Assembly: GCF_006716355.1 (NCBI RefSeq)
Contig: NZ_VFOW01000001.1
Location: forward strand, 4,216,001 to 4,280,000
Reading direction: 5' to 3'
From: Stackebrandtia endophytica
GTDB lineage: Bacteria > Actinomycetota > Actinomycetes > Mycobacteriales > Micromonosporaceae
Length of the DNA: 64,000 nucleotides
The position numbers and the translations under genes are program-made. The notes beneath the pieces are model-generated. The model saw only the letters and a program-made list of their open reading frames with translations. It had not been told where the DNA came from and ran no database searches. Positions 1 to 64,000 of this stretch are shown here, one piece after another; the stretch's first letter is position 1, and the number at the start of each line of letters is the position of its first letter.

Positions 1-2031
1 GGGAGAGAGTTCGTCGGCGCGTCGCAGGTCGGCCAGCGCGTATTCACCCCGGCCCAGGTCGATCGCGACGATCGCGCGGTTGAACCGGATCTCGGCGTTG
101 TCGGGGTCGAGGAGCACCGCGGTGTTGAGGTCGGCGAAGGCACTGAGCAGATCAGACTGTTCGTAGTGGAGTGTCGCCCGTGCCGAGAGCGCGCCGATGA
201 GGTCGGGTTGCCGTCGCAGCGCGGTGTCGTAGGAGGCCATGGCGTCGTCGGTTCGGCCGTCGGCTTGGGCGAGGTTGCCGGCCAGTACGTGCAGTTCGGC
301 GCGGTCGCCGTCCTGGTCGAGTCCGGCGGCGATGTCGGCGCCGGCGGCGATGTCGTCTCCCAACTCCAGCAGCAGTTCCGCCCGGTTCACGTAGGCATCC
401 ACATTGGTCGGGTCGAGGGCGATGGCCTCGGTGAGGTCGGCCAGCGCCCCGGCACTGTCGCCGATGCCGGCCTTGGTGACCGCCCGGTTGAAGTACGCCT
501 CCGGGAACGGCGGGGACAGTCGGATGGCCTCGTCGTAGTCGCGTAGCGCGGCCCGGTCCTCGCCGAGTCGACGCAGCAGTGCGGCCCGATCGAAGTGGTA
601 CTCCGGATAGTTGGGGTCGAGTTCGATGACCGTGTTGTAGTCCTCCAACGCCTCCTCGACGCGTTTGAGACCCGCCAACACCTGCGCCCGGTTGTATCGC
701 AGCACCGAGCGGTGCAGTCGGTGCTGGTCGGCGTCCAACGCGCTGTCGAGGCGGCTGAGACCGTCCTCGACCAGTTCCAGGGCCCGCTTCGGGTCGCCCA
801 GGTGCAGTTCGATCAGGGCGAGACCGTTGCGGTAGAACGCCGAGTGGAACGCCCGCGAGGCCTCGTTCGGGTCGAGTGAGGCGATCGCGATGGCCTGGTT
901 GATCCAGGCTTTGGCGACCCGGTGGTTGCGGGAGTCCTCCTCGTGATGCCGGGTGTACAGCATCGCGGTGGCGTAGGCAGCCTGCTGATGGACGGCGGGG
1001 GAGATGCTGGTGGCGCGGGCTTCGTTGTAGAGCTCTTCGGATTCGTCGGCGCGTGCCAGTGCCGCCAGCGAGGTGGTCATCTTGGTCGTGAACGCCCACC
1101 ACTGTTCGGGGTTGTCGGTGGCGGTGACGAACCGTCGGCCGCGTTTCCCCAGATCGACGGTGGCGTCGTAGAACCCGGCGTCGATGCAGTGGTCCAGTGC
1201 GGTGCGCAACGCGGTCACGCCGGCCCCTTCGGGGTCGCTGCCGTGTTCACGATGGAACGGGATGGCGCCCAATCGGTGGTTGATGTCCGCGTCGGTCAGT
1301 TCGTCGGCGCGTTCGTCGTGCCAGCGACGCCGGGTCGCCTCGTCGGTGGCCTGGTATGCCTCGACCAGGCCGGGGGTGTCGGCGATGCCGTCGGACCACA
1401 CCCAGTCGCGGGCGTCGGGGGTGGGCGCGGTGGCGGTGTCCTCGTCGATGTCGATGCGGTGGGCGTGCCGGAACAGTGCGGCGGGCAGGGTTTCGGGCAT
1501 CGGGGTGACCGGTTCGGTCAGTTCGTCGTATCCGGTGCACACCACCAGTCGGATCCGGGCCGGGTCGAGGCGACGCAGCAGTACCGCGATGAGTTCGGCG
1601 TCGCAGGCGTCGGCGTGGTGGGCGTCGCGGATGATCAGGCTGGCCGGGGCCGACTGTGACCGTTGAGTCAGGAACGCGGTCATGCCGTGCGCCAGGCGCA
1701 GTGTCCGCAGCCGCGAGTAGAAGCGGGTGCGTTCGGTGGGGACGGCCAGCGACGTCAGGGTCTCCTTGGTGGCCTCGATGTGGCGGCGCAGGCTCGGAGC
1801 CATCGTCAGCAGGGTCACCTCGTGTAGGCGCACCACCTCCGCGTCGGTGTCCATCGTGTCCGGTACGAGGCGGCGGGCGAGTTCACCGCCGAAGGTGTAG
1901 GGGCCGCGCAGGCGCCGGTGGGCGCTGATGGGTTCGGCGGTCATGGTCTCGGGCAGGTGGCGTCCGATCAGCGCGGCGGCTAGCTGCTCACGGTGGTGCA
2001 ACCGGAACCAGAGGTGTGATGGAGCGGTCAT
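1..2031 (-). CDS. TPR protein with AAA-like N-terminal part (partial)
   Basis: The reading frame stays open from an ATG at 2031 to the left edge, giving about 677 visible residues with no stop. From roughly residue 340 onward it contains at least five tetratricopeptide units, recognisable by repeated A-x-x-D-x-x-x-A-I-x-L-x-P patterns ending in phrases such as AIRLSPPFPEAYFNRA and AIALDPTNVDAYVNRA. The N-terminal third has a Walker B-like strand (SLIIRDAHHAD) similar to STAND/LuxR-type ATPases, but I see no P-loop in the visible part, so it may be a degenerate nucleotide-binding domain. The start lies 13 bases after the stop of the M50 protease gene, so the two are probably co-transcribed with the small-peptide cassette. 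A scaffold or peptide-recognition role is inference. The C-terminus is outside the window. Confidence 0.8.
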   Translation of the reverse strand, partial: MTAPSHLWFRLHHREQLAAALIGRHLPETMTAEPISAHRRLRGPYTFGGELARRLVPDTMDTDAEVVRLHEVTLLTMAPSLRRHIEATKETLTSLAVPTERTRFYSRLRTLRLAHGMTAFLTQRSQSAPASLIIRDAHHADACDAELIAVLLRRLDPARIRLVVCTGYDELTEPVTPMPETLPAALFRHAHRIDIDEDTATAPTPDARDWVWSDGIADTPGLVEAYQATDEATRRRWHDERADELTDADINHRLGAIPFHREHGSDPEGAGVTALRTALDHCIDAGFYDATVDLGKRGRRFVTATDNPEQWWAFTTKMTTSLAALARADESEELYNEARATSISPAVHQQAAYATAMLYTRHHEEDSRNHRVAKAWINQAIAIASLDPNEASRAFHSAFYRNGLALIELHLGDPKRALELVEDGLSRLDSALDADQHRLHRSVLRYNRAQVLAGLKRVEEALEDYNTVIELDPNYPEYHFDRAALLRRLGEDRAALRDYDEAIRLSPPFPEAYFNRAVTKAGIGDSAGALADLTEAIALDPTNVDAYVNRAELLLELGDDIAAGADIAAGLDQDGDRAELHVLAGNLAQADGRTDDAMASYDTALRRQPDLIGALSARATLHYEQSDLLSAFADLNTAVLLDPDNAEIRFNRAIVAIDLGRGEYALADLRRADELSP

Positions 2032-2044
2032 CGGGTACCTGCTT

Positions 2045-3217
2045 TCAGTTGGGGGAACGGTTGAGGCGGCGTTCACGGATGCCGAGCAGACCGGCGACGA
2101 CGAACTGCCCGATGACGAGGACCGCGACGACGAGGCTGTCGATCACCATGGGCACGGGGGCGCTCTGGCTGATGCGGGTGACGACTTCGACGGTCACGAA
2201 CACCAGGCTGGGAACCACGACGTAGCCGACGCTGAAGATCATGGCCGCGTATCCCAGCAGCAGCAGCCACGAGTACCACCGGGCCGCTTTGCGGTCGACC
2301 TCGGCGGCGGGAAGGGGTTCGGGCACGGTGCGGCCGAACAGTCGACGGATTCGGCGTTGCAGCAGGTCTCGTGAGGTGGCGTGCAGGTTCTTGCATCCCA
2401 GGACGGTCACCACGAGGTAGTACAGGTCGGTGCGCAGGAAGAAGTAGCACTGCCACAGCATCCGCATGACCGTTCCCAGTGCCAGGGCCATCGCGACGCC
2501 GGCGACGAGGCCACCGGCCCAGGCGGCCAGGCATATCAGGACGGCGGTGGCCAGCAGGTCGGACATCATTCCGGCCAGGATCGGTAGGTAGCGTTTCGTG
2601 CGGGGAACGCTGACCAGTCCATCCATTGAGGTCTCGAAGACGATGAAGTAGAAGCGGCGACTGACTCGTAGCCGCGACTTCAGGCCCAGGCGGCGGCCGG
2701 CCAGTGCGTGGGCGAACTCGTGCAGGAACAGGAACGGGAACTGGCCGAGGAACAGGGTCAGCATCACCACGATCAGTGACGGCGTGTAGAACGCGTGTGA
2801 GTAGTGGGGGATCAGGTCGGGTCGTTGAGTGAGGATCACGATCATCGCGACCACGGCGACGGTGAACGGAATCAGCGACCAGCGGGAGAAGACGGCCGCC
2901 CCGAGTCGTTGCCAGCGCACCGTCGGTGCGGCCACCACCTCGGCGGGGTCGTCGGCGATGAAGCCGAGTTCGTTGAGGGTGTCCAGGAAGTCCGTCATGT
3001 CGACGGTCTCGCCGTAGGTGGAGTGGTACCACCGGGCGGCCTGGTCCGGGGTGTCGCCGTCGACGAGTCGACGCAGCAGGGCCGCGCCGTCGCTGGGCAG
3101 GTGCACGTAGTCGTCGATGTCCGGTCGCCCGACGGTGACCTCGTCGCCCTCATCCAGAAAGGTCAGATGGTGGAACACGACCGGCTGGGCCGTCACGGTC
3201 GAATCTGTTGTGGACAT
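2045..3217 (-). CDS. M50-family membrane metalloprotease with PqqD-like domain
   Basis: A 390-residue protein. Residues about 14-90 resemble PqqD/RRE peptide-binding domains (pattern L-P-S-D-G-A-A-L-L-R-R-L-x-D-G, then helices ending in LNELGFI). From about residue 112 come at least six hydrophobic segments. The zinc site is HEFAH at 166-170, and D264 in the segment LRTDLYY is a likely third ligand, as in site-2-type M50 enzymes. ATG 3217 is preferred over an upstream in-frame start at 3280 because GGGAG lies 8 bases before it and the PqqD-like part follows at once. Fusion of a leader-binding domain to a membrane protease, directly downstream of eight tandem small-peptide genes, points to leader recognition and cleavage of those peptides. 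That substrate assignment is inferred; the protease family is clear from the motifs. Confidence 0.88.
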   Translation of the reverse strand: MSTTDSTVTAQPVVFHHLTFLDEGDEVTVGRPDIDDYVHLPSDGAALLRRLVDGDTPDQAARWYHSTYGETVDMTDFLDTLNELGFIADDPAEVVAAPTVRWQRLGAAVFSRWSLIPFTVAVVAMIVILTQRPDLIPHYSHAFYTPSLIVVMLTLFLGQFPFLFLHEFAHALAGRRLGLKSRLRVSRRFYFIVFETSMDGLVSVPRTKRYLPILAGMMSDLLATAVLICLAAWAGGLVAGVAMALALGTVMRMLWQCYFFLRTDLYYLVVTVLGCKNLHATSRDLLQRRIRRLFGRTVPEPLPAAEVDRKAARWYSWLLLLGYAAMIFSVGYVVVPSLVFVTVEVVTRISQSAPVPMVIDSLVVAVLVIGQFVVAGLLGIRERRLNRSPN

Positions 3218-3248
3218 GGGTTGGCTCCCGGGGCGGTAGGGGTGCGGG

Positions 3249-3372
3249 CCGTCGGGTGGGTGGGTTGGATGCCGACCCACCCGACGGTTGGCCGGGGGGA
3301 CACCACCGAGGTGGTATCCCCCCGGTGTGGCCGTGGTCGTCGCCGGACGAACTCCACGGTGGTCCGGCGACG
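3249..3372 (-). promoter_or_regulatory. three consecutive strong hairpins between peptide cassette and protease gene
   Basis: Three inverted repeats follow one another. The first is a perfect 13-bp stem (3249-3261 with 3275-3287). The second spans 3294-3323, with 6-bp and 5-bp stems separated by a mismatch. The third is a perfect 11-bp stem (3338-3348 with 3362-3372). None is followed by a clear T-run on the minus strand, so they look less like classical intrinsic terminators than like attenuating or RNA-stabilising structures. They would let the peptide genes be made in excess over the protease and TPR genes. That function is inferred; the stems are seen directly. Confidence 0.6.
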
Positions 3373-3435
3373 GCCTCGGGCCGAGGGTGTGCGGTGGTTG
3401 TCCACGAATGGAGCCACCGCGCCCGCGATGGTCGG

Positions 3436-3543
3436 CTAGCGGGCCATGATCGGGGCGGTACCGCCGCAGTCGCCGCCGTACAGCGGCTGCGCGGCGCTGG
3501 TGAGACGCACGGTCTCGGTCTTGCGAATCGCGATCTTCTTCAC
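3436..3543 (-). CDS. small peptide precursor 8 of the tandem cassette
   Basis: A 35-residue peptide from a GTG start with AGGAG 10 bases upstream. It begins with the cassette-wide segment KKIAIRKTETVRLTSAAQ, then PLYGGDC, with tail GGTAPIMAR. It is the only canonical copy with glycine at position 23. It is last in transcription order and is followed by three hairpins before the M50 protease gene. Function is unknown; a RiPP-like precursor is the best guess. Confidence 0.8.
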   Translation of the reverse strand: MKKIAIRKTETVRLTSAAQPLYGGDCGGTAPIMAR

Positions 3544-3575
3544 GAGAAGGCTCCTATGCGAGATGTCGGGTTGGA

Positions 3576-3695
3576 TTAGGCGAGGACGAGCTCGGCGCCG
3601 CCACCGCCACCGCCGCCGCAGTCGCCGGCGTACAGCGGCTGGGCGGCGCTGGTGAGGCGGACGGTCTCGGTCTTGCGGATCTGGATCTTCTTCAT
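3576..3695 (-). CDS. small peptide precursor 7 of the tandem cassette
   Basis: A 39-residue peptide, the longest in the set, with ATG start and AGGAG upstream. The conserved N-terminal half ends in PLYAGDC. The tail is seven glycines followed by AELVLA. Position 5 is Q. The ending resembles that of the divergent copy at 3878-3979 (GGELALA), so tails appear to be exchanged between copies. Confidence 0.82.
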   Translation of the reverse strand: MKKIQIRKTETVRLTSAAQPLYAGDCGGGGGGGAELVLA

Positions 3696-3728
3696 GATGT
3701 GACTCCTGTATGGAATATCGGGTGGAAA

Positions 3729-3836
3729 CTAGGCGGGGCGGATGACCACGCCACCGCCGCAGTCGCCGGCGTACAGCGGCTGGGCGGCGCTGGTGAGACG
3801 CACGGTCTCGGTCTTGCGAATCGCGATCTTCTTCAT
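3729..3836 (-). CDS. small peptide precursor 6 of the tandem cassette
   Basis: A 35-residue peptide with ATG start and GGAG upstream. It has the conserved KKIAIRKTETVRLTSAAQ half, PLYAGDC, and tail GGGVVIRPA. The frame is open further upstream, but the shared start position and ribosome-binding site across all copies fix the start here. Confidence 0.82.
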   Translation of the reverse strand: MKKIAIRKTETVRLTSAAQPLYAGDCGGGVVIRPA

Positions 3837-3877
3837 GAGCGACTCCAATATGGAATTGACATGGACGGGAAGGGGCG

Positions 3878-3979
3878 TTACGCGAGGGCGAGCTCGCCGC
3901 CGCAGTCCCCGGCGTACAGCGGTCGGACGGTGCCGGTGAGGTTCCACGTTCCGCCGCCTCCTTCGTCCATGACGTCCAT
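3878..3979 (-). CDS. divergent small peptide precursor 5 of the tandem cassette
   Basis: A 33-residue peptide from ATG 3979. Its first 18 residues differ from all neighbours and include GGGG and a tryptophan. Counted from this start, T11, L14, T15, P20, L21, Y22, G24 and C26 match the canonical copies exactly, followed by a GGELALA tail. That register supports the start despite a weak ribosome-binding site; a second in-frame ATG lies at 3970. It is preceded by the hairpin at 3990-4016. It may be a second precursor class or a decaying copy; retention of the shared residues favours the former. Confidence 0.65.
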   Translation of the reverse strand: MDVMDEGGGGTWNLTGTVRPLYAGDCGGELALA

Positions 3980-3989
3980 GTGGTGAGAC

Positions 3990-4016
3990 GAACCCCGCCG
4001 TGGTGAAGCGGGGTTC
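3990..4016 (-). promoter_or_regulatory. hairpin between precursors 4 and 5
   Basis: A perfect 9-bp stem (3990-3998 with 4008-4016) with a 9-base loop lies immediately after the stop codon of precursor 4. No T-run follows on the minus strand. It separates the first four precursors from the divergent fifth and may act as an RNA processing or attenuation point. Confidence 0.5.
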
Positions 4017-4020
4017 GGTG

Positions 4021-4134
4021 CTACAGCGCCATTCCCGGCAGGCTGGGGCTGGAGTCGCAGCCGCCGGCGTACAGCGGTTGGGCGGCGCTGGTCAGGCGGA
4101 CGGTCTCGGTCTTACGGACCTGGATCTTCTTCAT
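4021..4134 (-). CDS. small peptide precursor 4 of the tandem cassette
   Basis: A 37-residue peptide with ATG start and AGGAG upstream. The N-terminal half KKIQVRKTETVRLTSAAQ is followed by PLYAGGC and the tail DSSPSLPGMAL. Aspartate at position 25 of most copies is glycine here, and the aspartate appears after the cysteine instead. Confidence 0.82.
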   Translation of the reverse strand: MKKIQVRKTETVRLTSAAQPLYAGGCDSSPSLPGMAL

Positions 4135-4168
4135 GATCAACTCCTATGTGTCGTGACTTGCGGGGGCG

Positions 4169-4273
4169 TTAGGCGGGCAGGACCGGCGAGGAGCCGCAGT
4201 CACCCACATACAGCGGCTGGGCGGCGCTGGTGAGGCGGACGGTCTCGGTCTTGCGAATCGCGATCTTCTTCAC
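4169..4273 (-). CDS. small peptide precursor 3 of the tandem cassette
   Basis: A 34-residue peptide from a GTG start. It has the strongest ribosome-binding site of the set (AGGAGGTGACC). The conserved half KKIAIRKTETVRLTSAAQ is followed by PLYVGDC and tail GSSPVLPA. Confidence 0.82.
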   Translation of the reverse strand: MKKIAIRKTETVRLTSAAQPLYVGDCGSSPVLPA

Positions 4274-4316
4274 GGATGGTCACCTCCTCTCGGGAGTGCG
4301 AATCGGCGGTGGTCGA

Positions 4317-4418
4317 TCAGGCGAGTTCGATCGGCGCGTCGCAGCCGCCGGCGTACAGCGGTTGGGCGGCGCTGGTGAGACGGACGGTCTCGGTTTTGCG
4401 AACCTGGATCTTCTTCAC
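4317..4418 (-). CDS. small peptide precursor 2 of the tandem cassette
   Basis: A 33-residue peptide from a GTG start with AAGGGA upstream. The conserved half KKIQVRKTETVRLTSAAQ is followed by PLYAGGC and tail DAPIELA. Confidence 0.8.
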   Translation of the reverse strand: MKKIQVRKTETVRLTSAAQPLYAGGCDAPIELA

Positions 4419-4452
4419 GGCAATGTCCCTTACTGAGGTGATTGACGGCGTT

Positions 4453-4542
4453 CTACATCTCGGAGCAGGTCCCGACGTACAGCGGTTGGGCGGCGCTGGT
4501 GAGACGGACGGTCTCGGTCTTACGAACCTGGATCTTCTTCAT
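4453..4542 (-). CDS. small peptide precursor 1 of the tandem cassette
   Basis: A 29-residue peptide, the shortest and first in transcription order, with ATG start and AAGGGAAG upstream. The conserved half is followed by PLYVGTC and only SEM. The very short tail shows that anything made from this copy must be small or must include part of the conserved half. Confidence 0.8.
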   Translation of the reverse strand: MKKIQVRKTETVRLTSAAQPLYVGTCSEM

Positions 4543-4826
4543 CGCGGCTTCCCTTCGTATGAACGGATACGACCTCGGCGGCGCCGATCGTCAATCGCAC
4601 GAACCGAAGTGGTGATCACAGTGTGTCGACACTCGTCCTCGATTGGCCTTCGTCTCATCCTCGATACGTTCTCGCCGGGCGATCAGTGATTGATCACGAC
4701 GCGGAATGGCTGGACGGATGCGAAACCAGCGCCGATTGTCTGACGTACCGAGCTGGTCACGGGGGGTAGAAAGAAATGGCCCCCGCCCGATGACTCCGTC
4801 GAGTCCAACCACGAACTGAGGCGACA
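4543..4826. promoter_or_regulatory. divergent promoter region between peptide cassette and SARP regulator
   Basis: This 284-bp non-coding stretch separates the leftward peptide cassette from the rightward SARP gene. It contains a palindrome TGTCGACA near 4627 and several TGATCA-like half-sites around 4614 and 4690. Promoters for both directions should lie here, and it is the natural place for the SARP protein to bind. I cannot define the boxes with confidence. Confidence 0.5.
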
Positions 4827-7697
4827 ATGGACTTTCATGTGCTTGGCAATGTGGAGGTTTGGAACAACGGTCCGGTCGCCTTGCCCGGGAGGCGAGTTCG
4901 CGCCCTGCTCGCCCTATTACTGCTCAACCACGGTCGAACGGTCTCGGTGAACCGCATTTGCGAGTCACTGTGGACCGATCCGCCGCCGACAGCGGTTCGC
5001 CAGGTGCAGCACTGTGTGTCGTTGCTGCGCAAGGCGTTGGCGGACTCGGCGTCGCGTCTGATCACGGGTGCCTCCGGGTACCAGCTGGACCTGGCACCCA
5101 GCGACTCAGCCGATGTCGTCGAGTTCGAGAACCTGGTCTCGCAGGCTCGCGCGTCGGCAGACACCGACCCCGCCACCGCGGTCTCCCATTGGCGAGCGGC
5201 ATTGGCCCTGTGGCGTGGAAACGCCCTCGCCGACGTCTGCCACGCCGAGTTGACCACCCGTGCCGCCTATTTGGATGAACAACGCGTGGTGGCCACCGAG
5301 GAGTGTCTCGCCACTCGGCTGGAGCTGGGCCACTACCGCGAGGCCATCGCTGAACTGGTGTCGTTGACCAGGCAGTTTCCGTTGCGTGAACGACCCGCCG
5401 AGTTGTTGATGCAGGCGCTTCGTTCCTGCGGTCGCCGGATCGAGGCGATCGACCACTATCAACTGTTCCGAACCCGGTTGCGTGAGGAACTGGGACTGGA
5501 CCCCGGCGAGCGTCTCAACCGGTTGCATCGAGAACTGTTGCGGGGCGAGGATTCGCCGCGTCCGGTGCCGGCGGTGACGGGCCTCCCGGCCGGTCCGGTG
5601 CCGGCGGAGCTGCCCGCCGATCTGGTCAGTTTCACCGGGCGCAGCGACGTGTTGGACGCCTTGATCGAGCACATCGACGGCGGTGAGGGCCGCGTCGTGG
5701 TCGTACACGGCATCGCCGGGTGCGGGAAGACCTCCCTGGTGGTACGGCTGGCGCATTCGCTGGCGGCCCGCTTCGACGACGGCATGCTGTACGTCAACCT
5801 GCGAGCTCACGCGCCGGGCCGGGAACTGAGCCCGCATGCGGCGCTGTCCCAGTTGATGCGCAGCATCGGGGTGCATCCGGGATCGTTGCCTGGCCACACC
5901 GACGAGTTGGCCGGCCGGTTCCGCAGCACCGTCGCCGGTCGTCGACTGTTGATCGTCCTCGATGACGCCTACAGCGCCGAACAGATCCTGCCGCTGTTGC
6001 CGGGTACAGCCGAGTGCCTGGTGTTGATCACGGCTCGCAGTGAACTCCCCGGTCTCTTGAGCCGAACCGATGCACTGTCGCTTCCGTTGGGGCCGTTCGG
6101 TCCGCACGACTCGGTGCGGTTGTTGCGGTCGGTGATCGGTGACGCCACCTGTACCGCCGACGAGGATCTGTCCGCGTTGGCCCGGTTGTGTTCGGGGTTG
6201 CCCGTGGCGCTTCGGGTCGTGGGCGAAAGGTTGCGGCGGGATCGGCGGTTGACCGTGACCGACCTGGTCGCCGAGCTGTCCGGGCCCCGCAGGCTGGACC
6301 AGCTGCGGTTGCCCGGCGATGCGGGAGTGCGTGCGGCGTTCGACTCCTCCTACCGGGCGCTGCCCGATCGTCTGCAACGGTTGTGGCGACTGTTGGCGTA
6401 CGCGCCGGTCGACTCGGTGTCCGTCCACAGTGCGGCGAGTCTGACGTCGTGGCCGGAGTCGCAGGCCGACGCCGCCCTGGAGCAGTTGTCGACCGCGCAC
6501 CTGTTGGACGTGACCGAAACCGGCGGCTACCGCTTCCACGACCTGTTGCGCATGTACGCCACCGAACGCGCCACGGTCGAGGACACCCTCGCCGAACGCC
6601 GCGAAGCCGTGGCGCGGTTGCTGGACTGGTACGCCTCCCGCGCCGACGCGGCCTACCAGACGTTGAGCCCGGAGTTCCCGCCCATTCGGCGTCCGGTCGA
6701 ACGGTCGCGGCTGTTCGCGACGAAGGCGGCGGCGATGTCGTGGCTGCACGACGAGTCCACCAACCTGGTGATGTGCGGTCGCTACGCCGCGCGCCACTCA
6801 CTGCCGCACTGTTGGCAGTTGACGACCGGCATGACCAACTGGTGGGTCAACCGCGGCAACCGATCCGACTGGGTGGAGAACCTGTCGGCGGCGTTGTCCG
6901 CCGCGCAGTCGATCGGGGACCGCGAGGGGCAGTGGCGCATCAACCACGGCCTCGGGCTGGCGCACTACCTGTCGGCCAACTTCGCCGCGTCGCGCACGCA
7001 CTTCCGCAAGGCGATCTCGTTGACCCACCTGTTGGGGCGTCCCCGTGACGGATTGTGGAGCCATTCGATCCTGGCCGAACTGGAGCTCGACCACGGTCGA
7101 TACGCCGATGCCGCCCACACTCTGCGGCAGGCCATCGAGTTGTTGCCCTCCAACCGGAGGACACCTCGGCTGGAGGCCACCCTGTACCGGAACCTGGGCT
7201 ATCTCCACCTGAAGACGGATCGACCCACCGAGGCGATGGAACCGTTGCGTAAGGCCAACGTGCTGCTGTCGGGCATCAGCGCCGACGTCTGTCGATCCTA
7301 TGTGGAAATAGCGCTGGGGCAGGCGAACCAGGCGTTGCGGCGGCCCGTTCTCGCCGGCCGTCACCTGCGACAGGCGGTGCGACTGCTGGAGAACCACCAC
7401 GACCGCAAACTGCGCGGCAACGCGCACCTGAGGCTGGGGGCGTTCCTCGCCGAGTACGGTGATCCGGCCGAAGCCCGCGCGCACCTGGGGATCCTGCTGG
7501 AGCAACCCGAGACCCAGAACGCCGACCACGTCGCCGAGGCCCGGAAGATCCTGGCGTGGCTGGACCTCGACGACGCGTTAATGGTTCCCCTGAAACCACG
7601 ACCCGGTCACGGCGGTGCCGCACACCGCCGTGACCGCGCGTCGGGCGGCCGGAGGTTGTCACAGGTCTGCTGCACAATGGCGGCGACCACGGTGTGA
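4827..7697 (+). CDS. AfsR/SARP-family transcriptional regulator with NB-ARC and TPR domains
   Basis: A 956-residue protein. Residues about 1-95 are an OmpR-type winged helix as in SARPs, and about 100-245 form the bacterial transcriptional activator domain. A STAND/NB-ARC ATPase follows, with P-loop GIAGCGKT at 295-302 and a Walker B strand LLIVLDDAY. The last third is TPR-like helices. AfsR-type proteins activate secondary-metabolite genes, with the ATPase and TPR part sensing signals. Divergent placement next to the peptide cassette suggests it controls that locus and that its TPRs could sense a product; both points are inference. It contains two TTA codons (residue 31 and near the end), which in Streptomyces would place it under bldA control. 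The ATG start directly precedes the DNA-binding domain. Confidence 0.9.
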   Translation: MDFHVLGNVEVWNNGPVALPGRRVRALLALLLLNHGRTVSVNRICESLWTDPPPTAVRQVQHCVSLLRKALADSASRLITGASGYQLDLAPSDSADVVEFENLVSQARASADTDPATAVSHWRAALALWRGNALADVCHAELTTRAAYLDEQRVVATEECLATRLELGHYREAIAELVSLTRQFPLRERPAELLMQALRSCGRRIEAIDHYQLFRTRLREELGLDPGERLNRLHRELLRGEDSPRPVPAVTGLPAGPVPAELPADLVSFTGRSDVLDALIEHIDGGEGRVVVVHGIAGCGKTSLVVRLAHSLAARFDDGMLYVNLRAHAPGRELSPHAALSQLMRSIGVHPGSLPGHTDELAGRFRSTVAGRRLLIVLDDAYSAEQILPLLPGTAECLVLITARSELPGLLSRTDALSLPLGPFGPHDSVRLLRSVIGDATCTADEDLSALARLCSGLPVALRVVGERLRRDRRLTVTDLVAELSGPRRLDQLRLPGDAGVRAAFDSSYRALPDRLQRLWRLLAYAPVDSVSVHSAASLTSWPESQADAALEQLSTAHLLDVTETGGYRFHDLLRMYATERATVEDTLAERREAVARLLDWYASRADAAYQTLSPEFPPIRRPVERSRLFATKAAAMSWLHDESTNLVMCGRYAARHSLPHCWQLTTGMTNWWVNRGNRSDWVENLSAALSAAQSIGDREGQWRINHGLGLAHYLSANFAASRTHFRKAISLTHLLGRPRDGLWSHSILAELELDHGRYADAAHTLRQAIELLPSNRRTPRLEATLYRNLGYLHLKTDRPTEAMEPLRKANVLLSGISADVCRSYVEIALGQANQALRRPVLAGRHLRQAVRLLENHHDRKLRGNAHLRLGAFLAEYGDPAEARAHLGILLEQPETQNADHVAEARKILAWLDLDDALMVPLKPRPGHGGAAHRRDRASGGRRLSQVCCTMAATTV

Positions 7698-7729
7698 ACC
7701 CACGACCACCGGCCGACGAAGGAAACGAC

Positions 7730-8833
7730 GTGTCACCGTCGATATTGACCCCACGCGCCCTCAACCGGGCACTGCTGGACCGCCAGTGGCTGCTGCGCCG
7801 CACGGATCGGTCGGTCGCCGAGGTCGTCGAACACCTCTGTGGATTGCAAGCCCAACTGGGCGACCCGCCCTACTACCAACTGTGGAGTCGCATCCACGGG
7901 TTCCAACCCGACGACCTGTCGCGGCTGCTGCTCGACCGGGAGGTCGTCCGCGTCGTCCTCATGCGAGGCACGATTCACCTGGTCACCGCACGAGACTGCA
8001 TGAGCATGCGAGCGGCGGTGCAGCCCTACCTGACCCGGACCCTGTTCATCGGCAGTACCTTCGGTAAACGGATCGCCGGGATCGACGCCGACGAACTGGC
8101 CGACGCGGCCACCCGGCTGTTGGCCGACGGGCCGCTCACCAACGACGAACTTGCGCAACGGTTGGAGAAATCGTGGCCCGATTACGACGGCGGTGATCTC
8201 GCCTACGGTGCCCGCGGCCTGATCCCGCTGGTCCAGGTGCCGCCGCGCGGCGTGTGGGGTCGGGGCGGGCCGTTGACCTATGCCACCGCGACCCAGTGGC
8301 TCGACACCGAATCGGTCGAACCCGCGGTGCCGGACCTGGTGCTGCGCTACCTCGCCGCCTTCGGTCCCGCCAGTGTCGCCGACTTCCAGAAGTGGTCGGC
8401 GCTGACCCGAACGGCACCGGTCTTCGATTCACTGCGCGACCGGTTGACCGTCTACCAGGACCAGAACGGCCGCGAACTGTTCGATGTGGCCGGTACCGTC
8501 CTACCCGACCCGGACACCCCGGTGCCGGTCACCCTGGTGGGACCGTTCGACAACCTGCTGCTGGGACACGCCGACAAGTCCCGCATCATCTCCAAAGGCC
8601 ACGAGAAACGCGTGTTCGGCCCCAACGCGATCATCCGGGGGACCTACCTGGTGGACGGTGAGGTCGCCGGCGCCTGGAAGGTGGACCGATCTCGTAAATC
8701 CCGCGTCCGGATGATCATCGAACGGTTCACCCCGCTGTCGGACCGGCACACCGACGAACTCGTCCACCGCGCCGAGGAACTGCTCGAATTCGCCGCCGGC
8801 GATGTGCCGCAACGCGACCTCGCGTTCACCTGA
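7730..8833 (+). CDS. winged-helix (HTH_42) protein, AlkZ-like DNA glycosylase candidate
   Basis: A 367-residue protein of the HTH_42 superfamily, which includes the azinomycin self-resistance glycosylase AlkZ and E. coli YcaQ. The family segment GLQAQ gives Q40-A-Q42, the Q-x-Q form associated with AlkZ-like members; YcaQ-like members have Q-x-D. These enzymes remove bulky or cross-linked alkylated bases, and AlkZ-like copies are often next to genotoxin clusters. GTG 7730 has GAAGGA upstream and is preferred over an in-frame GTG at 7694 that overlaps the SARP stop codon. It follows the SARP gene by 32 bases on the same strand, so co-transcription is plausible. Activity and any link to the peptide locus are unproven. 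Confidence 0.8.
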   Translation: MSPSILTPRALNRALLDRQWLLRRTDRSVAEVVEHLCGLQAQLGDPPYYQLWSRIHGFQPDDLSRLLLDREVVRVVLMRGTIHLVTARDCMSMRAAVQPYLTRTLFIGSTFGKRIAGIDADELADAATRLLADGPLTNDELAQRLEKSWPDYDGGDLAYGARGLIPLVQVPPRGVWGRGGPLTYATATQWLDTESVEPAVPDLVLRYLAAFGPASVADFQKWSALTRTAPVFDSLRDRLTVYQDQNGRELFDVAGTVLPDPDTPVPVTLVGPFDNLLLGHADKSRIISKGHEKRVFGPNAIIRGTYLVDGEVAGAWKVDRSRKSRVRMIIERFTPLSDRHTDELVHRAEELLEFAAGDVPQRDLAFT

Positions 8834-8885
8834 CCGCGGTGAGCTTGCCGGTACGTGGTGACCGGACCGGCTACGATCCCTTGCC

Positions 8886-9335
8886 ATGGCGACCAGCACG
8901 CGAACCAACTCACCCGTCATCCTGCCGATCCTCATCGGGATCGTGCTGATCCTCGGAGGTTGGACCGCCATGAACCTCCGGGGCGGGGTCTCCGCCGACG
9001 ACACCGCCGATCGGGAGGAGGCCACCGCGACCGTGGAAAGCTGCGAGGAGGTCGGGCCACTGAGCCTGTCCGGAGTCGGCTACTGGTGGAGCTGCCGCGC
9101 CATGGTGACCACTCAGGAGGGTGACTCCTACTCCCAGGTGTTCAACGGTTCGCAGTTCGCCCCTGACGACGTCGGTTCGCAGTTCCCGATCGTCAACGCC
9201 GGTCAGGACTCCAACAGCTGGACCCGCGCCGACCTTCCCCACAACAACTGGGCCATCGTCGCGACCGCCGTCGGGTTGATCGCCGGCGCGATATGCCTGA
9301 TCGTCGGTATTCGGGGACTGTTGCGTCGCGGCTGA
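8886..9335 (+). CDS. small two-helix membrane protein
   Basis: A 149-residue protein with a hydrophobic helix at about 11-30 and another at about 121-143, flanking an extracytoplasmic domain with two cysteines (CEE and WSCR). It ends in the basic stop-transfer segment GLLRRG. The layout resembles the actinobacterial DUF6346 group, but I am not sure of that assignment. No function can be assigned. It follows the glycosylase candidate on the same strand with a 52-base gap. Confidence 0.7.
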   Translation: MATSTRTNSPVILPILIGIVLILGGWTAMNLRGGVSADDTADREEATATVESCEEVGPLSLSGVGYWWSCRAMVTTQEGDSYSQVFNGSQFAPDDVGSQFPIVNAGQDSNSWTRADLPHNNWAIVATAVGLIAGAICLIVGIRGLLRRG

Positions 9336-9370
9336 CAACCGACCAGACTCGACCGACCGGACTCGACCGG

Positions 9371-10204
9371 TCAGACCGTGATCGTGGCGACCACCGCGTG
9401 CGGGTCGCCGTCGCCGTCGGAGGACTTGGTCCACTTGCCGTCCTCGGCGCTCCAGGTGATGCCGTTGTAGGACACCGAGGTGACGCCGTGACCGTGGGAA
9501 TGCGCCACCAGCCACGCCGCGTACTGCCAGCCGTCCCGCGGGGTGTCCACCGGAACCGACAGATCCGTCTCGCCCTCGGTGTAGATGGTGTTGTCGCCCC
9601 AGTCCCCCAACAGTGAACTGGTCAACGCCGACACCGTCGCCGTGACGCCGCCCTCCTCGTCGGTGGAGCGACAGGTGAGCGCCTCATCGGCGGCTCCGGT
9701 GTAGGCGGCCACCATGATGGCCGAATCATCCGCCCACTGTTCGTACTCCTCGGGGAAAGCGCTGCGCTGCACCGCTTGTGCGGCGTCGGTGACGCGCATG
9801 TCCTCCCAGCCGGGAATGCGTTCGAGGTGTTCGTAGAAGACCTCGGCGGCGTATCGCGGGTCCATGACCTGCTCCTCGGTACCCCAGCCCTGGCTGGGCC
9901 GCTGCTGGAACAGGCCCAGCGAGTCACGGTCGCCGTAGTCGATGTTGTGAAGCTTGGATTCCTGCCACGCGGTGGCCAACGCGACGATCAGACCCCGGTC
10001 GGGAATCCCGCGCCGCAGACCGATCGCGGTGATGGTGGCGGCGTTGGCGGCCTGCTCCTCGTCGAGTTGAACGGTTCCCTCGTCGACGGTGATGGTGCAG
10101 GCGTACTGGAACGACCCGAAATCGCGGAAGTCACCGCATCCGGCCAGTAGGGACGCACCGGCGGCGAGAACCCCGGTGGTCACCGCGAAACGGCGAAGTC
10201 TCAT
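9371..10204 (-). CDS. secreted lipoprotein with lysozyme/transglycosylase-like domain
   Basis: A 277-residue protein from ATG 10204, which has GAGAGG nine bases upstream; ATG 10213 is too close to that site. It starts with a basic n-region and hydrophobic stretch ending in the lipobox LLAGC, so it should be lipid-anchored outside the membrane. The middle contains ATAWQESKLHN and SLGLFQQRPSQGWG, a pattern seen in actinobacterial proteins with a lytic-transglycosylase-like fold. The glutamate in WQES is the candidate catalytic acid. A role in peptidoglycan turnover is likely from the family but not shown. Substrate and partners are unknown. Confidence 0.78.
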   Translation of the reverse strand: MRLRRFAVTTGVLAAGASLLAGCGDFRDFGSFQYACTITVDEGTVQLDEEQAANAATITAIGLRRGIPDRGLIVALATAWQESKLHNIDYGDRDSLGLFQQRPSQGWGTEEQVMDPRYAAEVFYEHLERIPGWEDMRVTDAAQAVQRSAFPEEYEQWADDSAIMVAAYTGAADEALTCRSTDEEGGVTATVSALTSSLLGDWGDNTIYTEGETDLSVPVDTPRDGWQYAAWLVAHSHGHGVTSVSYNGITWSAEDGKWTKSSDGDGDPHAVVATITV

Positions 10205-10553
10205 GGGCTTCATCCTCTCGATCGGCTGTCGCCGCGAGAACCGGCCGGTGACGCTTCCGGTGTCCACCGGTGGCGCCGCCACCGGTACACCAACCACGTT
10301 CTCGAACCCATGTGCCACTTTCCGCAGCAGCCATGGGCGGCGAACAGGTCTCCTCATCTCGACGCGCCGCAGACGACGTGACCATCGTGACGAACGAGAC
10401 AACCTCTAGGACCTGAATGATACGCAGAGGTACTCACCAGACCCGTCGGCGGACGGTCACCTTCCGGTAGCTCGGTGTCAATGTCGAGAGGTGTTCAGTG
10501 GCCACTGTGGCGGGTCGGCGGTCGAGACCCACCCACCACCGAACAGCGCTGCG
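10205..10553. other. 349-bp intergenic stretch
   Basis: The stretch contains the promoter side of the lipoprotein gene and the downstream side of the crotonase gene. A perfect 9-bp hairpin (10266-10274 with 10278-10286, loop GCC) lies about 60 bases before the lipoprotein start and would be in its 5' leader. I see no convincing gene in it. Confidence 0.4.
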
Positions 10554-11348
10554 CTATGACCGGGACTGCTTGGGTATCCAGGACGGATCCCGCTTTTCGG
10601 CGAAGGCGGCGACCCCTTCCCGGCCCTCCTCGGACAGGAAGAACTCGGCCGACAACGTGGCCAACCGCGCCAGCTCCTCACCGATGTCGGGTCGGTCGGC
10701 GCGAAGCAGCCGTTTGGCGCCACGAATCGCCCCCGGGGCGCCGCGCACCAGATCCTCGGCGTACCCGGCCACCGCGATGTCCACATCCACCGCCGGAACG
10801 GCCTGCGTGACCAGACCGATCGTCTCGGCACGCCGACCGTCGAAGACCGCGCCGGTCAGATACAACTCGGAGGCGTCACGGGGACGCAGACGCGGAAGTA
10901 CCGTCGCCGAGATGACCGCCGGGATCACACCGATCCGTACCTCGGTGAACGCGAAGGTCGCCTCAGCGGCGCACACCGCGATGTCGGCGGCGGCGATCAA
11001 CCCCAGCCCGCCCGCGCGGGCCGGGCCACCCACCCGAGCCACGATCGGTTTGTCGAACGTCCACATCGTCGACAACACCTCGGTCAGCAGGGCGGCGGGC
11101 ACCTCCCCGGCCTCCCGGGCGGCCGCGGTCTCCTTCAAATCCGCGCCGGAGCAGAAGACCCGCCCGGCGTGACCGAGTACCACCACGCGGACCTCGTCAT
11201 CGGCCTCCGCCTCGGCGAACCGGTCCAACAGTTGCCGCATCAGCGGCGTCGACAGGGCATTGCGGTTGGCGTCGCTGTTCAACGTCACGGTGGCCACGCC
11301 GTGGGCGGCGGTGTATGTGACCAACTCGTCTGGGTTGTCCTGTTGCAT
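10554..11348 (-). CDS. enoyl-CoA hydratase/isomerase family protein
   Basis: A 264-residue crotonase-fold protein. The first oxyanion-hole segment is GRVFCSGADLKE, and the second is around GGPARAGGLGLIAAADIAV. It should act on an acyl-CoA thioester, but the substrate cannot be read from sequence. Its ATG is only 19 bases from the divergent hemW start, so the two share a very compact promoter region. Confidence 0.88.
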   Translation of the reverse strand: MQQDNPDELVTYTAAHGVATVTLNSDANRNALSTPLMRQLLDRFAEAEADDEVRVVVLGHAGRVFCSGADLKETAAAREAGEVPAALLTEVLSTMWTFDKPIVARVGGPARAGGLGLIAAADIAVCAAEATFAFTEVRIGVIPAVISATVLPRLRPRDASELYLTGAVFDGRRAETIGLVTQAVPAVDVDIAVAGYAEDLVRGAPGAIRGAKRLLRADRPDIGEELARLATLSAEFFLSEEGREGVAAFAEKRDPSWIPKQSRS

Positions 11349-11367
11349 GGAAAGTACGGTATAACCC

Positions 11368-12588
11368 GTGCCTTCAGCCTTGCCAGACGGTGAACCCGCG
11401 CCCGCCGACGGGCGGCTGCCCGATCACGCCTTGACCCGGCCGTCGGCCGCCGGATTCGGTGTCTACGTGCACGTACCGTTCTGCGCCACCCGCTGCGGTT
11501 ACTGCGACTTCAACACCTACACCGCCGAGGAACTGGGCGGCGGTGTCAGTCGCGACACCTACCCGGAGGTGTTGCGTCAGGAGTTCACGCTGGCGAAAAC
11601 GGTGTTGGACGGCGCCCGCGGACCGGTCGACACCGTCTTCATCGGCGGCGGCACCCCCACGTTGCTGGACGCCTCGGCGCTGACCGGAATCGTCGCCGAC
11701 ATCGACCGCACCTTCGGGTTGGCGCCCGATGCGGAGATCACCACCGAGGCCAACCCCGAGACCGTCGACGAGACCTATCTGCGTCAACTGCGCGACGGCG
11801 GATTCACCCGGGTGTCACTGGGAATGCAGTCGGCCTCGCCGGGCGTCTTGGCGATCCTGGAACGGTCACACACCCCCGGCCGGGCCCTGGAGGCCGCAGC
11901 GGCCGCTCGCCGCGCCGGATTCGACCACGTCAACCTCGACCTCATCTACGGCACCCCCGGCGAACACGCCGACGACTTCCGCGACAGCCTCGCCGCCGCC
12001 GTCGACGCCGGCGCCGACCACGTCTCGGCGTACTCCCTGATCGTGGAGGACGGGACCGCCCTGGCGGCCAAGGTGCGTCGCGGTGTCATCGCCCAACCCA
12101 GCGACGACGTCGCCGCAGACCGGTACCTGATGGCCGAGGAGATCCTGTCGGAAGCCGGATTGAACTGGTACGAGGTGTCGAACTGGGCCGCCACCGAGCG
12201 GGCCCGGTGCCGCCACAACCTGCTGTACTGGCGAGGCGGCGACTGGTGGGGTTTCGGTCCCGGTGCGCATAGTCACATCGCAGGCGTGCGCTGGTGGAAT
12301 GTCAAGCATCCATCGCGTTACTCTCAGCGACTGACAGCGCGGCGGTCCCCGGCGCAAGGTCGCGAAATCCTCACAGATCATCAACGATATGTCGAAGATG
12401 TGATGCTGAGGACTCGCCTGGCCGAGGGAATGCCGATAGCGTCGTTGCAGCCGTCCGGCGTCGCCGCAATACCCCCCATCGCGGCGGCCGGATTGTTGGA
12501 CACCGGCGCACTGTCCACGGGCACGGTTCGGTTGACGTTGCGAGGCCGTCTGTTGGCTGACGCGGTGATACGGGACCTGCTCGATTGA
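11368..12588 (+). CDS. hemW: radical SAM heme chaperone HemW
   Basis: A 406-residue protein with radical-SAM cluster motif CATRCGYC at about residues 38-45, preceded by VYVHVPF as in HemW/HemN-like proteins. It then has GGGTPTLL and the later W-G-F-G-P-G-A-H-S-H segment. HemW binds heme and inserts it into target proteins; older annotation calls it coproporphyrinogen III oxidase. The start is GTG 11368. It stands alone on the plus strand, followed after 64 bases by the CapA-like gene. Confidence 0.92.
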   Translation: MPSALPDGEPAPADGRLPDHALTRPSAAGFGVYVHVPFCATRCGYCDFNTYTAEELGGGVSRDTYPEVLRQEFTLAKTVLDGARGPVDTVFIGGGTPTLLDASALTGIVADIDRTFGLAPDAEITTEANPETVDETYLRQLRDGGFTRVSLGMQSASPGVLAILERSHTPGRALEAAAAARRAGFDHVNLDLIYGTPGEHADDFRDSLAAAVDAGADHVSAYSLIVEDGTALAAKVRRGVIAQPSDDVAADRYLMAEEILSEAGLNWYEVSNWAATERARCRHNLLYWRGGDWWGFGPGAHSHIAGVRWWNVKHPSRYSQRLTARRSPAQGREILTDHQRYVEDVMLRTRLAEGMPIASLQPSGVAAIPPIAAAGLLDTGALSTGTVRLTLRGRLLADAVIRDLLD

Positions 12589-12652
12589 GACCCCGAGTCC
12601 GTTTCCGGTGACCTGGAGGCGGACGACCCCCGCACCCCTGTGAAGGTTCGCA

Positions 12653-13831
12653 ATGACCGGCGTTTCCCCCTCTTCGCCGTTGAGAAACTGGGCCAGGCCC
12701 GTCGTCGTGATTCCGGCCGCCGTCGTGGCGGTGGTGATCGTGGTGGCGATGGCGCTGCTGGTGATCCCCGGTGGCTCGACCGCGCCGCTGTCACCCGGCC
12801 AGTCTCCGGTGGCCGGCTCCTCAGACAACCCCGGCTCCGACGACCCGGAGGCCGATTCCGACACCATCACGATCGCCGGAGTCGGTGACACCGTGTTGGG
12901 AGCCATCCCCGACCGGCTGCCGCCCGGCGACGGTGCGGGATTCTTCGACCGGGTCTCCGACGAACTGTCGGCCGATGTGATGTTCGGAAACCTGGAGGGC
13001 CCGTTGTCGGAGCGCACCGATTTCCAGAAGTGCGAGGGCGACGGCTGCGTCTACCTGCGCATGCCACCCCATTACGCGCCCCGGTTCGCCGAAGCCGGGT
13101 TCGACGTCATGAACATCGCCAACAACCACGGCTACGACTCCGGGCCCGAAGGCGTCCTCGACACCCAACGTGCTCTGTCCGATGTGGGCATCCCACTGTC
13201 GGGTATCAAGGGCGAGGTCGTCGAGTTGGAGGTCAAGGGGCTCACCGTCGCCGTCGTCGGCGTCGCGCCCTATGACTTCTACACCAACCTCCTGGACCTG
13301 TGGGCGGTTCAGCAGCTGGTCTCGGCGGCCGACGAATCCGCCGACCTGGTCGTATTCAGCATGCACGTCGGAGCCGAGGGCACTGACAGGCGGCACGTCA
13401 CCGGCGCCGACGAGGAGTACTTCGGGGAGTCCCGCGGCAACTCCACCCAGGTCGCGCATACCGCGATCGACGCCGGTGCCGACGTGGTTTTCGGTCACGG
13501 CCCCCACGTCCTGCGGGGCATCGAGTACTACAACGGGCGGATCATCGCTCACAGTCTGGGCAACTTCGCCGGCTACGCGGTGTTGGACTCCACCGGAGCC
13601 CTCGGCCGGGGCGCGATTCTGAAGGTCACCATGACCCCCGACGGTGAATTCGTCTCCGGTTCGGTGGTGCCGACCCACATGGTGGACGGCGGCTATCCGG
13701 CCGTCGACCCCGGCAACGGAGCGTGGTCCGACTTCAACGAGTTGGCCGCCGACTTCGGTGATGCCGGAGTGACCGTCGCCGATGACGGAAGTCTGGTGCT
13801 GTTAGAGGTCCTCTTGGACGGCCGCTCGTGA
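12653..13831 (+). CDS. CapA-family (PGA_cap) metallophosphatase-like protein
   Basis: A 392-residue protein with an N-terminal transmembrane helix at about 17-42, a Ser/Pro/Asp-rich linker, and a CapA domain. Recognisable motifs are GVGDTVLG, VMFGNLEGPLS, NIANNHGYDSG, VFSMHVGAE, FGHGPHVLRG and IAHSLGNFAG, matching the calcineurin-like fold that binds two metals. CapA proteins are associated with poly-gamma-glutamate or capsule synthesis, but many actinobacterial homologues are stand-alone with unknown substrate. No capsule genes are nearby. The domain should face outside the membrane. Confidence 0.85.
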   Translation: MTGVSPSSPLRNWARPVVVIPAAVVAVVIVVAMALLVIPGGSTAPLSPGQSPVAGSSDNPGSDDPEADSDTITIAGVGDTVLGAIPDRLPPGDGAGFFDRVSDELSADVMFGNLEGPLSERTDFQKCEGDGCVYLRMPPHYAPRFAEAGFDVMNIANNHGYDSGPEGVLDTQRALSDVGIPLSGIKGEVVELEVKGLTVAVVGVAPYDFYTNLLDLWAVQQLVSAADESADLVVFSMHVGAEGTDRRHVTGADEEYFGESRGNSTQVAHTAIDAGADVVFGHGPHVLRGIEYYNGRIIAHSLGNFAGYAVLDSTGALGRGAILKVTMTPDGEFVSGSVVPTHMVDGGYPAVDPGNGAWSDFNELAADFGDAGVTVADDGSLVLLEVLLDGRS

Positions 13832-13973
13832 TGAGCGGCGGTCCGGGCGGGTACCTTCGCCCGGCGGAGGCGGCCCTGCATACCGGAGCTTCTTGGAGAA
13901 GACGGAGTATGCAGGGGCACCGACGACGCCGCGAGGCGCCCGGCAGGGCATGCGCGCAACAGAACAGTAGGTT
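13830..13973. repeat. dispersed intergenic repeat, copy without terminal repeats
   Basis: This stretch between the convergent CapA-like and DUF4870 genes is clearly similar to the reverse complement of the interior of the MITE-like element at 30559-30724. Shared blocks include GAGCGG near 13833, GCATACCGGA near 13879, GTATGCAGGG at 13908-13917, GCCGCGAGGCGCCCG at about 13929-13943 and GCGCAACAGAACAG near 13954-13967. The 18-bp terminal inverted repeats of the other copy are not visible here, so this is either an older, trimmed copy or a related element. Confidence 0.6.
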
Positions 13974-14026
13974 GCGGCCCCTAGTTCGGTTGCGGACGCG
14001 CGCACGACCTGTCGACGAACTCGACG

Positions 14027-14620
14027 TCAGTTCTTGATCATGCGGATCGCGCCGGGATAGGCGTGGATCTCACCCCGGTTGGCCTTGGAACCTCCGATAC
14101 ACGCGGCGGCGATCTGCCAGGCGACCAGACCGAGTGCCACGGGAACGATCAACAGATAGCTGATGAAGCCGATGCCGCCGGTCATGAAGCCCAGCACCAT
14201 CGAGATCAGGCACACCAGAAGATACGACCCGAGCATGTAGATCAACATCGACAAATGGAAGTTCAGCGCGTTGGTGCTGCATTCGCGGACGAAACGGGAC
14301 CGGGCTCCGGCGTTGAGCCGGAAGATCAACGGCGGGATCCAACCGAACACCGCACCGAGGTAGCAGCCCATCGCGGCGTCGCTGCGCTCCTGCTGGGTGA
14401 CACCGAACTGGGAGGGCTGCTGCCCCGGCGGGTAGGCGTAGGGGTCACCCTGCGGCGGGTAACCGGGTTGTCCCATCGGCTCGTAACCGGGCTGCTGATA
14501 ACCGGGCTGCTGCGGGTATCCGGGCTGGGCACCGTAGCCGTATCCCGCCTGCTGCGGAGGTTGGCCGTATTGGGTGGGGTCCTGCGGCTGCTGGCCGTAG
14601 TCATATTGCGGGTAGGTCAC
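14027..14620 (-). CDS. DUF4870 membrane protein with Pro/Gln/Gly/Tyr-rich N-terminus
   Basis: A 197-residue protein from GTG 14620; an in-frame ATG at 14695 would add 25 residues with no typical features. The first 70 residues are low-complexity repeats of QPGY and PPQ type, likely a disordered cytoplasmic tail. The rest is a DUF4870 domain (ERSDAAMGCYLGAVFGWIPP, then hydrophobic helices). Function is unknown. It is transcribed divergently from hrcA and shares the upstream region carrying the CIRCE operator. Confidence 0.78.
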   Translation of the reverse strand: MTYPQYDYGQQPQDPTQYGQPPQQAGYGYGAQPGYPQQPGYQQPGYEPMGQPGYPPQGDPYAYPPGQQPSQFGVTQQERSDAAMGCYLGAVFGWIPPLIFRLNAGARSRFVRECSTNALNFHLSMLIYMLGSYLLVCLISMVLGFMTGGIGFISYLLIVPVALGLVAWQIAAACIGGSKANRGEIHAYPGAIRMIKN

Positions 14621-14716
14621 GAACTCACGGTACTGGGTCGGCGCCCGCTGGTTGGGGTGCGGACCACACGTGTAGTCGCTCGCCGGGGGTCCCATGCTGG
14701 CCGGTACCGGGTAGGC

Positions 14717-14743
14717 TTGGCACTCGTCAGCTGGGAGTGCCAG
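14717..14743. promoter_or_regulatory. CIRCE operator upstream of hrcA
   Basis: The inverted repeat TTGGCACTC-N9-GAGTGCCAG matches the CIRCE consensus TTAGCACTC-N9-GAGTGCTAA with one change per arm and the exact 9-base spacer. HrcA binds CIRCE, so the operon should be autoregulated and heat-inducible. The site lies 30 bases before the hrcA start and between it and the divergent DUF4870 gene. Confidence 0.9.
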
Positions 14744-14773
14744 AATCAGCCGAACCTGGGAGGTGCGTAGACG

Positions 14774-15796
14774 ATGACGATGGGCGAACGGCGGCTTGAC
14801 GTGCTGCGTGCCATAGTCGAGGACTATGTCCTGACCCAGGAACCGGTCGGTTCGAAGTCACTGGCGCACCGGCACGCCCTGGGTGTGTCCCCCGCCACGA
14901 TCCGCAACGACATGGCGGCGTTGGAGGACGAGGGTTACATCCGTCAGCCGCACACCAGTGCCGGTCGGGTCCCCACCAACAAGGGGTACCGGCTGTTCGT
15001 GGACCGTCTCAGCAAGATCAAGCCGTTGACCGCGGCCGAACGTCGCGCGGTGCACCGGTTCCTCGACGAGGCCGTCGACCTCAACGACGTCATCCACCGG
15101 ACGGTGCGGCTGCTGGCGCAGTTGACCCGCCAGGTCGCGGTCGTGCAGTACCCGAGCCTGTCTCGATCGGAGGTGCGGCACCTGGAACTGGTTCCGTTGA
15201 CCGCCGGCCGGCTCATGCTGGTCATGATCACCGACACCGGTCGCGTGGAGCAACGCATCGTCGACCTGCCCGCCGACCTGTCCGAAGAGGACGTCCTCAG
15301 TCTGCGGCAGGCCATCAACGACAAGCTTGTGGGGGTTCGGCTCGCCGAGACCCCGCTGGAAATCCAATCGCTGGTCGAGGAGAGCGCACCTCACCTGCGT
15401 CCGGCGATGACCACGCTGTCGACCGTGCTGCTGGAGACCCTCGTCGAGCGCGGCGAGGAACGTCTCGCGTTGGCCGGTACCGCGAACCTCACCCGCAGTG
15501 CCCTGGACTTCTCCGGTTCGCTACGCCCGATTCTGCAGGCGTTGGAGGAGGAGGTGGTGTTGCTGAAGTTGCTCGGCGAGGTCGACTCCGGCGCCACCTT
15601 GCGAATCTCGATCGGTGAGGAGAACGACATCGTGGGCCTGGACGGCACTTCGGTGGTCAGCACGGGGTATGGTCCGGCAGGTTCGGTTGTGGGCGGCCTG
15701 GGAGTCGTCGGCCCGACCAGAATGGACTACCCCGGCACGATCGCGGCGGTGCGGACCGTGGCCCGGTACGTCAGTGAAATCCTGGCGCAGAATTGA
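14774..15796 (+). CDS. hrcA: heat-inducible transcription repressor HrcA
   Basis: A 340-residue protein with typical HrcA sequence: winged helix at the N-terminus ([43 protein letters not shown]), followed by the GAF-like and dimerisation domains with IGEEN near residue 280. It represses heat-shock genes by binding CIRCE. The start ATG 14774 is close to a second ATG at 14780. It is followed by dnaJ, a standard actinobacterial order. Confidence 0.96.
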
Positions 15797-15838
15797 TCAC
15801 CATGGAACCAACCATCCTCTGAAATGACGAGAGCACAC

Positions 15839-16972
15839 GTGGCCAAGGACTATTACAGCATTCTGGGCGTCTCGCGCGACGCCACGCCTGACGACCTCAA
15901 GCGGGCATACCGCAAGCTGGCGCGTGAGTTCCACCCGGATGTCAATCCCGCGCCCGAAGCCGCTGAGAAGTTCAAAGAGATCAACGCCGCCTTCGAGGTG
16001 TTGTCCGATCCCCAGAAACGCCAGATCGTCGACATGGGGGGCGATCCGTACGCCACCGCCGGCGGCGGTGGCGGTCCCGCCGGACCGTTCATGGGCTTCC
16101 AGGACATCATGGATGCGTTCTTCGGCGGTGGCGGTATGGGCGCCGCCCGAGGACCCCGGTCGCGCACCCGTCCCGGTGCCGACGCGGTGTTGCGGTTGGA
16201 TTTGGAGCTCAACGAAGCCGCGTTCGGTATGGAATCGCCCATCACCGTCGACACCGCGGTCGTCTGTTCCACGTGTGAGGGGCTCGGCACCGCCGACCAT
16301 TCCCCACCGGTCTCCTGTGACACCTGTTCGGGTTCCGGTGAGGTCCAAAGCGTCCAACGCACGATTCTGGGACAGGTCGTCACCGCGCGTCCCTGCCCGT
16401 CGTGCAACGGTTACGGCTCCGTGATCCCCAACCCATGCGGAAAGTGTGGCGGGGACGGCCGGGTGCGGACCCGTCGCAAGCTGACGGTGAAGATCCCGCC
16501 GGGCGTCGAAGACGGTATGCGCATCCGGTTGGCCGGTCAGGGTGAGGTCGGTCCCGGTGGCGGTCCCGCCGGTGACCTGTATGTCGAGATCCGGGAGAAG
16601 CCGCACGACGTCTTCACCCGTGAAGGCGACGACCTGCACTGCAAGCTCAAGATCCCGATGACCGCCGCCGCGTTGGGAACCCGGGTCACGGTGACCACTC
16701 TCGACAGTGAGGAGACCGTCGACGTCCACTCCGGTACTCAGCCGGGGTCGACGCTGCGGATTCGCGGTGCGGGAGTGCCCAAGCTGCGCGGCGGTGAGGC
16801 ACGCGGTGACCTGTACGTCCATCTGGACATCCGCACACCCACCAAATTGGACGCCGAGCAGGAGCAGTTGCTGCACAAGCTGGCGTCACTGCGCGACGAG
16901 GAGATCATCGAGCCGGTCAAGGGCAACGGTTTCTTCTCCCGGATGCGCGACGCGTTCAACGGCCACGCCTGA
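15839..16972 (+). CDS. dnaJ: chaperone DnaJ (DnaJ2 type)
   Basis: A 377-residue protein with J-domain HPD in REFHPDV, a Gly/Phe-rich linker at about 75-105, four CxxCxGxG zinc motifs ([32 protein letters not shown]) and C-terminal substrate domains. It is the co-chaperone of DnaK. GTG 15839, beginning [11 protein letters not shown] and with GAGAG upstream, is chosen over an ATG five codons earlier, because family members begin at this point. It is co-transcribed with hrcA and closed by a strong terminator. Confidence 0.95.
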
Positions 16973-16986
16973 CGGGTACGGCGTGA

Positions 16987-17019
16987 GGGCGTACGCGGAT
17001 ACCGCGTACGCCCTTTTTT
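16987..17019 (+). terminator. intrinsic terminator of hrcA-dnaJ
   Basis: A perfect 12-bp stem (16987-16998 with 17002-17013) with an ATA loop is followed by six T residues. It lies 14 bases after the dnaJ stop codon and is one of the clearest Rho-independent terminators in the window. Confidence 0.93.
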
Positions 17020-17090
17020 AGTGGTGGTGGCGGGGGTCGTCCCGCGTTCTCGCTCGTACGGGTGAACGCACCTCTTTCACGGCCTGCGGT

Positions 17091-18020
17091 TCAGCGCTGT
17101 CGTCGGTATTGCCCGGGTGGGGAGCCGAACTGTCGTTTGAACGCCGAGGCGAAGGCGAACTCCGACCGATAACCAACCTGTGTGGACACCGCGCTGAGTG
17201 GGCGGTCGGTGTCGGTCAGGAGGCGCGCCGCGAGCGTCATACGCCACCAGGTCAGGTAGGCCAGCGGTGACCGACCCACCAGGGTGCTGAACCGTCGCGC
17301 GAACGCCGCGCGTGACAGGTTGGCAACCGCGCCGAGAGACTCGACCGTCCAGCGGCGTTCGGGTTCGGAGTGGATGGCCTCCAACGCCGCCGTCACCGCG
17401 GAGTCGGACAGCGCGGCGTTCCAGCCCGAGACACGGCTCGGGGCCCGATCGAACCAGGTGCGCAGGATGTACAGCAGCATCGTGTCCAGCAGGGCGGGGA
17501 TTATCGCGTCGGCCCCCAATCGCGGATCGGTCAATTCGGTGGTCAGCAACTCCACGGTGGCTCGCAACGTCGCAGGCTGGCCCATCCCCGATCGAAGGTG
17601 GATCATCGCGGGCAGATCGGCGAGCAGCGGGTGTGTGCGTGCCGAGTCCAGTTGGTACGCCCCACATAGGGTGACAACGGCCGGGTCGTCGGGTTCGTTG
17701 CCGATGGGAGGCGCCCCGTGGCGGTGTTCGAACCGGTCGTCGACTTCCGGGTCACAGGTGTGGCCGCGCAACGGGGTGTCGAGGCTGTCGGCCAAGGCGT
17801 GGCCACCGCCGTGCGGAAAGAACACCACGTCACCGGGATCGAGCCGTCGAACCTCGCCGTCGGTGGGGATCAGCAGACAGCTCCCCTGTAGAACGACTTG
17901 AAAGCCGGCACCGCCCGGACCCGGGGCGAACCGCTGTCCGAATGGACGGCCCCACGCCGAACGAGCCGACCGTGGGTGGCCGGTGCGCATCACCGAGATG
18001 ACGTCGCTGAGAACATCCAT
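17091..18020 (-). CDS. AraC-family regulator with cupin-like sensor domain
   Basis: A 309-residue protein. The N-terminal half is cupin-like (LDPGDVVFFPHGGGHAL). The C-terminal 100 residues form two helix-turn-helix units (WTVESLGAVANLSRAAFARRF and VGYRSEFAFASAFKRQFG), ending in the AraC-typical SPPGQYR. ATG 18020 is preferred over an upstream start because it gives the usual family length. It diverges from the NmrA-quinone reductase fusion, which is probably its target. Confidence 0.88.
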   Translation of the reverse strand: MDVLSDVISVMRTGHPRSARSAWGRPFGQRFAPGPGGAGFQVVLQGSCLLIPTDGEVRRLDPGDVVFFPHGGGHALADSLDTPLRGHTCDPEVDDRFEHRHGAPPIGNEPDDPAVVTLCGAYQLDSARTHPLLADLPAMIHLRSGMGQPATLRATVELLTTELTDPRLGADAIIPALLDTMLLYILRTWFDRAPSRVSGWNAALSDSAVTAALEAIHSEPERRWTVESLGAVANLSRAAFARRFSTLVGRSPLAYLTWWRMTLAARLLTDTDRPLSAVSTQVGYRSEFAFASAFKRQFGSPPGQYRRQR

Positions 18021-18120
18021 TGCGCGACGATATCGCCATGAATGATCTGCGAGACGATCACGTATGAATACAAGCTTTTCAAGCATGGGAAGTCTCGGAC
18101 ATCGGCCATAACGTTCGAGC

Positions 18121-19914
18121 ATGACTCACGTTGACTCGACACCCGTACGTCGGATTCTGGTGACCGGAGCGACCGGCACCGTAGGGAAGGCGATGGTGAA
18201 CGCCCTACGCCGACGCGACCTCTCAGTGACCGCGTTGACCCGCGACCACGCCGTGGCCGATCTACCCGCCGACGTCGAGGTGGTGACCGGTGACCTCACC
18301 AAACCCGCATCCGTCATCGCCGCGGCGCGCGAGGCGGACGCGGTGTTTCTCACCTGGCCGCTGCTCGACACCGGCGCTGCGGAGGCGACTGTCGCCGGGT
18401 TGGCCAAAACTGTGCGCCGCATCGTCTACCTGTCCTCGGCCGACGTCGTCATCCCGGAGCCGGGCCCCGGAGTCGACGTCCACCGGCGTCTGGAGAAGCT
18501 GATCGCCGCCTCCGGGGTGGAGTGGACGTTCCTGCGCCCCCACGCGTTCGCCGCCAACGCGCTGCGCTGGGCCGAACAGATCCGAAGTGGCGACGAGGTG
18601 CGCGGGCCCGACGGTGCGGCCACCACCGCACCGATCGATGAACGCGACATCGCCGAGGTGGCGGTCCGTTCCCTACTGGCGCCCGGCCATCACGAGCGGT
18701 GCTATCTGCTGACCGGCCCGGAGCTGCTGGACAGCCGCGACCAGCTGCGAATCATCGCCGACGCCGTTACTCGACCACTGAAGTGGATTGAACTGTCGCA
18801 TGAGGATGCCGCTGCACGGTTCGGTGACACCGGCTGGCCCGCCGCGATCATCGAGGCGGTACTGGCCGCGCAAGCCTCCCTGGTGGAGCGACCCGGGCCG
18901 CTCACCGACACCGTCGAGTCGATCACCGGTACCGCCGCGCGACCGTTCCGCGACTGGGCGGCCGAACACCGATCCGCGTTCACCGCCGAGGCGACGATGC
19001 GGGCGGCGCGAGTCCACGAATACGGTGGGGCGGAGGTCATCCGGATCGACACCGTGCCCCGCCCCGAACCGGGTGACGGTGAAGTGTCGATCAAGGTCGC
19101 CGGCGCCGGCTTCAACCCCTCCGACATCGGATTCCGTTCCGGATTCCTCCACGACATCCTTCCGGTGACGCTCCCGATCACCCTGGGTTCCGAAGTGGCC
19201 GGGACGATCGTGTCCATCGGCCCGGACGTCGATAGGTGGCGGGTCGGGGACACCGTGTTCGGCCGAATCGACGGTGGGGGAGGACAGGCCGAGTACGCCG
19301 TCGCCGCGCAGGACGAGGTGGTCGCGGCACCCACCACGATCGCGTTGGCCGATGCCTCGGTCATCCCGGTGGCGGGGTTGACCGCGGCTCAAGCCGTCGC
19401 GGTCGCCGGTGTCGACAGGGGACATCGTGTGCTGGTCAACGGTGCCGGAGGCGGAGTGGGCGGTTTCGTCGTGCAACTGGCCACCGCGGCCGGAGCCCAT
19501 GTCGTGGCCACGGCTTCGTCGCGCAGCGCCTCCACGGTGAGGCGACAGGGGGCGTCGCGCATCGTCGACTACCGGACGACGTCCGTCTCCGACTACATCT
19601 CGGGCGCCGATGCACTGATCAACCTGGTCGCGCTCGACCCGGAAGAGGCGACCGCGTTGGGAGGGCTGGTGCGGCCCGGTGGGCGAATCGTGTCGATAAC
19701 CGGGCCGATTCCGGTTCCCGCCGACTCTTCGATCGTCTCCACGCAGGTCCTCGCCGTCAATGACACGGACCGATTGGCGGAGCTGGTAGCCTTGGTTGAC
19801 AATGGACTGTTGATGGTTGACGTCAGCCAGCGGCGTCGGTTGCGGGATCTGGCTCAACTACATCGCGACAGCGAGGCCGGACTGCTGCGGGGCAAGGTCG
19901 TGATCGTTCCGTAG
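18121..19914 (+). CDS. NmrA-like SDR fused to quinone oxidoreductase (MDR)
   Basis: A 597-residue fusion. Residues about 10-285 are an atypical short-chain dehydrogenase of the NmrA group with nucleotide-binding motif TGATGTVG. Residues 293-597 are a zinc-independent medium-chain NADPH:quinone reductase with GAGGGVGGF at the cofactor site and a typical N-terminal part starting at Met293. The junction is seamless, so two separate ancestral genes probably lost the stop between them. Either half should bind NAD(P)H. A shared role in redox or electrophile defence, under the divergent AraC regulator, is inference. The NmrA half is related to the stand-alone protein at 22267-23082. Confidence 0.9.
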   Translation: MTHVDSTPVRRILVTGATGTVGKAMVNALRRRDLSVTALTRDHAVADLPADVEVVTGDLTKPASVIAAAREADAVFLTWPLLDTGAAEATVAGLAKTVRRIVYLSSADVVIPEPGPGVDVHRRLEKLIAASGVEWTFLRPHAFAANALRWAEQIRSGDEVRGPDGAATTAPIDERDIAEVAVRSLLAPGHHERCYLLTGPELLDSRDQLRIIADAVTRPLKWIELSHEDAAARFGDTGWPAAIIEAVLAAQASLVERPGPLTDTVESITGTAARPFRDWAAEHRSAFTAEATMRAARVHEYGGAEVIRIDTVPRPEPGDGEVSIKVAGAGFNPSDIGFRSGFLHDILPVTLPITLGSEVAGTIVSIGPDVDRWRVGDTVFGRIDGGGGQAEYAVAAQDEVVAAPTTIALADASVIPVAGLTAAQAVAVAGVDRGHRVLVNGAGGGVGGFVVQLATAAGAHVVATASSRSASTVRRQGASRIVDYRTTSVSDYISGADALINLVALDPEEATALGGLVRPGGRIVSITGPIPVPADSSIVSTQVLAVNDTDRLAELVALVDNGLLMVDVSQRRRLRDLAQLHRDSEAGLLRGKVVIVP

Positions 19915-19923
19915 CTTGGCGAT

Positions 19924-20571
19924 TCACTCGGTCAACATGAGTTCGACGGCCTCCGGCACCGATGTGACCGAGTGGGTCGGTGTCGCCTGGGCCGGATCGA
20001 GTTGACGGCCCTGTTCCAGCCAGATCGTGTCCAGGCCGGCGGCTCGCCCGCCGGCCACGTCCAGTTCCTGACTGTCGCCGACCATCCAGCCGCCGTCGGC
20101 CAACGTGACGCCCAGCTTGGCGGCAACCGCCTCGAAGATCCGCCGGTCCGGTTTCTCGACGCCCTCGACCTCCGAGATCGCACACGCGTCGACGTAGTGG
20201 TCCAGGCCGGTCAGCGAGATCTTGGCGTTCTGGTTCGTCTCCGCGCCGTTGGTGACGATCCCGATCGACCAGCCGTTGTCCTTCAAACGGCGCAACGCCT
20301 GCAACGTCGGCGCCTCCGCTCGGACGAACCTCGGATAACCGTCGCGAAACCTCGACCAGAACGTCTCGAAGTCCTCGTCCACGTCGAAGTAGCCGTGGAC
20401 GCGACGCAACTGATGCGACAGGTCGACCTCACGGAAGTCCACTTCATACAGAACGTCCATGTCGGCGGGGCTCAGCTCGGTCGCGGCGGCGAAGTTGGTC
20501 GCCCAGCGTCGATATGCGGGTGCGCGGTCCACCAGGGTGTCATCGAGGTCGAACAAGGCCAATCGGGTCAT
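19924..20571 (-). CDS. HAD-superfamily hydrolase
   Basis: A 215-residue protein with the four HAD motifs: FDLDDTLVDR (nucleophile Asp), IVTNG, K in EKPDRRIF, and GDSQELDVAGG. It probably dephosphorylates a small metabolite, but substrate is not predictable. ATG 20571, just before TRLALFDLDD, is used; earlier in-frame codons add only non-conserved residues. It is convergent with the fusion gene, 10 bases apart. Confidence 0.9.
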   Translation of the reverse strand: MTRLALFDLDDTLVDRAPAYRRWATNFAAATELSPADMDVLYEVDFREVDLSHQLRRVHGYFDVDEDFETFWSRFRDGYPRFVRAEAPTLQALRRLKDNGWSIGIVTNGAETNQNAKISLTGLDHYVDACAISEVEGVEKPDRRIFEAVAAKLGVTLADGGWMVGDSQELDVAGGRAAGLDTIWLEQGRQLDPAQATPTHSVTSVPEAVELMLTE

Positions 20572-20642
20572 AATGACCGAGCCTAGCCGGATGAGTGGAC
20601 CGAATCGGCGACTACGGTGTCGCCGCAACGGAGCGGATCGGG

Positions 20643-20668
20643 TGGTACTGGGCGCGTGGTCAGTACCA
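20643..20668. promoter_or_regulatory. 8-bp inverted repeat in intergenic region
   Basis: TGGTACTG (20643-20650) and CAGTACCA (20661-20668) form a perfect inverted repeat with a 10-base loop in the 285-bp gap between the divergent HAD and HIT genes. It could be an operator or RNA hairpin; no regulator can be named. The rest of the gap shows no gene. Confidence 0.35.
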
Positions 20669-20856
20669 GGGGTCCACCATCCTCCTCCCCATATTTTGAT
20701 CGTAGATCGGTTTCGCTGAACGCAGGCTTAAGCCACCTTGAGGGGACTTCAGGAAGCCGGGGAGGCCTACGGAAGTCGTACGGGGCATCTCCGCGTCCTG
20801 GTCCGTACCGGGTGGTTCGCGGGGTCCGCGGCGGTGCCGGTCGTACCATGTGCGTC

Positions 20857-21204
20857 ATGACCGACTGCCTGTTCTGCCGGATCGTCGCCGGCGAGATTCC
20901 CGCGACCGTGGTGTCCGACTCCGATGACGTGATGGCGTTTCGCGACATCAATCCCAAGGCACCCGAACACATTCTGGTGATTCCGAAGGCTCACTTCGAC
21001 ACCGCGGCGGCGATGGCGACGGTTGATCCGCTGTTGGCCGGCAAGGTGGTGGCGGAGGCGGGTGCCATCGCCGAGAAGCTCGGCTTCGCCGCCGACGGGT
21101 ACCGGTTGATGTTCAACACCGGTGCCAACGGTGGCCAAGAGGTGTTGCACGCCCACCTTCACATCCTGGGTGGACGGCCGTTGGGGCCGATGTTGGCGAC
21201 CTGA
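20857..21204 (+). CDS. HIT-family (HinT-like) nucleotide-binding protein
   Basis: A 115-residue protein with N-terminal CLFCRIVAGEIP, the PKAPEHILVIPK segment and the histidine triad HAHLHILGG near the C-terminus. HinT proteins hydrolyse adenosine phosphoramidates and acyl-adenylates. The start MTDCLFC at 20857 is chosen; an in-frame ATG three codons earlier is possible. Confidence 0.93.
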   Translation: MTDCLFCRIVAGEIPATVVSDSDDVMAFRDINPKAPEHILVIPKAHFDTAAAMATVDPLLAGKVVAEAGAIAEKLGFAADGYRLMFNTGANGGQEVLHAHLHILGGRPLGPMLAT

Positions 21205-21356
21205 GGCTGGTACGTCGAGGCGATGACGTTCCACCACCGGGTGAATACGATTGACGTGCCCGCAGAGACCGGCTGCGCCGCGCCTATTCCGTCACGACGG
21301 AGAACACGGCCGATCTCTGACACGACAGCACGTTGAGTCCTCGGAGTCGAGCACCC

Positions 21357-21827
21357 ATGTCATACCCCAACCCGCCACAGGACGAGCCGGACGTCCATAT
21401 CGACCTCGATCAGCCGGAGCCCGAGACCGATGATCGTGAACGTCGCCTCAACTCCCGGATCACCGGCCTGTTGATCGTCGCGGTGGTGTTGGCCGTCGGC
21501 CTGGTCACCTCGACGGTCCTGTACGCCCAGCAGGTTGATGAGAACAACGAACTCCGGAAGCAGCTCGCCGGGGCCGCCGAGCCGTCCGCGGGCGCTGAAT
21601 CACCGGAGTCGTCCACGGACGCTGAATCACCGGCAACCGACCCGACGGTTGTCATCGAGGCTACGCCGACCACCATCCCGGACAACGACGACGAAGTCGT
21701 GGTCACGGCGGTCCCGTTCAGCTGTGAGGCGCTGGGCTGGTATCCGTTGGACGATGACGCACGTTTGGACGAGGCTGTCGAGATCAGCCTGGGCGACTCG
21801 GTCGTCCACTGCCTCAAGGAGCCTTAG
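21357..21827 (+). CDS. membrane-anchored hypothetical protein
   Basis: A 156-residue protein: acidic cytoplasmic N-terminus (HIDLDQPEPETDD), one transmembrane helix at about 37-57, then an E/S/P/T-rich extracytoplasmic linker and a small C-terminal part with two cysteines (SCEALGW and HCLKEP) that could form a disulfide. Function is unknown. A degraded partial copy of this gene lies just downstream at about 22010-22140. Confidence 0.7.
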   Translation: MSYPNPPQDEPDVHIDLDQPEPETDDRERRLNSRITGLLIVAVVLAVGLVTSTVLYAQQVDENNELRKQLAGAAEPSAGAESPESSTDAESPATDPTVVIEATPTTIPDNDDEVVVTAVPFSCEALGWYPLDDDARLDEAVEISLGDSVVHCLKEP

Positions 21828-22009
21828 TCTCGCGGTCGTTGGATCGCCGAGAGGCGATTGAGGACGGTCGGCCGCCTGCTCGATGGCCTGCGCCCTCGAC
21901 GACTCAACTCCACATCGGAGTCATAGTGTCGAGCGCACCTCTCTTCCCGTCCGGAACCAAAGTCCGGCACCATGCCGGGAGGGTCCATGTTGAGTACCCT
22001 TGCGCGGTC

Positions 22010-22140
22010 GTGATGAGACAGTCCATATAGATCTGGATCGGCCGCCGGCGTGGTGTTGGCGGTCAATCTGGTGGCCCTCGGCGTGTTCCGCGCCCGCACG
22101 GCCGACGAGCTTCGCCGACAACTGGTCGAGGTCGAAGCCG
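22010..22140 (+). pseudogene. decayed partial copy of the upstream membrane-anchored gene
   Basis: The stretch from GTCCATATAGATCTGGATCGG (encoding HIDLD in one frame) is followed, in another frame, by VLAVNLVALGVFRA and ADELRRQL. These match HIDLD, VLAVGLVTSTVLYA and ENNELRKQL of the gene at 21357-21827 in the same order. About 60 bases between the two parts are missing and the frame has shifted. There is no intact start or stop arrangement. It looks like a tandem duplicate that has decayed. Confidence 0.6.
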
Positions 22141-22196
22141 AGGCGATGTCCACTACTCGGGCAAGCCGGAGTGATCGAGGTCACTGCCCGGCCGGA

Positions 22197-22227
22197 GCAG
22201 TCGCGGACTCCATGTGTCCGCGACTGC
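22197..22227. promoter_or_regulatory. perfect 11-bp hairpin before NmrA gene
   Basis: 22197-22207 pairs perfectly with 22217-22227 across a 9-base loop. No T-run follows. It sits 39 bases before the start of the NmrA-like gene and could be the end of an upstream transcript or an operator. Confidence 0.45.
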
Positions 22228-22266
22228 CCATAGCTTGGCGCTTCCATCGAATGAAGGAGGAAGTCG

Positions 22267-23082
22267 ATGATCTACCTGGTGGCCGGGGCGACCGGAACCG
22301 TTGGGCGGCATGTGGTGCAGACCCTGCACGAGGCCGGGCACGAGGTCCGTGCGCTGACCCGCGACCCCGCCAAGGCGACGTTTCCCGATGGCGTGTCCGC
22401 CATCGCCGGCGACCTGAGCACCCTGGACGCCGTCATCCCCGCGTTGGACGGGGTCGTCGGGGTCCATCTGGTGAACTTCGGTGGCGGCGAGAATTACGGG
22501 CCGCTGGAGAACGGGGTCGAACTGGTGCGCGCCATGGAATCGGCGGGGGTCCGCAAGGTCTCCATGCTGGCCGGCTGGAACGAGTCCACGCTGGAGTCCG
22601 CAGTATGGGACAGCGGTCTGGAGTGGGCGCAGGTGTTGCCGACGGCGTTCATGTCCAACTCGTTCGACCACGCCGACAAGATTCGCGGCGGAGAGGTCCG
22701 TGCGCCGTTCGTTGACGTGAAGACCGCCGACGTGCACGAGGGTGACATCGGCGCGGTGTGTGCGCACGTGCTCATGGACGAGGGGCACGGCGGCGCCAAG
22801 TACGGGTTGACCGGGCCGCAACGCCTGTCTCTGCGGGAGAAGATCGACATCTTCGGTGAGGCGCTGGGACGCGACATTCGGCTGATCGAACAAACGGCCG
22901 AGGAGGCGCGTGTCTCGATGTCGCAGGAGGGGGTGCCCGCCGACATGATCGAGTTCTTGTTGGAGGTCTTCAGCGCCCCGCCGGTGGAGGCCAACACGGT
23001 TAACGACAACGTCGAGAAGGTCACCGGCCGCCCGGCACGCAGCTTCGTCGAATGGGTAACCGAGCACGCCGACCGCTTCTGA
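22267..23082 (+). CDS. NmrA-like NAD(P)-binding protein
   Basis: A 271-residue atypical SDR with GATGTVGRHV at the dinucleotide site near the N-terminus. It lacks the YxxxK catalytic pair in the usual place, as in NmrA/HSCARG-like redox sensors. A strong GAAGGAGGAA precedes ATG. Its C-terminal PARSFVEWVTEH is similar to AARPFRDWAAEH in the NmrA half of the fusion at 18121-19914, so they are paralogs. Substrate or sensor role is unknown. Confidence 0.88.
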   Translation: MIYLVAGATGTVGRHVVQTLHEAGHEVRALTRDPAKATFPDGVSAIAGDLSTLDAVIPALDGVVGVHLVNFGGGENYGPLENGVELVRAMESAGVRKVSMLAGWNESTLESAVWDSGLEWAQVLPTAFMSNSFDHADKIRGGEVRAPFVDVKTADVHEGDIGAVCAHVLMDEGHGGAKYGLTGPQRLSLREKIDIFGEALGRDIRLIEQTAEEARVSMSQEGVPADMIEFLLEVFSAPPVEANTVNDNVEKVTGRPARSFVEWVTEHADRF

Positions 23083-23178
23083 GAACGCCCCGACACGCGG
23101 TGTTCGAGCTGCCGCGCACCACCGTGATCAGGGTGCGGTGACGACCGGATGGTGCTGGCCCGCACCGGATCGAACGTT

Positions 23179-23214
23179 CATGCCCCAGCGGAATTGTCAT
23201 ACCGCTGGGGCATG
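23179..23214. terminator. perfect 13-bp hairpin ahead of the MoxR-VWA operon
   Basis: CATGCCCCAGCGG (23179-23191) and its exact complement (23202-23214) enclose a 10-base A/T-rich loop. It lies 97 bases after the NmrA stop and 150 bases before the SWIM-like gene. No T-run follows, so it may end the NmrA transcript with Rho help or act in the leader of the next operon. Confidence 0.55.
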
Positions 23215-23366
23215 ATGTGTTTCGGTGGTTCGCGGTACAGCGCATTCGCGCTGGTATTCCCATGTGCGTCGATGCCCGGCATCGACGTGTCTCCGTGCGC
23301 CGTCGCATCATCCCTTGTGTACGGACGTTTCGTCGCGCCCGTACCCCGATTGTCTGGAGGTCGTCA

Positions 23367-23906
23367 GTGGGCGACGAGAGCGACACGGCGTCGAACACCG
23401 CGTCGAAGACAGCTTCAAACACGGCGTCGAAGAGTGCGGCGCAACTGGTCCCGCGCATCGCGCCGAGAAAGCTGGGGAAGGTGCCGTACGTCGAATTGGT
23501 CGACGGAAAGGTACAGGGCGTGGTCTCCAGCGGCTCCGACATTGCGCGGGTCTACGTGTCGTGGGTCAGCTTCACCGACGGTGAGCACCTGTTCGGCTGC
23601 AGCACGAACAACAACCGGCCGTGCGGTGGCGCCGCGGGCAACCACCTGTGTAAACACCTGGACTCATTGCTGGCCGAGGCCGTCACGATGTACGGCTACG
23701 ACCGGGTCGCGCGATACCTCAAGATCGAGTCGCCGAACCCCGACACCCACCTGCGTTTCTCGCTGACCGCTCCGTGCATCGCCGGCAGCCGGTCGGCGTC
23801 GTCGATCTTCAGTCGGTTCCTGCGGTATCTGACCTATTTGGAGCAACCGGTGGCGACCGCGCCGGTTCCCGAACTGCACTGGTTCCCCACCGTGGGGGTG
23901 AAGTGA
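23367..23906 (+). CDS. SWIM-like Cys/His protein, first gene of MoxR-VWA operon
   Basis: A 179-residue protein from GTG 23367, which has GGAGG seven bases upstream; the frame is open further up but without a better site. The N-terminus is a low-complexity Ser/Thr/Ala/Asn/Lys stretch. The middle has FGCSTNNNRPCGG followed by HLCKHL, a cysteine/histidine cluster resembling the end of SWIM zinc fingers (CxH), though the first pair is C-x7-C rather than CxC. SWIM proteins accompany MoxR/VWA genes in the E. coli yehLMPQ set. Its stop overlaps the next start (TGATG), indicating translational coupling. Confidence 0.75.
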   Translation: MGDESDTASNTASKTASNTASKSAAQLVPRIAPRKLGKVPYVELVDGKVQGVVSSGSDIARVYVSWVSFTDGEHLFGCSTNNNRPCGGAAGNHLCKHLDSLLAEAVTMYGYDRVARYLKIESPNPDTHLRFSLTAPCIAGSRSASSIFSRFLRYLTYLEQPVATAPVPELHWFPTVGVK

Positions 23907-25306
23907 TGTTGGCTTCTCAACTCGAGTCGCTGCTGGCGACCGACCGTCCCGGTGTCGACGCTGCTTTGCAGCTGGTCACCGACCTCGACGCGGGGCTGCT
24001 CACCGGATACGGGCGACCGAACCCGGACCGTGACGCCGCCTTGGCCGCGCTCACCTCCGCCGTCGCCGCCACCCCGTTGGCCGACAAGGTCGCCGCCGCG
24101 ACCCTGGCCATCGCCGAGGGGATCGTCACCGATGAACAGCTGGCCGTTGTCGCCGCCGCCCGATCGGCGCTGCTCGGCGCGGTCCACGACGCACTTCTAT
24201 CCGATGTGGATGAGGCGACCGATCGGGCCCGTGTCGACGTGGCGGCCGGGGAGGCCGTAGAACCCGACAAGAAGGTCGCGGCACTGCGTGGTGCTGCCCG
24301 TGCCTGGCTCACCGAACTCGCCATCACCGGTGTCGCCGGTCTGGATGAGGCCTTCCTTGGCGACGTGAATCCGATCGTCGAGGGCCTGGGCGGTCATCCG
24401 GCGGGCCGTCGGCTGGCGGTTCTGCTCGACGGACTGTCCGCGGAACTTCGCAGCTGCACCCCGATCGCGTTGATGGCCGAGCCGCCGATGCGACGCTGGG
24501 CCGATCTGTGGTCACGGGCGCAACTGCTCAGCCGTCCGGGACATGTTGACGAGGTCCCGGACGACCGGATAAGCGGACGCCTCTTGGTCCTGGGCACCGA
24601 ACTCTTCGAACACTCCACACTCTTCGGCGTCGTCGTCCACGGTGTCGTCGAAACCGGCAAGGAGGGCGTGCCGCGCCTGGTGCGGGCGACCGTGACCGCG
24701 CCGAAGGTCGACGTCATCACCGGTCCGGCGATGTGGAACCTCATCACCGACCGGCCGAATTTGATGACGGCGCTGGCAGAGGATCGGTGCCTGGAACTGA
24801 CGGACATGCCGATCACGCCCACCGGTGAGCTGGTGTGGTCCGATGAGGATGCCAAGCCCGGTGAGGTCGTCGATCCGCTGGCGACGGCGCGGTTGCATCT
24901 GGTGCAGGCAGTCGCGACGAGGACCCACCCGCTGGACCGGCACCCGGTCGCGATCGCCGAGCCGGTGTTCGTCGAGCAGTACAAGGTCATCAAGGGTGAG
25001 GAGCCGAAGTTCAACCTCGGTGGGGCCACCCTCGACATCGACGTCAGTCGCCTCTCGCCCGCAGCGCCACTCACGGTCAAGAACGTGGCGGCGTCGACGG
25101 CGTGCATCGGTGTGCTGCGCTGGGACGCCGGCTCGTGGACGTTGAGTCCGCTGGCGGTGCAGGCACCGGTGAAGCGTGTTCCCACACTCATCCATAACGG
25201 ACAGTGGGCTGCCGGTCCGACCGACCCGAAGGTCGCCAAAGCCGTGGAGCGCAACGACTCCGTGCGAGTGCTGCGCGAACGAGCGGGAAGGTTGCTGCGC
25301 AAATGA
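23906..25306 (+). CDS. MoxR-VWA operon partner protein of unknown function
   Basis: A 466-residue protein with no motif I recognise. The first 230 residues are Ala/Leu-rich and helical; the second half looks like mixed beta structure. It starts at the ATG overlapping the previous stop and ends in ATGA overlap with the VWA gene, so it is translated as part of the same unit. E. coli YehQ has a SWIM finger plus a long C-terminal part, and the preceding gene plus this one add up to a similar total size. A split YehQ-like protein is therefore a reasonable hypothesis that needs alignment. Confidence 0.75.
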   Translation: MLASQLESLLATDRPGVDAALQLVTDLDAGLLTGYGRPNPDRDAALAALTSAVAATPLADKVAAATLAIAEGIVTDEQLAVVAAARSALLGAVHDALLSDVDEATDRARVDVAAGEAVEPDKKVAALRGAARAWLTELAITGVAGLDEAFLGDVNPIVEGLGGHPAGRRLAVLLDGLSAELRSCTPIALMAEPPMRRWADLWSRAQLLSRPGHVDEVPDDRISGRLLVLGTELFEHSTLFGVVVHGVVETGKEGVPRLVRATVTAPKVDVITGPAMWNLITDRPNLMTALAEDRCLELTDMPITPTGELVWSDEDAKPGEVVDPLATARLHLVQAVATRTHPLDRHPVAIAEPVFVEQYKVIKGEEPKFNLGGATLDIDVSRLSPAAPLTVKNVAASTACIGVLRWDAGSWTLSPLAVQAPVKRVPTLIHNGQWAAGPTDPKVAKAVERNDSVRVLRERAGRLLRK

Positions 25307-26619
25307 CCGAGGATGTCAATCCCGCGGAGAACCGGCGTCAAGTGCTCTACTGGCGACTGTTGTCGCAGCTGTTCAGCGGCGAGGAGCAGTCCGCGCTCGA
25401 ATCCGGCGCGGTCGAGGTGGTCGAGGCGGCCGAGCTGCCGACGGCCCTGTTGGAGCCCCGCACGACGGTGAAGACCGTGGTGCAGCGGTTCCCCGAGCTC
25501 GCCGACGAACTCGACGGCATCATGGTGCCCGAGGAGTCCGACGAGCCCATCGGCGATGACGAGGTGCGCCGCGCCGCACTGGTGTCGAAGCTGCTGATGA
25601 ACCTGTTCAACGTCGGAACCGGCAACGTCGAGGCGGGGCAGCTCTCCAAATGGAAGGACGACGTCGGCTGGATCGAACGCGCTATGGGCGCCGATCCGGG
25701 CGGCTTGGGCTCGGTGCCCGGTGGCGCCGAACTCGGCGGCACCATCACCGAGCTCGAAGGGGACCTGGTGTCCCGGATGAGGCTGCGGGAGGTGTTGGCC
25801 GATCCGGTACTGGCTCGACAGCTCACCCCGAGCATGTCCCTGGTGGAGCAGCTGCTGCGTGACAAGCACGAGCTGTCGGGCGTGGCTCTGGCCAACGCGA
25901 AGTCGCTGATCCGCCGCTACATCGACGAGATCGCCGAGGTGCTGCGCACTCAGGTCGAGTCGACCAGTGCCGGAACCATCGATCGATCCGTGCCACCGAA
26001 ACGGGTGTTCCGCAACCTCGACATCGACCGGACGATCTGGAAGAACCTCACCAACTGGAATGCCGAGGATCAACGGCTCTACGTCGACCGCCTGTTCTAC
26101 CGGCAGACGTCCCGACGGACGACGCCCGCCACCCTGATCGTGGTCGTCGACCAGTCGGGTTCCATGTTGGACTCCATGGTCAACTGCACGATTCTGGCCT
26201 CGATCTTCGCGGGCCTGCCGAAGGTGAAGGTCCATCTCATCGCGTTCGACACCCGCGCCATCGACTTGACGCCGTGGGTCCACGACCCGTTCGAGATGTT
26301 GATGCGGACCAAACTCGGCGGCGGAAACGACGGCCCGGTCGCGATGAACATGGCCCAGCCGATGATCACCGACCCCCGCAACACCGTGATGGTGTGGATC
26401 TCCGACTTCTACGAGTTCGACCGGTCCCAGGCCCTGTACGAGGGCATCGCCTCGGCGCACCGTTCCGGGGTCACGTTCATCCCCGTCGGATCGGTGGCCA
26501 GTTCGGGCAGCAGTCACATCAACCCGTGGTTCCGGGATCGCCTGAAGGCATTGGGGACGCCGGTGTTGTCCGGTCGTCTCAACAAGTTGATCTTCGAGTT
26601 GAAGAACTTCCTCGCATAA
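25303..26619 (+). CDS. VWA-domain protein (YehP-like)
   Basis: A 438-residue protein. The C-terminal part has the von Willebrand factor A metal-ion-dependent adhesion motif DQSGSM, followed by VHLIAFDT and VMVWISDFYE, as expected for the VWA partner of MoxR ATPases. The N-terminal half is helical with acidic stretches. Such VWA proteins act as adaptors or effectors for the ATPase. The start overlaps the upstream stop by ATGA, and the MoxR gene follows 49 bases later. Confidence 0.88.
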   Translation: MTEDVNPAENRRQVLYWRLLSQLFSGEEQSALESGAVEVVEAAELPTALLEPRTTVKTVVQRFPELADELDGIMVPEESDEPIGDDEVRRAALVSKLLMNLFNVGTGNVEAGQLSKWKDDVGWIERAMGADPGGLGSVPGGAELGGTITELEGDLVSRMRLREVLADPVLARQLTPSMSLVEQLLRDKHELSGVALANAKSLIRRYIDEIAEVLRTQVESTSAGTIDRSVPPKRVFRNLDIDRTIWKNLTNWNAEDQRLYVDRLFYRQTSRRTTPATLIVVVDQSGSMLDSMVNCTILASIFAGLPKVKVHLIAFDTRAIDLTPWVHDPFEMLMRTKLGGGNDGPVAMNMAQPMITDPRNTVMVWISDFYEFDRSQALYEGIASAHRSGVTFIPVGSVASSGSSHINPWFRDRLKALGTPVLSGRLNKLIFELKNFLA

Positions 26620-26668
26620 CCCGATACCCCCTCACCGCATACCGTCACACCCGCTTAGGAGAGTTGTC

Positions 26669-27781
26669 ATGACCGAAATGCTGCGCGCCCCCGCCGAAGT
26701 GAAGTTCGCGGAGGAACTGGACTGGTTGGAGTCCGTCGACGACGGCCCGAAGCCGTTCTCGTGGCGGCTGAGCCCGCGCATGGTGCGCCTGTTCGTCCTC
26801 GGATCGGAGAAATCCGACGGCCTGGACCGGCAGGTGGAACAGAAATGGTTCGGTGACCGCAGTTTCGTCGAGCGCGCGATCGTCACGCTCGCATCGGATC
26901 GCGGCCTGTTGCTCATCGGGGACCCGGGTACCGGTAAGAGCTGGCTCGCCGAGTTGCTGTCGGCGGCGATCAGCCGTAACTCGACACTCGTCGTTCAGGG
27001 AACGGCGGGCACGACCGAGGACCACATCAAGTACTCGTGGAACGTCTCCATGGTCATCGCCAAGGGGCAGTCGCGCGATTCGATGATCCCGTCGCCCATC
27101 ATGACGGCGATGGAGCAGGGGGTCATCGGCCGGTTCGAGGAACTGACCCGGTCCACCAGCGACGTGCAGGACGCGCTGATCTCGATCCTGTCGGAGAAGT
27201 ACGTCTCGATCCCCGAACTCGACGATGACAACACGGTGTTCGCCAAGCCCGGTTTCTCGATCATCGCCACCGCCAACAGTCGGGACAAGGGCGTCAACGA
27301 CCTGTCGTCGGCCTTGAAACGACGGTTCAACTTCGTGCGGATCCCGGTGGTGACCAACAAGAGCAGCGAGGCCGAGATCGTCCGGTTCCGGACGACGGAA
27401 CTGTTGCGCCGCCATGCGATCGACCTGGACGTCCCGCCGAACCTGTTGGACATTCTGCTTCAGAGCTTCGCGGACCTGCGTACCGCGGCGGCGTCGGCGA
27501 CCAGCGAGGACGACAAGCTGGAGTCGGCGTTGTCGACCGCGGAGCAGATCGGTGTCCTGGAGGACGCGATCCTGCACAGTCAGTTCTTCGGCGACCGGGT
27601 CCTGAAGGCGGGCACCCTCGCCAATTCCCTGGTGGGTTCGCTGGCGCGGCGTCAGCCGGAGGACCTCGCGATCCTGAACAAGTACTGGCACGGTGTCGTC
27701 GAACCACGCAGCAAGAAGGACGGTGGAGAGTGGACGGAATTCATGGACGGCGGCCGTCAGGCGATCGCGACGTTGTCATGA
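26669..27781 (+). CDS. MoxR-family AAA+ ATPase (YehL-like)
   Basis: A 370-residue AAA+ protein with Walker A GDPGTGKS, Walker B-like IGRFEEL, sensor 1 IIATANSRD and an arginine-bearing LSSALKRRFNF segment, all typical of the MoxR branch. MoxR ATPases remodel or load partners, usually with a VWA protein. A clear GGAG site precedes the ATG. It overlaps the DUF5682 start by ATGA. The gene set VWA, MoxR, DUF5682 with a SWIM-like protein is conserved in bacteria, with a role still poorly defined; conflict or stress response has been proposed for related systems. Confidence 0.92.
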   Translation: MTEMLRAPAEVKFAEELDWLESVDDGPKPFSWRLSPRMVRLFVLGSEKSDGLDRQVEQKWFGDRSFVERAIVTLASDRGLLLIGDPGTGKSWLAELLSAAISRNSTLVVQGTAGTTEDHIKYSWNVSMVIAKGQSRDSMIPSPIMTAMEQGVIGRFEELTRSTSDVQDALISILSEKYVSIPELDDDNTVFAKPGFSIIATANSRDKGVNDLSSALKRRFNFVRIPVVTNKSSEAEIVRFRTTELLRRHAIDLDVPPNLLDILLQSFADLRTAAASATSEDDKLESALSTAEQIGVLEDAILHSQFFGDRVLKAGTLANSLVGSLARRQPEDLAILNKYWHGVVEPRSKKDGGEWTEFMDGGRQAIATLS

Positions 27782-30558
27782 CCGCCGACCGCTTCGCCGG
27801 CCTGCGTCAACAGCTCGACGACGCGGCGGCCAACTTCGCTGGCAGCCACCAGGCCCTCGCCGACGTACTCACCGGCATGGTCGACGACGTCGAACGCGCG
27901 ATGCGGGAGCCGTTGGAGGTCTTCCCGGTCTGTCACCATTCACCGGCCTCGGCCGTCGCCATGGCCAGGCGACTGCGACAGAAGGCGCCACGCGTCATCT
28001 ACCTGGAGTTGTGCGAGGACCTGCGTCCGCTGTTGAAGGAGCTGCGCAACTGTCAGCTTCCCGTTGCGTTGCAGGCGTTCGCGGGCTCTCCGAAGGGCTT
28101 CGGGGAGGGCACCGGACCGATGTCGGTGGTCGCGCCGTTGACCGAGGCATCGGCCGAGTACCAGGCGATCGTGTACGCATTGGACAACCCCGACGTCGAG
28201 TTGGTGTTCGTCGACCGGTCCACCGACCACGTGTTCCAGTGGGGCTCCCGCGAGGAGCCGAAACCGGAACCGGAACCCGAAACCACCGAGACCGCGCCGG
28301 ATTCGGAGGAGGCCGCGTTGCACGGCGACTCCGTCGGCGTCGAGATCGGTGACATGCGGCCCCGGTTCGCCGAACTGGAGGAGTTCCTGCTCCACCACGG
28401 CAAGGTCCGCCATTGGTCGGAATTTTGGGATCAGTTCGTCGAACAACCGCTGGTCGGCGCCGACTACGACACCTACCGTCAGGTGATGACGCTGATCGGC
28501 AGTCTGTTCCGCCGGTTGACGCCACCCGACAGCAGATCCCTCGTCGTGGACGAGGACCGGGAACGGTACATGTGGACGCGCATCCGGGAGCACCTCGCCT
28601 CCTCCGGCGCCGATCCGGCGACGTGCATGTACGTGTGCGGTGCGTTCCACGCCTCCAGCCGGGTCGACGAGTTCGGGTTGGACGCCCCGGAGACGGATTT
28701 CGTGATCTCGGACCGGTCGGAGACCGTGTGGCAGTACGGGTTGATCCCGTCGAGTCACTCCTCGATCGAAGCCCAGTTCGGGTTGGCTCCGGGATCGGTG
28801 TCGATCGCGGCCGAGACCTGGTCGAAGGCCTTGAAACGCAACCGGGTCAAGCCGTTCACATTGGGTGCGAAGTCCTCGGTGGTGTCCGCGCCGCGACTGG
28901 ATGCCGAGGCCGAGGCCGACGACCAGCTGAGCGCATTCCTGTCGGCGCCGTCGGAGGCCACCGGTCTGGATGAGGACGAGCTGCTTCGCTGGTGCGTCGA
29001 CATCGTTCGGCTGGCGAGGAAGAACGGATATCTGGCCAGCACCGCCGACGCGATCGCCGTCTTCGAGACGTCGATCCTGTTGGCGGGCATGCGAAACCGG
29101 TCCCGACCCACCCCGTACGACTTCGCCGATGCGGCGGTCACCTGCATCGAGAAGGAGTCCGTTCCCGGTCGCCGCGACGTGCGGCGCCTGTGCGAGATCC
29201 TGCTCGGCGGCGACCGGATCGGGAAGGTCGGTTACGACTCGCTGCCGCCGTTGGCCCAGGACGTCTTCGATCGCTTGAAACCGTTGGGCATCGAGGCCTC
29301 GAAACGCAACACCCAGCGAATCCTCATCGACTTGACGACCGAACCCCACCTGAGGTCGGCTTCACGTCTGTTGTGGATACTTCGCGGACTGCTCGGTTCC
29401 GTCGTTCAGCCGATCACTGGTGTCTGCACCCTCGAAGAACAGTCCACGCAGGAGAGTTGGGACGTCTCACTCGGCCGTTACCAGCGGGGCCTCATCGAGT
29501 TGGGCTATCAGGGCGTCACCGTCGAACAGGTCCTCGAACAGCGGTTGCGCAGGAAGGTCCGCACCGACGACGCGACGGCCGCTCGGGCGCTTCAAGCGGT
29601 CGAGGACGCGATCGTCTACCTGGAGAGTCCGCAACTGGTCACCGACCTGGGAGACCGAGCGGTCGAACTGCTCGCCGCCGAACGCAATGTCGACGACGCG
29701 CCGGAGGTGTTGCGCCGGGTTCGGCGGTTGCTGTCGTACTACCGCACCCGGGGTACCGATCTTCCTCAGTGGCTCGAATCGTTCGTCCGGGTCGGGTACG
29801 CGCACTACTGCACCCTTCTGCCGTCGGCGTTCACCGCCGAGGACGTCGGTATACGCCAGGTCGGCGCGATGGTCGGTTTCCTGGTGTCGATGGAGGGCCT
29901 GGCGGTGTCGCTGGGCTGTGATCGCACCCAGCTGGAGTTGGCGGTCAAACAGTCTCACCCGGAGATACCGGGCAAGGTCGCGTTGCGTTGGGCCGTTCAG
30001 TACCAGCTCGGCGCGCTGAGCCTGGCGGAACTGCGGAAACGTTGTGCGGATCTGCTCGACAATCCGTTGGCCGTGGGTTCGTTCCCGCAGTACCTCAGTG
30101 GGTTCGTACAGACGCTTGACTCGATACCGCGCTTGACCTCCTTCGTGGTCGAACTGTTGTCGACCGCGTTCGGTCGCCTGCCTGATTCGGTTCTCGTGCC
30201 GTGGTTGCCGAACCTCATCACGACGTTGAAGAAGCAGGCGCCCGACATGGTGCCGTTGCTGGTCAGGGAGGCCGGCCGGACCTTCCCGGCCGGCCTCGAC
30301 GCGATCGACACCTGGACGCCGCCGTGGCTGGCGGCACCGGCACCGGCGGTGATGTCCGGTGTGGAGGGAGTCGCCGGTGGTGTCGTCGCCGAGCTGCTCG
30401 ACGAGCACCGGACCGCCGTCGACGCCCACGCCGCGCTGATCGGGGCGACGGGTGACTGGGCGGTGTTGGCGCGACCCCCGGCCGGCGCGGCCGAGGTGGC
30501 GGGACTGCTGGCCGACCACGACGCCGCCGCTCACGCACATGCGGCTCTGGTGGTCTAA
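27778..30558 (+). CDS. DUF5682-family protein (YehM-like)
   Basis: A 926-residue protein, last gene of the operon, starting in ATGA overlap with moxR. The N-terminal domain has FPVCHHSPASA, IYLELCEDLRP and AFAGSPKGFG, the signature of DUF5682. An acidic linker rich in E and P at about 160-185 separates it from further helical parts. Histidine and acidic residues in the N-terminal domain suggest a metal-dependent or hydrolase-like site, but activity is unknown. The TAA stop is also the left target-site duplication of the MITE-like element that follows. Confidence 0.85.
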   Translation: MTADRFAGLRQQLDDAAANFAGSHQALADVLTGMVDDVERAMREPLEVFPVCHHSPASAVAMARRLRQKAPRVIYLELCEDLRPLLKELRNCQLPVALQAFAGSPKGFGEGTGPMSVVAPLTEASAEYQAIVYALDNPDVELVFVDRSTDHVFQWGSREEPKPEPEPETTETAPDSEEAALHGDSVGVEIGDMRPRFAELEEFLLHHGKVRHWSEFWDQFVEQPLVGADYDTYRQVMTLIGSLFRRLTPPDSRSLVVDEDRERYMWTRIREHLASSGADPATCMYVCGAFHASSRVDEFGLDAPETDFVISDRSETVWQYGLIPSSHSSIEAQFGLAPGSVSIAAETWSKALKRNRVKPFTLGAKSSVVSAPRLDAEAEADDQLSAFLSAPSEATGLDEDELLRWCVDIVRLARKNGYLASTADAIAVFETSILLAGMRNRSRPTPYDFADAAVTCIEKESVPGRRDVRRLCEILLGGDRIGKVGYDSLPPLAQDVFDRLKPLGIEASKRNTQRILIDLTTEPHLRSASRLLWILRGLLGSVVQPITGVCTLEEQSTQESWDVSLGRYQRGLIELGYQGVTVEQVLEQRLRRKVRTDDATAARALQAVEDAIVYLESPQLVTDLGDRAVELLAAERNVDDAPEVLRRVRRLLSYYRTRGTDLPQWLESFVRVGYAHYCTLLPSAFTAEDVGIRQVGAMVGFLVSMEGLAVSLGCDRTQLELAVKQSHPEIPGKVALRWAVQYQLGALSLAELRKRCADLLDNPLAVGSFPQYLSGFVQTLDSIPRLTSFVVELLSTAFGRLPDSVLVPWLPNLITTLKKQAPDMVPLLVREAGRTFPAGLDAIDTWTPPWLAAPAPAVMSGVEGVAGGVVAELLDEHRTAVDAHAALIGATGDWAVLARPPAGAAEVAGLLADHDAAAHAHAALVV

Positions 30559-30724
30559 GAAGCTGTCTTTAAACCTGCTGTTCTGTTGCGCGTCGCCCAG
30601 ACGGGCGCCTCGCGGCGAAGGCGTGCGTCCCTGCATACAACACCGGTATGCGCCGGACACCTCCGCCTTGCGAATGCACTCGCCTGGACACCGCTCACGA
30701 CGAACGAGGTTCAAAGACAGCTTC
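30559..30724. mobile_element. MITE-like element with 18-bp terminal inverted repeats
   Basis: The ends GAAGCTGTCTTTAAACCT (30559-30576) and AGGTTCAAAGACAGCTTC (30707-30724) are inverted repeats with one mismatch. The element is flanked by direct TAA repeats (30556-30558 and 30725-30727), consistent with a 3-bp target duplication. It is 166 bp, has no transposase, and contains internal hairpins including GCATAC...GTATGC near 30632-30651. IS5-family elements often have short target duplications of TNA type, so mobilisation by such a transposase in trans is plausible. It inserted between the DUF5682 stop codon and its terminator. Confidence 0.8.
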
Positions 30725-30735
30725 TAACGGCGATA

Positions 30736-30778
30736 AAAACGTTGTGGGGCATCGAATCGGTGCCCCACAACGTGTTTT
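30736..30778. terminator. bidirectional intrinsic terminator after DUF5682
   Basis: An 11-bp stem (30741-30751 with 30761-30771) has an A-run on its left and GTGTTTT on its right. It can serve the MoxR-VWA operon on the plus strand and any leftward read-through. Before insertion of the MITE-like element it would have begun about 12 bases after the operon stop codon. Confidence 0.85.
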
Positions 30779-30860
30779 AAGGCCGATGTGTCTTTAGAGC
30801 CGATGCCGTCAATGGGGCGGTGCCGTCAAGACCGCCGGACCGGGATATCCCGGCCATACG

Positions 30861-30895
30861 AAAGGGCGTGCCCGGTTCAACCGGGCACGCCCTTT
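30861..30895 (-). terminator. intrinsic terminator of pepN
   Basis: A perfect 15-bp stem (30861-30875 with 30881-30895), five-base loop, with AAA at the left giving TTT on the minus strand. It is 13 bases beyond the pepN stop codon. Confidence 0.85.
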
Positions 30896-30908
30896 ACGTT
30901 CTACAACC

Positions 30909-33446
30909 TCAGCCCGCCTTGGCGTCGCGGGCGCGGGCCCGCAGCGCGCGGTCGATGTCGTCGCGTCCTTCCAGGACGCCACGGCGCATCGCACCGGAGC
31001 GGGACTCGTCGGCCAGCCACGCGTCGGTGGCCGCCAACGTGGCCGGTTCGACCACCAGACGCGGGAAGGCCGTGCTGATGAACTCGATGGCCTGCTCGGT
31101 TCCCAACCGCTTCCACATGCCGTCGACCGCTTCCAGGTACCGCTCCACATAGGGACGCAGCAGTTCGACCTGGTCGGGGTGAGCGAAACCGCTCATCAGC
31201 GACCGCCGCGCGAAGTTGGGCAGTCCCTCCTCGGTCGTGATGCGTTCCCACGCGGCCGCCTTGGCTTCGGCGGTCGGCACGATCGCGCGAGCGATCAGCG
31301 ACAGACGCTCGCCGTCGGCGGTGTTGTCGCGTTCCAGTTCGGCGTCGATGGCCGATTCCGGCACCGCACCCAGCCCGACCAGGCAGACCACCAGGTGCCA
31401 GCGAAGGTCGGTGTCGACGGTCAGTCCCTCGGGGATGCCGTCGCCGTCCAGCCAACCGCGCAGCAGCGAGAGGTCGGCGTCGGAGCGGGCGGCGCTGGCG
31501 AAGGCCCGGGCCCAGGCGCGCTGCATGTCGCCACCGGGTTCGGCGGCCAGCATGACCCGCTTGGCGGTGGCGGCGAGGTCCTCCCGCAGCTGCGGCGCGA
31601 CACCCGGGTCGGCGTAGCTGATGGCGGTACCGACCTGGCGGTGCACCGCCGACACCAGGTTGATGTCGGCTTCGGCGGGCAGTCCGCTGGTGGCCAGCCG
31701 CATGAAGTCGCGGGCGGGCAGTTCACCGTCGCGCAGCATGTCCCAGGCCGCCGCCCAGCACAGTGCCCGCGCCAGCGAGTCCTCGAACCCGGCGATGTGC
31801 TCCACGACCGTGGCCATGGACTCGGCGTCCAACCGCAGTTTGCAGTAGGTGAGGTCGTCGTCGTTGAGCAGCAGTACGTCCGGGCGCGGCTTGCCGACCA
31901 GTTCGGGGATCTCGGTCAGCTCGCCGGTCACGTCCAGTTCGATCCGCTCGGAGCGGACGAGCGAGCCGTCGACCAGGTTGTACAGGCCCACGCCGATGCG
32001 GTGGGTGCGCAACGTCGGGTGCTCCGAGGGGACTTCCTGACGCACCGCGACCGAGGTGTAGTTGCCGTCGGCGTCCACGGAGACCTCGGGACGCAGCGTA
32101 CTGACACCGGCGGTGGCCAGCCAGGTGTCGGCGAACTCGCGCAGTTCACGGCCGGAGGCGGCTTCCAACGCGCCGAGCAGGTCGTCGAAGGTGGCGTTGC
32201 CCCACTGGTGCTTCTGGAAGTACGCGGCCAGACCCGTCTTGAACGAGTCGATGCCCACATAGGCCACCAGCTGCTTGAGAATGCTAGCGCCCTTGGCGTA
32301 GGTGATGCCGTCGAAGTTGGTGGCCACCGCCTCCACATCGGGCATGTCGGTGTAGACCGGGTGCGTGGTGGGCAGCTGGTCCTGGCGGTAACCCCAGTTC
32401 TTGCGCAGCGACAGGAACGTCGTCCACGCGCCGGTGTACCTGGTGGCCTCCACATTGGCCCAGTGTGAGGCCCACTCGGCGAAGGATTCGTTGAGCCACA
32501 GGTCATCCCACCAACGCATCGTGACCAGGTCGCCGAACCACATGTGCGCCAGTTCGTGCAGGATCACGTTGGCCAGCTGTTCGCGTTCGAAGTCGGTGAC
32601 CTGGGAACGGAACAGGAACGACGACTCCGCGATGGTGACGCAGCCGAAGTTCTCCATGGCTCCCATGTTGTATTCGGGTGCGAAGACCTGGTCGTACTTG
32701 GGCAGCGGGTACCGCACGCCGAACGCGTCGTGGAAGTGGTCGAAGCCTTGACGGGTGATCTCGAAGACCGACTCCGGGTCCAGGTACTGCTTCATGGACT
32801 GGCGGCAGTACAACCCGAAGGTGAAGCCGTCGTGCTCGGTGGTGACCTCGTGGTACGGGCCGGCGCACAGCGCGGTGATGTAGGTGCTCATCCGCGGCGA
32901 CTGTTCGAACTGGACGGTCCTCTTGCCGTCGGTGATCGTCTCGCCGGAGGCGGGCATGTTGGAGATGGCCCGCCAATGCTCGGGCATGGTGACGGTCAGT
33001 CCGAATTGGGCTTTGAGGTCGGGCTGGTCGAAGCAGGCGAACATCTGTTGGGCGTCAGCCACTTCGAACTGGCTGTACAGATAGGACTCGCCGTCGGCGC
33101 GGTCGGTCATGCGGTGCAGGCCCTGACCGCTGCTGGAGTATCGGCACTCGGCCTCGACGACGAGGTCGTTGTCGGCGGCCAGTCCCGACAGCGCCAACCC
33201 GTCTTGACGGGTGTAGGCGGAGATGTCGACCGGCTGTCCGTTGAGCGTCGCCGACCGGATGTCCTCGGCGGCGATCTCGATGAAGGTGTTTGCACCGGGC
33301 TCGTTACAGCTGAACCGGACGCGAGACCGCGAAATGAAGGTCGTATCGCCGACTGTCAGGTCCAACGCGACGTCATAAGAATCGACGTGCAAGAGCCGGG
33401 CGCGCTCGGCTGCGTCGATTTGGGTGAGAATGTGGGTATCCGCCAC
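30909..33446 (-). CDS. pepN: aminopeptidase N (M1 family)
   Basis: An 845-residue protein with the M1 signatures GAMENFG (substrate N-terminus binding) and HELAHMWFGDLVTM, with the third zinc ligand glutamate in NESFAEWAS. The C-terminal ERAP1-like domain fills the second half. It is a cytosolic zinc aminopeptidase that trims peptides. The start is GTG 33446 with GGGAG upstream. Length is normal for actinobacterial PepN. Confidence 0.96.
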   Translation of the reverse strand: MADTHILTQIDAAERARLLHVDSYDVALDLTVGDTTFISRSRVRFSCNEPGANTFIEIAAEDIRSATLNGQPVDISAYTRQDGLALSGLAADNDLVVEAECRYSSSGQGLHRMTDRADGESYLYSQFEVADAQQMFACFDQPDLKAQFGLTVTMPEHWRAISNMPASGETITDGKRTVQFEQSPRMSTYITALCAGPYHEVTTEHDGFTFGLYCRQSMKQYLDPESVFEITRQGFDHFHDAFGVRYPLPKYDQVFAPEYNMGAMENFGCVTIAESSFLFRSQVTDFEREQLANVILHELAHMWFGDLVTMRWWDDLWLNESFAEWASHWANVEATRYTGAWTTFLSLRKNWGYRQDQLPTTHPVYTDMPDVEAVATNFDGITYAKGASILKQLVAYVGIDSFKTGLAAYFQKHQWGNATFDDLLGALEAASGRELREFADTWLATAGVSTLRPEVSVDADGNYTSVAVRQEVPSEHPTLRTHRIGVGLYNLVDGSLVRSERIELDVTGELTEIPELVGKPRPDVLLLNDDDLTYCKLRLDAESMATVVEHIAGFEDSLARALCWAAAWDMLRDGELPARDFMRLATSGLPAEADINLVSAVHRQVGTAISYADPGVAPQLREDLAATAKRVMLAAEPGGDMQRAWARAFASAARSDADLSLLRGWLDGDGIPEGLTVDTDLRWHLVVCLVGLGAVPESAIDAELERDNTADGERLSLIARAIVPTAEAKAAAWERITTEEGLPNFARRSLMSGFAHPDQVELLRPYVERYLEAVDGMWKRLGTEQAIEFISTAFPRLVVEPATLAATDAWLADESRSGAMRRGVLEGRDDIDRALRARARDAKAG

Positions 33447-33551
33447 GCTGCGCTCCCTTGTCGTTTTGGTTGTGGTTGTGTTGCCGAGTGTGGCATGTCA
33501 GCGCCCCAACTGCGGCGTTGGCCGACCCGAAGCGCGGGTTACCCTCTACGG

Positions 33552-34745
33552 GTGACCGCAGCGCACCCGATTGAACAAGCCTGGATATCCACCGGTGGCA
33601 CCGGGGCTCAGAACTATGACGAGTTCGCCGATGAGTCGAAGATCACCCGGATCATCGAAGCGAACCCGACGTCGATTCTGGCCGTGGAGATGCCCGACCG
33701 CACCCCGGAGGCCCAGGCCGCGGGACTCAGTTTCCAAGCGGCCCTGCCCGCCGCCGCCGAACGGCTCGCGGCGTTGGAGGAGACCGGCCGGTTCGCCCCG
33801 GCCTCGCAGGTCGTCGTGGCCTACCGCATCACCGATGACGAACATGTCGCTCATGGACTGTTCTGCATGATCGATACCTCCGAGATCTCCACCTCCGCCG
33901 ACGAACCCGGCCGGGTCATCCGCAACGAGGACGTGTTCCTGGAGAAGGTCAAACAGCGCGCCGCCCTCAACGAGACCCTGGGACACCTGCTGTCGCCGGT
34001 CCTGTTGGTGCAGAACGCGAAGGTCGACGAACTCCAGACCGCGCTGGCCGACGCCTGCACCGGTCCGGCCGCCGTCAGCGAGATCGACCACCTGGGACGC
34101 CGCCACGAAGTGTGGCCGGTTCCGGCCGGTCCGCAGCAGGACAAACTCTGCGATCTCGCCGGAGGGGGCGACCTGATCGTCGCCGACGGTAACCATCGTT
34201 CGCTGGCCGCGCAGGTGGGGGAGTTGCCGCGGTTCCTGGCCGTGGTGACCACACCGGAGTCGGTGACGATCCAGCCCTACCACCGGTTGATCAACAGCAT
34301 GCCCATCACCGGTGACGAACTGGCCGCCGCCCTCGGGCGTCGCGGCGCCACCGTGACCACGATGGACACCGAACTGGACACCCCGGCCGAGCCCGGCGTC
34401 GTCCACCTCTACACCGACGGCACCTCCTACGCGGTCACCCTTCCCAAGGGAGAGGGCACCATCGTCGACCGACTCGACCACGCCAGGGTCGAGGCCGTCG
34501 TCTTCAACGAGGTGCTGGCCATGGACGCCGGCGACAAACGCATCACCTACGTCGGTGGTGACTACCCGGTGTCGTGGCTGGTGGAGCAGGTCGACTCCGA
34601 CGAGGCCGTCGCCGCGATCCTGGTGGCACCGGTGTCGGTCGACGACTTCATCTCGGTGAACCTCGAACGACTGAAGCTGCCTCGAAAGAGCACCTGGTTC
34701 ACACCCAAGGCCCTGGCCGGGCTGGTGCTGGCCGACCTGCGATGA
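33552..34745 (+). CDS. DUF1015-family protein
   Basis: A 397-residue protein from GTG 33552. Features include the central FLEKVKQRAALNETLG and DGNHRSLAA segments typical of DUF1015. The family is conserved and uncharacterised; it is often found near serine metabolism genes in other bacteria, but not here. It is divergent from pepN (105 bp between starts) and immediately precedes rpiB, with overlapping ends. Confidence 0.8.
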   Translation: MTAAHPIEQAWISTGGTGAQNYDEFADESKITRIIEANPTSILAVEMPDRTPEAQAAGLSFQAALPAAAERLAALEETGRFAPASQVVVAYRITDDEHVAHGLFCMIDTSEISTSADEPGRVIRNEDVFLEKVKQRAALNETLGHLLSPVLLVQNAKVDELQTALADACTGPAAVSEIDHLGRRHEVWPVPAGPQQDKLCDLAGGGDLIVADGNHRSLAAQVGELPRFLAVVTTPESVTIQPYHRLINSMPITGDELAAALGRRGATVTTMDTELDTPAEPGVVHLYTDGTSYAVTLPKGEGTIVDRLDHARVEAVVFNEVLAMDAGDKRITYVGGDYPVSWLVEQVDSDEAVAAILVAPVSVDDFISVNLERLKLPRKSTWFTPKALAGLVLADLR

Positions 34746-34753
34746 TGGCGCCC

Positions 34754-35218
34754 ATGCGCGTATACCTCGGTAGCGACCACGCCGGATTCGAACTCAAGAA
34801 CATCCTGGTGGACCATCTGACCTCCGCCGGACACGAGGTCGTCGACATCGGACCGACCGAGTACGACGCCGAGGACGACTATCCGCCGTTCTGCCTGACC
34901 ACCGCGGCGCGTGTCGTCGCCGACCCGGGCAGCCTCGGAGTCGTCATCGGCGGTTCCGGCAACGGGGAGCAGATCGCGGCCAACAAGGTCGCCGGCGCCC
35001 GCGCCGCGTTGGCGTGGAGCACCGAGACCGCGAAGCTGGCCAGGGAGCACAACGACGCGAACCTCATCGGCTTGGGCGCCCGAATGCACTCCACCGAGGA
35101 GGCCGTCGCCATCGTGACGGAGTTCCTCGCGGTGCCGTTCTCCGATGCGCCGCGTCATCAGCGTCGCATCGGTCAGCTCGCCGACTACGAGAAGACCGGA
35201 GAGCTTCCACCCCTGTAA
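34754..35218 (+). CDS. rpiB: ribose-5-phosphate isomerase B
   Basis: A 154-residue protein with MRVYLGSDHAGFELK, GGSGNGEQIAANK and TETAKLAREHNDAN segments typical of RpiB. It interconverts ribose-5-phosphate and ribulose-5-phosphate. ATG 34754 matches the family N-terminus; in-frame ATGs at 34742 and 34745 would overlap the previous stop and allow coupling. Confidence 0.93.
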   Translation: MRVYLGSDHAGFELKNILVDHLTSAGHEVVDIGPTEYDAEDDYPPFCLTTAARVVADPGSLGVVIGGSGNGEQIAANKVAGARAALAWSTETAKLAREHNDANLIGLGARMHSTEEAVAIVTEFLAVPFSDAPRHQRRIGQLADYEKTGELPPL

Positions 35219-35327
35219 CCAGGCCTTGCGGATGGGCCGATGTGAAGTCCTGTCGCAGCCGAACCCGGTGTGCCCGGTGGGGATAGTCTTGAGTGTCTAT
35301 CTATCGGGCGCACTGGGAGGCAACACA

Positions 35328-36938
35328 ATGGCGGAGAAACTGGACTTGGTATGCGGTCCGGCTGACCCGCTCCCGGAGGCGACGAAGAGCTTCCGACTGG
35401 TGGAACGACTGGGCTCCGGCGGCCAGGCCGACGTGTACAAGGCGGTGCGTCAATCCGGGGGGATCTCCTCGGCACCGGTCACGTTGAAGGTTTTTCGTCC
35501 GCAACGGGATCGGCCGTTGGAGGCGCAGTACCGCTCCTGGGACAAGGGCGACGCGGTCCACATGGACTTGGACAGTCGGGGCATCACCGGTATCTGTCGA
35601 CGTATCGACGCCTTCTACGGGCCGCCCCCGCACCGGCCCGATTCCTCGCCGGCACCGAATCTGGTTCCCTACCAGGTTTTGGAATACCTGCCCGGCAACG
35701 ACTTGAAACAGTTGATCGGCAACCGGCCGTCGCCACCGATCAACGCGGTGCCGGTGTTGCGCACGATCGCCGGAGTGCTCGATTCGATGCACCGGCCCAA
35801 CTCGCCCGACATTCACCCCACGTTGCACATGGACATCAAGCCGTCCAACGTCATCGTGATGCCCTCGGGGGAGGCTCGGGTCATCGACTTCACCGGTGCC
35901 CGCTATTCACTGCCGACCCACATGACGACGATCTCCTACACTCCGGCGGCGGCCGGACCGGAGGCGCTGGAGGGTCGGGTCGGCCCCTCCTACGATGTGC
36001 ACGGGTTCGGTTCGGTGGCGTTCTTCCTGGTCACCGGACACAAACCTCGCGTCGAGGACGGTGGAGGCGGCGGTGGCGCGTTGTACCGCGACCCGGTGCT
36101 GGAGGGCAATCCCCGGCTGCGCGACCACCTGTTGGCGTTGTTGGCCGACAATCCGCGTGACCGTCCCCCGACGTCACACCTGGACTACTGGATCAGCGAA
36201 CTGGCGACGTTGATGCGTGACGCCACCACACCCGACCTGGGGGTGGACTGGGGTAGTCGGCCGCCGGTCTCGACGACCAAACTGCCGCAACCGGCGCGTC
36301 ACGAGGAACCGGCGACCAAACCGGACCTGATCGCGGCCACCACGGAGCTGCCGAACACCCGGCGACTGGGGGAGAAGGCGTCCGCCGGAAACGTGGCGCA
36401 GGCCGCATCGGCCCCACCGGCCGGTCGCACCGCCACCATCACCGCCACCGCCTCGGTTCCGGTGGCCGCGCCCCCGGGCAACCGGTACGGTCGTGGTGTG
36501 GCCGTGCCGTCACAGCCTCGCCGTGAACCGGTCGAGCAGCATGTTCCGGCGCCGGAGCCGACGCGCAGTGAGCCGCGTCGACCGTGGACCGGGCCGGGGG
36601 GCAAACTGTCGTCCCTGTCGGGAGGCAGCGAGTTCTCCGTGGTCGGCGTGTTGTTCGCGTTTCTGTGCTGGGGCGTGTGGGCGATCGACAACTTCCGCAG
36701 CAGCATGATTACGCACGTCCTGTACTTCGTGGTCGTGTTGATCGTCGCGGTGGCGGTGTTCGCGATGGCGCGCCTGGTGGGGACGCTGGTACTGGTGCGG
36801 TTGCTGAAACGGACCAGACGTACCGCCCGGTTGTCGCACTTGGCGTCGGCGGTGTTCCTGATCGTCACCGGTATCGGATTCCTGAATCAGGTGACGTTCG
36901 TCAACGACGCGATCAACTGGTTGTCGAACATCGGGTGA
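35328..36938 (+). CDS. membrane Ser/Thr protein kinase with altered DFG
   Basis: A 536-residue protein. The kinase domain fills about residues 22-340: glycine loop LGSGGQADVYK, K54 in VTLKVF, catalytic loop HMDIKPSN (167-174) and metal site DFTG (187-190) instead of DFGxx. A Pro/Ala/Arg-rich linker (about 350-450) leads to three or four hydrophobic helices at the C-terminus, so the kinase is membrane-bound by its C-terminal end. The catalytic aspartates and lysine are kept, so activity is possible despite the altered loop. GGGAGG lies well placed before ATG 35328. Substrates are unknown. Confidence 0.88.
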   Translation: MAEKLDLVCGPADPLPEATKSFRLVERLGSGGQADVYKAVRQSGGISSAPVTLKVFRPQRDRPLEAQYRSWDKGDAVHMDLDSRGITGICRRIDAFYGPPPHRPDSSPAPNLVPYQVLEYLPGNDLKQLIGNRPSPPINAVPVLRTIAGVLDSMHRPNSPDIHPTLHMDIKPSNVIVMPSGEARVIDFTGARYSLPTHMTTISYTPAAAGPEALEGRVGPSYDVHGFGSVAFFLVTGHKPRVEDGGGGGGALYRDPVLEGNPRLRDHLLALLADNPRDRPPTSHLDYWISELATLMRDATTPDLGVDWGSRPPVSTTKLPQPARHEEPATKPDLIAATTELPNTRRLGEKASAGNVAQAASAPPAGRTATITATASVPVAAPPGNRYGRGVAVPSQPRREPVEQHVPAPEPTRSEPRRPWTGPGGKLSSLSGGSEFSVVGVLFAFLCWGVWAIDNFRSSMITHVLYFVVVLIVAVAVFAMARLVGTLVLVRLLKRTRRTARLSHLASAVFLIVTGIGFLNQVTFVNDAINWLSNIG

Positions 36939-37039
36939 CGCAGGGTTCGCCGATCGTCCGACGGCTCGAACGTGACCGGTTCGACCCGACCATCCGGCCG
37001 CCGACATCGACGGCGCACCCGGGTGGCAGGCTGTGTCGC

Positions 37040-37564
37040 GTGACCACCGATCTCGCCGCGCGCATCAACTCCGCTTCACACCTGACCGGGGAGTTCGTCC
37101 TCCGGTCGGGCGCGACCGCCACCGAATACTTCGACAAGTACCAGTTCGAGGCCGATCCCGTGCTGTTGCGTGCGATCGCCGAGGCGATGGCGCCCATGGT
37201 GGGCGATGACGTCGACGTCCTGGCCGGACTGGAACTGGGCGGAGTGCCCATCGCCGTCATGTTGTCTCAGGTGACCGGTATCCCGACCCTGTTCGTGCGC
37301 AAGGAGGCCAAGACCTACGGCACCTGCCGGTTGGCCGAGGGCGGTGAACTGGCGGGCCGTCGCGTTCTGATCGTCGAGGACGTGGTGACCTCCGGCGGTC
37401 AGGTCGCCATCTCCACCGGACAGCTGCGTGAGGCCGGTGCCGTCGTCGAACGCGCGGTGTGCGTCATCGACCGGCAGGCGGGTGGAACCGAGGCACTGGC
37501 GCAAGCCGGTATCGCGTTGACCTCGCTGTATACCAAGGCCGACCTGTTGGCCACCGCCGAATAA
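37040..37564 (+). CDS. pyrE: orotate phosphoribosyltransferase
   Basis: A 174-residue protein with the PRPP-binding motif VLIVEDVVTSGG and the upstream LAGLELGGVPIA and FVRKEAKTYGT segments typical of PyrE. It makes orotidine monophosphate from orotate and PRPP in pyrimidine synthesis. The start is GTG 37040 beginning VTTDLAARI. It stands apart from other pyr genes. Confidence 0.93.
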   Translation: MTTDLAARINSASHLTGEFVLRSGATATEYFDKYQFEADPVLLRAIAEAMAPMVGDDVDVLAGLELGGVPIAVMLSQVTGIPTLFVRKEAKTYGTCRLAEGGELAGRRVLIVEDVVTSGGQVAISTGQLREAGAVVERAVCVIDRQAGGTEALAQAGIALTSLYTKADLLATAE

Positions 37565-37675
37565 TCACGGTGAATCGGCCGCCACCGGCGTTACGGTGTA
37601 ACCCGGTGGCACCGGGCGAAACGCAGCCGCTAATCTATATATCGCCGTCTCACCGCGAGGTCCGAGAACGGCGAT

Positions 37676-37749
37676 GCGGATGTAGCTCAATGGTAGAGCC
37701 TCAGTCTTCCAAACTGATTACGCGGGTTCGATTCCCGTCATCCGCTCCA
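37676..37749 (+). tRNA. tRNA-Gly (anticodon TCC)
   Basis: The cloverleaf is complete: acceptor GCGGATG/CATCCGC, D-arm GCTC/GAGC, anticodon stem TCAGT/ACTGA with loop CTTCCAA (anticodon TCC), T-arm CGGGT-TCGATTC-CCGTC (one non-canonical closing pair), and encoded CCA. A TATATA box at 37636-37641 lies 35 bases upstream. No att-like copy of its 3' end is seen in the window. Confidence 0.96.
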
Positions 37750-37752
37750 GCG

Positions 37753-37786
37753 AAAACCCCCAGGTCAACCACGGCCTGGGGGTTTT
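37753..37786 (+). terminator. terminator of tRNA-Gly
   Basis: AAAACCCCCAGG (37753-37764) pairs perfectly with CCTGGGGGTTTT (37775-37786), ending in a T-run. It lies four bases past the tRNA 3' end and would work in both directions. Confidence 0.9.
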
Positions 37787-37837
37787 ATTGTGGACAATCC
37801 TCGCGGGCGTGCGTGCCACGAATGTGCCGAGACCGCG

Positions 37838-38419
37838 TCAGGAGGAGGTCGCCACCCCGCCGCGCAGCCACTGCGCGTTCGGTAGGTGCAGCATGATGAT
37901 CGCGAACGCCGCGATACCGACGTTGCGGAACGCGGTGTCGAGTCCGTTCCAGGCCAGGGAACGCCACATCTGGAACCACTCGCCGCCGATGGCGATGAAG
38001 CCGCCCGCGAACAACAGCAGGATCATGCCGAGGCCGATCGTGGCCATCGTCCGAGCCGTGGTGAACCCGCCGCCGGCGAGTCCGCGAAGGAGCAACACCG
38101 TCGCGATGACCAGCACGATCGCGGCGATCGACTCCCACACGATGATCCCGATGTAGCCGACATGCCACAGTGCGGGGACGTCGACGGCGTGCCACATGAC
38201 GTCGGGATCGAGCCCCTCGCCCGGTTCTCCGCCGAAGTTGGTGGTGTCCATCGCGAGGACGTGCTGCACGAACGCGAGATTGGTGTCGTAGTCGGTGATG
38301 TTTCCGAAGGCCACGAGCAGGATGTACACCGCGTTGGCTGCCACGAGTGCCGTGGCGGCGGCGGGAAGCGTGCCCAGCACCCGCCAACCGCGCACCCGAC
38401 TAAGTGGATCAACATTCAT
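37838..38419 (-). CDS. DUF2165-family membrane protein
   Basis: A 193-residue protein with four hydrophobic helices. The segments GNITDYDTNLAFVQHVLAMD after the first helix and GGEWFQMWRS near the last match the small integral membrane family DUF2165. Function is unknown. It is encoded alone on the minus strand after the tRNA terminator. Confidence 0.85.
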   Translation of the reverse strand: MNVDPLSRVRGWRVLGTLPAAATALVAANAVYILLVAFGNITDYDTNLAFVQHVLAMDTTNFGGEPGEGLDPDVMWHAVDVPALWHVGYIGIIVWESIAAIVLVIATVLLLRGLAGGGFTTARTMATIGLGMILLLFAGGFIAIGGEWFQMWRSLAWNGLDTAFRNVGIAAFAIIMLHLPNAQWLRGGVATSS

Positions 38420-38485
38420 GTTCTCGATACTATGATCGAACCTGACCTGCGCATTTGTGTTTCGGCCGAATGGATGGCTCCGCGG

Positions 38486-39202
38486 TCAGGTCGACAACAT
38501 CAGGCTGAGTTGCCGCCCCAGACGTGAGAACCCCAGCCGCTGCGCCACCGCCAGTGAGGCGGGAACCCTGGCCCGCCACTGTGGAAGCAACCCGGCCGAC
38601 AGGGCGTGTTCCACGGCCGCCGACGCCGTCGCACCCGCCAACCCGTGACCCCGGTGTTCGGGGTCGGTCAAGACACACAGGTGAGCGGCGACGCCGTGTA
38701 CTCGGCTGTAACCGGCCGCAGCGATCGCTTCTGACGAGGCGGGACCGTGCACCACGAACGCCGGAGAGTCGATGCTCGCCAGGCCACTCTCATCAGCGTC
38801 GGAGGGGTCGACGCGGGCCAGCAGCCCGGCGAGGTCGGTGGAGTCGGCTGACACCGCCACCACCCGATCGGTGTTCATGGGGGTGAAGTCGTTGGGGGAC
38901 AGGTAATCGAGGAACGCCGGACCGAGAACATCGGCCACCGGTAGGCGTCGTCGCCATTCGTCGGGATCGGTGAGTTCCACCGTGACGAGGTCGGCGACGG
39001 CTTCGGAGACCGCCGCCCCGATCGACTCGGTCGGGGCGGTGATCAATGCCGAGTCGCCCAGCCGAACCACACCGACCCACCCCGGCGGGCACAACCGCGA
39101 ACCCGAGGAGACCACTACGGTCGACCCACCGGTTCCGAATCCGATGGGGGAGTCGGCTAGGTCGGTCCATAGTGATCTGGCGGCGTCGAGTAGGTCAGAC
39201 AT
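38486..39202 (-). CDS. GNAT-family N-acetyltransferase (FR47-like)
   Basis: A 238-residue protein. The C-terminal 110 residues carry a GNAT fold with acetyl-CoA loop DPEHRGHGLAGATASAAV and LGFSRLGRQ. The N-terminal half is typical of the FR47-like subgroup in actinobacteria. Substrate is not predictable. Confidence 0.82.
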   Translation of the reverse strand: MSDLLDAARSLWTDLADSPIGFGTGGSTVVVSSGSRLCPPGWVGVVRLGDSALITAPTESIGAAVSEAVADLVTVELTDPDEWRRRLPVADVLGPAFLDYLSPNDFTPMNTDRVVAVSADSTDLAGLLARVDPSDADESGLASIDSPAFVVHGPASSEAIAAAGYSRVHGVAAHLCVLTDPEHRGHGLAGATASAAVEHALSAGLLPQWRARVPASLAVAQRLGFSRLGRQLSLMLST

Positions 39203-39365
39203 GGGCTGATCCTGTCAACCGGCGCCCGGTGACGCCACCGAATTCACGGTTTATCGCTCGTGGTGGTGGGGGCATGACGTCTCGTAGCGGTATCCGGTCC
39301 CGGTGCCGAATCGCCAACGGCACGCAGGTGAGTCCGACCTTGCCCCGACCAACCTGGGCACACCG

Positions 39366-40325
39366 CTAGCCGTGCAGCTCCAGCAACCTGGCTTCCTCCT
39401 CGGCGCTGAAACCGCGGTCCAACGGTGGCAGCCCCCTCTCCCGGTCCCACGCCAGCACATCCGCGGCGGTCACCGACAACGGCGTGGCCGGCATACCGGC
39501 GGCGCGCGCCTTCGCGGGGTCGCGTTGCAGACTCGACCAACCGGAACGCTCACGCACCAACGGAAACAGGAACGGCGCCGTCTCGGCCGGGATCGGCACG
39601 ATGTCGACGTCGGTACCGGCGGCCTCGGCACAGGTGCGGATCAAGCCCGACAGCGTGGTCGGTTCGCCGGGTCCGATCGCGTTGAACGCACCCGGGCGTT
39701 CGTCGGCCAGCAACCGGATCACCAGGCGGGCCAGGTCCCGAGAATCGGTGATCTGGGTGGGCTGGTCGGGATCGGCGGGCAGCGCGAGGCGACCGCCCTG
39801 CGCGGCACGACGCACCCAGTAGGTGAAGGCGTCCTGATTGTCGTGCGGTCCGGCGACCCGCCCCGGCCGCACGATCGTCGCGCGTTCGGCGAACCGGGCG
39901 ACGATGTCGTTCTCGCAGGCGACCTTCAAGGGGCCGTAGCTGGATTCGTCCAGTTCCTCCGTGTCGCGCCGCTCCGGGCGCAGCGGCGTCGACTCGGTCG
40001 AGCCGGGCCCGATGCCCTCGCGCTGGTAGACCGCGTGACTGGAGATGAAGAGATAGCGGCCCACCCGGTCACCCAACGCGTCCATCGCGCCGCCCACATG
40101 GCGGGGAACGTAACCGGAGACGTCGACGACCGCGTCCCATTCCCCGACGGACAGGGCCCGATAGTCGTCGGTGTCGCGGTCGCCGATGAGCCGCTTCGCC
40201 TGAGGGAAGAGTTCGGTGCCGGTCTTACCGCGTCCGAACAGGGTGACGTCCCAGTCGTGATCGAGGGCGTCGGCGACGATCGTCCGACCGACGAAGGAGG
40301 TACCGCCAAGAACCAGAAGTCGCAT
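39366..40325 (-). CDS. NAD-dependent epimerase/reductase-like protein
   Basis: A 319-residue extended SDR starting MRLLVLGGTSFVG, with nucleotide loop GGTSFVG and SSHAVY followed by SSYGPLK as the Y-x-x-x-K-like pair. It resembles NAD-dependent epimerase/dehydratase or isoflavone reductase-like proteins of actinobacteria. The frame is open upstream to 40568, but residues there are non-conserved, so ATG 40325 is used. Confidence 0.87.
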   Translation of the reverse strand: MRLLVLGGTSFVGRTIVADALDHDWDVTLFGRGKTGTELFPQAKRLIGDRDTDDYRALSVGEWDAVVDVSGYVPRHVGGAMDALGDRVGRYLFISSHAVYQREGIGPGSTESTPLRPERRDTEELDESSYGPLKVACENDIVARFAERATIVRPGRVAGPHDNQDAFTYWVRRAAQGGRLALPADPDQPTQITDSRDLARLVIRLLADERPGAFNAIGPGEPTTLSGLIRTCAEAAGTDVDIVPIPAETAPFLFPLVRERSGWSSLQRDPAKARAAGMPATPLSVTAADVLAWDRERGLPPLDRGFSAEEEARLLELHG

Positions 40326-40694
40326 GGTGGGAAATCTATCGGGTGACCGATCGTCGCCGATCCGGGCACGATAAAGGCCTGGGACGGGAGGTCTGCAGCC
40401 CTCACATCCCAGGCCATGCCCACCGGCCCGCTGTTGGAGGACCGTGCCGGTGAGTGAGGATTCGCCCCGCAAGATGCCCGGCTCGCGGATGAATCCAGTG
40501 ATCAAGTTTTCGGGTGTGGAATCGTGGGGTGGTCGATTCCACTCGACGGTTGCTGGTTGCCAGTCCAATGTATGCCTTCGAGGTCCGGCAAGACAGTCGT
40601 CGAAGGTCCTGACGGTGGCTCTCTTCGGCCAGTGGGTAATGGTCCGGAAGTTGACCTGACGGGTGAATACCGAATCGGGTGTTCACACAGAGTG
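40326..40694. other. 369-bp intergenic stretch
   Basis: Two hairpins are visible: GGCCTGGGA (40376-40384) with TCCCAGGCC (40407-40415), and CACCGGC/GCCGGTG further right. Short leftward frames exist but show no family resemblance or good ribosome-binding site. It may contain the leader of the epimerase gene. I see no supported gene. Confidence 0.4.
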
Positions 40695-41171
40695 TCAGCA
40701 GTCTTCACCATTGCGGTCCTCGGAGATGCGTTTGATGACGCGTTGTGAGACCTCGCTCAGCATCACCAGTTCCTCGGGTGTGAGCAGATCCACGAGGTAG
40801 CGGCGAACCGCCCCCAGATGCCCGGGCGCGGCGTTCTGGATCGCGTGCAGGCCGTCTTCGGTGAGCTCGACCATGGTGCCTCGGGCGTCGGTCTCGCATT
40901 CGGTTCGTCGGAGTAGGCCGCGTTGTTCCATGCGTCTCACCTGGTGGGCGAGGCGGCTGCGGTCCCAGCTCACCTGGTTGCGCAGTTCCCGGGCGCGCAA
41001 CCGGTGGCCTTCGGTCTCCGACAACACGACGAGGAGTTCGTAATCCGCGCTGGACAGGCCGGATTCTTGGGATAGTTGCCGTTCCAGGGCGGTTGATAGG
41101 TCACTTTGCATGGCGTGGAACGACCGCCAGGCGTGACTTTCCTGGTCGTTGAGCCATCGGGGTGCCGTCAT
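40695..41171 (-). CDS. MarR-family transcriptional regulator
   Basis: A 158-residue protein with a winged helix typical of MarR: LSSADYELLVVLSETEGHRLRARELR, then SRLAHQVRRMEQRGLLRR and DARGTMVELTEDG. ATG 41171 has GGTGAG upstream; an in-frame ATG three codons earlier is less likely. It diverges from the YceI gene, with two matching 17-bp operator-like sites between them. Confidence 0.9.
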   Translation of the reverse strand: MTAPRWLNDQESHAWRSFHAMQSDLSTALERQLSQESGLSSADYELLVVLSETEGHRLRARELRNQVSWDRSRLAHQVRRMEQRGLLRRTECETDARGTMVELTEDGLHAIQNAAPGHLGAVRRYLVDLLTPEELVMLSEVSQRVIKRISEDRNGEDC

Positions 41172-41190
41172 GTGTCTCACCCTACCTTGG

Positions 41191-41235
41191 TTGCTGACAC
41201 GTCAACATCTTGCTATATTTGCTGACGCGTCAACA
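41191..41235. promoter_or_regulatory. twin MarR operator candidates
   Basis: TTGCTGACACGTCAACA (41191-41207) and TTGCTGACGCGTCAACA (41219-41235) differ at one base and are each near-palindromic around TGACRCGTCA. They lie 28 bases apart (start to start) between divergent marR and the YceI gene, with TATATT in between that could be part of a -10 box. Repression of both directions by the MarR protein is the likely function. Confidence 0.75.
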
Positions 41236-41292
41236 ATGACTGAGTGCGTGTCTGGTGAACACAGGCGTGCACGAACTGAACCTGGAGGACTC

Positions 41293-41853
41293 ATGACCGC
41301 ACTTGACCCCGCACTCACCGGCAAATACAGCCTCGACACCACCCACACCCGGATGGGATTCGTCGCACGGCACGCGATGGTGACCAAGGTGCGTGGACAC
41401 TTCGCCGAGTTCGAGGGCAGCGGATACCTCGACTTCGACGACCCGACCAAGTCCACCGGCAAGGTGACCATCAAGGTCGAGAGCGTCGACACGGGCAACG
41501 AGCAGCGTGACGGGCACCTGCGCACCAACGACTTCTTCGACGCCCCCAAGTACCCCGAGATCACCTTCGCCTCGACCGGCATCCAGAAGATCGACGACGA
41601 GAACTACAAGCTCACCGGCGACCTCACCATCAAAGACGTCACCAAGCCGGTCACCGTCGACATGGAGTACACCGGTGCCGCCGTGGACCCCTACGGCAAC
41701 CAGCGCGTGGGCTTCGAAGGCAAGACGGTACTCAACCGCCGTGACTACAACGTCAACTTCAGCGCCCCGCTGGAGGCCGGCGGAATGCTGGTCTCCGACA
41801 AGGTGACCCTGGAGTTCGACATCTCTGCCGTGAAAGTGAACGAAGAGGCCTGA
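41293..41853 (+). CDS. YceI-family protein
   Basis: A 186-residue protein with YceI lipocalin-like features: YSLDTTHTRMGFVARHAMVTKVRGHF at the N-terminus, DGHLRTNDFFDAPKYPEITF and KTVLNRRDYN. YceI proteins bind isoprenoid-type molecules; this one has no signal peptide, so it acts in the cytosol as in many actinobacteria. GGAGG precedes ATG 41293. Probably controlled by the divergent MarR protein. Confidence 0.93.
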   Translation: MTALDPALTGKYSLDTTHTRMGFVARHAMVTKVRGHFAEFEGSGYLDFDDPTKSTGKVTIKVESVDTGNEQRDGHLRTNDFFDAPKYPEITFASTGIQKIDDENYKLTGDLTIKDVTKPVTVDMEYTGAAVDPYGNQRVGFEGKTVLNRRDYNVNFSAPLEAGGMLVSDKVTLEFDISAVKVNEEA

Positions 41854-41900
41854 TCCGGCCCCTGATCATCGGGGGCGAGGACGCTGTGGGCGCGTCCTGA

Positions 41901-41944
41901 CGGGAGCGGTGGCGACGACTGAGGTGAAGTCGCCACCGCTCCCG
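41901..41944. terminator. 16-bp hairpin between convergent genes
   Basis: A perfect 16-bp stem (41901-41916 with 41929-41944) and 12-base loop lie between the convergent YceI and TetR genes, six bases from the TetR gene end. No clear T-run follows, but position and strength suggest a shared terminator. Confidence 0.65.
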
Positions 41945-41950
41945 TCGTAT

Positions 41951-42592
41951 TCACCGCCAATCGGCCCGATCCAGGCCGTCGAGAATGAGATCCAACCCGA
42001 TGCCGAACTCATCGGTGTACCGGTAGCCCGAAGCGGTGCGATCGCCGATCATCTCGACCAGGTGCGGGTACTCCACGGTGGACAGGTCCTGCAGCATCGA
42101 GTCCGCCACCTCCGCGAACCCCTCGGTCTCGGTGAACGGCAAGCCGAGCTGCTGGAGGACGAACCCGTAGACGTAACTGTCCAAGAGCGACAATGCGTGA
42201 GCGGCCCCGGCGATCGAGAATCCGCCCGCCCGAAGGCAACCGATCACCGCGTTATGGTGCCGCAGGGTCGCCGGGCCGGGGTGCGCGCGGGAGTCCATGA
42301 GGCTGATCGCCCACGGATGCCGCTGCAACGTGTCGCGTATCGACGTCGCCCGTCGCCGCATCGCGGGTAGCCATTCCTCGTCGTTCGGGAGCTCGATCTC
42401 GCCGAAGACCATGTCGACCATGCCGTCGATGATCATGTCCTTGTTGCGGAAGTGGTGGTACAGCGACATCGCCTCCACTCCCAGTCGGTCGGCGAGTTTC
42501 CGCATGCTGGGTGCGCCGGTGCCGGACTCATCGGCCATGGCCACCGCGGTGCGCAGCACCTTTTCCTTACTGAGTGCGTCTCGCTGGTTCAT
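41951..42592 (-). CDS. TetR-family transcriptional regulator
   Basis: A 213-residue protein with an N-terminal helix-turn-helix of TetR type (PSMRKLADRLGVEAMSLYHHFRNKDMI) and a ligand-binding C-terminal domain of the TetR_C group. It diverges from an NAD(P)-binding protein gene with two identical operators between, so it probably represses that gene and itself. Confidence 0.92.
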   Translation of the reverse strand: MNQRDALSKEKVLRTAVAMADESGTGAPSMRKLADRLGVEAMSLYHHFRNKDMIIDGMVDMVFGEIELPNDEEWLPAMRRRATSIRDTLQRHPWAISLMDSRAHPGPATLRHHNAVIGCLRAGGFSIAGAAHALSLLDSYVYGFVLQQLGLPFTETEGFAEVADSMLQDLSTVEYPHLVEMIGDRTASGYRYTDEFGIGLDLILDGLDRADWR

Positions 42593-42621
42593 CCGGCTCC
42601 TCCTTGCCCCGATCTTGACAA

Positions 42622-42674
42622 CCTTACGCCGTAAGGGTTATCGTTCGTCTCAAGGTTGGCCTTACGCCGTAAGG
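42622..42674. promoter_or_regulatory. twin TetR operators
   Basis: The near-palindrome CCTTACGCCGTAAGG occurs twice, identically, at 42622-42636 and 42660-42674, 38 bases apart. Both lie between divergent tetR and the NAD(P)-binding protein gene. TTACGxCGTAA-type sites are common for TetR repressors. The match between the copies is seen directly; the binding protein is inferred. Confidence 0.85.
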
Positions 42675-42699
42675 TCACAATGGGAAGGGAATCAAACCG

Positions 42700-43425
42700 A
42701 TGAGCAAGACGGCGAAACCCGGTGTCGGGAAACGGATATGTGTCATCGGCGCCTCCGGGAAGCTCGGTCGCTACCTGGTCCAGCACGCACTGGAACGCGG
42801 CTGCGAGGTCGTGGGAGTGTGCCGGGAGAAGAGCATCCCCAAACTCGACGACCTCGCCGACTGCATCACGATCATCGGCGCGCACACCGACGACCGGACC
42901 GCGATCGCTCGCGCCGTCGCCGGCTGCGACGCGGTCCTCACCGTGCTGGTGCCGTGGGGCCTCAACCACTACGCCAGCGGCACCGCCCAAGCCGTACTCG
43001 ATCACGCCGAACCCGGCGCCCGACTGGTGTTCTCCTGCGGATGGCACATCAGCCGAGACGGCAAAGACGTCTACAGCAGAGGATTCAAACTGGTCAGCGC
43101 CGTGGTCGGACGCTTGGCGAAGCTGGCCCGAGTGATCGATGTCGCCGATCAGGTCGAAGCCTGCCGCCGCGTCTTCACCAGCGACACCCTGTGGACGGTC
43201 GTGCGCGGCAGCGACCTGGAAGAGGGCGCCGGTCAAGGCCTACCGGTGTGGGCCGAACACGTCGGCGACCCCATCCTGGCCAGCAACCGCACTCGACGGA
43301 TCGATTACGCCCGGTTCATGGTCGAGGCCGTCGACAACGACACCCTGATTCACCGTGCCCCCGCGATAGTCGGCCGCCTGACCCCGTCGGCGTTGGCGTA
43401 CGCACCAGACGGCCAGTCGGGTTGA
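42700..43425 (+). CDS. NAD(P)-binding (NmrA/SDR-like) protein
   Basis: A 241-residue protein with dinucleotide motif GASGKLGRYLV near the N-terminus and the Rossmann pattern of NAD(P)H-binding (NAD_binding_10) proteins. Its 3' end is the source of the 100-bp segment found again at 44261-44360, beyond the VapBC genes. Probably controlled by the divergent TetR regulator. Substrate is unknown. Confidence 0.85.
   Translation: MSKTAKPGVGKRICVIGASGKLGRYLVQHALERGCEVVGVCREKSIPKLDDLADCITIIGAHTDDRTAIARAVAGCDAVLTVLVPWGLNHYASGTAQAVLDHAEPGARLVFSCGWHISRDGKDVYSRGFKLVSAVVGRLAKLARVIDVADQVEACRRVFTSDTLWTVVRGSDLEEGAGQGLPVWAEHVGDPILASNRTRRIDYARFMVEAVDNDTLIHRAPAIVGRLTPSALAYAPDGQSG
43301..43400 (+). repeat. 100-bp direct repeat, left copy (3' end of NAD(P)-binding gene)
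   Basis: This segment is repeated at 44261-44360 with about seven differences in 100 bases, in the same orientation and exactly 960 bases away. The left copy is within the intact gene. Together the two copies flank the VapBC module. Confidence 0.92.
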
Positions 43426-43500
43426 CACCAGTTGGTTGGACGTCTGACTCCGGCCGCTGAAGCATCAAGGCGTCGTAGTAAATGATGCTATGATGCTTCT

Positions 43501-43752
43501 ATGCGTACCACCGTTTCCCTGGACCCGGACGTGGCGGCGCTCCTTCACAGGGTGATGGCCGAGACCGGGGCGTCCTTCAAGAAAACCATCAATGAGGCGA
43601 TCCGTGTCGGCCTCGGATCCAAGAGCCGTGAAGCTGTGGCTACCCGCGTCCATCGCATGGGCTCACCATCGGCGCCTCTCGATAAGGCGCTGACTTTGGC
43701 GGCTGAACTCGAAGACGAGGAAATCGTCAGGAAGTTCGAGCTCCGCAAGTGA
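43501..43752 (+). CDS. VapB-like antitoxin
   Basis: An 83-residue protein beginning MRTTVSLDPDVAALLHRVM, a ribbon-helix-helix pattern followed by a helical tail, typical of antitoxins paired with PIN toxins. Upstream, AGCATCA (461-467 of 43,000) and two TGATGCT copies (43483-43489, 43491-43497) form an operator-like set around a TATGAT box, consistent with autoregulation by the pair. Confidence 0.85.
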   Translation: MRTTVSLDPDVAALLHRVMAETGASFKKTINEAIRVGLGSKSREAVATRVHRMGSPSAPLDKALTLAAELEDEEIVRKFELRK

Positions 43753-43787
43753 TCAAATTCTGGTTATGACCAATCCTGGGGGGATCG

Positions 43788-44213
43788 GTGCAAATCGTCG
43801 ATGTCAATGTGCTGCTGTACGCATCCAATGAGGACTCACATCATCATTCCGTGGCGCGACGATGGCTTGATGCGGCACTGAACGGGACCGAAGTCGTCGG
43901 TTTCTGCTGGGTGGTGATTCTGGCTTACATCCGGATCAGCACCAACCCGAAGATCTTTCCCCACCCCTTGTCAGAGAGAACGGCCGCCGACGACATTGAA
44001 ACCTGGCTCAGTAGCCCCACTGCTGTCATCGTCGAACCGACACCTCGACATATTCATGTGCTGAGCGGATTGCTCACTTCCTGTGGCACGGCGGGGAATC
44101 TGGTTACCGACGCTCATATCGCAGCGCTAGCTCTGGAGCATCAGGCCAGTGTGGTCTCGTTCGACGCGGATTTCGGTCGTTTTGAGGGTGTCAATTGGAA
44201 CCGACCCGGGTGA
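43788..44213 (+). CDS. VapC-like PIN-domain toxin
   Basis: A 141-residue PIN protein with acidic residues in IVDVNVLLYA near the start, TDAHIAALALEH and VVSFDADFGRF near the end, the usual metal-binding set of VapC ribonucleases. The 35-base gap after VapB is slightly larger than typical. The pair lies between the copies of a 100-bp duplication. Confidence 0.9.
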   Translation: MQIVDVNVLLYASNEDSHHHSVARRWLDAALNGTEVVGFCWVVILAYIRISTNPKIFPHPLSERTAADDIETWLSSPTAVIVEPTPRHIHVLSGLLTSCGTAGNLVTDAHIAALALEHQASVVSFDADFGRFEGVNWNRPG

Positions 44214-44260
44214 ACCGGGAACCAACCCCACGTAACTGACTCATCCTCACGCTGGTCTCA

Positions 44261-44360
44261 TCGACTACGCCCGGTTCAGGGTCGAGGCCGTCGACAACGA
44301 CACCCTGATTCACCGGGCCCCCGCGATAGTCGGCTGTCTGACACCGTCGGCGTTGGCGTG
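44261..44360 (+). repeat. 100-bp direct repeat, right copy
   Basis: Near-copy of 43301-43400 with no gene around it; it encodes a fragment of the C-terminal part of the NAD(P)-binding protein (for example VEAVDNDTLIHRAPAIVG) and ends without a stop in that frame context. It marks the right edge of the VapBC insertion. Confidence 0.9.
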
Positions 44361-44366
44361 TGCCGC

Positions 44367-44753
44367 TCAGTCCTCAACAGACTGACGGTGGTTCTCCAGC
44401 AGGCGCATCAGTTCCCGGAGCCGACCCTGGTCCACTCCGGGAAGGTTGACGAGGTGGTCCTGGAGGTCTTCGAGGGTGTCGACGATGAGCGGCGGTGTCG
44501 CGCCCGCCCGGATGGCGCCGTCGAACTCGTCCCGAGCGGCTTCCCATCGATCGAGTGCCGCGAGGTAGATGACCAGTTCGAGCCCGGTCTCCGGGTCCGT
44601 CGGATCGGCGGCGAGCTGTAGCCGACCGAGTCGGACCGCCGCTTGAAGATTCGTCTCCGCGGTGTCGGGGTCGCCCTGATCCCGGTGAAAGATCCCGCGC
44701 ATGAAGTACTGCCAGCTGTCGTCGGTATCGGTGTCGATTTCGGGCTGGGTCAC
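44367..44753 (-). CDS. small TPR-like hypothetical protein
   Basis: A 128-residue protein from GTG 44753. The helical pattern AETNLQAAVRLGRLQLAADPTD and ALDRWEAARDEFDGAIRAG resembles TPR repeats. The frame is open up to 44954, but that would overlap the divergent methyltransferase start, and the extra residues look non-coding. Function is unknown. Confidence 0.6.
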   Translation of the reverse strand: MTQPEIDTDTDDSWQYFMRGIFHRDQGDPDTAETNLQAAVRLGRLQLAADPTDPETGLELVIYLAALDRWEAARDEFDGAIRAGATPPLIVDTLEDLQDHLVNLPGVDQGRLRELMRLLENHRQSVED

Positions 44754-44947
44754 ATCGTCACGGTACTTCGGTGCGGCTCGGTCCGTATAGGTCGGTAACT
44801 CGAACCTGACGGGTTCACCGGACAGCGTGGCGAATCGGGAAAAGTTTTGAGGACAGGGGTTTCGCCGCCCTCGTTGTGGACTGCGCCCGGCGGCGGAGCG
44901 GGAAGCACTCGCCTGTCCTTGGCCGGAATCCATGCCAGGATGGGGCG

Positions 44948-45688
44948 ATGTCAACCGATCACGTGGCTCCCCCCGGGCTGGACGACCAGACGCCGACCAC
45001 CGACTACGACGGCTTCGCTGAAGCGTATGCCGCCGAGACCGAATCGAGCCTCCTCAACGCCTACTACGCGCGGCCGGCGATCCTGGATCTGGCCGGGGAC
45101 GTGACCGGGCGGCGCATCCTCGACGTCGGTTGCGGTGCCGGGCCGCTCTTCGAGGCGCTTCGCGACCGGGGCGCCGATGTCACCGGCATGGAACCCAGCG
45201 CCCAGATGCTGGAGCTGGCCAGGAAGCGCCTCGGTGACGGCGCGGTGCTGACGCAGGCGGACCTCAACGACCGCCTGCCGTTCCCCGATGATGCGTTCGA
45301 CGACGCCGTCGCGTGCCTCGTGCTGCATTACCTGGAGGACTGGTCCGCACCGCTGGCCGAACTGCGGCGGGTACTGGTATCGGGCGGTCGCCTCATCGTG
45401 GCCGTCAATCACCCCTTCGTCTACAAGCATTTTTACCCCGATCGTGACTACTTCACGACCCACGAGTACGCCGAGGAGCACACCTTCAGCGACCAACGGG
45501 TAGTGCTGTCGTTCTGGCACCGCCCGTTGCCGGCGATCACCGGCGCCTTCACCGCGGCCGGGTTTCGGATCGCGGTCGTCAGCGAACCGTATCCGGCACC
45601 GGGTGCCCACAAGCGGTTTCCCGACGAGGTCAAGACACCCGACTCGGCGTTCCTGTGCTTCCTGTTCTTCGTCCTTGAGGCCGCCTGA
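44948..45688 (+). CDS. class I SAM-dependent methyltransferase
   Basis: A 246-residue protein with motif I ILDVGCGAGPLFEAL, post-I acidic residue in VTGMEPS and motif III-like LVLHYLEDW, typical of the Methyltransf_11 group. Substrate cannot be inferred. It is convergent with the P-loop protein, seven bases apart. Confidence 0.9.
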   Translation: MSTDHVAPPGLDDQTPTTDYDGFAEAYAAETESSLLNAYYARPAILDLAGDVTGRRILDVGCGAGPLFEALRDRGADVTGMEPSAQMLELARKRLGDGAVLTQADLNDRLPFPDDAFDDAVACLVLHYLEDWSAPLAELRRVLVSGGRLIVAVNHPFVYKHFYPDRDYFTTHEYAEEHTFSDQRVVLSFWHRPLPAITGAFTAAGFRIAVVSEPYPAPGAHKRFPDEVKTPDSAFLCFLFFVLEAA

Positions 45689-45695
45689 CGGCGGG

Positions 45696-46319
45696 TCACA
45701 ATGTGAGTCCGAATAGGTCGGTGACCCGTTCCTCCAGCTCGGCGACGGTCGTCGCGGGGGACAACTCGATGGTGTGGAGGCCCAATTCCCTGGTCTCCTC
45801 CCGCAGGCGATCGGTGAACATGGCGTCGCGGGCCAACAGGTTCTCCAAGGCGCGTGGCGGATCGCTGGTCTTCCCGGCGATGCTCCACAATGAACCCCGG
45901 CTTTCGAAGGCGGCGGAACGGAACTCGGGGGTAGGCAACAGCCAGACCGCGTGGTCGGGATTGGTCAACAGCGGCTGTACGAGCGACGGCAACAGTCGGA
46001 AACCCTCCGCCACCACACCTGGTTCGCCGGACATGGTGGTCAGGTCGTCGACGATCAGTTCGAAGCCCTCGCCTCGATACCAGTGGAACGTGTCCAACAT
46101 GGTCTTCGGGCTGCGATTCAGCCACCGCTCGTCCATGTCCATCGCGGCGAACTCGTGCAGTTGTGGAGACGACGTCGGGTCGCTGCGCCGCATGTGGTCG
46201 GACATTACGGCGTCCGTCGAATAGGGACGAAGACTGTACTTTTCGGTCAGCAACCGGGTGACGGTCGACTTCCCTCCGCCGCTGCCACCGCCGACCCAGT
46301 AGACGTGGTCGAGCCCCAT
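45696..46319 (-). CDS. P-loop NTPase, kinase-like
   Basis: A 207-residue protein starting with a Walker A motif GGSGGGKST and followed by features of small-molecule kinases such as YSTDAVM. The start ATG 46319 has GGAGGAGAG upstream. It may phosphorylate a small substrate, but no specific family is recognised. Confidence 0.82.
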   Translation of the reverse strand: MGLDHVYWVGGGSGGGKSTVTRLLTEKYSLRPYSTDAVMSDHMRRSDPTSSPQLHEFAAMDMDERWLNRSPKTMLDTFHWYRGEGFELIVDDLTTMSGEPGVVAEGFRLLPSLVQPLLTNPDHAVWLLPTPEFRSAAFESRGSLWSIAGKTSDPPRALENLLARDAMFTDRLREETRELGLHTIELSPATTVAELEERVTDLFGLTL

Positions 46320-46803
46320 GCCTCTCCTCCTGTCGAACGTGCGGGCCAACGCTACCCACCCTTCGGCGGCGGGTTGGCGGCGACGTTTCTCACCACGACC
46401 ACCGCCGATGCCGGCCCACCCGTTCGAGTTGCCCCGTCGTCGACGAACACGGCGCTCTTCCTGAAGCCCAGCTGAAATCCAGTTGACCACCCTGCGTGAC
46501 ATTGAAAGAGTTTGTGCAGGCTGTGTGGGTGGTGTGATCCCCCGGATTGGGGTGGGGCATGGACATAAGGTTGCTGCGCTCCACACCCGCTGCGGTTCGG
46601 TGCGGGAGTCGCCGAGCCACGATGGGATCCGGGCGGCGGCATCGGAGGTATCCCCGGGTCGGCCTCGACGAGGCTGGCGGGACGCTGCGCTTGACGGGGA
46701 TCCGTTGCACTTCTAGGCTCAAGCCCGCCGCAGGGGCGGGTAGCTCACCAGTGTTCGCCCCGGCTGTCGCAGAGGTGTTCCCGCGCACGTGGAAGAGGAC
46801 GAC
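46320..46803. other. 484-bp stretch without a supported gene
   Basis: It contains the promoter of the P-loop gene on the left and of the next rightward gene on the right, and the hairpin-like CCCGCCGCAGGGGCGGG at about 46727-46743. Several short frames cross it on both strands but none shows family resemblance with a matching ribosome-binding site. Confidence 0.4.
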
Positions 46804-47256
46804 ATGACGGTACAACCGAACCACCGGGCGCTGTTGAAGGCCATGGCGTTGGGGGACACCCGGCCGGCGATCGAGCTGAGTGAAACGATCCCCGCCGACG
46901 AAGAGTCGAGCTACCACATGCTGGTCACCGCGCTGTTCTGTGTGATGTTGGGACACCGCTTCGACGATGTGCCCACACGGGACGCGATTGTGGAGTTCGT
47001 CAACGAGATGCGTTTCGACTACCGCGACGCCGACCCGGCCATCAAACCGTTGGCCATCGAGGTGACGATCCGGGCCAGCCTCGGCGAGGAGGACCTTCTC
47101 GATGAGATTGCACCGGCCGACACCTTGACCGCCGAATACCAGGTGATTCGTAAGATCGTGCTCCAGTCGCCCGAGGTCACCGCCGAGATCGACCGTTTCC
47201 TCGACGAATCGGAGGGCATCGCCACCCAGTGGCTGAGCGAGGAAGCCGCGAGCTGA
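46804..47256 (+). CDS. hypothetical protein, paralog A
   Basis: A 150-residue, acidic, helical protein with GAGGA before ATG 46804. It aligns along its whole length with the protein at 48155-48601: shared patterns are HRALLKAMALGD/HRDFIKAIVLGD, VTALFCVMLGHRFDD/VTAFFTLMLEQQFEK, RDAIVEFVNEMRFDYRDA/REAISKFVDELRYDFRDA and RASLGEEDLLDE/RASCGEEHLFDE. I do not recognise the family. The pair flanks a coiled-coil gene. Confidence 0.75.
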   Translation: MTVQPNHRALLKAMALGDTRPAIELSETIPADEESSYHMLVTALFCVMLGHRFDDVPTRDAIVEFVNEMRFDYRDADPAIKPLAIEVTIRASLGEEDLLDEIAPADTLTAEYQVIRKIVLQSPEVTAEIDRFLDESEGIATQWLSEEAAS

Positions 47257-47445
47257 TCGACCATCGAGGTTGAATTTAGATGGATCCGGCCACGAGTGAA
47301 TGTCAGTTCCGCCGTTTCCGTCGGGTGTGGCCAGGAGAGGCCGCGTGGCTCGCTTGGGTGCGCCGATCCGATACGATCCGTGACGCCCCCGGCGCGGGGC
47401 ACCGAGGCCGGGCATTGTGGATCGAGTTGAGGGAGAACCATTGGT

Positions 47446-48153
47446 ATGGCGTCGATTGACGAGTTCGTCACGAGTGTTCAGTCGAACATAGAAGCGTTGA
47501 AGCAGGCGCAGACCTCGATGGATGGCGCGAAGCAGCAGGCGGAGGAGTTGTCGTCGCAGTTCCAGGCGTTGGGTGCGGAGTCGATGGCCACTGGTGCTCA
47601 AGGGTTGAAGCAGGGTGTGGAGCAGGCGCAGTCGGGTGTCATGCCGGTGATCACGCAGTTGGAACAGCTGATCACCCAGGCACAAGGTCTGAAGAGTTTA
47701 AGAGGCACCGGTGGGGCCGTTACCCATACCCGGCCGCCACCCACACCCCTCGACGCCGCCCCAGCGGCGTTGAAAGAACCGGTAGCCAAAATCGGTGATC
47801 AGGTGACGGCGCCGGGTTCTGAACCTGGTGCGCTTGAAGCGGAGTTGAAGCCCTCCGATGATGATGACAAGCGCATGAGTAAATTTCGGCGTTCTGGCCG
47901 GGCTGCTGTCCGTAACGCGGAAGCATTGCAGGCGCAGTCAAAGGAGACGACCAAGGTCGTTATCGTCGATCGGGGATTCTTCGATCCGCCTGATCGCGGT
48001 AGCGAGGCGTCGGTTGGGGTGCCCCAGCCAGCGCCGCAAATCATTGGAACCGCCGATAAGCTCGATCCTTCGAATGTCGTCGGAAATGCTGTGGTGATGA
48101 CGGTGTTCGCTGTTGAGGCGTTTGCCAGAAGAAGACGTAGGAAGAAGAGTTGA
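47446..48153 (+). CDS. coiled-coil protein with WXG100-like N-terminus
   Basis: A 235-residue protein. The first 80 residues (ASIDEFVTSVQSNIEALKQA, then QQAEELSSQFQAL) predict a long helical hairpin, resembling the actinobacterial DUF6244/WXG100-like group. The middle is Pro-rich, and the C-terminus has VVMTVFAVEAFA followed by the basic tail RRRRRKKS, possibly a membrane or nucleic-acid contact. It is separated by one base from the downstream paralog B gene, so they are coupled. Secretion by a type VII-like system is speculative. Confidence 0.72.
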   Translation: MASIDEFVTSVQSNIEALKQAQTSMDGAKQQAEELSSQFQALGAESMATGAQGLKQGVEQAQSGVMPVITQLEQLITQAQGLKSLRGTGGAVTHTRPPPTPLDAAPAALKEPVAKIGDQVTAPGSEPGALEAELKPSDDDDKRMSKFRRSGRAAVRNAEALQAQSKETTKVVIVDRGFFDPPDRGSEASVGVPQPAPQIIGTADKLDPSNVVGNAVVMTVFAVEAFARRRRRKKS

Positions 48154-48154
48154 C

Positions 48155-48601
48155 ATGCAGATTCAATCCACTCACCGCGATTTCATCAAGGCCATTGTGC
48201 TGGGTGATGCTGCGCGAGCCGGTGAGCTGAATGAGCAGATCCCGGACTCGGAACGTCGTGACTTCCACGTGTTCGTGACAGCGTTCTTCACGTTGATGCT
48301 TGAGCAACAGTTCGAGAAAGATTCGAGCCGAGAAGCCATCTCGAAGTTCGTCGATGAGTTGCGGTATGACTTCCGCGATGCCCAGCCGCCGATTCAACCG
48401 CTAGTCGTCGAGGCGATCATTCGGGCATCCTGTGGGGAAGAGCATCTATTCGATGAGGTTGAACCGAAGGATTCGTTTCGTGCCGAGTTTCAGGTGATCA
48501 CAAAGGTTTCCCACCAAGTGCCAGCGGTAAAGGCGCGTCTGGATGACTTTTTGTCAGATGCCGAGCTTCTTGCACGGCAATGGGATGCCGAAGAGTCCTA
48601 G
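48155..48601 (+). CDS. hypothetical protein, paralog B
   Basis: A 148-residue protein starting one base after the stop of the coiled-coil gene, with a GGAAGAAGAG site in the end of that gene. It is a full-length relative of paralog A at 46804-47256, with lower G+C codon choice. The duplicated helical protein on both sides of one gene suggests binding partners or immunity-like proteins, which is only a hypothesis. Confidence 0.78.
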   Translation: MQIQSTHRDFIKAIVLGDAARAGELNEQIPDSERRDFHVFVTAFFTLMLEQQFEKDSSREAISKFVDELRYDFRDAQPPIQPLVVEAIIRASCGEEHLFDEVEPKDSFRAEFQVITKVSHQVPAVKARLDDFLSDAELLARQWDAEES

Positions 48602-48701
48602 AGAGCATCGCCGGGCGGTTCGTGTTGGATTCTGATTGGCTGCCAACTCAGCATGACTTGGTCAGAGGTCGGCACCCGAGCCGTTAACACGTTCGCTTCA
48701 G

Positions 48702-48917
48702 CTACTCCGCCAGGGTCTGCACTGTATGGAGTAGTCCTTTCCACTCTGTTGCACCTACGGCGAGGTAGGGGAAGCAACCGGTGGTGTCGAGTTTCGAATC
48801 TCGTATGGCGATTTGGGTGCCGTCAGCGGCGGCTTCGACGCATTGTCCGCCGCCATTGCTGCTGCGGGATGCTTTGCGCCAACGAAGGCGGTTCGGTGCG
48901 ATGGGTGAGGGTGTCAT
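48702..48917 (-). CDS. DUF397 protein
   Basis: A 71-residue protein with the DUF397 pattern RWRKASRSSNGGGQCVEAA and IRDSK, ending in a W-containing helix. In actinobacteria it pairs with Scr1-type XRE regulators, forming a regulator module sometimes likened to toxin-antitoxin pairs. Its start overlaps the end of the XRE gene by ATGA, so the two are translated together. Confidence 0.92.
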   Translation of the reverse strand: MTPSPIAPNRLRWRKASRSSNGGGQCVEAAADGTQIAIRDSKLDTTGCFPYLAVGATEWKGLLHTVQTLAE

Positions 48918-49768
48918 GAGTATTCCTTGAGGATTTCTTCGAGTCGTTGTGATGAATGGATTGGTGGGAGCGCGGCGGCTTCGAGCCGATCGTAACGGTC
49001 GGCAATCGAGTCAGCCATGTCTCCTTCTACCCAAAGGTTTCCCGCGACGGTGTCGATGTGCCCGACTTGCGGGTATGGGTCGGGCAAGTCCAGTAGAGCG
49101 AACGATCCTTCGGGAGCGGCATGGGCTCCGCCGGATCGATCAAGCAGGCGCATCGTGATCGCACCACGTTGAGTCAAGTCCAGCAGATGCGCAAGCTGTA
49201 CTCGCATCGTCTCCGGACCGCCGACACCTCGCTGTAGAACTGCTTCGTCGATGATGACTTCGAACCGCGTTTCTGACCCTGTCGTCAGAATTCGTTGCCG
49301 GTCCAGGCGCAGTCGGATCCAGTGTTCCCGTGTGGGTTCCTCCGCGTCTGGGTTGACCGCTGAGATGAGCGCACGTGCGTACGGTTCGGTTTGGAGGATT
49401 CCATGAAGGACCAGTGGATCAAACGAACGAATTCGGCGGGCACGTCCTTCCATCCATGCGAGATCAAGCATCCAAGCGGGTGCGTATTTCGAATAGCCGT
49501 CCCACCATCCTCGTTGCCAAACGTCGCGGCTGATGAGCTCAAGGTCGGCGCGCACCACGGGATCCTCGACACCGTAGAGGTTCAGCAGCGCCACCACGTC
49601 GCCAACCCTGGCCGGCGCCAGCCCGCTTTCCATACGGCTGATCGTGCCCTGGTCCCGCTGCACATATTGGCCAGCCTCCACAAGAGTTGCGCCACAGTCG
49701 ATTCGTAGTTGTCGGAGCTCGCGCCCCAACCACTGAGCTCTCAAGGTTGGAAAACGGCGGACGCCCAT
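48914..49768 (-). CDS. Scr1-family XRE regulator (DUF5753)
   Basis: A 284-residue protein with an N-terminal helix-turn-helix (LRQLRIDCGATLVEAGQYVQRDQGTISRMESG) and a DUF5753 C-terminal domain (ILQTEPYARAL, LRLDRQRIL, IDEAVLQR). ATG 49768 has GAGAGGG at a good distance. It pairs with the overlapping DUF397 gene. Such modules are numerous in streptomycetes and related actinomycetes. Confidence 0.93.
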   Translation of the reverse strand: MGVRRFPTLRAQWLGRELRQLRIDCGATLVEAGQYVQRDQGTISRMESGLAPARVGDVVALLNLYGVEDPVVRADLELISRDVWQRGWWDGYSKYAPAWMLDLAWMEGRARRIRSFDPLVLHGILQTEPYARALISAVNPDAEEPTREHWIRLRLDRQRILTTGSETRFEVIIDEAVLQRGVGGPETMRVQLAHLLDLTQRGAITMRLLDRSGGAHAAPEGSFALLDLPDPYPQVGHIDTVAGNLWVEGDMADSIADRYDRLEAAALPPIHSSQRLEEILKEYS

Positions 49769-50443
49769 GTGCATGCCCTCTCGTGAAGTTGGGAGAGTCT
49801 GATCCCGCTGACCCCTGTCTTGCACTTTAACACCGCATGTGTCATGCTCTGACTACGGAGGATCAAAGTGAGTAATCACAGTGGATCTCTGCAATACAGG
49901 GGTGAAGTCTGTGCGCGGCAATCGAATCGCGCTCACGGCTCATAAACGACCGGGCGGGTCACATAGTTTGGCGACTCGTCCCCGCCCGGTCCTAAAAAGA
50001 TCGGAGGTTCCCCGTGGGGAAACCCGACCAACGTTCTGTCTATCACGTCGTCACGGTGTGGCGGTACTCCGGCTGAGGCTTGGGGCTTCGGGCCGGGGGG
50101 TTGCTGCCAGCGGCTGGGGGTTGTGTCTACTTCCCTGTTGTCGCTTTCGGTGACGTGTCATTCGACCCCGTCCGAGGCATCCCACGGGCCGGACTTGGTG
50201 CATCTGGTAGCACCGGTCGGCCCGCTCGGGGTGGGTGTGCGGTTCTCCCGATGATTCTCGGCGGCGGTACCCGTTGTGCTGTCACCACCTGGCGGTATTC
50301 CTCCTGGGGCCGCTCGACAGCCTGACATCGGGGCACCTTATCGCCGCCGGGCATGCCCGCGCACCCACCCTTTTCCAGATCAGTCCACAAGCAACACACG
50401 TGGTGGGCATGAGCCTGCCCAAAAACCAAGAGGGGGACCAACG
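49769..50443. other. 675-bp stretch with hairpin and two possible micro-ORFs
   Basis: GACCGGGCGGG (49948-49958) pairs with 49981-49991 across a 22-base loop. After it, GGAGG precedes a GTG at 50014 for a 20-residue frame ending VVTVWRYSG. A second frame at 50250-50324 encodes AVTTWRYSS. No larger gene is supported; upstream extension of the 50444 gene over this area has no conserved character. Confidence 0.4.
50014..50076 (+). CDS. possible 20-residue leader peptide
   Basis: GTG start with CGGAGG seven bases upstream; the peptide ends in HVVTVWRYSG. It lies 370 bases before the next gene. Small size makes it uncertain; the similar TWRYSS frame at 50250-50324 hints at duplication of a meaningful segment. 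Confidence 0.3.
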   Translation: MGKPDQRSVYHVVTVWRYSG

Positions 50444-51220
50444 ATGTCCGTATCGAAGTGCGATTACCAACTCATCCCACCAACAACCAGCAAATACCCG
50501 CCCGCGCCGGTCCATCCCGACCCGGTGATCGAAGCACAATTCGTGACGGTTGCGCGGTCTGCTCGGCCGCGCAGGTTCGCGTTCTGCCAAGCCATCCCGG
50601 CCCAGCCCGGAAACGGCGATGTTGTCGTGCGGCCGATGTATCAGGGACTTCTCAATCCTGACGGCACCTGCGTCCTGCTTATGGCGGGGCAACCGTACGG
50701 GTATTACCAGTCCGTCGATGCCGCTCACCACCACGTGCAAGGCGACGATCTGTATCTCGTCTGGTTGGAACCCGCACTGGATCTTCCCGACGCCGCCGAC
50801 CCGGTCGCCAACGTCGAAGCCCGTGACAACGACGCGAGCTACTGGCTCGTCGCGTTGCCGTTCATCGCCCACGGCCCAACGGATGCACGCAACAAAGCCA
50901 TCGATACCGCGAGCTTCTTGGAACCCATCACGCCGGGGCTCATACGAGAAGCAACCATCCTGCTCTCCGGCGACAACCCAACCAACCCGATCACCCTGTT
51001 CTGCCCCATCCCACCCTGCATGAGGGAACCCTTCCACCACGGCGACCACGAACCCAAGGCAGAACCCGAGGTCGACCCGGAACCGGAGCACCTGACCGAA
51101 CCCGAGACCGTTGACGAGACCGAACCTGCCAACGAATCCGAGGCCGAACCGGGCTCACTCAACGACATGGTCCCGAACCAGTCCGCTCCCGACACACCCG
51201 ATGTCGAGGTGCCCCAGTGA
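50444..51220 (+). CDS. hypothetical protein with acidic C-terminal tail
   Basis: A 258-residue protein from ATG 50444 with GAGGGGGA upstream. Residues 1-190 form an unrecognised globular part (contains RRFAFCQAIPAQPG and DDLYLVWLEPAL). The last 60 residues are an E/P-rich disordered tail. The stop overlaps the next start by GTGA. No function is assigned. It belongs to a three-gene accessory set next to the CRISPR array. Confidence 0.65.
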   Translation: MSVSKCDYQLIPPTTSKYPPAPVHPDPVIEAQFVTVARSARPRRFAFCQAIPAQPGNGDVVVRPMYQGLLNPDGTCVLLMAGQPYGYYQSVDAAHHHVQGDDLYLVWLEPALDLPDAADPVANVEARDNDASYWLVALPFIAHGPTDARNKAIDTASFLEPITPGLIREATILLSGDNPTNPITLFCPIPPCMREPFHHGDHEPKAEPEVDPEPEHLTEPETVDETEPANESEAEPGSLNDMVPNQSAPDTPDVEVPQ

Positions 51221-51480
51221 CTCCCAGAGCCACGCCCGGTGACATCGAGTGGATCGATTCGTACGGCCAGGCGCGTGTCTGCGGCTTGATTGTCCACAAG
51301 GCAACGATCACCGGCATGGAGCGTCCCGGCGACCGCCGCTCGGACGGGCACCTGACCGCAGCGGCGAAAGAACGCCTCGCCACTCAGCTAACCCGGCAAC
51401 TCGTCAGTCACGACCAGCAATCCCGGGCCGCGCAACACGCCGCCCGCGAACCGGCGATCTGGCGATTCTGCAACGGCTAG
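51217..51480 (+). CDS. small hypothetical protein
   Basis: An 87-residue protein from a GTG overlapping the previous stop, so it is probably translationally coupled. It has a short beta-rich N-terminus (IEWIDSYGQARVCGLIV) and a helical Q/A/R-rich C-terminus. Function is unknown. Confidence 0.6.
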   Translation: MTPRATPGDIEWIDSYGQARVCGLIVHKATITGMERPGDRRSDGHLTAAAKERLATQLTRQLVSHDQQSRAAQHAAREPAIWRFCNG

Positions 51481-51572
51481 CGCCGCACCAAGCAACACCC
51501 GGAAACGAGAAACGGCGACCCACCGCCGCAAACGGTGTGGTCGCCACACAACAGGGAACAGAGGTCCTTGTC

Positions 51573-51899
51573 ATGTCGAAAACCACTCTAACCACCGACG
51601 ACGTCCACCACATCCGCCAGGGCAACCACATCCGCAAAACCCACCGACCGATTCGACACCGACTACGCCGCATCTGTAGCGAATGCGGGTCTCGTTGGAG
51701 AAAGACCGGCTGTGCCCTCTACCTCTGGGCCACCGACTATCTATCCCAATACTCCCGGATCGTTCTGCCCGACCGTCCTGAACGACCCCGCCACCGACAC
51801 ACACCCGCCTACATCAAGGCACTCCAGCAAGCCACCAACCACATAAGACAAACCCGGAACCGGCCCCGCCCCTGGCAACCCGACCCCCGCTTCACCTAA
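51573..51899 (+). CDS. small basic protein with Cys motif
   Basis: A 108-residue, strongly basic protein from ATG 51573 with GAGG upstream. The segment RRICSECGSRWRKTGC has a CxxC pair plus a third cysteine and may bind zinc. Arg/His richness suggests a nucleic-acid contact. It is followed after about 115 bases by the CRISPR array, but nothing links it to known Cas proteins. Confidence 0.6.
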   Translation: MSKTTLTTDDVHHIRQGNHIRKTHRPIRHRLRRICSECGSRWRKTGCALYLWATDYLSQYSRIVLPDRPERPRHRHTPAYIKALQQATNHIRQTRNRPRPWQPDPRFT

Positions 51900-52016
51900 C
51901 CTGGACAGTGACCACCACACCAACAGCAGCAAGCCGACCCGCCCCGGAAGGTCACGAAATTGATACCAACCGATAACATAACGGCCAGCCCATGCCGGAG
52001 CCCCAGGTAAGCAAGA
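51900..52016 (+). promoter_or_regulatory. probable CRISPR leader
   Basis: The sequence before the first repeat includes an A/T-rich part around 51957-51980 (GAAATTGATACCAACCGATA). The repeat farthest from it is the degenerate one, which places the leader on this side. Assignment is by position and composition only. Confidence 0.45.
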
Positions 52017-52229
52017 GTGTTCTCCGCACCCGCGGAGATGGACCGTGGGGCAATCCGTTCCGGGTGGTCGAGAACCGGTGTTCTCCGCGCCCGCGGAGAT
52101 GGACCGTCCGTGTATCGCCCAGGATGAACAGGACATCGGTGTTCTCCGCACCCGCGGAGATGGACCGTATCCGGGTTCGCAGTCCATCCATCCGGTTCCC
52201 GTGTTCTCCGCACCCGCGGAGATGGAGTC
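52017..52229 (+). CRISPR. short type I-E-like CRISPR array (4 repeats, 3 spacers)
   Basis: Four 29-bp repeats start at 52017, 52078, 52139 and 52201 with GTGTTCTCCGC, an inner palindrome-like CCGC[AG]CCCGCGG and GAGATGGACCG. Repeat 2 has one change; repeat 4 differs in its last bases. Spacers are 32, 32 and 33 bp (52046-52077, 52107-52138, 52168-52200) and unrelated to each other. Repeat length and sequence resemble type I-E. No cas gene lies in the window, so the array is either orphan or served in trans. Confidence 0.93.
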
Positions 52230-52298
52230 CGAAGACGGAAAGGACCATGCGCCGTTTTACGACGTAATAGTGAACGCCCGACCGACTGCCAGCCCGAC

Positions 52299-53543
52299 TC
52301 ATGGTCGCTTATGGACGACACCGTCCTTCATCACGAAATCGACCTTGCCGGTCAGTGTGATGTCGTTGAAGGGATCGCCCGGCATCGCGACAATGTCGGC
52401 TATCTTTCCGGGCGCGAGGACTCCCAGATCGGGCAGTTCGAGTAGGTCCGCCGCGACGCTGGTCGCGGCCTTCAGGGCGCGAACCGGTGTGATTCCGGTG
52501 GACACCATCATCGGGAACTCCCGCCAGTTCTCCGAGTGGGGGAACATGCCCGCATCGGTGCCGAACGCGATCTTGACCTCGCTGTCGGCGATCGCCTTCG
52601 CGCTGTCCAGAACGGTCTTCCCGTACTTCCGGAACTTGGCGCGCTTATAGGCGGGTCTTCCCGCCCAGTAATCGTCGTCGTCGACCCGGCGGGCATCCTC
52701 AAGGACGGTGAACTGCGTGGGAACCAGAAACACTCCCTTCTCGACCATGAGCTTCAACGTCTGCGGGCTGGCCAGGTTGCCGTGCTCGATACTGCGCACT
52801 CCCGCCAGTACTGCTCGCCGCATGCCCTCGTCGCCGTAACAGTGGGGAGTGACGTGTCGTCCCAGGTCTCGCGCGGTCGCGACCAGGGCGTCCATTTCCG
52901 CCTGGCTGTAGGTGACCTGCGCCGGATCGTCGGAGGGGCTGGCGAATCCGCCGCTGGCACCGAACTTGATCCAGTCGGCTCCGGCGCGAATCTCGGTTCG
53001 TACCCGCGTGCGGATCTCCTCGGCACCATCGGCGGCGGCCAATTCGAGCAGTCTCGGCACGCCCTGGTATTGGTCGCCCAGCATGGCACTGAAGTCGCCG
53101 TGCCCGCCGCGAGCCGAGATCAGGTGCGGCGCCACGAGCATCCTCGGTCCGATGATCGTCCCCGCCGCGACCGCGTTGCGAAGGTCCAGTGTGTTGTATG
53201 CCAGGTCGGCGGTCATCAGGTCACGAACGGTGGTGAAACCGTTGAGTAGCAGGGTTTTCAAGACCGGCAGAGTCCGCAGCGCGATCGCGGCGGACGACTG
53301 CATGGCGACTGAGAACAGGTCCGGGGAGATCGTGACGTGGGTGTGACAGTCCATGAAACCGGGCGTCAGGGTGTGGCCTGACAGGTCGATCACCTCGGCG
53401 CCGTCGGGGATCGGGATGGTCTCGGCGATGGAGTCGATCCGGCCGGTGTCGTCGGTGAGGACATCTCGCTTTCCCACGGGGGCATCCGTCAAGCCGTCCC
53501 ACAGCACTGCGCCCGTCAAGAGCTTCGACACCGTAACCCCCAT
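52299..53543 (-). CDS. amidohydrolase-family metal-dependent hydrolase
   Basis: A 414-residue protein with the amidohydrolase metal site: HxH in DCHTHV, a possible carboxylated lysine in GADWIKFGASGG, histidines in VTPHCYGDE and SIEHGN, and the catalytic aspartate in FGTDAG. It resembles imidazolonepropionase-like or Xaa-Pro-dipeptidase-like members. ATG 53543 is used; a TTG three codons upstream is possible. It follows the catabolic cluster on the same strand after a 294-bp gap containing hairpins. Confidence 0.9.
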   Translation of the reverse strand: MGVTVSKLLTGAVLWDGLTDAPVGKRDVLTDDTGRIDSIAETIPIPDGAEVIDLSGHTLTPGFMDCHTHVTISPDLFSVAMQSSAAIALRTLPVLKTLLLNGFTTVRDLMTADLAYNTLDLRNAVAAGTIIGPRMLVAPHLISARGGHGDFSAMLGDQYQGVPRLLELAAADGAEEIRTRVRTEIRAGADWIKFGASGGFASPSDDPAQVTYSQAEMDALVATARDLGRHVTPHCYGDEGMRRAVLAGVRSIEHGNLASPQTLKLMVEKGVFLVPTQFTVLEDARRVDDDDYWAGRPAYKRAKFRKYGKTVLDSAKAIADSEVKIAFGTDAGMFPHSENWREFPMMVSTGITPVRALKAATSVAADLLELPDLGVLAPGKIADIVAMPGDPFNDITLTGKVDFVMKDGVVHKRP

Positions 53544-53573
53544 TGCATTCAACCCAGCCCGACACCCAAAGTG

Positions 53574-53639
53574 GATGAAATCTCACCATAAGTAACGGGG
53601 TGGGGTGTGGGGGTCGATTCGGGGCATCCCGGTCGGCCC
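53574..53639. repeat. approx. 65-bp hairpin repeat, left copy
   Basis: It begins GATGAAATCTCACC and ends CCCGGTCGGCCC, and is about 80 percent identical to 63573-63636 in the same orientation. It contains an imperfect stem GGGGTCGA/TCGGCCC with an inner GGG/CCC. It lies between two leftward genes, just upstream of the amidohydrolase. Confidence 0.8.
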
Positions 53640-53780
53640 TGCGTTCGGCTTTCGCGGGCCGTCGACGGGTCGGTTCGGGCACTGATTTCACTGCTTCAGG
53701 GGAACGGAACAGGCGCGCCGATCGACACGAAGCCTAGCCAGCGAAGGGCTGGGTTCAACGGCGATCAGGTCGAAGCATTC

Positions 53781-53803
53781 GTACCTCGCGTAAAACGAGG
53801 TAC
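53781..53803 (-). terminator. hairpin after the crotonase gene
   Basis: GTACCTCG (53781-53788) pairs with CGAGGTAC (53796-53803) across a 7-base loop, 35 bases past the stop of the leftward crotonase gene. No T-run. It is a plausible end point of the catabolic operon. Confidence 0.5.
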
Positions 53804-53837
53804 CGGAGCGTCCTCGGCCGCGTTGACCGTCTGCTTC

Positions 53838-54536
53838 TCAGTCGTCGAGCCGGGTGGACAGGTTCGCTTCCAACAGCCCATCCAGGAGTCGCCGGCGGGC
53901 CTGGTGTTCCGGTGTGGTGAACCGACCGCGCCACCCGTCGCGGGCTGCGGACAGAAACGCCGGGTCGGCCTCGACCAACTCGCCGGTGAGTCTGGCGAGA
54001 GCGCCTTCGACGTCGGCGACCATGGTGCTGGCCAGTCCCAACTGGACGGCGGTGGCGGCGTCGATGTGGTCCTCGGTCACGCTGTGCCAAAACGCCTGAC
54101 GTGGTGGCATGACATGCTCCAAAAAGGCCAGTACTCGCCCGGGAAAGATACCGATTCCCCGTTCCGGTAGCCAGAAGCGGGCCTCGGGGGAAACCATCAC
54201 CACGGGACTGAGCGCTGCGATGATGAGTGCTGCGGCCAACGCCGGTCCCTCGATCACCGTGATGACGAAGAGATGGGTGGTCGACAGCGCCTCGGCGATG
54301 AGCAGTTCGGGGGATGATTCGTCTAGGCGTATCGGCTCCGACAGGTCGACTCCGGCGCTGAACACCGAGAAGCTCGATCGTAGAACCGCGATGGAGGCGT
54401 CGGCGTCGGCGGCCTCGGTCAGGGCGTTGACGATGTCGGTGGCGAAATCGAGGCTCAACGCGTTGCGCCTGTGCGGCCGGTTCAGGGTTATGGTGGCGAC
54501 GCGTCCGGTCAACGACAGTTCAACCTGCCCGGTCAC
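53838..54536 (-). CDS. divergent enoyl-CoA hydratase-like protein
   Basis: A 232-residue crotonase-fold protein. The first oxyanion segment is SVFSAGVDLSE. The second, normally GG-rich, reads EGPALAAALIIAALS, so the active site may be altered. The start GTG 54536 overlaps the stop of the CoA ligase gene. Last of the coupled catabolic genes; substrate unknown. Confidence 0.82.
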   Translation of the reverse strand: MTGQVELSLTGRVATITLNRPHRRNALSLDFATDIVNALTEAADADASIAVLRSSFSVFSAGVDLSEPIRLDESSPELLIAEALSTTHLFVITVIEGPALAAALIIAALSPVVMVSPEARFWLPERGIGIFPGRVLAFLEHVMPPRQAFWHSVTEDHIDAATAVQLGLASTMVADVEGALARLTGELVEADPAFLSAARDGWRGRFTTPEHQARRRLLDGLLEANLSTRLDD

Positions 54537-56224
54537 AGGTTCACGCCCCTCTCGTTTCGCAGGTACTCCAACAGGTCGGATCGTGCCTTTCGGCGGTCGA
54601 CCTTTCCGGTATCCAGAGTGGGCAGTCTATCGACCAGTCGTATGTACCGCGGTGTCTTGAAGCCGGCGATTTCCGAACGACAGCGGGCGATGATCGATCC
54701 TTCACTGGTGCCCAGTGGCGTCGGTCGAACGATCGCGGCAGGCACCTCGCCGAACCGGTCGTCGGGTACGCCGACCACGACGACCTCCTCGACCCCTGGA
54801 TCACGATTGATGAACGCCTCCACCTCGGTCACCGATACGTTCTCCCCGCCCGGTTTCAACCGATCGTCGGTGCGGCCTCGGTATTGGAGGATGTCGTCAT
54901 CGAGGCAGACGAGGTCCCCTGTCGCCAGCCAGGCACCACCCCGTGGTGGTTCGCCGAGGTAGCCGGTCATGCCCATGACCCCTGAAAGGTGGAGCTCGCC
55001 GACGTCACCCGGTTCGACCTCGGTTCCGTCGCAAGCGCGAATACTCACCTCGGTGCCGGGAGTCGGATGCCCGAGGCTTCCGAGCCGGACGTCCGCCGGG
55101 TCGCTCGCCAGGGTGCAGGCGATGGTGCCGGCCTCGCTGGATCCGTACATGTTGATCAAATCGGTGACGCCGAGTTCGTCACGCAGTGCTCGCATGAAGT
55201 TGAGGTCGCCGCTTGCCCAGCCTTTCCGCAGCCGGGGGAGCTGTACCGGTCGCTTGCGGTGCTCGTCCAGCAGTATCCGCCACAGTGCCCCGTGGCCATG
55301 AAAAGCGGTGCAGTCTTCGGCGATCTGTCGCAGTGCCACACCCGGATCGAACCGACGTGGTGCGATCACACGAAAGCCTGCCGCTACCGCGGCGAGCGCG
55401 GTCGAAATGGTGCCTCCGATGTGGAAGAACGGTAGCGGGCTGTACAGGTGGTCCTGCGGTGTCAATCCGACACATTGTGCTCCATAATGTGCAGCCGATA
55501 CGGAGGCCGACTGTCCGATACGGACACCCTTGGGAGTCCCCGTGCTGCCCGAGGTGAACTGGACCAACGCGTCGTCGGTGTGCCTGACCTTGCCGGTGGC
55601 GGCCGACAACTGCTCGTCGGTCACGGTTCGACCCGCGGCCAGAAGCGCCGCCGCGTGGTCGGCCCCGGTACCCACCGGGGTGGCGATGACGAGGCAGTCC
55701 GCCGATACCGCGTCGGTGAGCATGTCGAGGGCGTCGACCTCACCGAACCCGGTGGCGACGATGACCGCGCGCGGACTGCTGGACCGCATGAGATGCCGCA
55801 GTTCCTCGCTGCGATAGCGGGTGTTGATCCCACAGATCCGAACCCCCACCCGGGCGGCCCCGAACATCACGACCGGCCACAGGGGATCGGGCGGTGACCA
55901 GACGGCCAGAGTGTCGCCGCGTTCGAAACCCGCCGTCACCAGTGCGCGCGCGAACCGGTCGGAGGCGGCGGCCAGATCGCCCACGCTCAATCGTTGTCGG
56001 CAGTCGGGAAACTCGAACAAGACGTGGTCGTCGCCGAAACGAAGCCGCGCTGTACAGAGCAACTGGTGGTAGGTCAGCCGGGGAAGGGGAGCCAGGCCGA
56101 GGGCGTGGGCTCGGTCGATCTCCCCCGGTGCGTATTCGTCGGCACCGAGACGGCTCAACGCCGCTTCGAGACCGAACGTCGAATCGAGCCCCGATCCGGT
56201 CGGCGAATGCGAGAGTTCGGTCAT
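54533..56224 (-). CDS. AMP-dependent acyl-CoA ligase A
   Basis: A 563-residue adenylate-forming enzyme with P-loop FTSGSTGTPKGVRI and core motif YRGRTDDRLKPGGENVS. It activates a carboxylic acid to its CoA thioester using ATP. It overlaps the crotonase downstream and starts two bases after the other crotonase gene ends, showing tight co-translation. Substrate unknown. Confidence 0.92.
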   Translation of the reverse strand: MTELSHSPTGSGLDSTFGLEAALSRLGADEYAPGEIDRAHALGLAPLPRLTYHQLLCTARLRFGDDHVLFEFPDCRQRLSVGDLAAASDRFARALVTAGFERGDTLAVWSPPDPLWPVVMFGAARVGVRICGINTRYRSEELRHLMRSSSPRAVIVATGFGEVDALDMLTDAVSADCLVIATPVGTGADHAAALLAAGRTVTDEQLSAATGKVRHTDDALVQFTSGSTGTPKGVRIGQSASVSAAHYGAQCVGLTPQDHLYSPLPFFHIGGTISTALAAVAAGFRVIAPRRFDPGVALRQIAEDCTAFHGHGALWRILLDEHRKRPVQLPRLRKGWASGDLNFMRALRDELGVTDLINMYGSSEAGTIACTLASDPADVRLGSLGHPTPGTEVSIRACDGTEVEPGDVGELHLSGVMGMTGYLGEPPRGGAWLATGDLVCLDDDILQYRGRTDDRLKPGGENVSVTEVEAFINRDPGVEEVVVVGVPDDRFGEVPAAIVRPTPLGTSEGSIIARCRSEIAGFKTPRYIRLVDRLPTLDTGKVDRRKARSDLLEYLRNERGVNL

Positions 56225-56226
56225 TG

Positions 56227-57054
56227 TCAGGATCCGGTGTATCGCGGTCGACGCTTCTCACGCCACGCGCGGATGCCCTCGGCGGCGTCGTCGGTGTTCT
56301 GCAGCAGCCGAACCATCACATCCTCCATGCGGACGCCGTCGGCCACCGTCATGTCGTAGGAGCGCAGGGCGAGCTCCTTCGTAGCCTGAGTGGCCAGGGG
56401 CGCGCGTGCGGCGACGCCCCGCGCGTACGCGGTGGCGGCCTCGACGACATCTCCGTCGACGAGGTGGGACACCAAGCCCCACTGATGTGCCTGCTCGGCG
56501 CTCAGCTCCTCACCCCCCAGCAGCATCGACATCGCGATACTGTGCGGGACTTGCCGCAACAGACGTTGTGTCCCACCGAAACTGGCCAGTACACCCCAGC
56601 CGGTCTCAGGTGTGGCGAATCGTGACCGGCGCGATGCGAAGCGGATGTCGGTCGCCAACAGCAGTGTCAAACCCCCACCCAGACAGGGGCCGTCGACTGC
56701 GGCGATCACGGGTTTGCGCAGTTCGAGACCCCGATCGGGCCGCAGGTCGACATCCGGACGCAACAGACGATCCAAACTGGAGGGAGTGGAGAGGTACTCG
56801 TCGATGTCGGCGCCCGCGCAGAACGCTCGCCCGGTACCGGTGAACACCACGACACGAACATCGCCACGGTCGCCCGCGATACGCCATGCCCGTTCCAGTC
56901 CGTTCAAAAGTTCGACCGTCAGCGCGTTGAGCCGGTCCGGTCGATTCAAGGTGATCGTGGCTACCTGATCCTCGACGCGCATCGTGACTGTCGAGGTCCC
57001 CAGCTCGATCATTTCGGCCATATCCGATCGGTCTTGCTCACTGTCGCCTGTCAT
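56227..57054 (-). CDS. enoyl-CoA hydratase/isomerase family protein
   Basis: A 275-residue crotonase with both oxyanion segments intact (GRAFCAGADIDEYL and GPCLGGGLTLLLATD). ATG 57054 has AAGGGA eight bases upstream and is preferred over an in-frame start at 57123. It probably acts on the CoA ester made by ligase A. Confidence 0.9.
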   Translation of the reverse strand: MTGDSEQDRSDMAEMIELGTSTVTMRVEDQVATITLNRPDRLNALTVELLNGLERAWRIAGDRGDVRVVVFTGTGRAFCAGADIDEYLSTPSSLDRLLRPDVDLRPDRGLELRKPVIAAVDGPCLGGGLTLLLATDIRFASRRSRFATPETGWGVLASFGGTQRLLRQVPHSIAMSMLLGGEELSAEQAHQWGLVSHLVDGDVVEAATAYARGVAARAPLATQATKELALRSYDMTVADGVRMEDVMVRLLQNTDDAAEGIRAWREKRRPRYTGS

Positions 57055-57139
57055 GTGGACATCCCTTCGAAAGCCCAGGTGAAACCATGCATTCATTGTC
57101 GTGAGGCGGCTGAGGCGCCACAACTGGCGAAACCGATAG

Positions 57140-59035
57140 TCAGTCGGTACGCGGGGACAGCGGGACGCGCAGTGTTACGGCCGTTCCCGCTCCCACCCGG
57201 CCGTCGACGATCACACTGCCGCCGAGGTCACCGACGCGGCGGCGCAGGGAGGTGAGGCCGTGTCCAGCGGTGGTGAGACCAGATGTGCCGGTGCCGTCGT
57301 CGACGACCCGCAGCTCGACGTGGTCGTCGTCGGTCAACCTCGTGACGACTTCGGCGCTGCGGGCGTGGGCGTGTTTGGCGACATTGACCAGAGCCTCACG
57401 GGCCGCGCGGGCCAAGACCTCGGCCACGTCGGCGGGAACGACGGGATCGATTGAGGCATCGAGGATGAGTCGGGTGTCTAGGTCCCATCCGGACTCAAGC
57501 TCGGCCTGGACTTCGGTCAACGCATCGGACAGGCCGGTCTGCGGTGAGTTGAGAACGAAGATCGCGTCTCGCAGTTCGGTTTCGGCGCGTCTGACCAGTT
57601 CTGAGACCCTACGTACCGCATCACCGGTCGGTCCCTCGCCGGACGTATGGGCTTCCAGGGTCATCTGAGCTGAGAACAGCAGCTGCGACACATCGTCGTG
57701 AAGGTCGTCGGCGATGCGTTGCCGCTCTCGATGCTGAGCCAACTCGGTTTCCTGCCGTGCCGCGGTAGTGCGTACGAGTCCTTCGGTCAGCAGCCTCGCC
57801 GATTCCTGGAGAAGACGCCGTTGACCTCGTGAGAACGCCCGCCCGAAGCTACGTGTGACCTGCAGCGACAACGATTTTCCCCGGAGGTTTCCGCAGGGTT
57901 GTTCAAAGCTGAACCGTGGTTCCCTCACCGGTACGCCCACCGTCAGCAGCGGTCCCGAGCCGTCGGTGACGGTCAGGTGATCGGCCTGCACGATGTGTGC
58001 CAGTGACCGCAGTGTCGGTTCGAACCGCGCCAGGTTGAGAATCGGACTGCCGATGGCGATTCCCAGATCGGAGATGATGTGCTCCGCGTCGAGTTCGAAC
58101 CGGTTGGCCTCGCTCAGTTTGGCCAGTTCCACCGCTATCGCGATGTGAGGCGTCAGTTTTGCGACCGTGTCCACGTCGTCGGGGTGAAACCCACCGGGTT
58201 TGTCAGCGACCATGAGCACCCCGGTGGGGCGACCCGACACGCTCAACGGCAGCGCGATCATCGATTCGATTCGGAATGCGATCGGATAGGACTGGAGTAT
58301 CGCCGGGTCCCCGATGACGTGGTTGCTGACAAACGGGCGCTGCGTCTCGTAGACCCGGGCCGCATTGCTGTGCAGGTCGCTGGAGTCGATGAAATATCTC
58401 GTCGTCACTTCACGCGGCAACCCGAACGAGCCGTCGGCGGTCAACAACAGCCCCGATTCCTCGTCCTGGACCGACAATCCCACCGAAACCGGGCCGATCG
58501 CCGATGATATGACGCGTCGGATCGCCGACATGAGCGTCGGAAACGACGTTGCGTGCAGTGCGATTGAGTCCACTTCCGACAGTGAAGTGGCCACAGTGGC
58601 GTCTCGCCCGAACTCCAGTGCCGATTCACAACTGCGTGCCAGCGCGTGAACCAGGCGTAGATCGTGGTCGGCCTCGTCGGGACCGGTGCGGGACAGCACG
58701 AACATCAGTCCGGCGACCCGGTTGTTCAAGGTCAACGGTGATCGGACCAGCGAGGTGAACCCGAGGTCACCGATGATCGACCGCGCCGACGGCCGATCGA
58801 CGGCGACCGGATCCCTTGAACCGGTGTGCCCCAAGGATGATGCGGCCTCGTCGGGGTGGAAACGACTGGCCAGGTCACCGGCTTCGGAGTGATCGAGGTT
58901 GGCTGCGCCGATCGAGATGGAGCCGGTGTCGTTCCATAGGGCGATGACCACCGCGTCGCAGTCGACCACGCCGCAGACCATCTGGCAGAGCGCGTCGAGG
59001 TCGGATTCGATGACCACCCGATGCCGTCCGTTCAC
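57140..59035 (-). CDS. GAF-domain sensor histidine kinase (NarX/DegS type)
   Basis: A 631-residue soluble kinase without transmembrane segments. Two or more GAF-like regions fill about residues 1-390. The HisKA_3 phosphoacceptor is in RQRIADDLHDDVSQLLFSAQM. The HATPase region has REALVNVAKHA and DDGTGTSG, then GHGLTSLRRRV. It starts in ATGA overlap with the response regulator gene. It probably senses a cytosolic ligand and controls the surrounding catabolic genes. Confidence 0.92.
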   Translation of the reverse strand: MNGRHRVVIESDLDALCQMVCGVVDCDAVVIALWNDTGSISIGAANLDHSEAGDLASRFHPDEAASSLGHTGSRDPVAVDRPSARSIIGDLGFTSLVRSPLTLNNRVAGLMFVLSRTGPDEADHDLRLVHALARSCESALEFGRDATVATSLSEVDSIALHATSFPTLMSAIRRVISSAIGPVSVGLSVQDEESGLLLTADGSFGLPREVTTRYFIDSSDLHSNAARVYETQRPFVSNHVIGDPAILQSYPIAFRIESMIALPLSVSGRPTGVLMVADKPGGFHPDDVDTVAKLTPHIAIAVELAKLSEANRFELDAEHIISDLGIAIGSPILNLARFEPTLRSLAHIVQADHLTVTDGSGPLLTVGVPVREPRFSFEQPCGNLRGKSLSLQVTRSFGRAFSRGQRRLLQESARLLTEGLVRTTAARQETELAQHRERQRIADDLHDDVSQLLFSAQMTLEAHTSGEGPTGDAVRRVSELVRRAETELRDAIFVLNSPQTGLSDALTEVQAELESGWDLDTRLILDASIDPVVPADVAEVLARAAREALVNVAKHAHARSAEVVTRLTDDDHVELRVVDDGTGTSGLTTAGHGLTSLRRRVGDLGGSVIVDGRVGAGTAVTLRVPLSPRTD

Positions 59036-59655
59036 AGCGGCTCCGGCCGTATCAGATCCCGTCGAAACGCCTCGGCGATGACCTGGGTCTTCGACCGCGC
59101 GCCCAGAAGCACCTTCAACCGTTGAAGGTGGAAACGGACCGTCGACTCCGACAGGAACAAGGTGGTGGCGATTTCGCGATCGGTTGCGCCCGAAGCGGCC
59201 AACACCAGCACCTTCTCCTGCTGCGGTGTCAGCCTCAGCGTGTCCGGTCGGCCCTGGCGACGCACCAGGTCGGCCGGTGACTCGACCAACCTCGTCCCGG
59301 TCACGACCCGTTCCAGGCCGGCTCGAAGTTCGGCCATCCCGGCCGACTTCGCGACGTATTCGTCGGCACCGGCCTCCCTGGCCTGCCGAACCGATTCCTC
59401 ACTCAGATACGTACTCAACACGATGACCCTCACGTGGGGGCGACATTGTTTGAGTCTTCTGATGAGTTCATGCCCGGGCATGTCGGGCAGTCTCAGGTCG
59501 ACGACCACGACGTCGACCCGTTGCTCGGTGACGAAAGCGATGGCCTCATCACCACGACCGAGCGCGGCGGCCACTCGCGTGCCTGGTCCCGAAAGTGACG
59601 CGCTGAGACCTTCACGCACGATCTCGTGGTCGTCGACCACCAGAATCTCAGTCAT
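59032..59655 (-). CDS. NarL/LuxR-family response regulator
   Basis: A 207-residue protein with receiver domain (DDHE at the start, phosphoacceptor D in VVVVDLRLPDMPG, K in YVAKSAG) and a LuxR-type helix-turn-helix (LTPQQEKVLVLAASGATDREIATTLFLSESTVRFHLQRL). Forms a two-component pair with the overlapping kinase gene downstream. Confidence 0.94.
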   Translation of the reverse strand: MTEILVVDDHEIVREGLSASLSGPGTRVAAALGRGDEAIAFVTEQRVDVVVVDLRLPDMPGHELIRRLKQCRPHVRVIVLSTYLSEESVRQAREAGADEYVAKSAGMAELRAGLERVVTGTRLVESPADLVRRQGRPDTLRLTPQQEKVLVLAASGATDREIATTLFLSESTVRFHLQRLKVLLGARSKTQVIAEAFRRDLIRPEPL

Positions 59656-59681
59656 GGCCGTGTCCGTTCATCGTCCTGGGC

Positions 59682-60440
59682 TCATCCTGGCACGTCAGGC
59701 GGTTGGTACGGTACGGCCTTTTCGGCCGATGCCCAGATCGCGGACGCGGTGGGTTGCCGCTGCTCGTCCAACAGATGTCCGATCAGCCCGGCGCTGCGGG
59801 CCACCAACGCGATGCCCCGGCATGCCTGCCAGGGCAGTCCCACCTGAGTCAACAGCACCGCCGCCGCACCGTCGACGTTTATGGGGAGGGGCCGGCCGGT
59901 AGCCCGCTGCGCCGCCGCCTGCACCAGCCCGAATCGGTCTCTGGCGGTGGTGTCCAGGCCGACGGTGTCGGCGACTCGGTAGAGAACGTCGGTGCGGGGG
60001 TCACCGTCGGTGTGCGTTGGATGTCCCAGGCCGGGCACGCGTCGGTGCTCGGCACGTGTCGCCGCGACGATCGTGGCGGCGTGTTCGGAGTCGTCGACAC
60101 CGTTCGGCCATTCCTGAAGCAGCCGGGCGCAGCCGTCGATCGCGCCGAGGAATCGGTCACCCGCGCCCAACAGGCCCGCCGCCACCGCGCCCTGCATTGC
60201 ATCGGGGGCACCCAGATCGGTCAAACGGGCCACCATCGCGCTGGGGGTTAGCCCGTGCTCGGTCAATGCGACGAGGACGGCGTCCAGTACCGCCCGGCCC
60301 GCCTCATCCGGCAGCCGTCCGGTCAACTCCAACATGATCATGTCGGTGAAACCGATGCCGCCGATCAGGTCGCCCGTCAGATCGTGACCCCGGACGATGA
60401 TCGCGTCACGAGACGCCTCACCCATGCTCTGGTATGTCAT
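59682..60440 (-). CDS. citryl-CoA lyase-like protein (citrate synthase superfamily)
   Basis: A 252-residue protein, shorter than citrate synthase and lacking its N-terminal part. Counterparts of the catalytic residues are visible: H in LTEHGLTPS, H in VPGLGHPTH followed by GDPR, and D in INVDGAAA. This size and motif set fit citryl-CoA lyases. It should cleave or form a C-C bond next to a CoA thioester. Start ATG 60440 overlaps the stop of ligase B. Confidence 0.82.
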   Translation of the reverse strand: MTYQSMGEASRDAIIVRGHDLTGDLIGGIGFTDMIMLELTGRLPDEAGRAVLDAVLVALTEHGLTPSAMVARLTDLGAPDAMQGAVAAGLLGAGDRFLGAIDGCARLLQEWPNGVDDSEHAATIVAATRAEHRRVPGLGHPTHTDGDPRTDVLYRVADTVGLDTTARDRFGLVQAAAQRATGRPLPINVDGAAAVLLTQVGLPWQACRGIALVARSAGLIGHLLDEQRQPTASAIWASAEKAVPYQPPDVPG

Positions 60441-62011
60441 GTGTTCGCCTTTCGCTTGGGGCGCACCCACACCGGCTCGTCGTTCAGGAGCCTCAGCTGG
60501 TCTTTTCTGATTCGCGCGGTGTGGGTTTTCGGAAGGGCCTCGATCACCGAGATGACGCTGGGTCGCATGTATCGCGGCAACCGCCGATCCAGGTCGCGGG
60601 CCAGTTCGGCGGCGTCGAAACCCGGCAGCGGAACGATGAACAGCTTCACGTCCCGGTCGTCCCACGGGGTTGCGATACCCACGGCGGCCGACTCCTTCAC
60701 CAGTGAGTGTTCGTTGACGGCGGCCTCCAGTTCCACGGATGAGATGTTCTCACCGCCGCGCCGGATCGTGTCTTTGAGACGGTCGATGAAGTAGTAGTTG
60801 CCCTCGGCGTCGCACCTTACCGCGTCTCCGGTGTGAAACCACAGGTCACGCCAGGATTCGACGGTGGTTTCGGGTGCTCGCCAGTAGCCGGCCATGATCT
60901 CGTGTGGAACGTTCGACCGAACCAGCAGTTCACCGGTTCGGCCGCAATCGACGTCGCGGCCGTGTTCGTCGACGATTCGGGCCGCCACGTTGGGACGTAG
61001 CCGACCGCATGAACCCGACGGGAAGTCGTCCCAACCGGTGACGATCGGGGAGGCGGTCTCGGTCATGTTGAACAGGGTCGACAGTCGCACTCCGAACCGT
61101 TCGGCGAAGCCGGCCGGGTCGCTGGGCATCGGTGAAGCACACACGTTGCGCAAGGTGTGTTCTCGGTCGGTGGGGGAGGCGGGTTGTTGGCTCAGGAACG
61201 ACACCGTCGACGCGACGATCATCGTCGAGGTGACGCCGTGTCGGCGGATGTCGGACCAGAAGTGGGAGGTACTGAATCCGTCGCGAATCACCAGTTTCCC
61301 GTCCAACAGCGCCGAACTGTACAGCCCGACCTTTCCGGACACGTGGTACATCGCCCAGGGGCCGTACCAGATGTCGCCTTCGCGTCCGTCGAGCGGCATG
61401 AGCCATCGGGCGGTCGCGTACTCCTGCGCCCACGGAACGACCACACCCTTGGACCGTCCACTGGTGCCGGAGGTGTAGACCATTGTGGCTACGTCGTGAG
61501 AGGACAGTTCGGCTTCCGTGCCGTCGTAAACGGTCTGAAACGACGGCACGGAAAACCGAGTCCGGTTGGTCGGCACTTCACCGTCGGCCACGATGACGGT
61601 GGGTTCGACTCCCAATTCGTCGAGAGTGGTGACGAATCGGCTCGTGGTGACGATGCAGCGTGGTTCGCAGTCACGCAGTACATGAGCGAGGAACTCACCA
61701 TGAAGCGCGGTGTTGGTCGGTGCCTCCACCGCACCCAGCCGCGCCGTCGCCATCCACACCGCGACGGCGTCGAACGACGGCGGCAGCAAGGTTGACACCC
61801 GGTCGCCCGGTGTTACTCCGGCGGCGACCAATTCGGACATCCAGCGACGTACCCGGTCGTCGAGTTGACCGTACGTCAGTTGACCGCCGTCGGTGTTCTG
61901 TAGAAAGACCCGTTGTGAGTCGGTTTCGGCCCGTCGCCTGAGCAACAGAGGCAGGAGGAGGGTCTCGTCACGGTCGAGTCGATCGGGTAGATCGGTGGCG
62001 CGAAATGCCAT
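60437..62011 (-). CDS. AMP-dependent acyl-CoA ligase B (CaiC-like)
   Basis: A 524-residue adenylate-forming enzyme with YTSGTSGRSKGVVV and FIDRLKDTIRRGGENIS. Its N-terminal half resembles crotonobetaine/carnitine-CoA ligase-type proteins, but specificity cannot be set. ATG 62011 with AGGA upstream is used; a much longer open frame upstream has no conserved content. It follows the transporter gene by 23 bases. Confidence 0.9.
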   Translation of the reverse strand: MAFRATDLPDRLDRDETLLLPLLLRRRAETDSQRVFLQNTDGGQLTYGQLDDRVRRWMSELVAAGVTPGDRVSTLLPPSFDAVAVWMATARLGAVEAPTNTALHGEFLAHVLRDCEPRCIVTTSRFVTTLDELGVEPTVIVADGEVPTNRTRFSVPSFQTVYDGTEAELSSHDVATMVYTSGTSGRSKGVVVPWAQEYATARWLMPLDGREGDIWYGPWAMYHVSGKVGLYSSALLDGKLVIRDGFSTSHFWSDIRRHGVTSTMIVASTVSFLSQQPASPTDREHTLRNVCASPMPSDPAGFAERFGVRLSTLFNMTETASPIVTGWDDFPSGSCGRLRPNVAARIVDEHGRDVDCGRTGELLVRSNVPHEIMAGYWRAPETTVESWRDLWFHTGDAVRCDAEGNYYFIDRLKDTIRRGGENISSVELEAAVNEHSLVKESAAVGIATPWDDRDVKLFIVPLPGFDAAELARDLDRRLPRYMRPSVISVIEALPKTHTARIRKDQLRLLNDEPVWVRPKRKANT

Positions 62012-62034
62012 GGTGGGGTCCTGTCGAGTGGTGG

Positions 62035-63363
62035 TTACCGCTGTGGCGTGGCCGTTTCCCGTGGCGCTGCTTCTGCGCCGGCGGGGGCGGGTTCCTTCAT
62101 GACGATGCCGGTGATCAGCGTGATCAGGCAGGCGCCGATGACGTACAACGAGACCGGCCAGGATTGGCCGTCCGCTGCCGATACCAGGCTCGCCGCGACG
62201 AAGGGAGTGGCTCCGGCGAACACGATGGATCCGAGTTCGCGGCTGACGGAGAAGCCGGTGAAACGGTTGCTCGTGGAGAACAGCTCGCTGAGTAGTACGC
62301 CCTGCACTCCGAGAATCGTCGGTACGCCGATTCCGATGCCGCCAATCATCGCCGCGATGATCAACGCGTCCTGTCCGGTGTTGATCAGCAGGAAGAAGGG
62401 GAACGCGAACAGTGCGGAGATCACGCAGCCCGCGATGAGAATGGGCCGCCTCCCCACCCGGTCGGACAGTGAACCCATCAACGGGACGACGAACATCGCG
62501 ATGAACGCCGCGACCGCGACCGACAGCGTGCCGATGGTCCCGGTGATGCCCAGTTCGGTTTTCATATAGGACAGGGAGTACGTCTGGTAGGCGTACGTGG
62601 CGGTGAAGGCGCCCGCGACGATTCCGATGACCTTCAGCACGCTGCGCCACTCATACCGGAACATGTCGGCCAGAGGTCGCTTGCTGGTTCCGGCGGTGCG
62701 TTCGACCTCTTTGAACTCCGGTGTCTCCTCAAGCCGCATTCGGATGTAGATGCCGACGATGATGACGACGACGCTCAACAGGAACGGAATGCGCCACCCC
62801 CAGCTCAGGAACGCCTCTTCGGGCATCATCGAGAACAGGGCGAAGATCGCCGAGGACAACACCGTTCCCGAATAGGTTCCGATGGTGGCGATCGAACCGA
62901 AGAGGCCGCGGCGATGCGGTGGCGCGTACTCGGCGGCGAAGATGGTTGCACCGGCCAGTTCGGCACCGGCGCCCATTCCCTGCGCCAGTCGCAAGAGGAC
63001 CAGCAGGATCGGCGCGGCGATACCTATCGTCGCGTATCCGGGCACCAGGCCGATCATTGCGGTGCTGACGCCCATCAACACCAGTGTCGCCACCAGTGCG
63101 GGGCGTCTGCCGTAACGGTCGCCGATGTTGCCGAAGATGACCGAACCGATGGGGCGGGCGGCGAATCCGACCCCGAACGTCGCGAACGACAGCAGGGTCC
63201 CCACCGCCGGGTCACTGTTGGGGAAGAACACCGGGCCGAGCACCAGGGCCGACGCGGTCGCGTAGAGGAAGAAGTCGTACCACTCCAGAGTGGAGCCGAT
63301 GATGGAGGCGGCGACGACACGTCGCAGCGCGCTTTTTTGGGTCGGTTTTTCGGGTGTGTTCAT
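62035..63363 (-). CDS. MFS transporter of the metabolite:H+ symporter type
   Basis: A 442-residue protein with about 12 hydrophobic helices. The first helix has STLEWYDFFLYATAS, typical of the MHS group (proline/betaine, alpha-ketoglutarate and citrate-type symporters), and GDRYGRRPAL between helices 2 and 3 is the MFS loop motif. ATG 63363 with GAGG seven bases upstream is used. First gene of the cluster, so it probably imports the acid activated by the CoA ligases. Confidence 0.92.
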   Translation of the reverse strand: MNTPEKPTQKSALRRVVAASIIGSTLEWYDFFLYATASALVLGPVFFPNSDPAVGTLLSFATFGVGFAARPIGSVIFGNIGDRYGRRPALVATLVLMGVSTAMIGLVPGYATIGIAAPILLVLLRLAQGMGAGAELAGATIFAAEYAPPHRRGLFGSIATIGTYSGTVLSSAIFALFSMMPEEAFLSWGWRIPFLLSVVVIIVGIYIRMRLEETPEFKEVERTAGTSKRPLADMFRYEWRSVLKVIGIVAGAFTATYAYQTYSLSYMKTELGITGTIGTLSVAVAAFIAMFVVPLMGSLSDRVGRRPILIAGCVISALFAFPFFLLINTGQDALIIAAMIGGIGIGVPTILGVQGVLLSELFSTSNRFTGFSVSRELGSIVFAGATPFVAASLVSAADGQSWPVSLYVIGACLITLITGIVMKEPAPAGAEAAPRETATPQR

Positions 63364-63572
63364 GAGGGGGCCTCGCTGACTGGCCGCTCGGCAGCGCCGA
63401 GATTCAGTGATATGCCTCATGTTCGCTGTTGTCGGGCCGTGGCGCGACTGGTGAAAGTAACAGTCTGGCTGGGGCGGCGAGGTCTTTTATGCCGGTTTCG
63501 GACACTAAGGCACCGAAGACGCCAGACGGGTTCGAATGCCAGTGGGCCGACGGCCGCGTGAGCTCGATTATC

Positions 63573-63636
63573 GATGAAATCTCACCGTAAGTGAGGTGGG
63601 TCGTGGGGGCCGAATCCGGTGACCCCGGTCGGCCCC
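63573..63636. repeat. approx. 65-bp hairpin repeat, right copy
   Basis: Related to 53574-53639. Its right half forms a strong hairpin GGGGGCCGA/TCGGCCCCC with inner CCGG/CCGG, and its left part forms CTCAC/GTGAG. On the minus strand it follows the stop of the right-edge MFS gene by about nine bases, so it could act as its terminator. Confidence 0.8.
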
Positions 63637-63644
63637 CCGTGTGA

Positions 63645-64000
63645 TCAGCCGGCTGACACCGTCGCCTTCGGTGGCGTCGAGTCCACCGCGTCCGGGGACC
63701 GGAACAGGATGGCCGCCGCCGTGGTGGCCACCGCTCCGATCGTCACCAGGCCCAGCCACGGCAGGATCGGGTTGACCGCGTCCAACAGTGCGCCGGTGGC
63801 GATGTTGCCGACGGTGATGCCGATTCCGGCGACGGTCTGATGGATGCCGTAGTGGCTGCCTACGTGACTGTTGCCGGAGAGCGTGACGATGGTGTCCATC
63901 TCGATGGGGAAGGTGAACATGGTCGCCACGGTGATCGTGATGCCGCAGGCGATCACCGCCGCCACCGTCACCACCAGTCGAGCCTCCGCCGCCACGGTCG
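63645..64000 (-). CDS. MFS transporter, C-terminal part (runs off the right edge)
   Basis: The 118 visible residues include three hydrophobic helices with GSHYGIHQTVAGIGITVGNIATGALLD-like content typical of the last part of an MFS permease. The beginning lies beyond the window, so class and substrate cannot be given. It is the next leftward gene upstream of the MHS-type transporter. Confidence 0.75.
   Translation of the reverse strand, partial: TVAAEARLVVTVAAVIACGITITVATMFTFPIEMDTIVTLSGNSHVGSHYGIHQTVAGIGITVGNIATGALLDAVNPILPWLGLVTIGAVATTAAAILFRSPDAVDSTPPKATVSAG

Follow-up and report, generated by a model that had tools for sequence, protein, structure and literature searches.

Eight minus-strand open reading frames of 29-39 codons lie head to tail at positions 3436-4542 of the window, the 64,000-nucleotide stretch of Stackebrandtia endophytica DNA analysed here. 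They are followed on the same strand by the genes of an M50 protease with an N-terminal RRE and of a TPR protein, and a flavin reductase gene (Pfam Flavin_Reduct, E = 1.2e-43) stands just beyond the window edge, downstream of the TPR gene and on its strand. Coordinates are collected in Table 1.

Table 1. Features of the array locus, in window coordinates, and, in the last two rows, precursor-like frames at loci L162 and L163 in the coordinates of those loci.
Feature	Position	Strand	Basis
TPR-superhelix protein, about 700 aa, extending past the window edge to G000:C1:4215932; precursor partner	1..2031	-	profile and model
RRE-M50 intramembrane metalloprotease of 390 aa, predicted to bind the leader and to remove it	2045..3217	-	profile, alignment, model
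D264, probably the third zinc ligand	2426-2428	-	invariant in 61 homologues
HEFAH zinc motif (H166, E167, H170)	2708..2722	-	invariant in 61 homologues
N-terminal RRE domain with three strands and three helices (about residues 13-90)	2948..3181	-	AF2 model, Foldseek, weak profile matches
Precursor gene 8, closest to the M50 gene, GTG start, 35 aa: MKKIAIRKTETVRLTSAAQPLYGGDCGGTAPIMAR	3436..3543	-	ORF and homologue matches
Precursor gene 7, ATG start, 39 aa: MKKIQIRKTETVRLTSAAQPLYAGDCGGGGGGGAELVLA	3576..3695	-	ORF and homologue matches
Precursor gene 6, ATG start (internal to a longer mechanical ORF), 35 aa: MKKIAIRKTETVRLTSAAQPLYAGDCGGGVVIRPA	3729..3836	-	ORF and homologue matches
Diverged copy without leader motif, ATG start, 33 aa: MDVMDEGGGGTWNLTGTVRPLYAGDCGGELALA	3878..3979	-	ORF; weak homologue match
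Precursor gene 4, ATG start, 37 aa: MKKIQVRKTETVRLTSAAQPLYAGGCDSSPSLPGMAL	4021..4134	-	ORF and homologue matches
Precursor gene 3, GTG start, 34 aa: MKKIAIRKTETVRLTSAAQPLYVGDCGSSPVLPA	4169..4273	-	ORF and homologue matches
Precursor gene 2, GTG start, 33 aa: MKKIQVRKTETVRLTSAAQPLYAGGCDAPIELA	4317..4418	-	ORF and homologue matches
Precursor gene 1, ATG start, 29 aa: MKKIQVRKTETVRLTSAAQPLYVGTCSEM	4453..4542	-	ORF and homologue matches
SARP-type protein (BTAD, NB-ARC, TPR), divergent from the array; probable regulator	4827..7697	+	domain profiles
Precursor-like ORF beside the TPR gene, L162 (G082)	about 5950-6030	minus	no M50 within the fetched 12 kb
Precursor-like ORF beside the TPR gene, L163 (G343)	about 5755-5810	minus	no M50 within the fetched 12 kb

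The positions and lengths of the eight frames are those given in a preliminary description of the sequence, and the start-to-start distances that we measured (152, 141, 143, 155, 139, 145 and 124 bases) span the 124-155 bases it reported. Its account of the reading frames held as well: seven copies share RKTETVRLTSAAQPLY at residues 7-22 and a cysteine at position 26, three of these seven full copies start with GTG, and a Shine-Dalgarno-like stretch precedes nearly all the frames. The front of the seven peptides reads MKKI[AQ][IV]RKTETVRLTSAAQPLY. The tails are variable as described, but they do not differ completely: several are Gly-rich and 5 of the 8 end in Ala.

In the copy at 3878-3979, the leader is gone and a Gly-rich stretch with an internal GAAGGAGG stands in its place, while L14, T15, PLY (20-22) and AGDC (23-26) are still in register (LT....PLYAGDC). 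Since the core register is kept without the leader, this copy is a diverged or decaying member of the array, probably a decaying one, which suggests ongoing birth and death inside the array. The array of a congener (L023, 8395-9416) consists of near-identical copies spaced by 148-153 bases, a sign that tandem duplication or gene conversion acted there very recently.

Among the seven window copies, the leader codons gave a pN/pS of 0.20, and between five array-bearing genomes the shared part gave values of 0.17-0.56. An array peptide matched homologous genes of other genomes with a best E-value of 1e-12, far beyond chance. From these matches and the pN/pS values we concluded that the shared segment codes for protein and is maintained by purifying selection. 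Scanning against Rfam returned a single sub-threshold miRNA match, located outside the array. The peptides had been said to belong to no recognisable family, and this was borne out: against Pfam and NCBIfam, those of the window had no match even at E = 10, and those of their relatives none at E = 1.

The M50 protein was modelled by AlphaFold2 with a pLDDT of 92.5, and three strands and three helices account for its initial ~90 residues. When the model was compared to the PDB with Foldseek, the top matches were RREs complexed with leaders, TbiB1 (probability 1.00) and TfuB1 (0.98), followed by PqqD (0.66) and RRE domains of RiPP enzymes, including SkfB. The E-values of these structural matches are weak, as is to be expected when the RRE accounts for 80 of the 390 residues in the query, but TbiB1 and TfuB1 were also the two top, if weak, PDB profile matches. 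On the strength of the model, the N-terminal domain has a leader-binding type of RRE fold, and the whole protein is predicted to be a leader-removing protease. A scan of viral contigs with the M50 protein gave no match.

The TPR protein was modelled with a pLDDT of 96.1, as an N-terminal domain followed by a long TPR superhelix. The N-terminal domain has a faint match to AAA_16, and no Walker A motif was apparent in its alignment. The PDB neighbours found by profile and by model were TPR scaffolds only (the TPRs of O-GlcNAc transferase and designed TPRs), and the modelled superhelix suggests binding of a peptide or protein; these matches pointed to no catalytic function. No HTH or other DNA-binding domain was found in it, and a PADLOC scan returned only a spurious TPR match.

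We then asked how far these genes occur together. The preliminary description had proposed that the motif always sits next to a PqqD-M50 gene, and an unbiased comparison of precursor and M50 was made over 399 genomes of the order. Judged by the M50 profile, the proteases fell into a close tier (27 loci in 26 genomes, at E < 1e-120) and a distant one. With a threshold of E < 1e-8, the 26-column precursor profile picked out exactly the 26 genomes with a close M50, and the two genes were adjacent at 27 of the 27 loci, in agreement with the proposal; the cassette is thus present in about 6.5% of the sampled genomes of the order (about one in fifteen). The TPR profile retrieved the same 26 genomes plus G082 and G343; in G404 it matched weakly and in part. 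G082 and G343 are exceptions to the proposal: the M50 is absent, and a weakly matching precursor-like ORF lies directly upstream of the TPR gene. Peptide and TPR protein may be a self-contained unit there, or else remnants. Starting from the peptide gave the same picture: a 28-residue query against the window's 60 nearest genomes found matches in 11 others, down to E = 0.6, and the same M50 and TPR genes adjoined the precursor at 12 of 12 loci, the weakest match included, with M50 proteins 40-78% identical to that of the window.

A wider set of 80 named loci was drawn from GTDB representatives and ascertained through the M50 profile. In this set a precursor was found upstream of the M50 gene in all 80 cases (73 by regular expression, 7 by eye), always on the same strand and with a median distance to the M50 homology of about 120 bp, and the TPR gene was present in 80/80. 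The order of the cassette is precursor(s), M50 with N-terminal RRE and ~700-aa TPR protein, and genes for a flavin reductase and for a SARP regulator often accompany it. The named loci span Streptomyces, Kitasatospora, Lentzea, Actinokineospora, Amycolatopsis, Nocardia, Micromonospora, Streptosporangium and others. Most have a single precursor gene, and outside the array clade the number is one to three. Arrays were found only in the window's clade, i. e. in the window genome, Candidatus Stackebrandtia excrementipullorum, one further congener, Actinorhabdospora and Phytomonospora.

A flavin reductase was present in the fetched region of 33 of the 80 named loci, an Old-Yellow-type enzyme came immediately after the TPR gene in 7, and about half of the loci had no flavin enzyme. 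A SARP-like gene flanked 38. Cores with Cys before Tyr were found at 31 of 40 loci with a flavin enzyme and at 9 of 40 without (Fisher p = 1.5e-6). We rejected this association as independent evidence, because it is mainly carried by one clade; it was non-significant after phylogenetic pairing.

The named loci yielded 87 distinct precursors. Beyond the array clade the leader consensus is MKKIxVRKxGxVRLT, and an invariant Thr closes the leader in all 87 peptides. The core that follows, 10-25 residues long, contains at least one Cys and at least one Tyr in 87 of 87 cases, and no leader contains a Cys. The order of the two residues varies, with Cys first (AAACSQYNVKPV) or Tyr first (SAAQPLYAGDC...). 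Plasmid searches returned mostly distant RRE-M50 loci and one close cassette, on a Streptomyces plasmid, whose peptide has neither Cys nor Tyr and which is surrounded by transposases; it is possibly degenerate. A distant version of the cassette was reached solely via its M50 on contig 296 of G589 (4.2 kb, low GC, in a genome bin of the same phylum), where MKKFAIRDVETVKTTAAALYIPFFCGGGGWPF, preceded by a ribosome-binding site, lies upstream of the M50 and TPR genes. This contig may have entered the bin as contamination from another phylum, and if so the range of the cassette family would be wider.

In the distant tier of RRE-M50 proteins, six loci (L148, L149, L155, L156, L157 and L158) have related tiny Cys peptides directly upstream and no TPR gene. 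Their leader is of a second type, MKKLVVRKLEPVKTS...C, as in MKKLVVRKLEPIKTSAAADCVPSAA, and one of them, L148, lies in the window's own genome (G000:C1:881000-900000; peptide MTTVMTLTVRKLEPVHTSTSAVCSAA). These loci resemble the array cassette in their related leader, conserved Cys and directly downstream RRE-M50 gene, but have luciferase-type monooxygenase, HMG-CoA-synthase-like or NRPS-like neighbours instead of the TPR protein. They probably represent a second undescribed peptide class. At L161 (plasmid of Streptomyces sp. NBC_01650) and L150, a ThiF-type adenylyltransferase stands beside a distant RRE-M50 protein and the gene of a SARP-type regulator, which is another recurring architecture for this type of protease.

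The daptides are among the closest known systems. Their leader removal has been assigned to an RRE-fused site-2 protease, MpaP (PMC10036551), and they share with the array cassette an N-terminal RRE on an intramembrane M50 protein beside multi-copy short precursors that are conserved in front and variable in the core. However, the ELExMEAP leader and C-terminal Thr of daptides (PMC10036551) are both absent from the present precursors, and no daptide-type aminotransferase, alcohol dehydrogenase/oxidoreductase, methyltransferase or ABC transporter was found among the recurring flank groups of the 80 loci; the array cassette has a TPR partner instead. The NCBIfam daptide protease model NF041824 did not match the window M50 at E <= 10, and faintly matched a distant-tier relative. 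The cassette thus works like a daptide-type RRE-protease cassette, yet it is not a daptide. In epipeptides, the M50 protease EpeP is thought to cleave and export the core (PMC10885120). An M50 protease would likewise act on the core here, and the lack of a conserved transporter would fit an exporting protease comparable to EpeP; unlike in epipeptides, the M50 of the array cassette carries an RRE, and no radical SAM epimerase was found beside the cassette. The B1/E RREs of lasso peptides (TbiB1, TfuB1) and PqqD have the same N-terminal fold, which is here fused to an M50, and neither a lasso cyclase nor a B2 peptidase family recurs in the flanks of the 80 loci. Lan synthetases, YcaO proteins and radical SAM enzymes, as expected for lanthipeptides, LAP/thiopeptides and sactipeptides, were not apparent among the recurring flank groups. 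The FxSxx-COOH/HaaA-type systems (NF040586, NF041717) are similar in having actinobacterial short peptides beside NB-ARC/TPR proteins, and the SARP regulator of the window weakly resembles their TPR proteins, but neither model is matched by the TPR protein of the cassette itself, and the peptides have no FxSxx ending. A search of the open-access literature, subscription papers and recent preprints being outside its scope, found no paper on the leader motifs, and for the architecture nothing beyond work on daptides, RREs, leader proteases and unrelated classes. With a conserved leader, a variable core and, from the model, an adjacent RRE fold, as in RiPPs in general, we regard the family as of the RiPP kind and as a member of no named class.

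We conclude that, with a probability of about 0.72, the eight ORFs encode precursors of an undescribed RiPP-type family whose leader is bound and cut by the RRE-M50 protease. The preliminary description had read the array as a cassette of RiPP precursors or of peptide signals, and the confinement of strong precursor matches and close M50 genes to the same 26 of 399 genomes supports such a reading. We infer leader binding, the cleavage site, the TPR role, the redox step and export as follows. The precursor would consist of a 15-residue N-terminal recognition segment, MKKIxVRKxxxVRLT, ending with Thr15, and of a short variable core. The cytosolic RRE of the adjacent membrane M50 protease would bind this segment, and recognition between leader and protease is supported by the fact that the leader type tracks the protease clade. 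The M50 active site (HExxH and Asp) would then cut near the small-residue stretch past Thr15 and free the core, possibly releasing it across the membrane, as the cassette has no conserved transporter. The TPR superhelix protein may present the peptide, chaperone it or help to modify it, and the flavin reductase or Old-Yellow-type enzyme, where present, may add a redox step; the invariance of Cys and Tyr and the frequent flavin enzyme are what point to a modified core. In the window's clade, a single ancestral gene would have been amplified to an array, whose tails then diversified.

The small natural product made by the cassette is probably of a new kind. None of the known RiPP-modifying enzymes is a conserved part of the cassette, flavin reductases or Old-Yellow-type enzymes being the only candidates, at about half of the 80 loci. 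A bolder proposal is that precursor, RRE-guided protease and TPR protein define a categorically new peptide class, in which the TPR protein, with its as yet unassigned N-terminal domain, or the protease matures the Cys/Tyr core in an unprecedented role and flavin enzymes are optional tailoring. We put this forward tentatively, as a possibility clearly less likely than not.

The main rival, which we consider unlikely, is a signalling cassette, where the M50 protease frees an essentially unmodified peptide and the cytosolic TPR superhelix acts as its receptor, feeding the SARP regulator. Eep-type M50 proteases release pheromones in a comparable way, and the RRNPP proteins are TPR receptors of exported pro-peptides, with an HTH or regulator-binding output. 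Protease, TPR protein and peptide are the only universal parts of the cassette, no modifying enzyme being conserved in it; the modelled TPR protein is a long superhelix of the peptide-binding type, and a SARP-like gene is found in the flanks of nearly half of the named loci. Against it, the precursors have no apparent signal peptide or hydrophobic stretch, and no DNA-binding domain was found in the TPR protein. The protease bears a genuine RRE, which is typical of RiPPs, at least seven different tails per operon fit poorly with a single receptor, and the invariant Cys and Tyr hint at chemistry.

We give little credit to the view that the peptide is a scaffold, on whose Cys/Tyr a small molecule or redox cofactor comparable to PQQ, mycofactocin or the pearlins is built before the M50 protease cuts. 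The PqqD-like RRE in the protease, the flavin reductase or Old-Yellow-type enzyme occupying the same slot and the invariant Cys and Tyr of the cores are all compatible with this view, and the product of some pearlins is released by M50 proteases (PMC10885120), a precedent for the last step. However, the cores differ greatly in how many Cys and Tyr they have and in the order, spacing and surroundings of these residues, several different tails occur in one genome, neither a radical SAM nor a PEARL enzyme is conserved nearby, and the flavin enzymes are often missing. Last, a non-coding structural repeat, named beforehand as the explanation that would undo the peptide reading, or a decaying repeat devoid of peptide function, is hardly credible: the frames are short and one copy in eight has lost its leader, but pN/pS is about 0.2, Rfam holds no credible match, and the segment is conserved across many actinobacterial families at a fixed position relative to the M50 gene.

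The carriers of the RiPP-type cassette include many drug-producing genera (Streptomyces, Kitasatospora, Lentzea, Actinokineospora, Micromonospora, Nocardia and numerous others). Its size of three genes makes heterologous tests easy, and the natural arrays are ready libraries of core variants on a single leader. As the cassette is organised like those of RiPPs but has no known modifying enzyme, it leads directly to new chemistry or new signalling by peptides.
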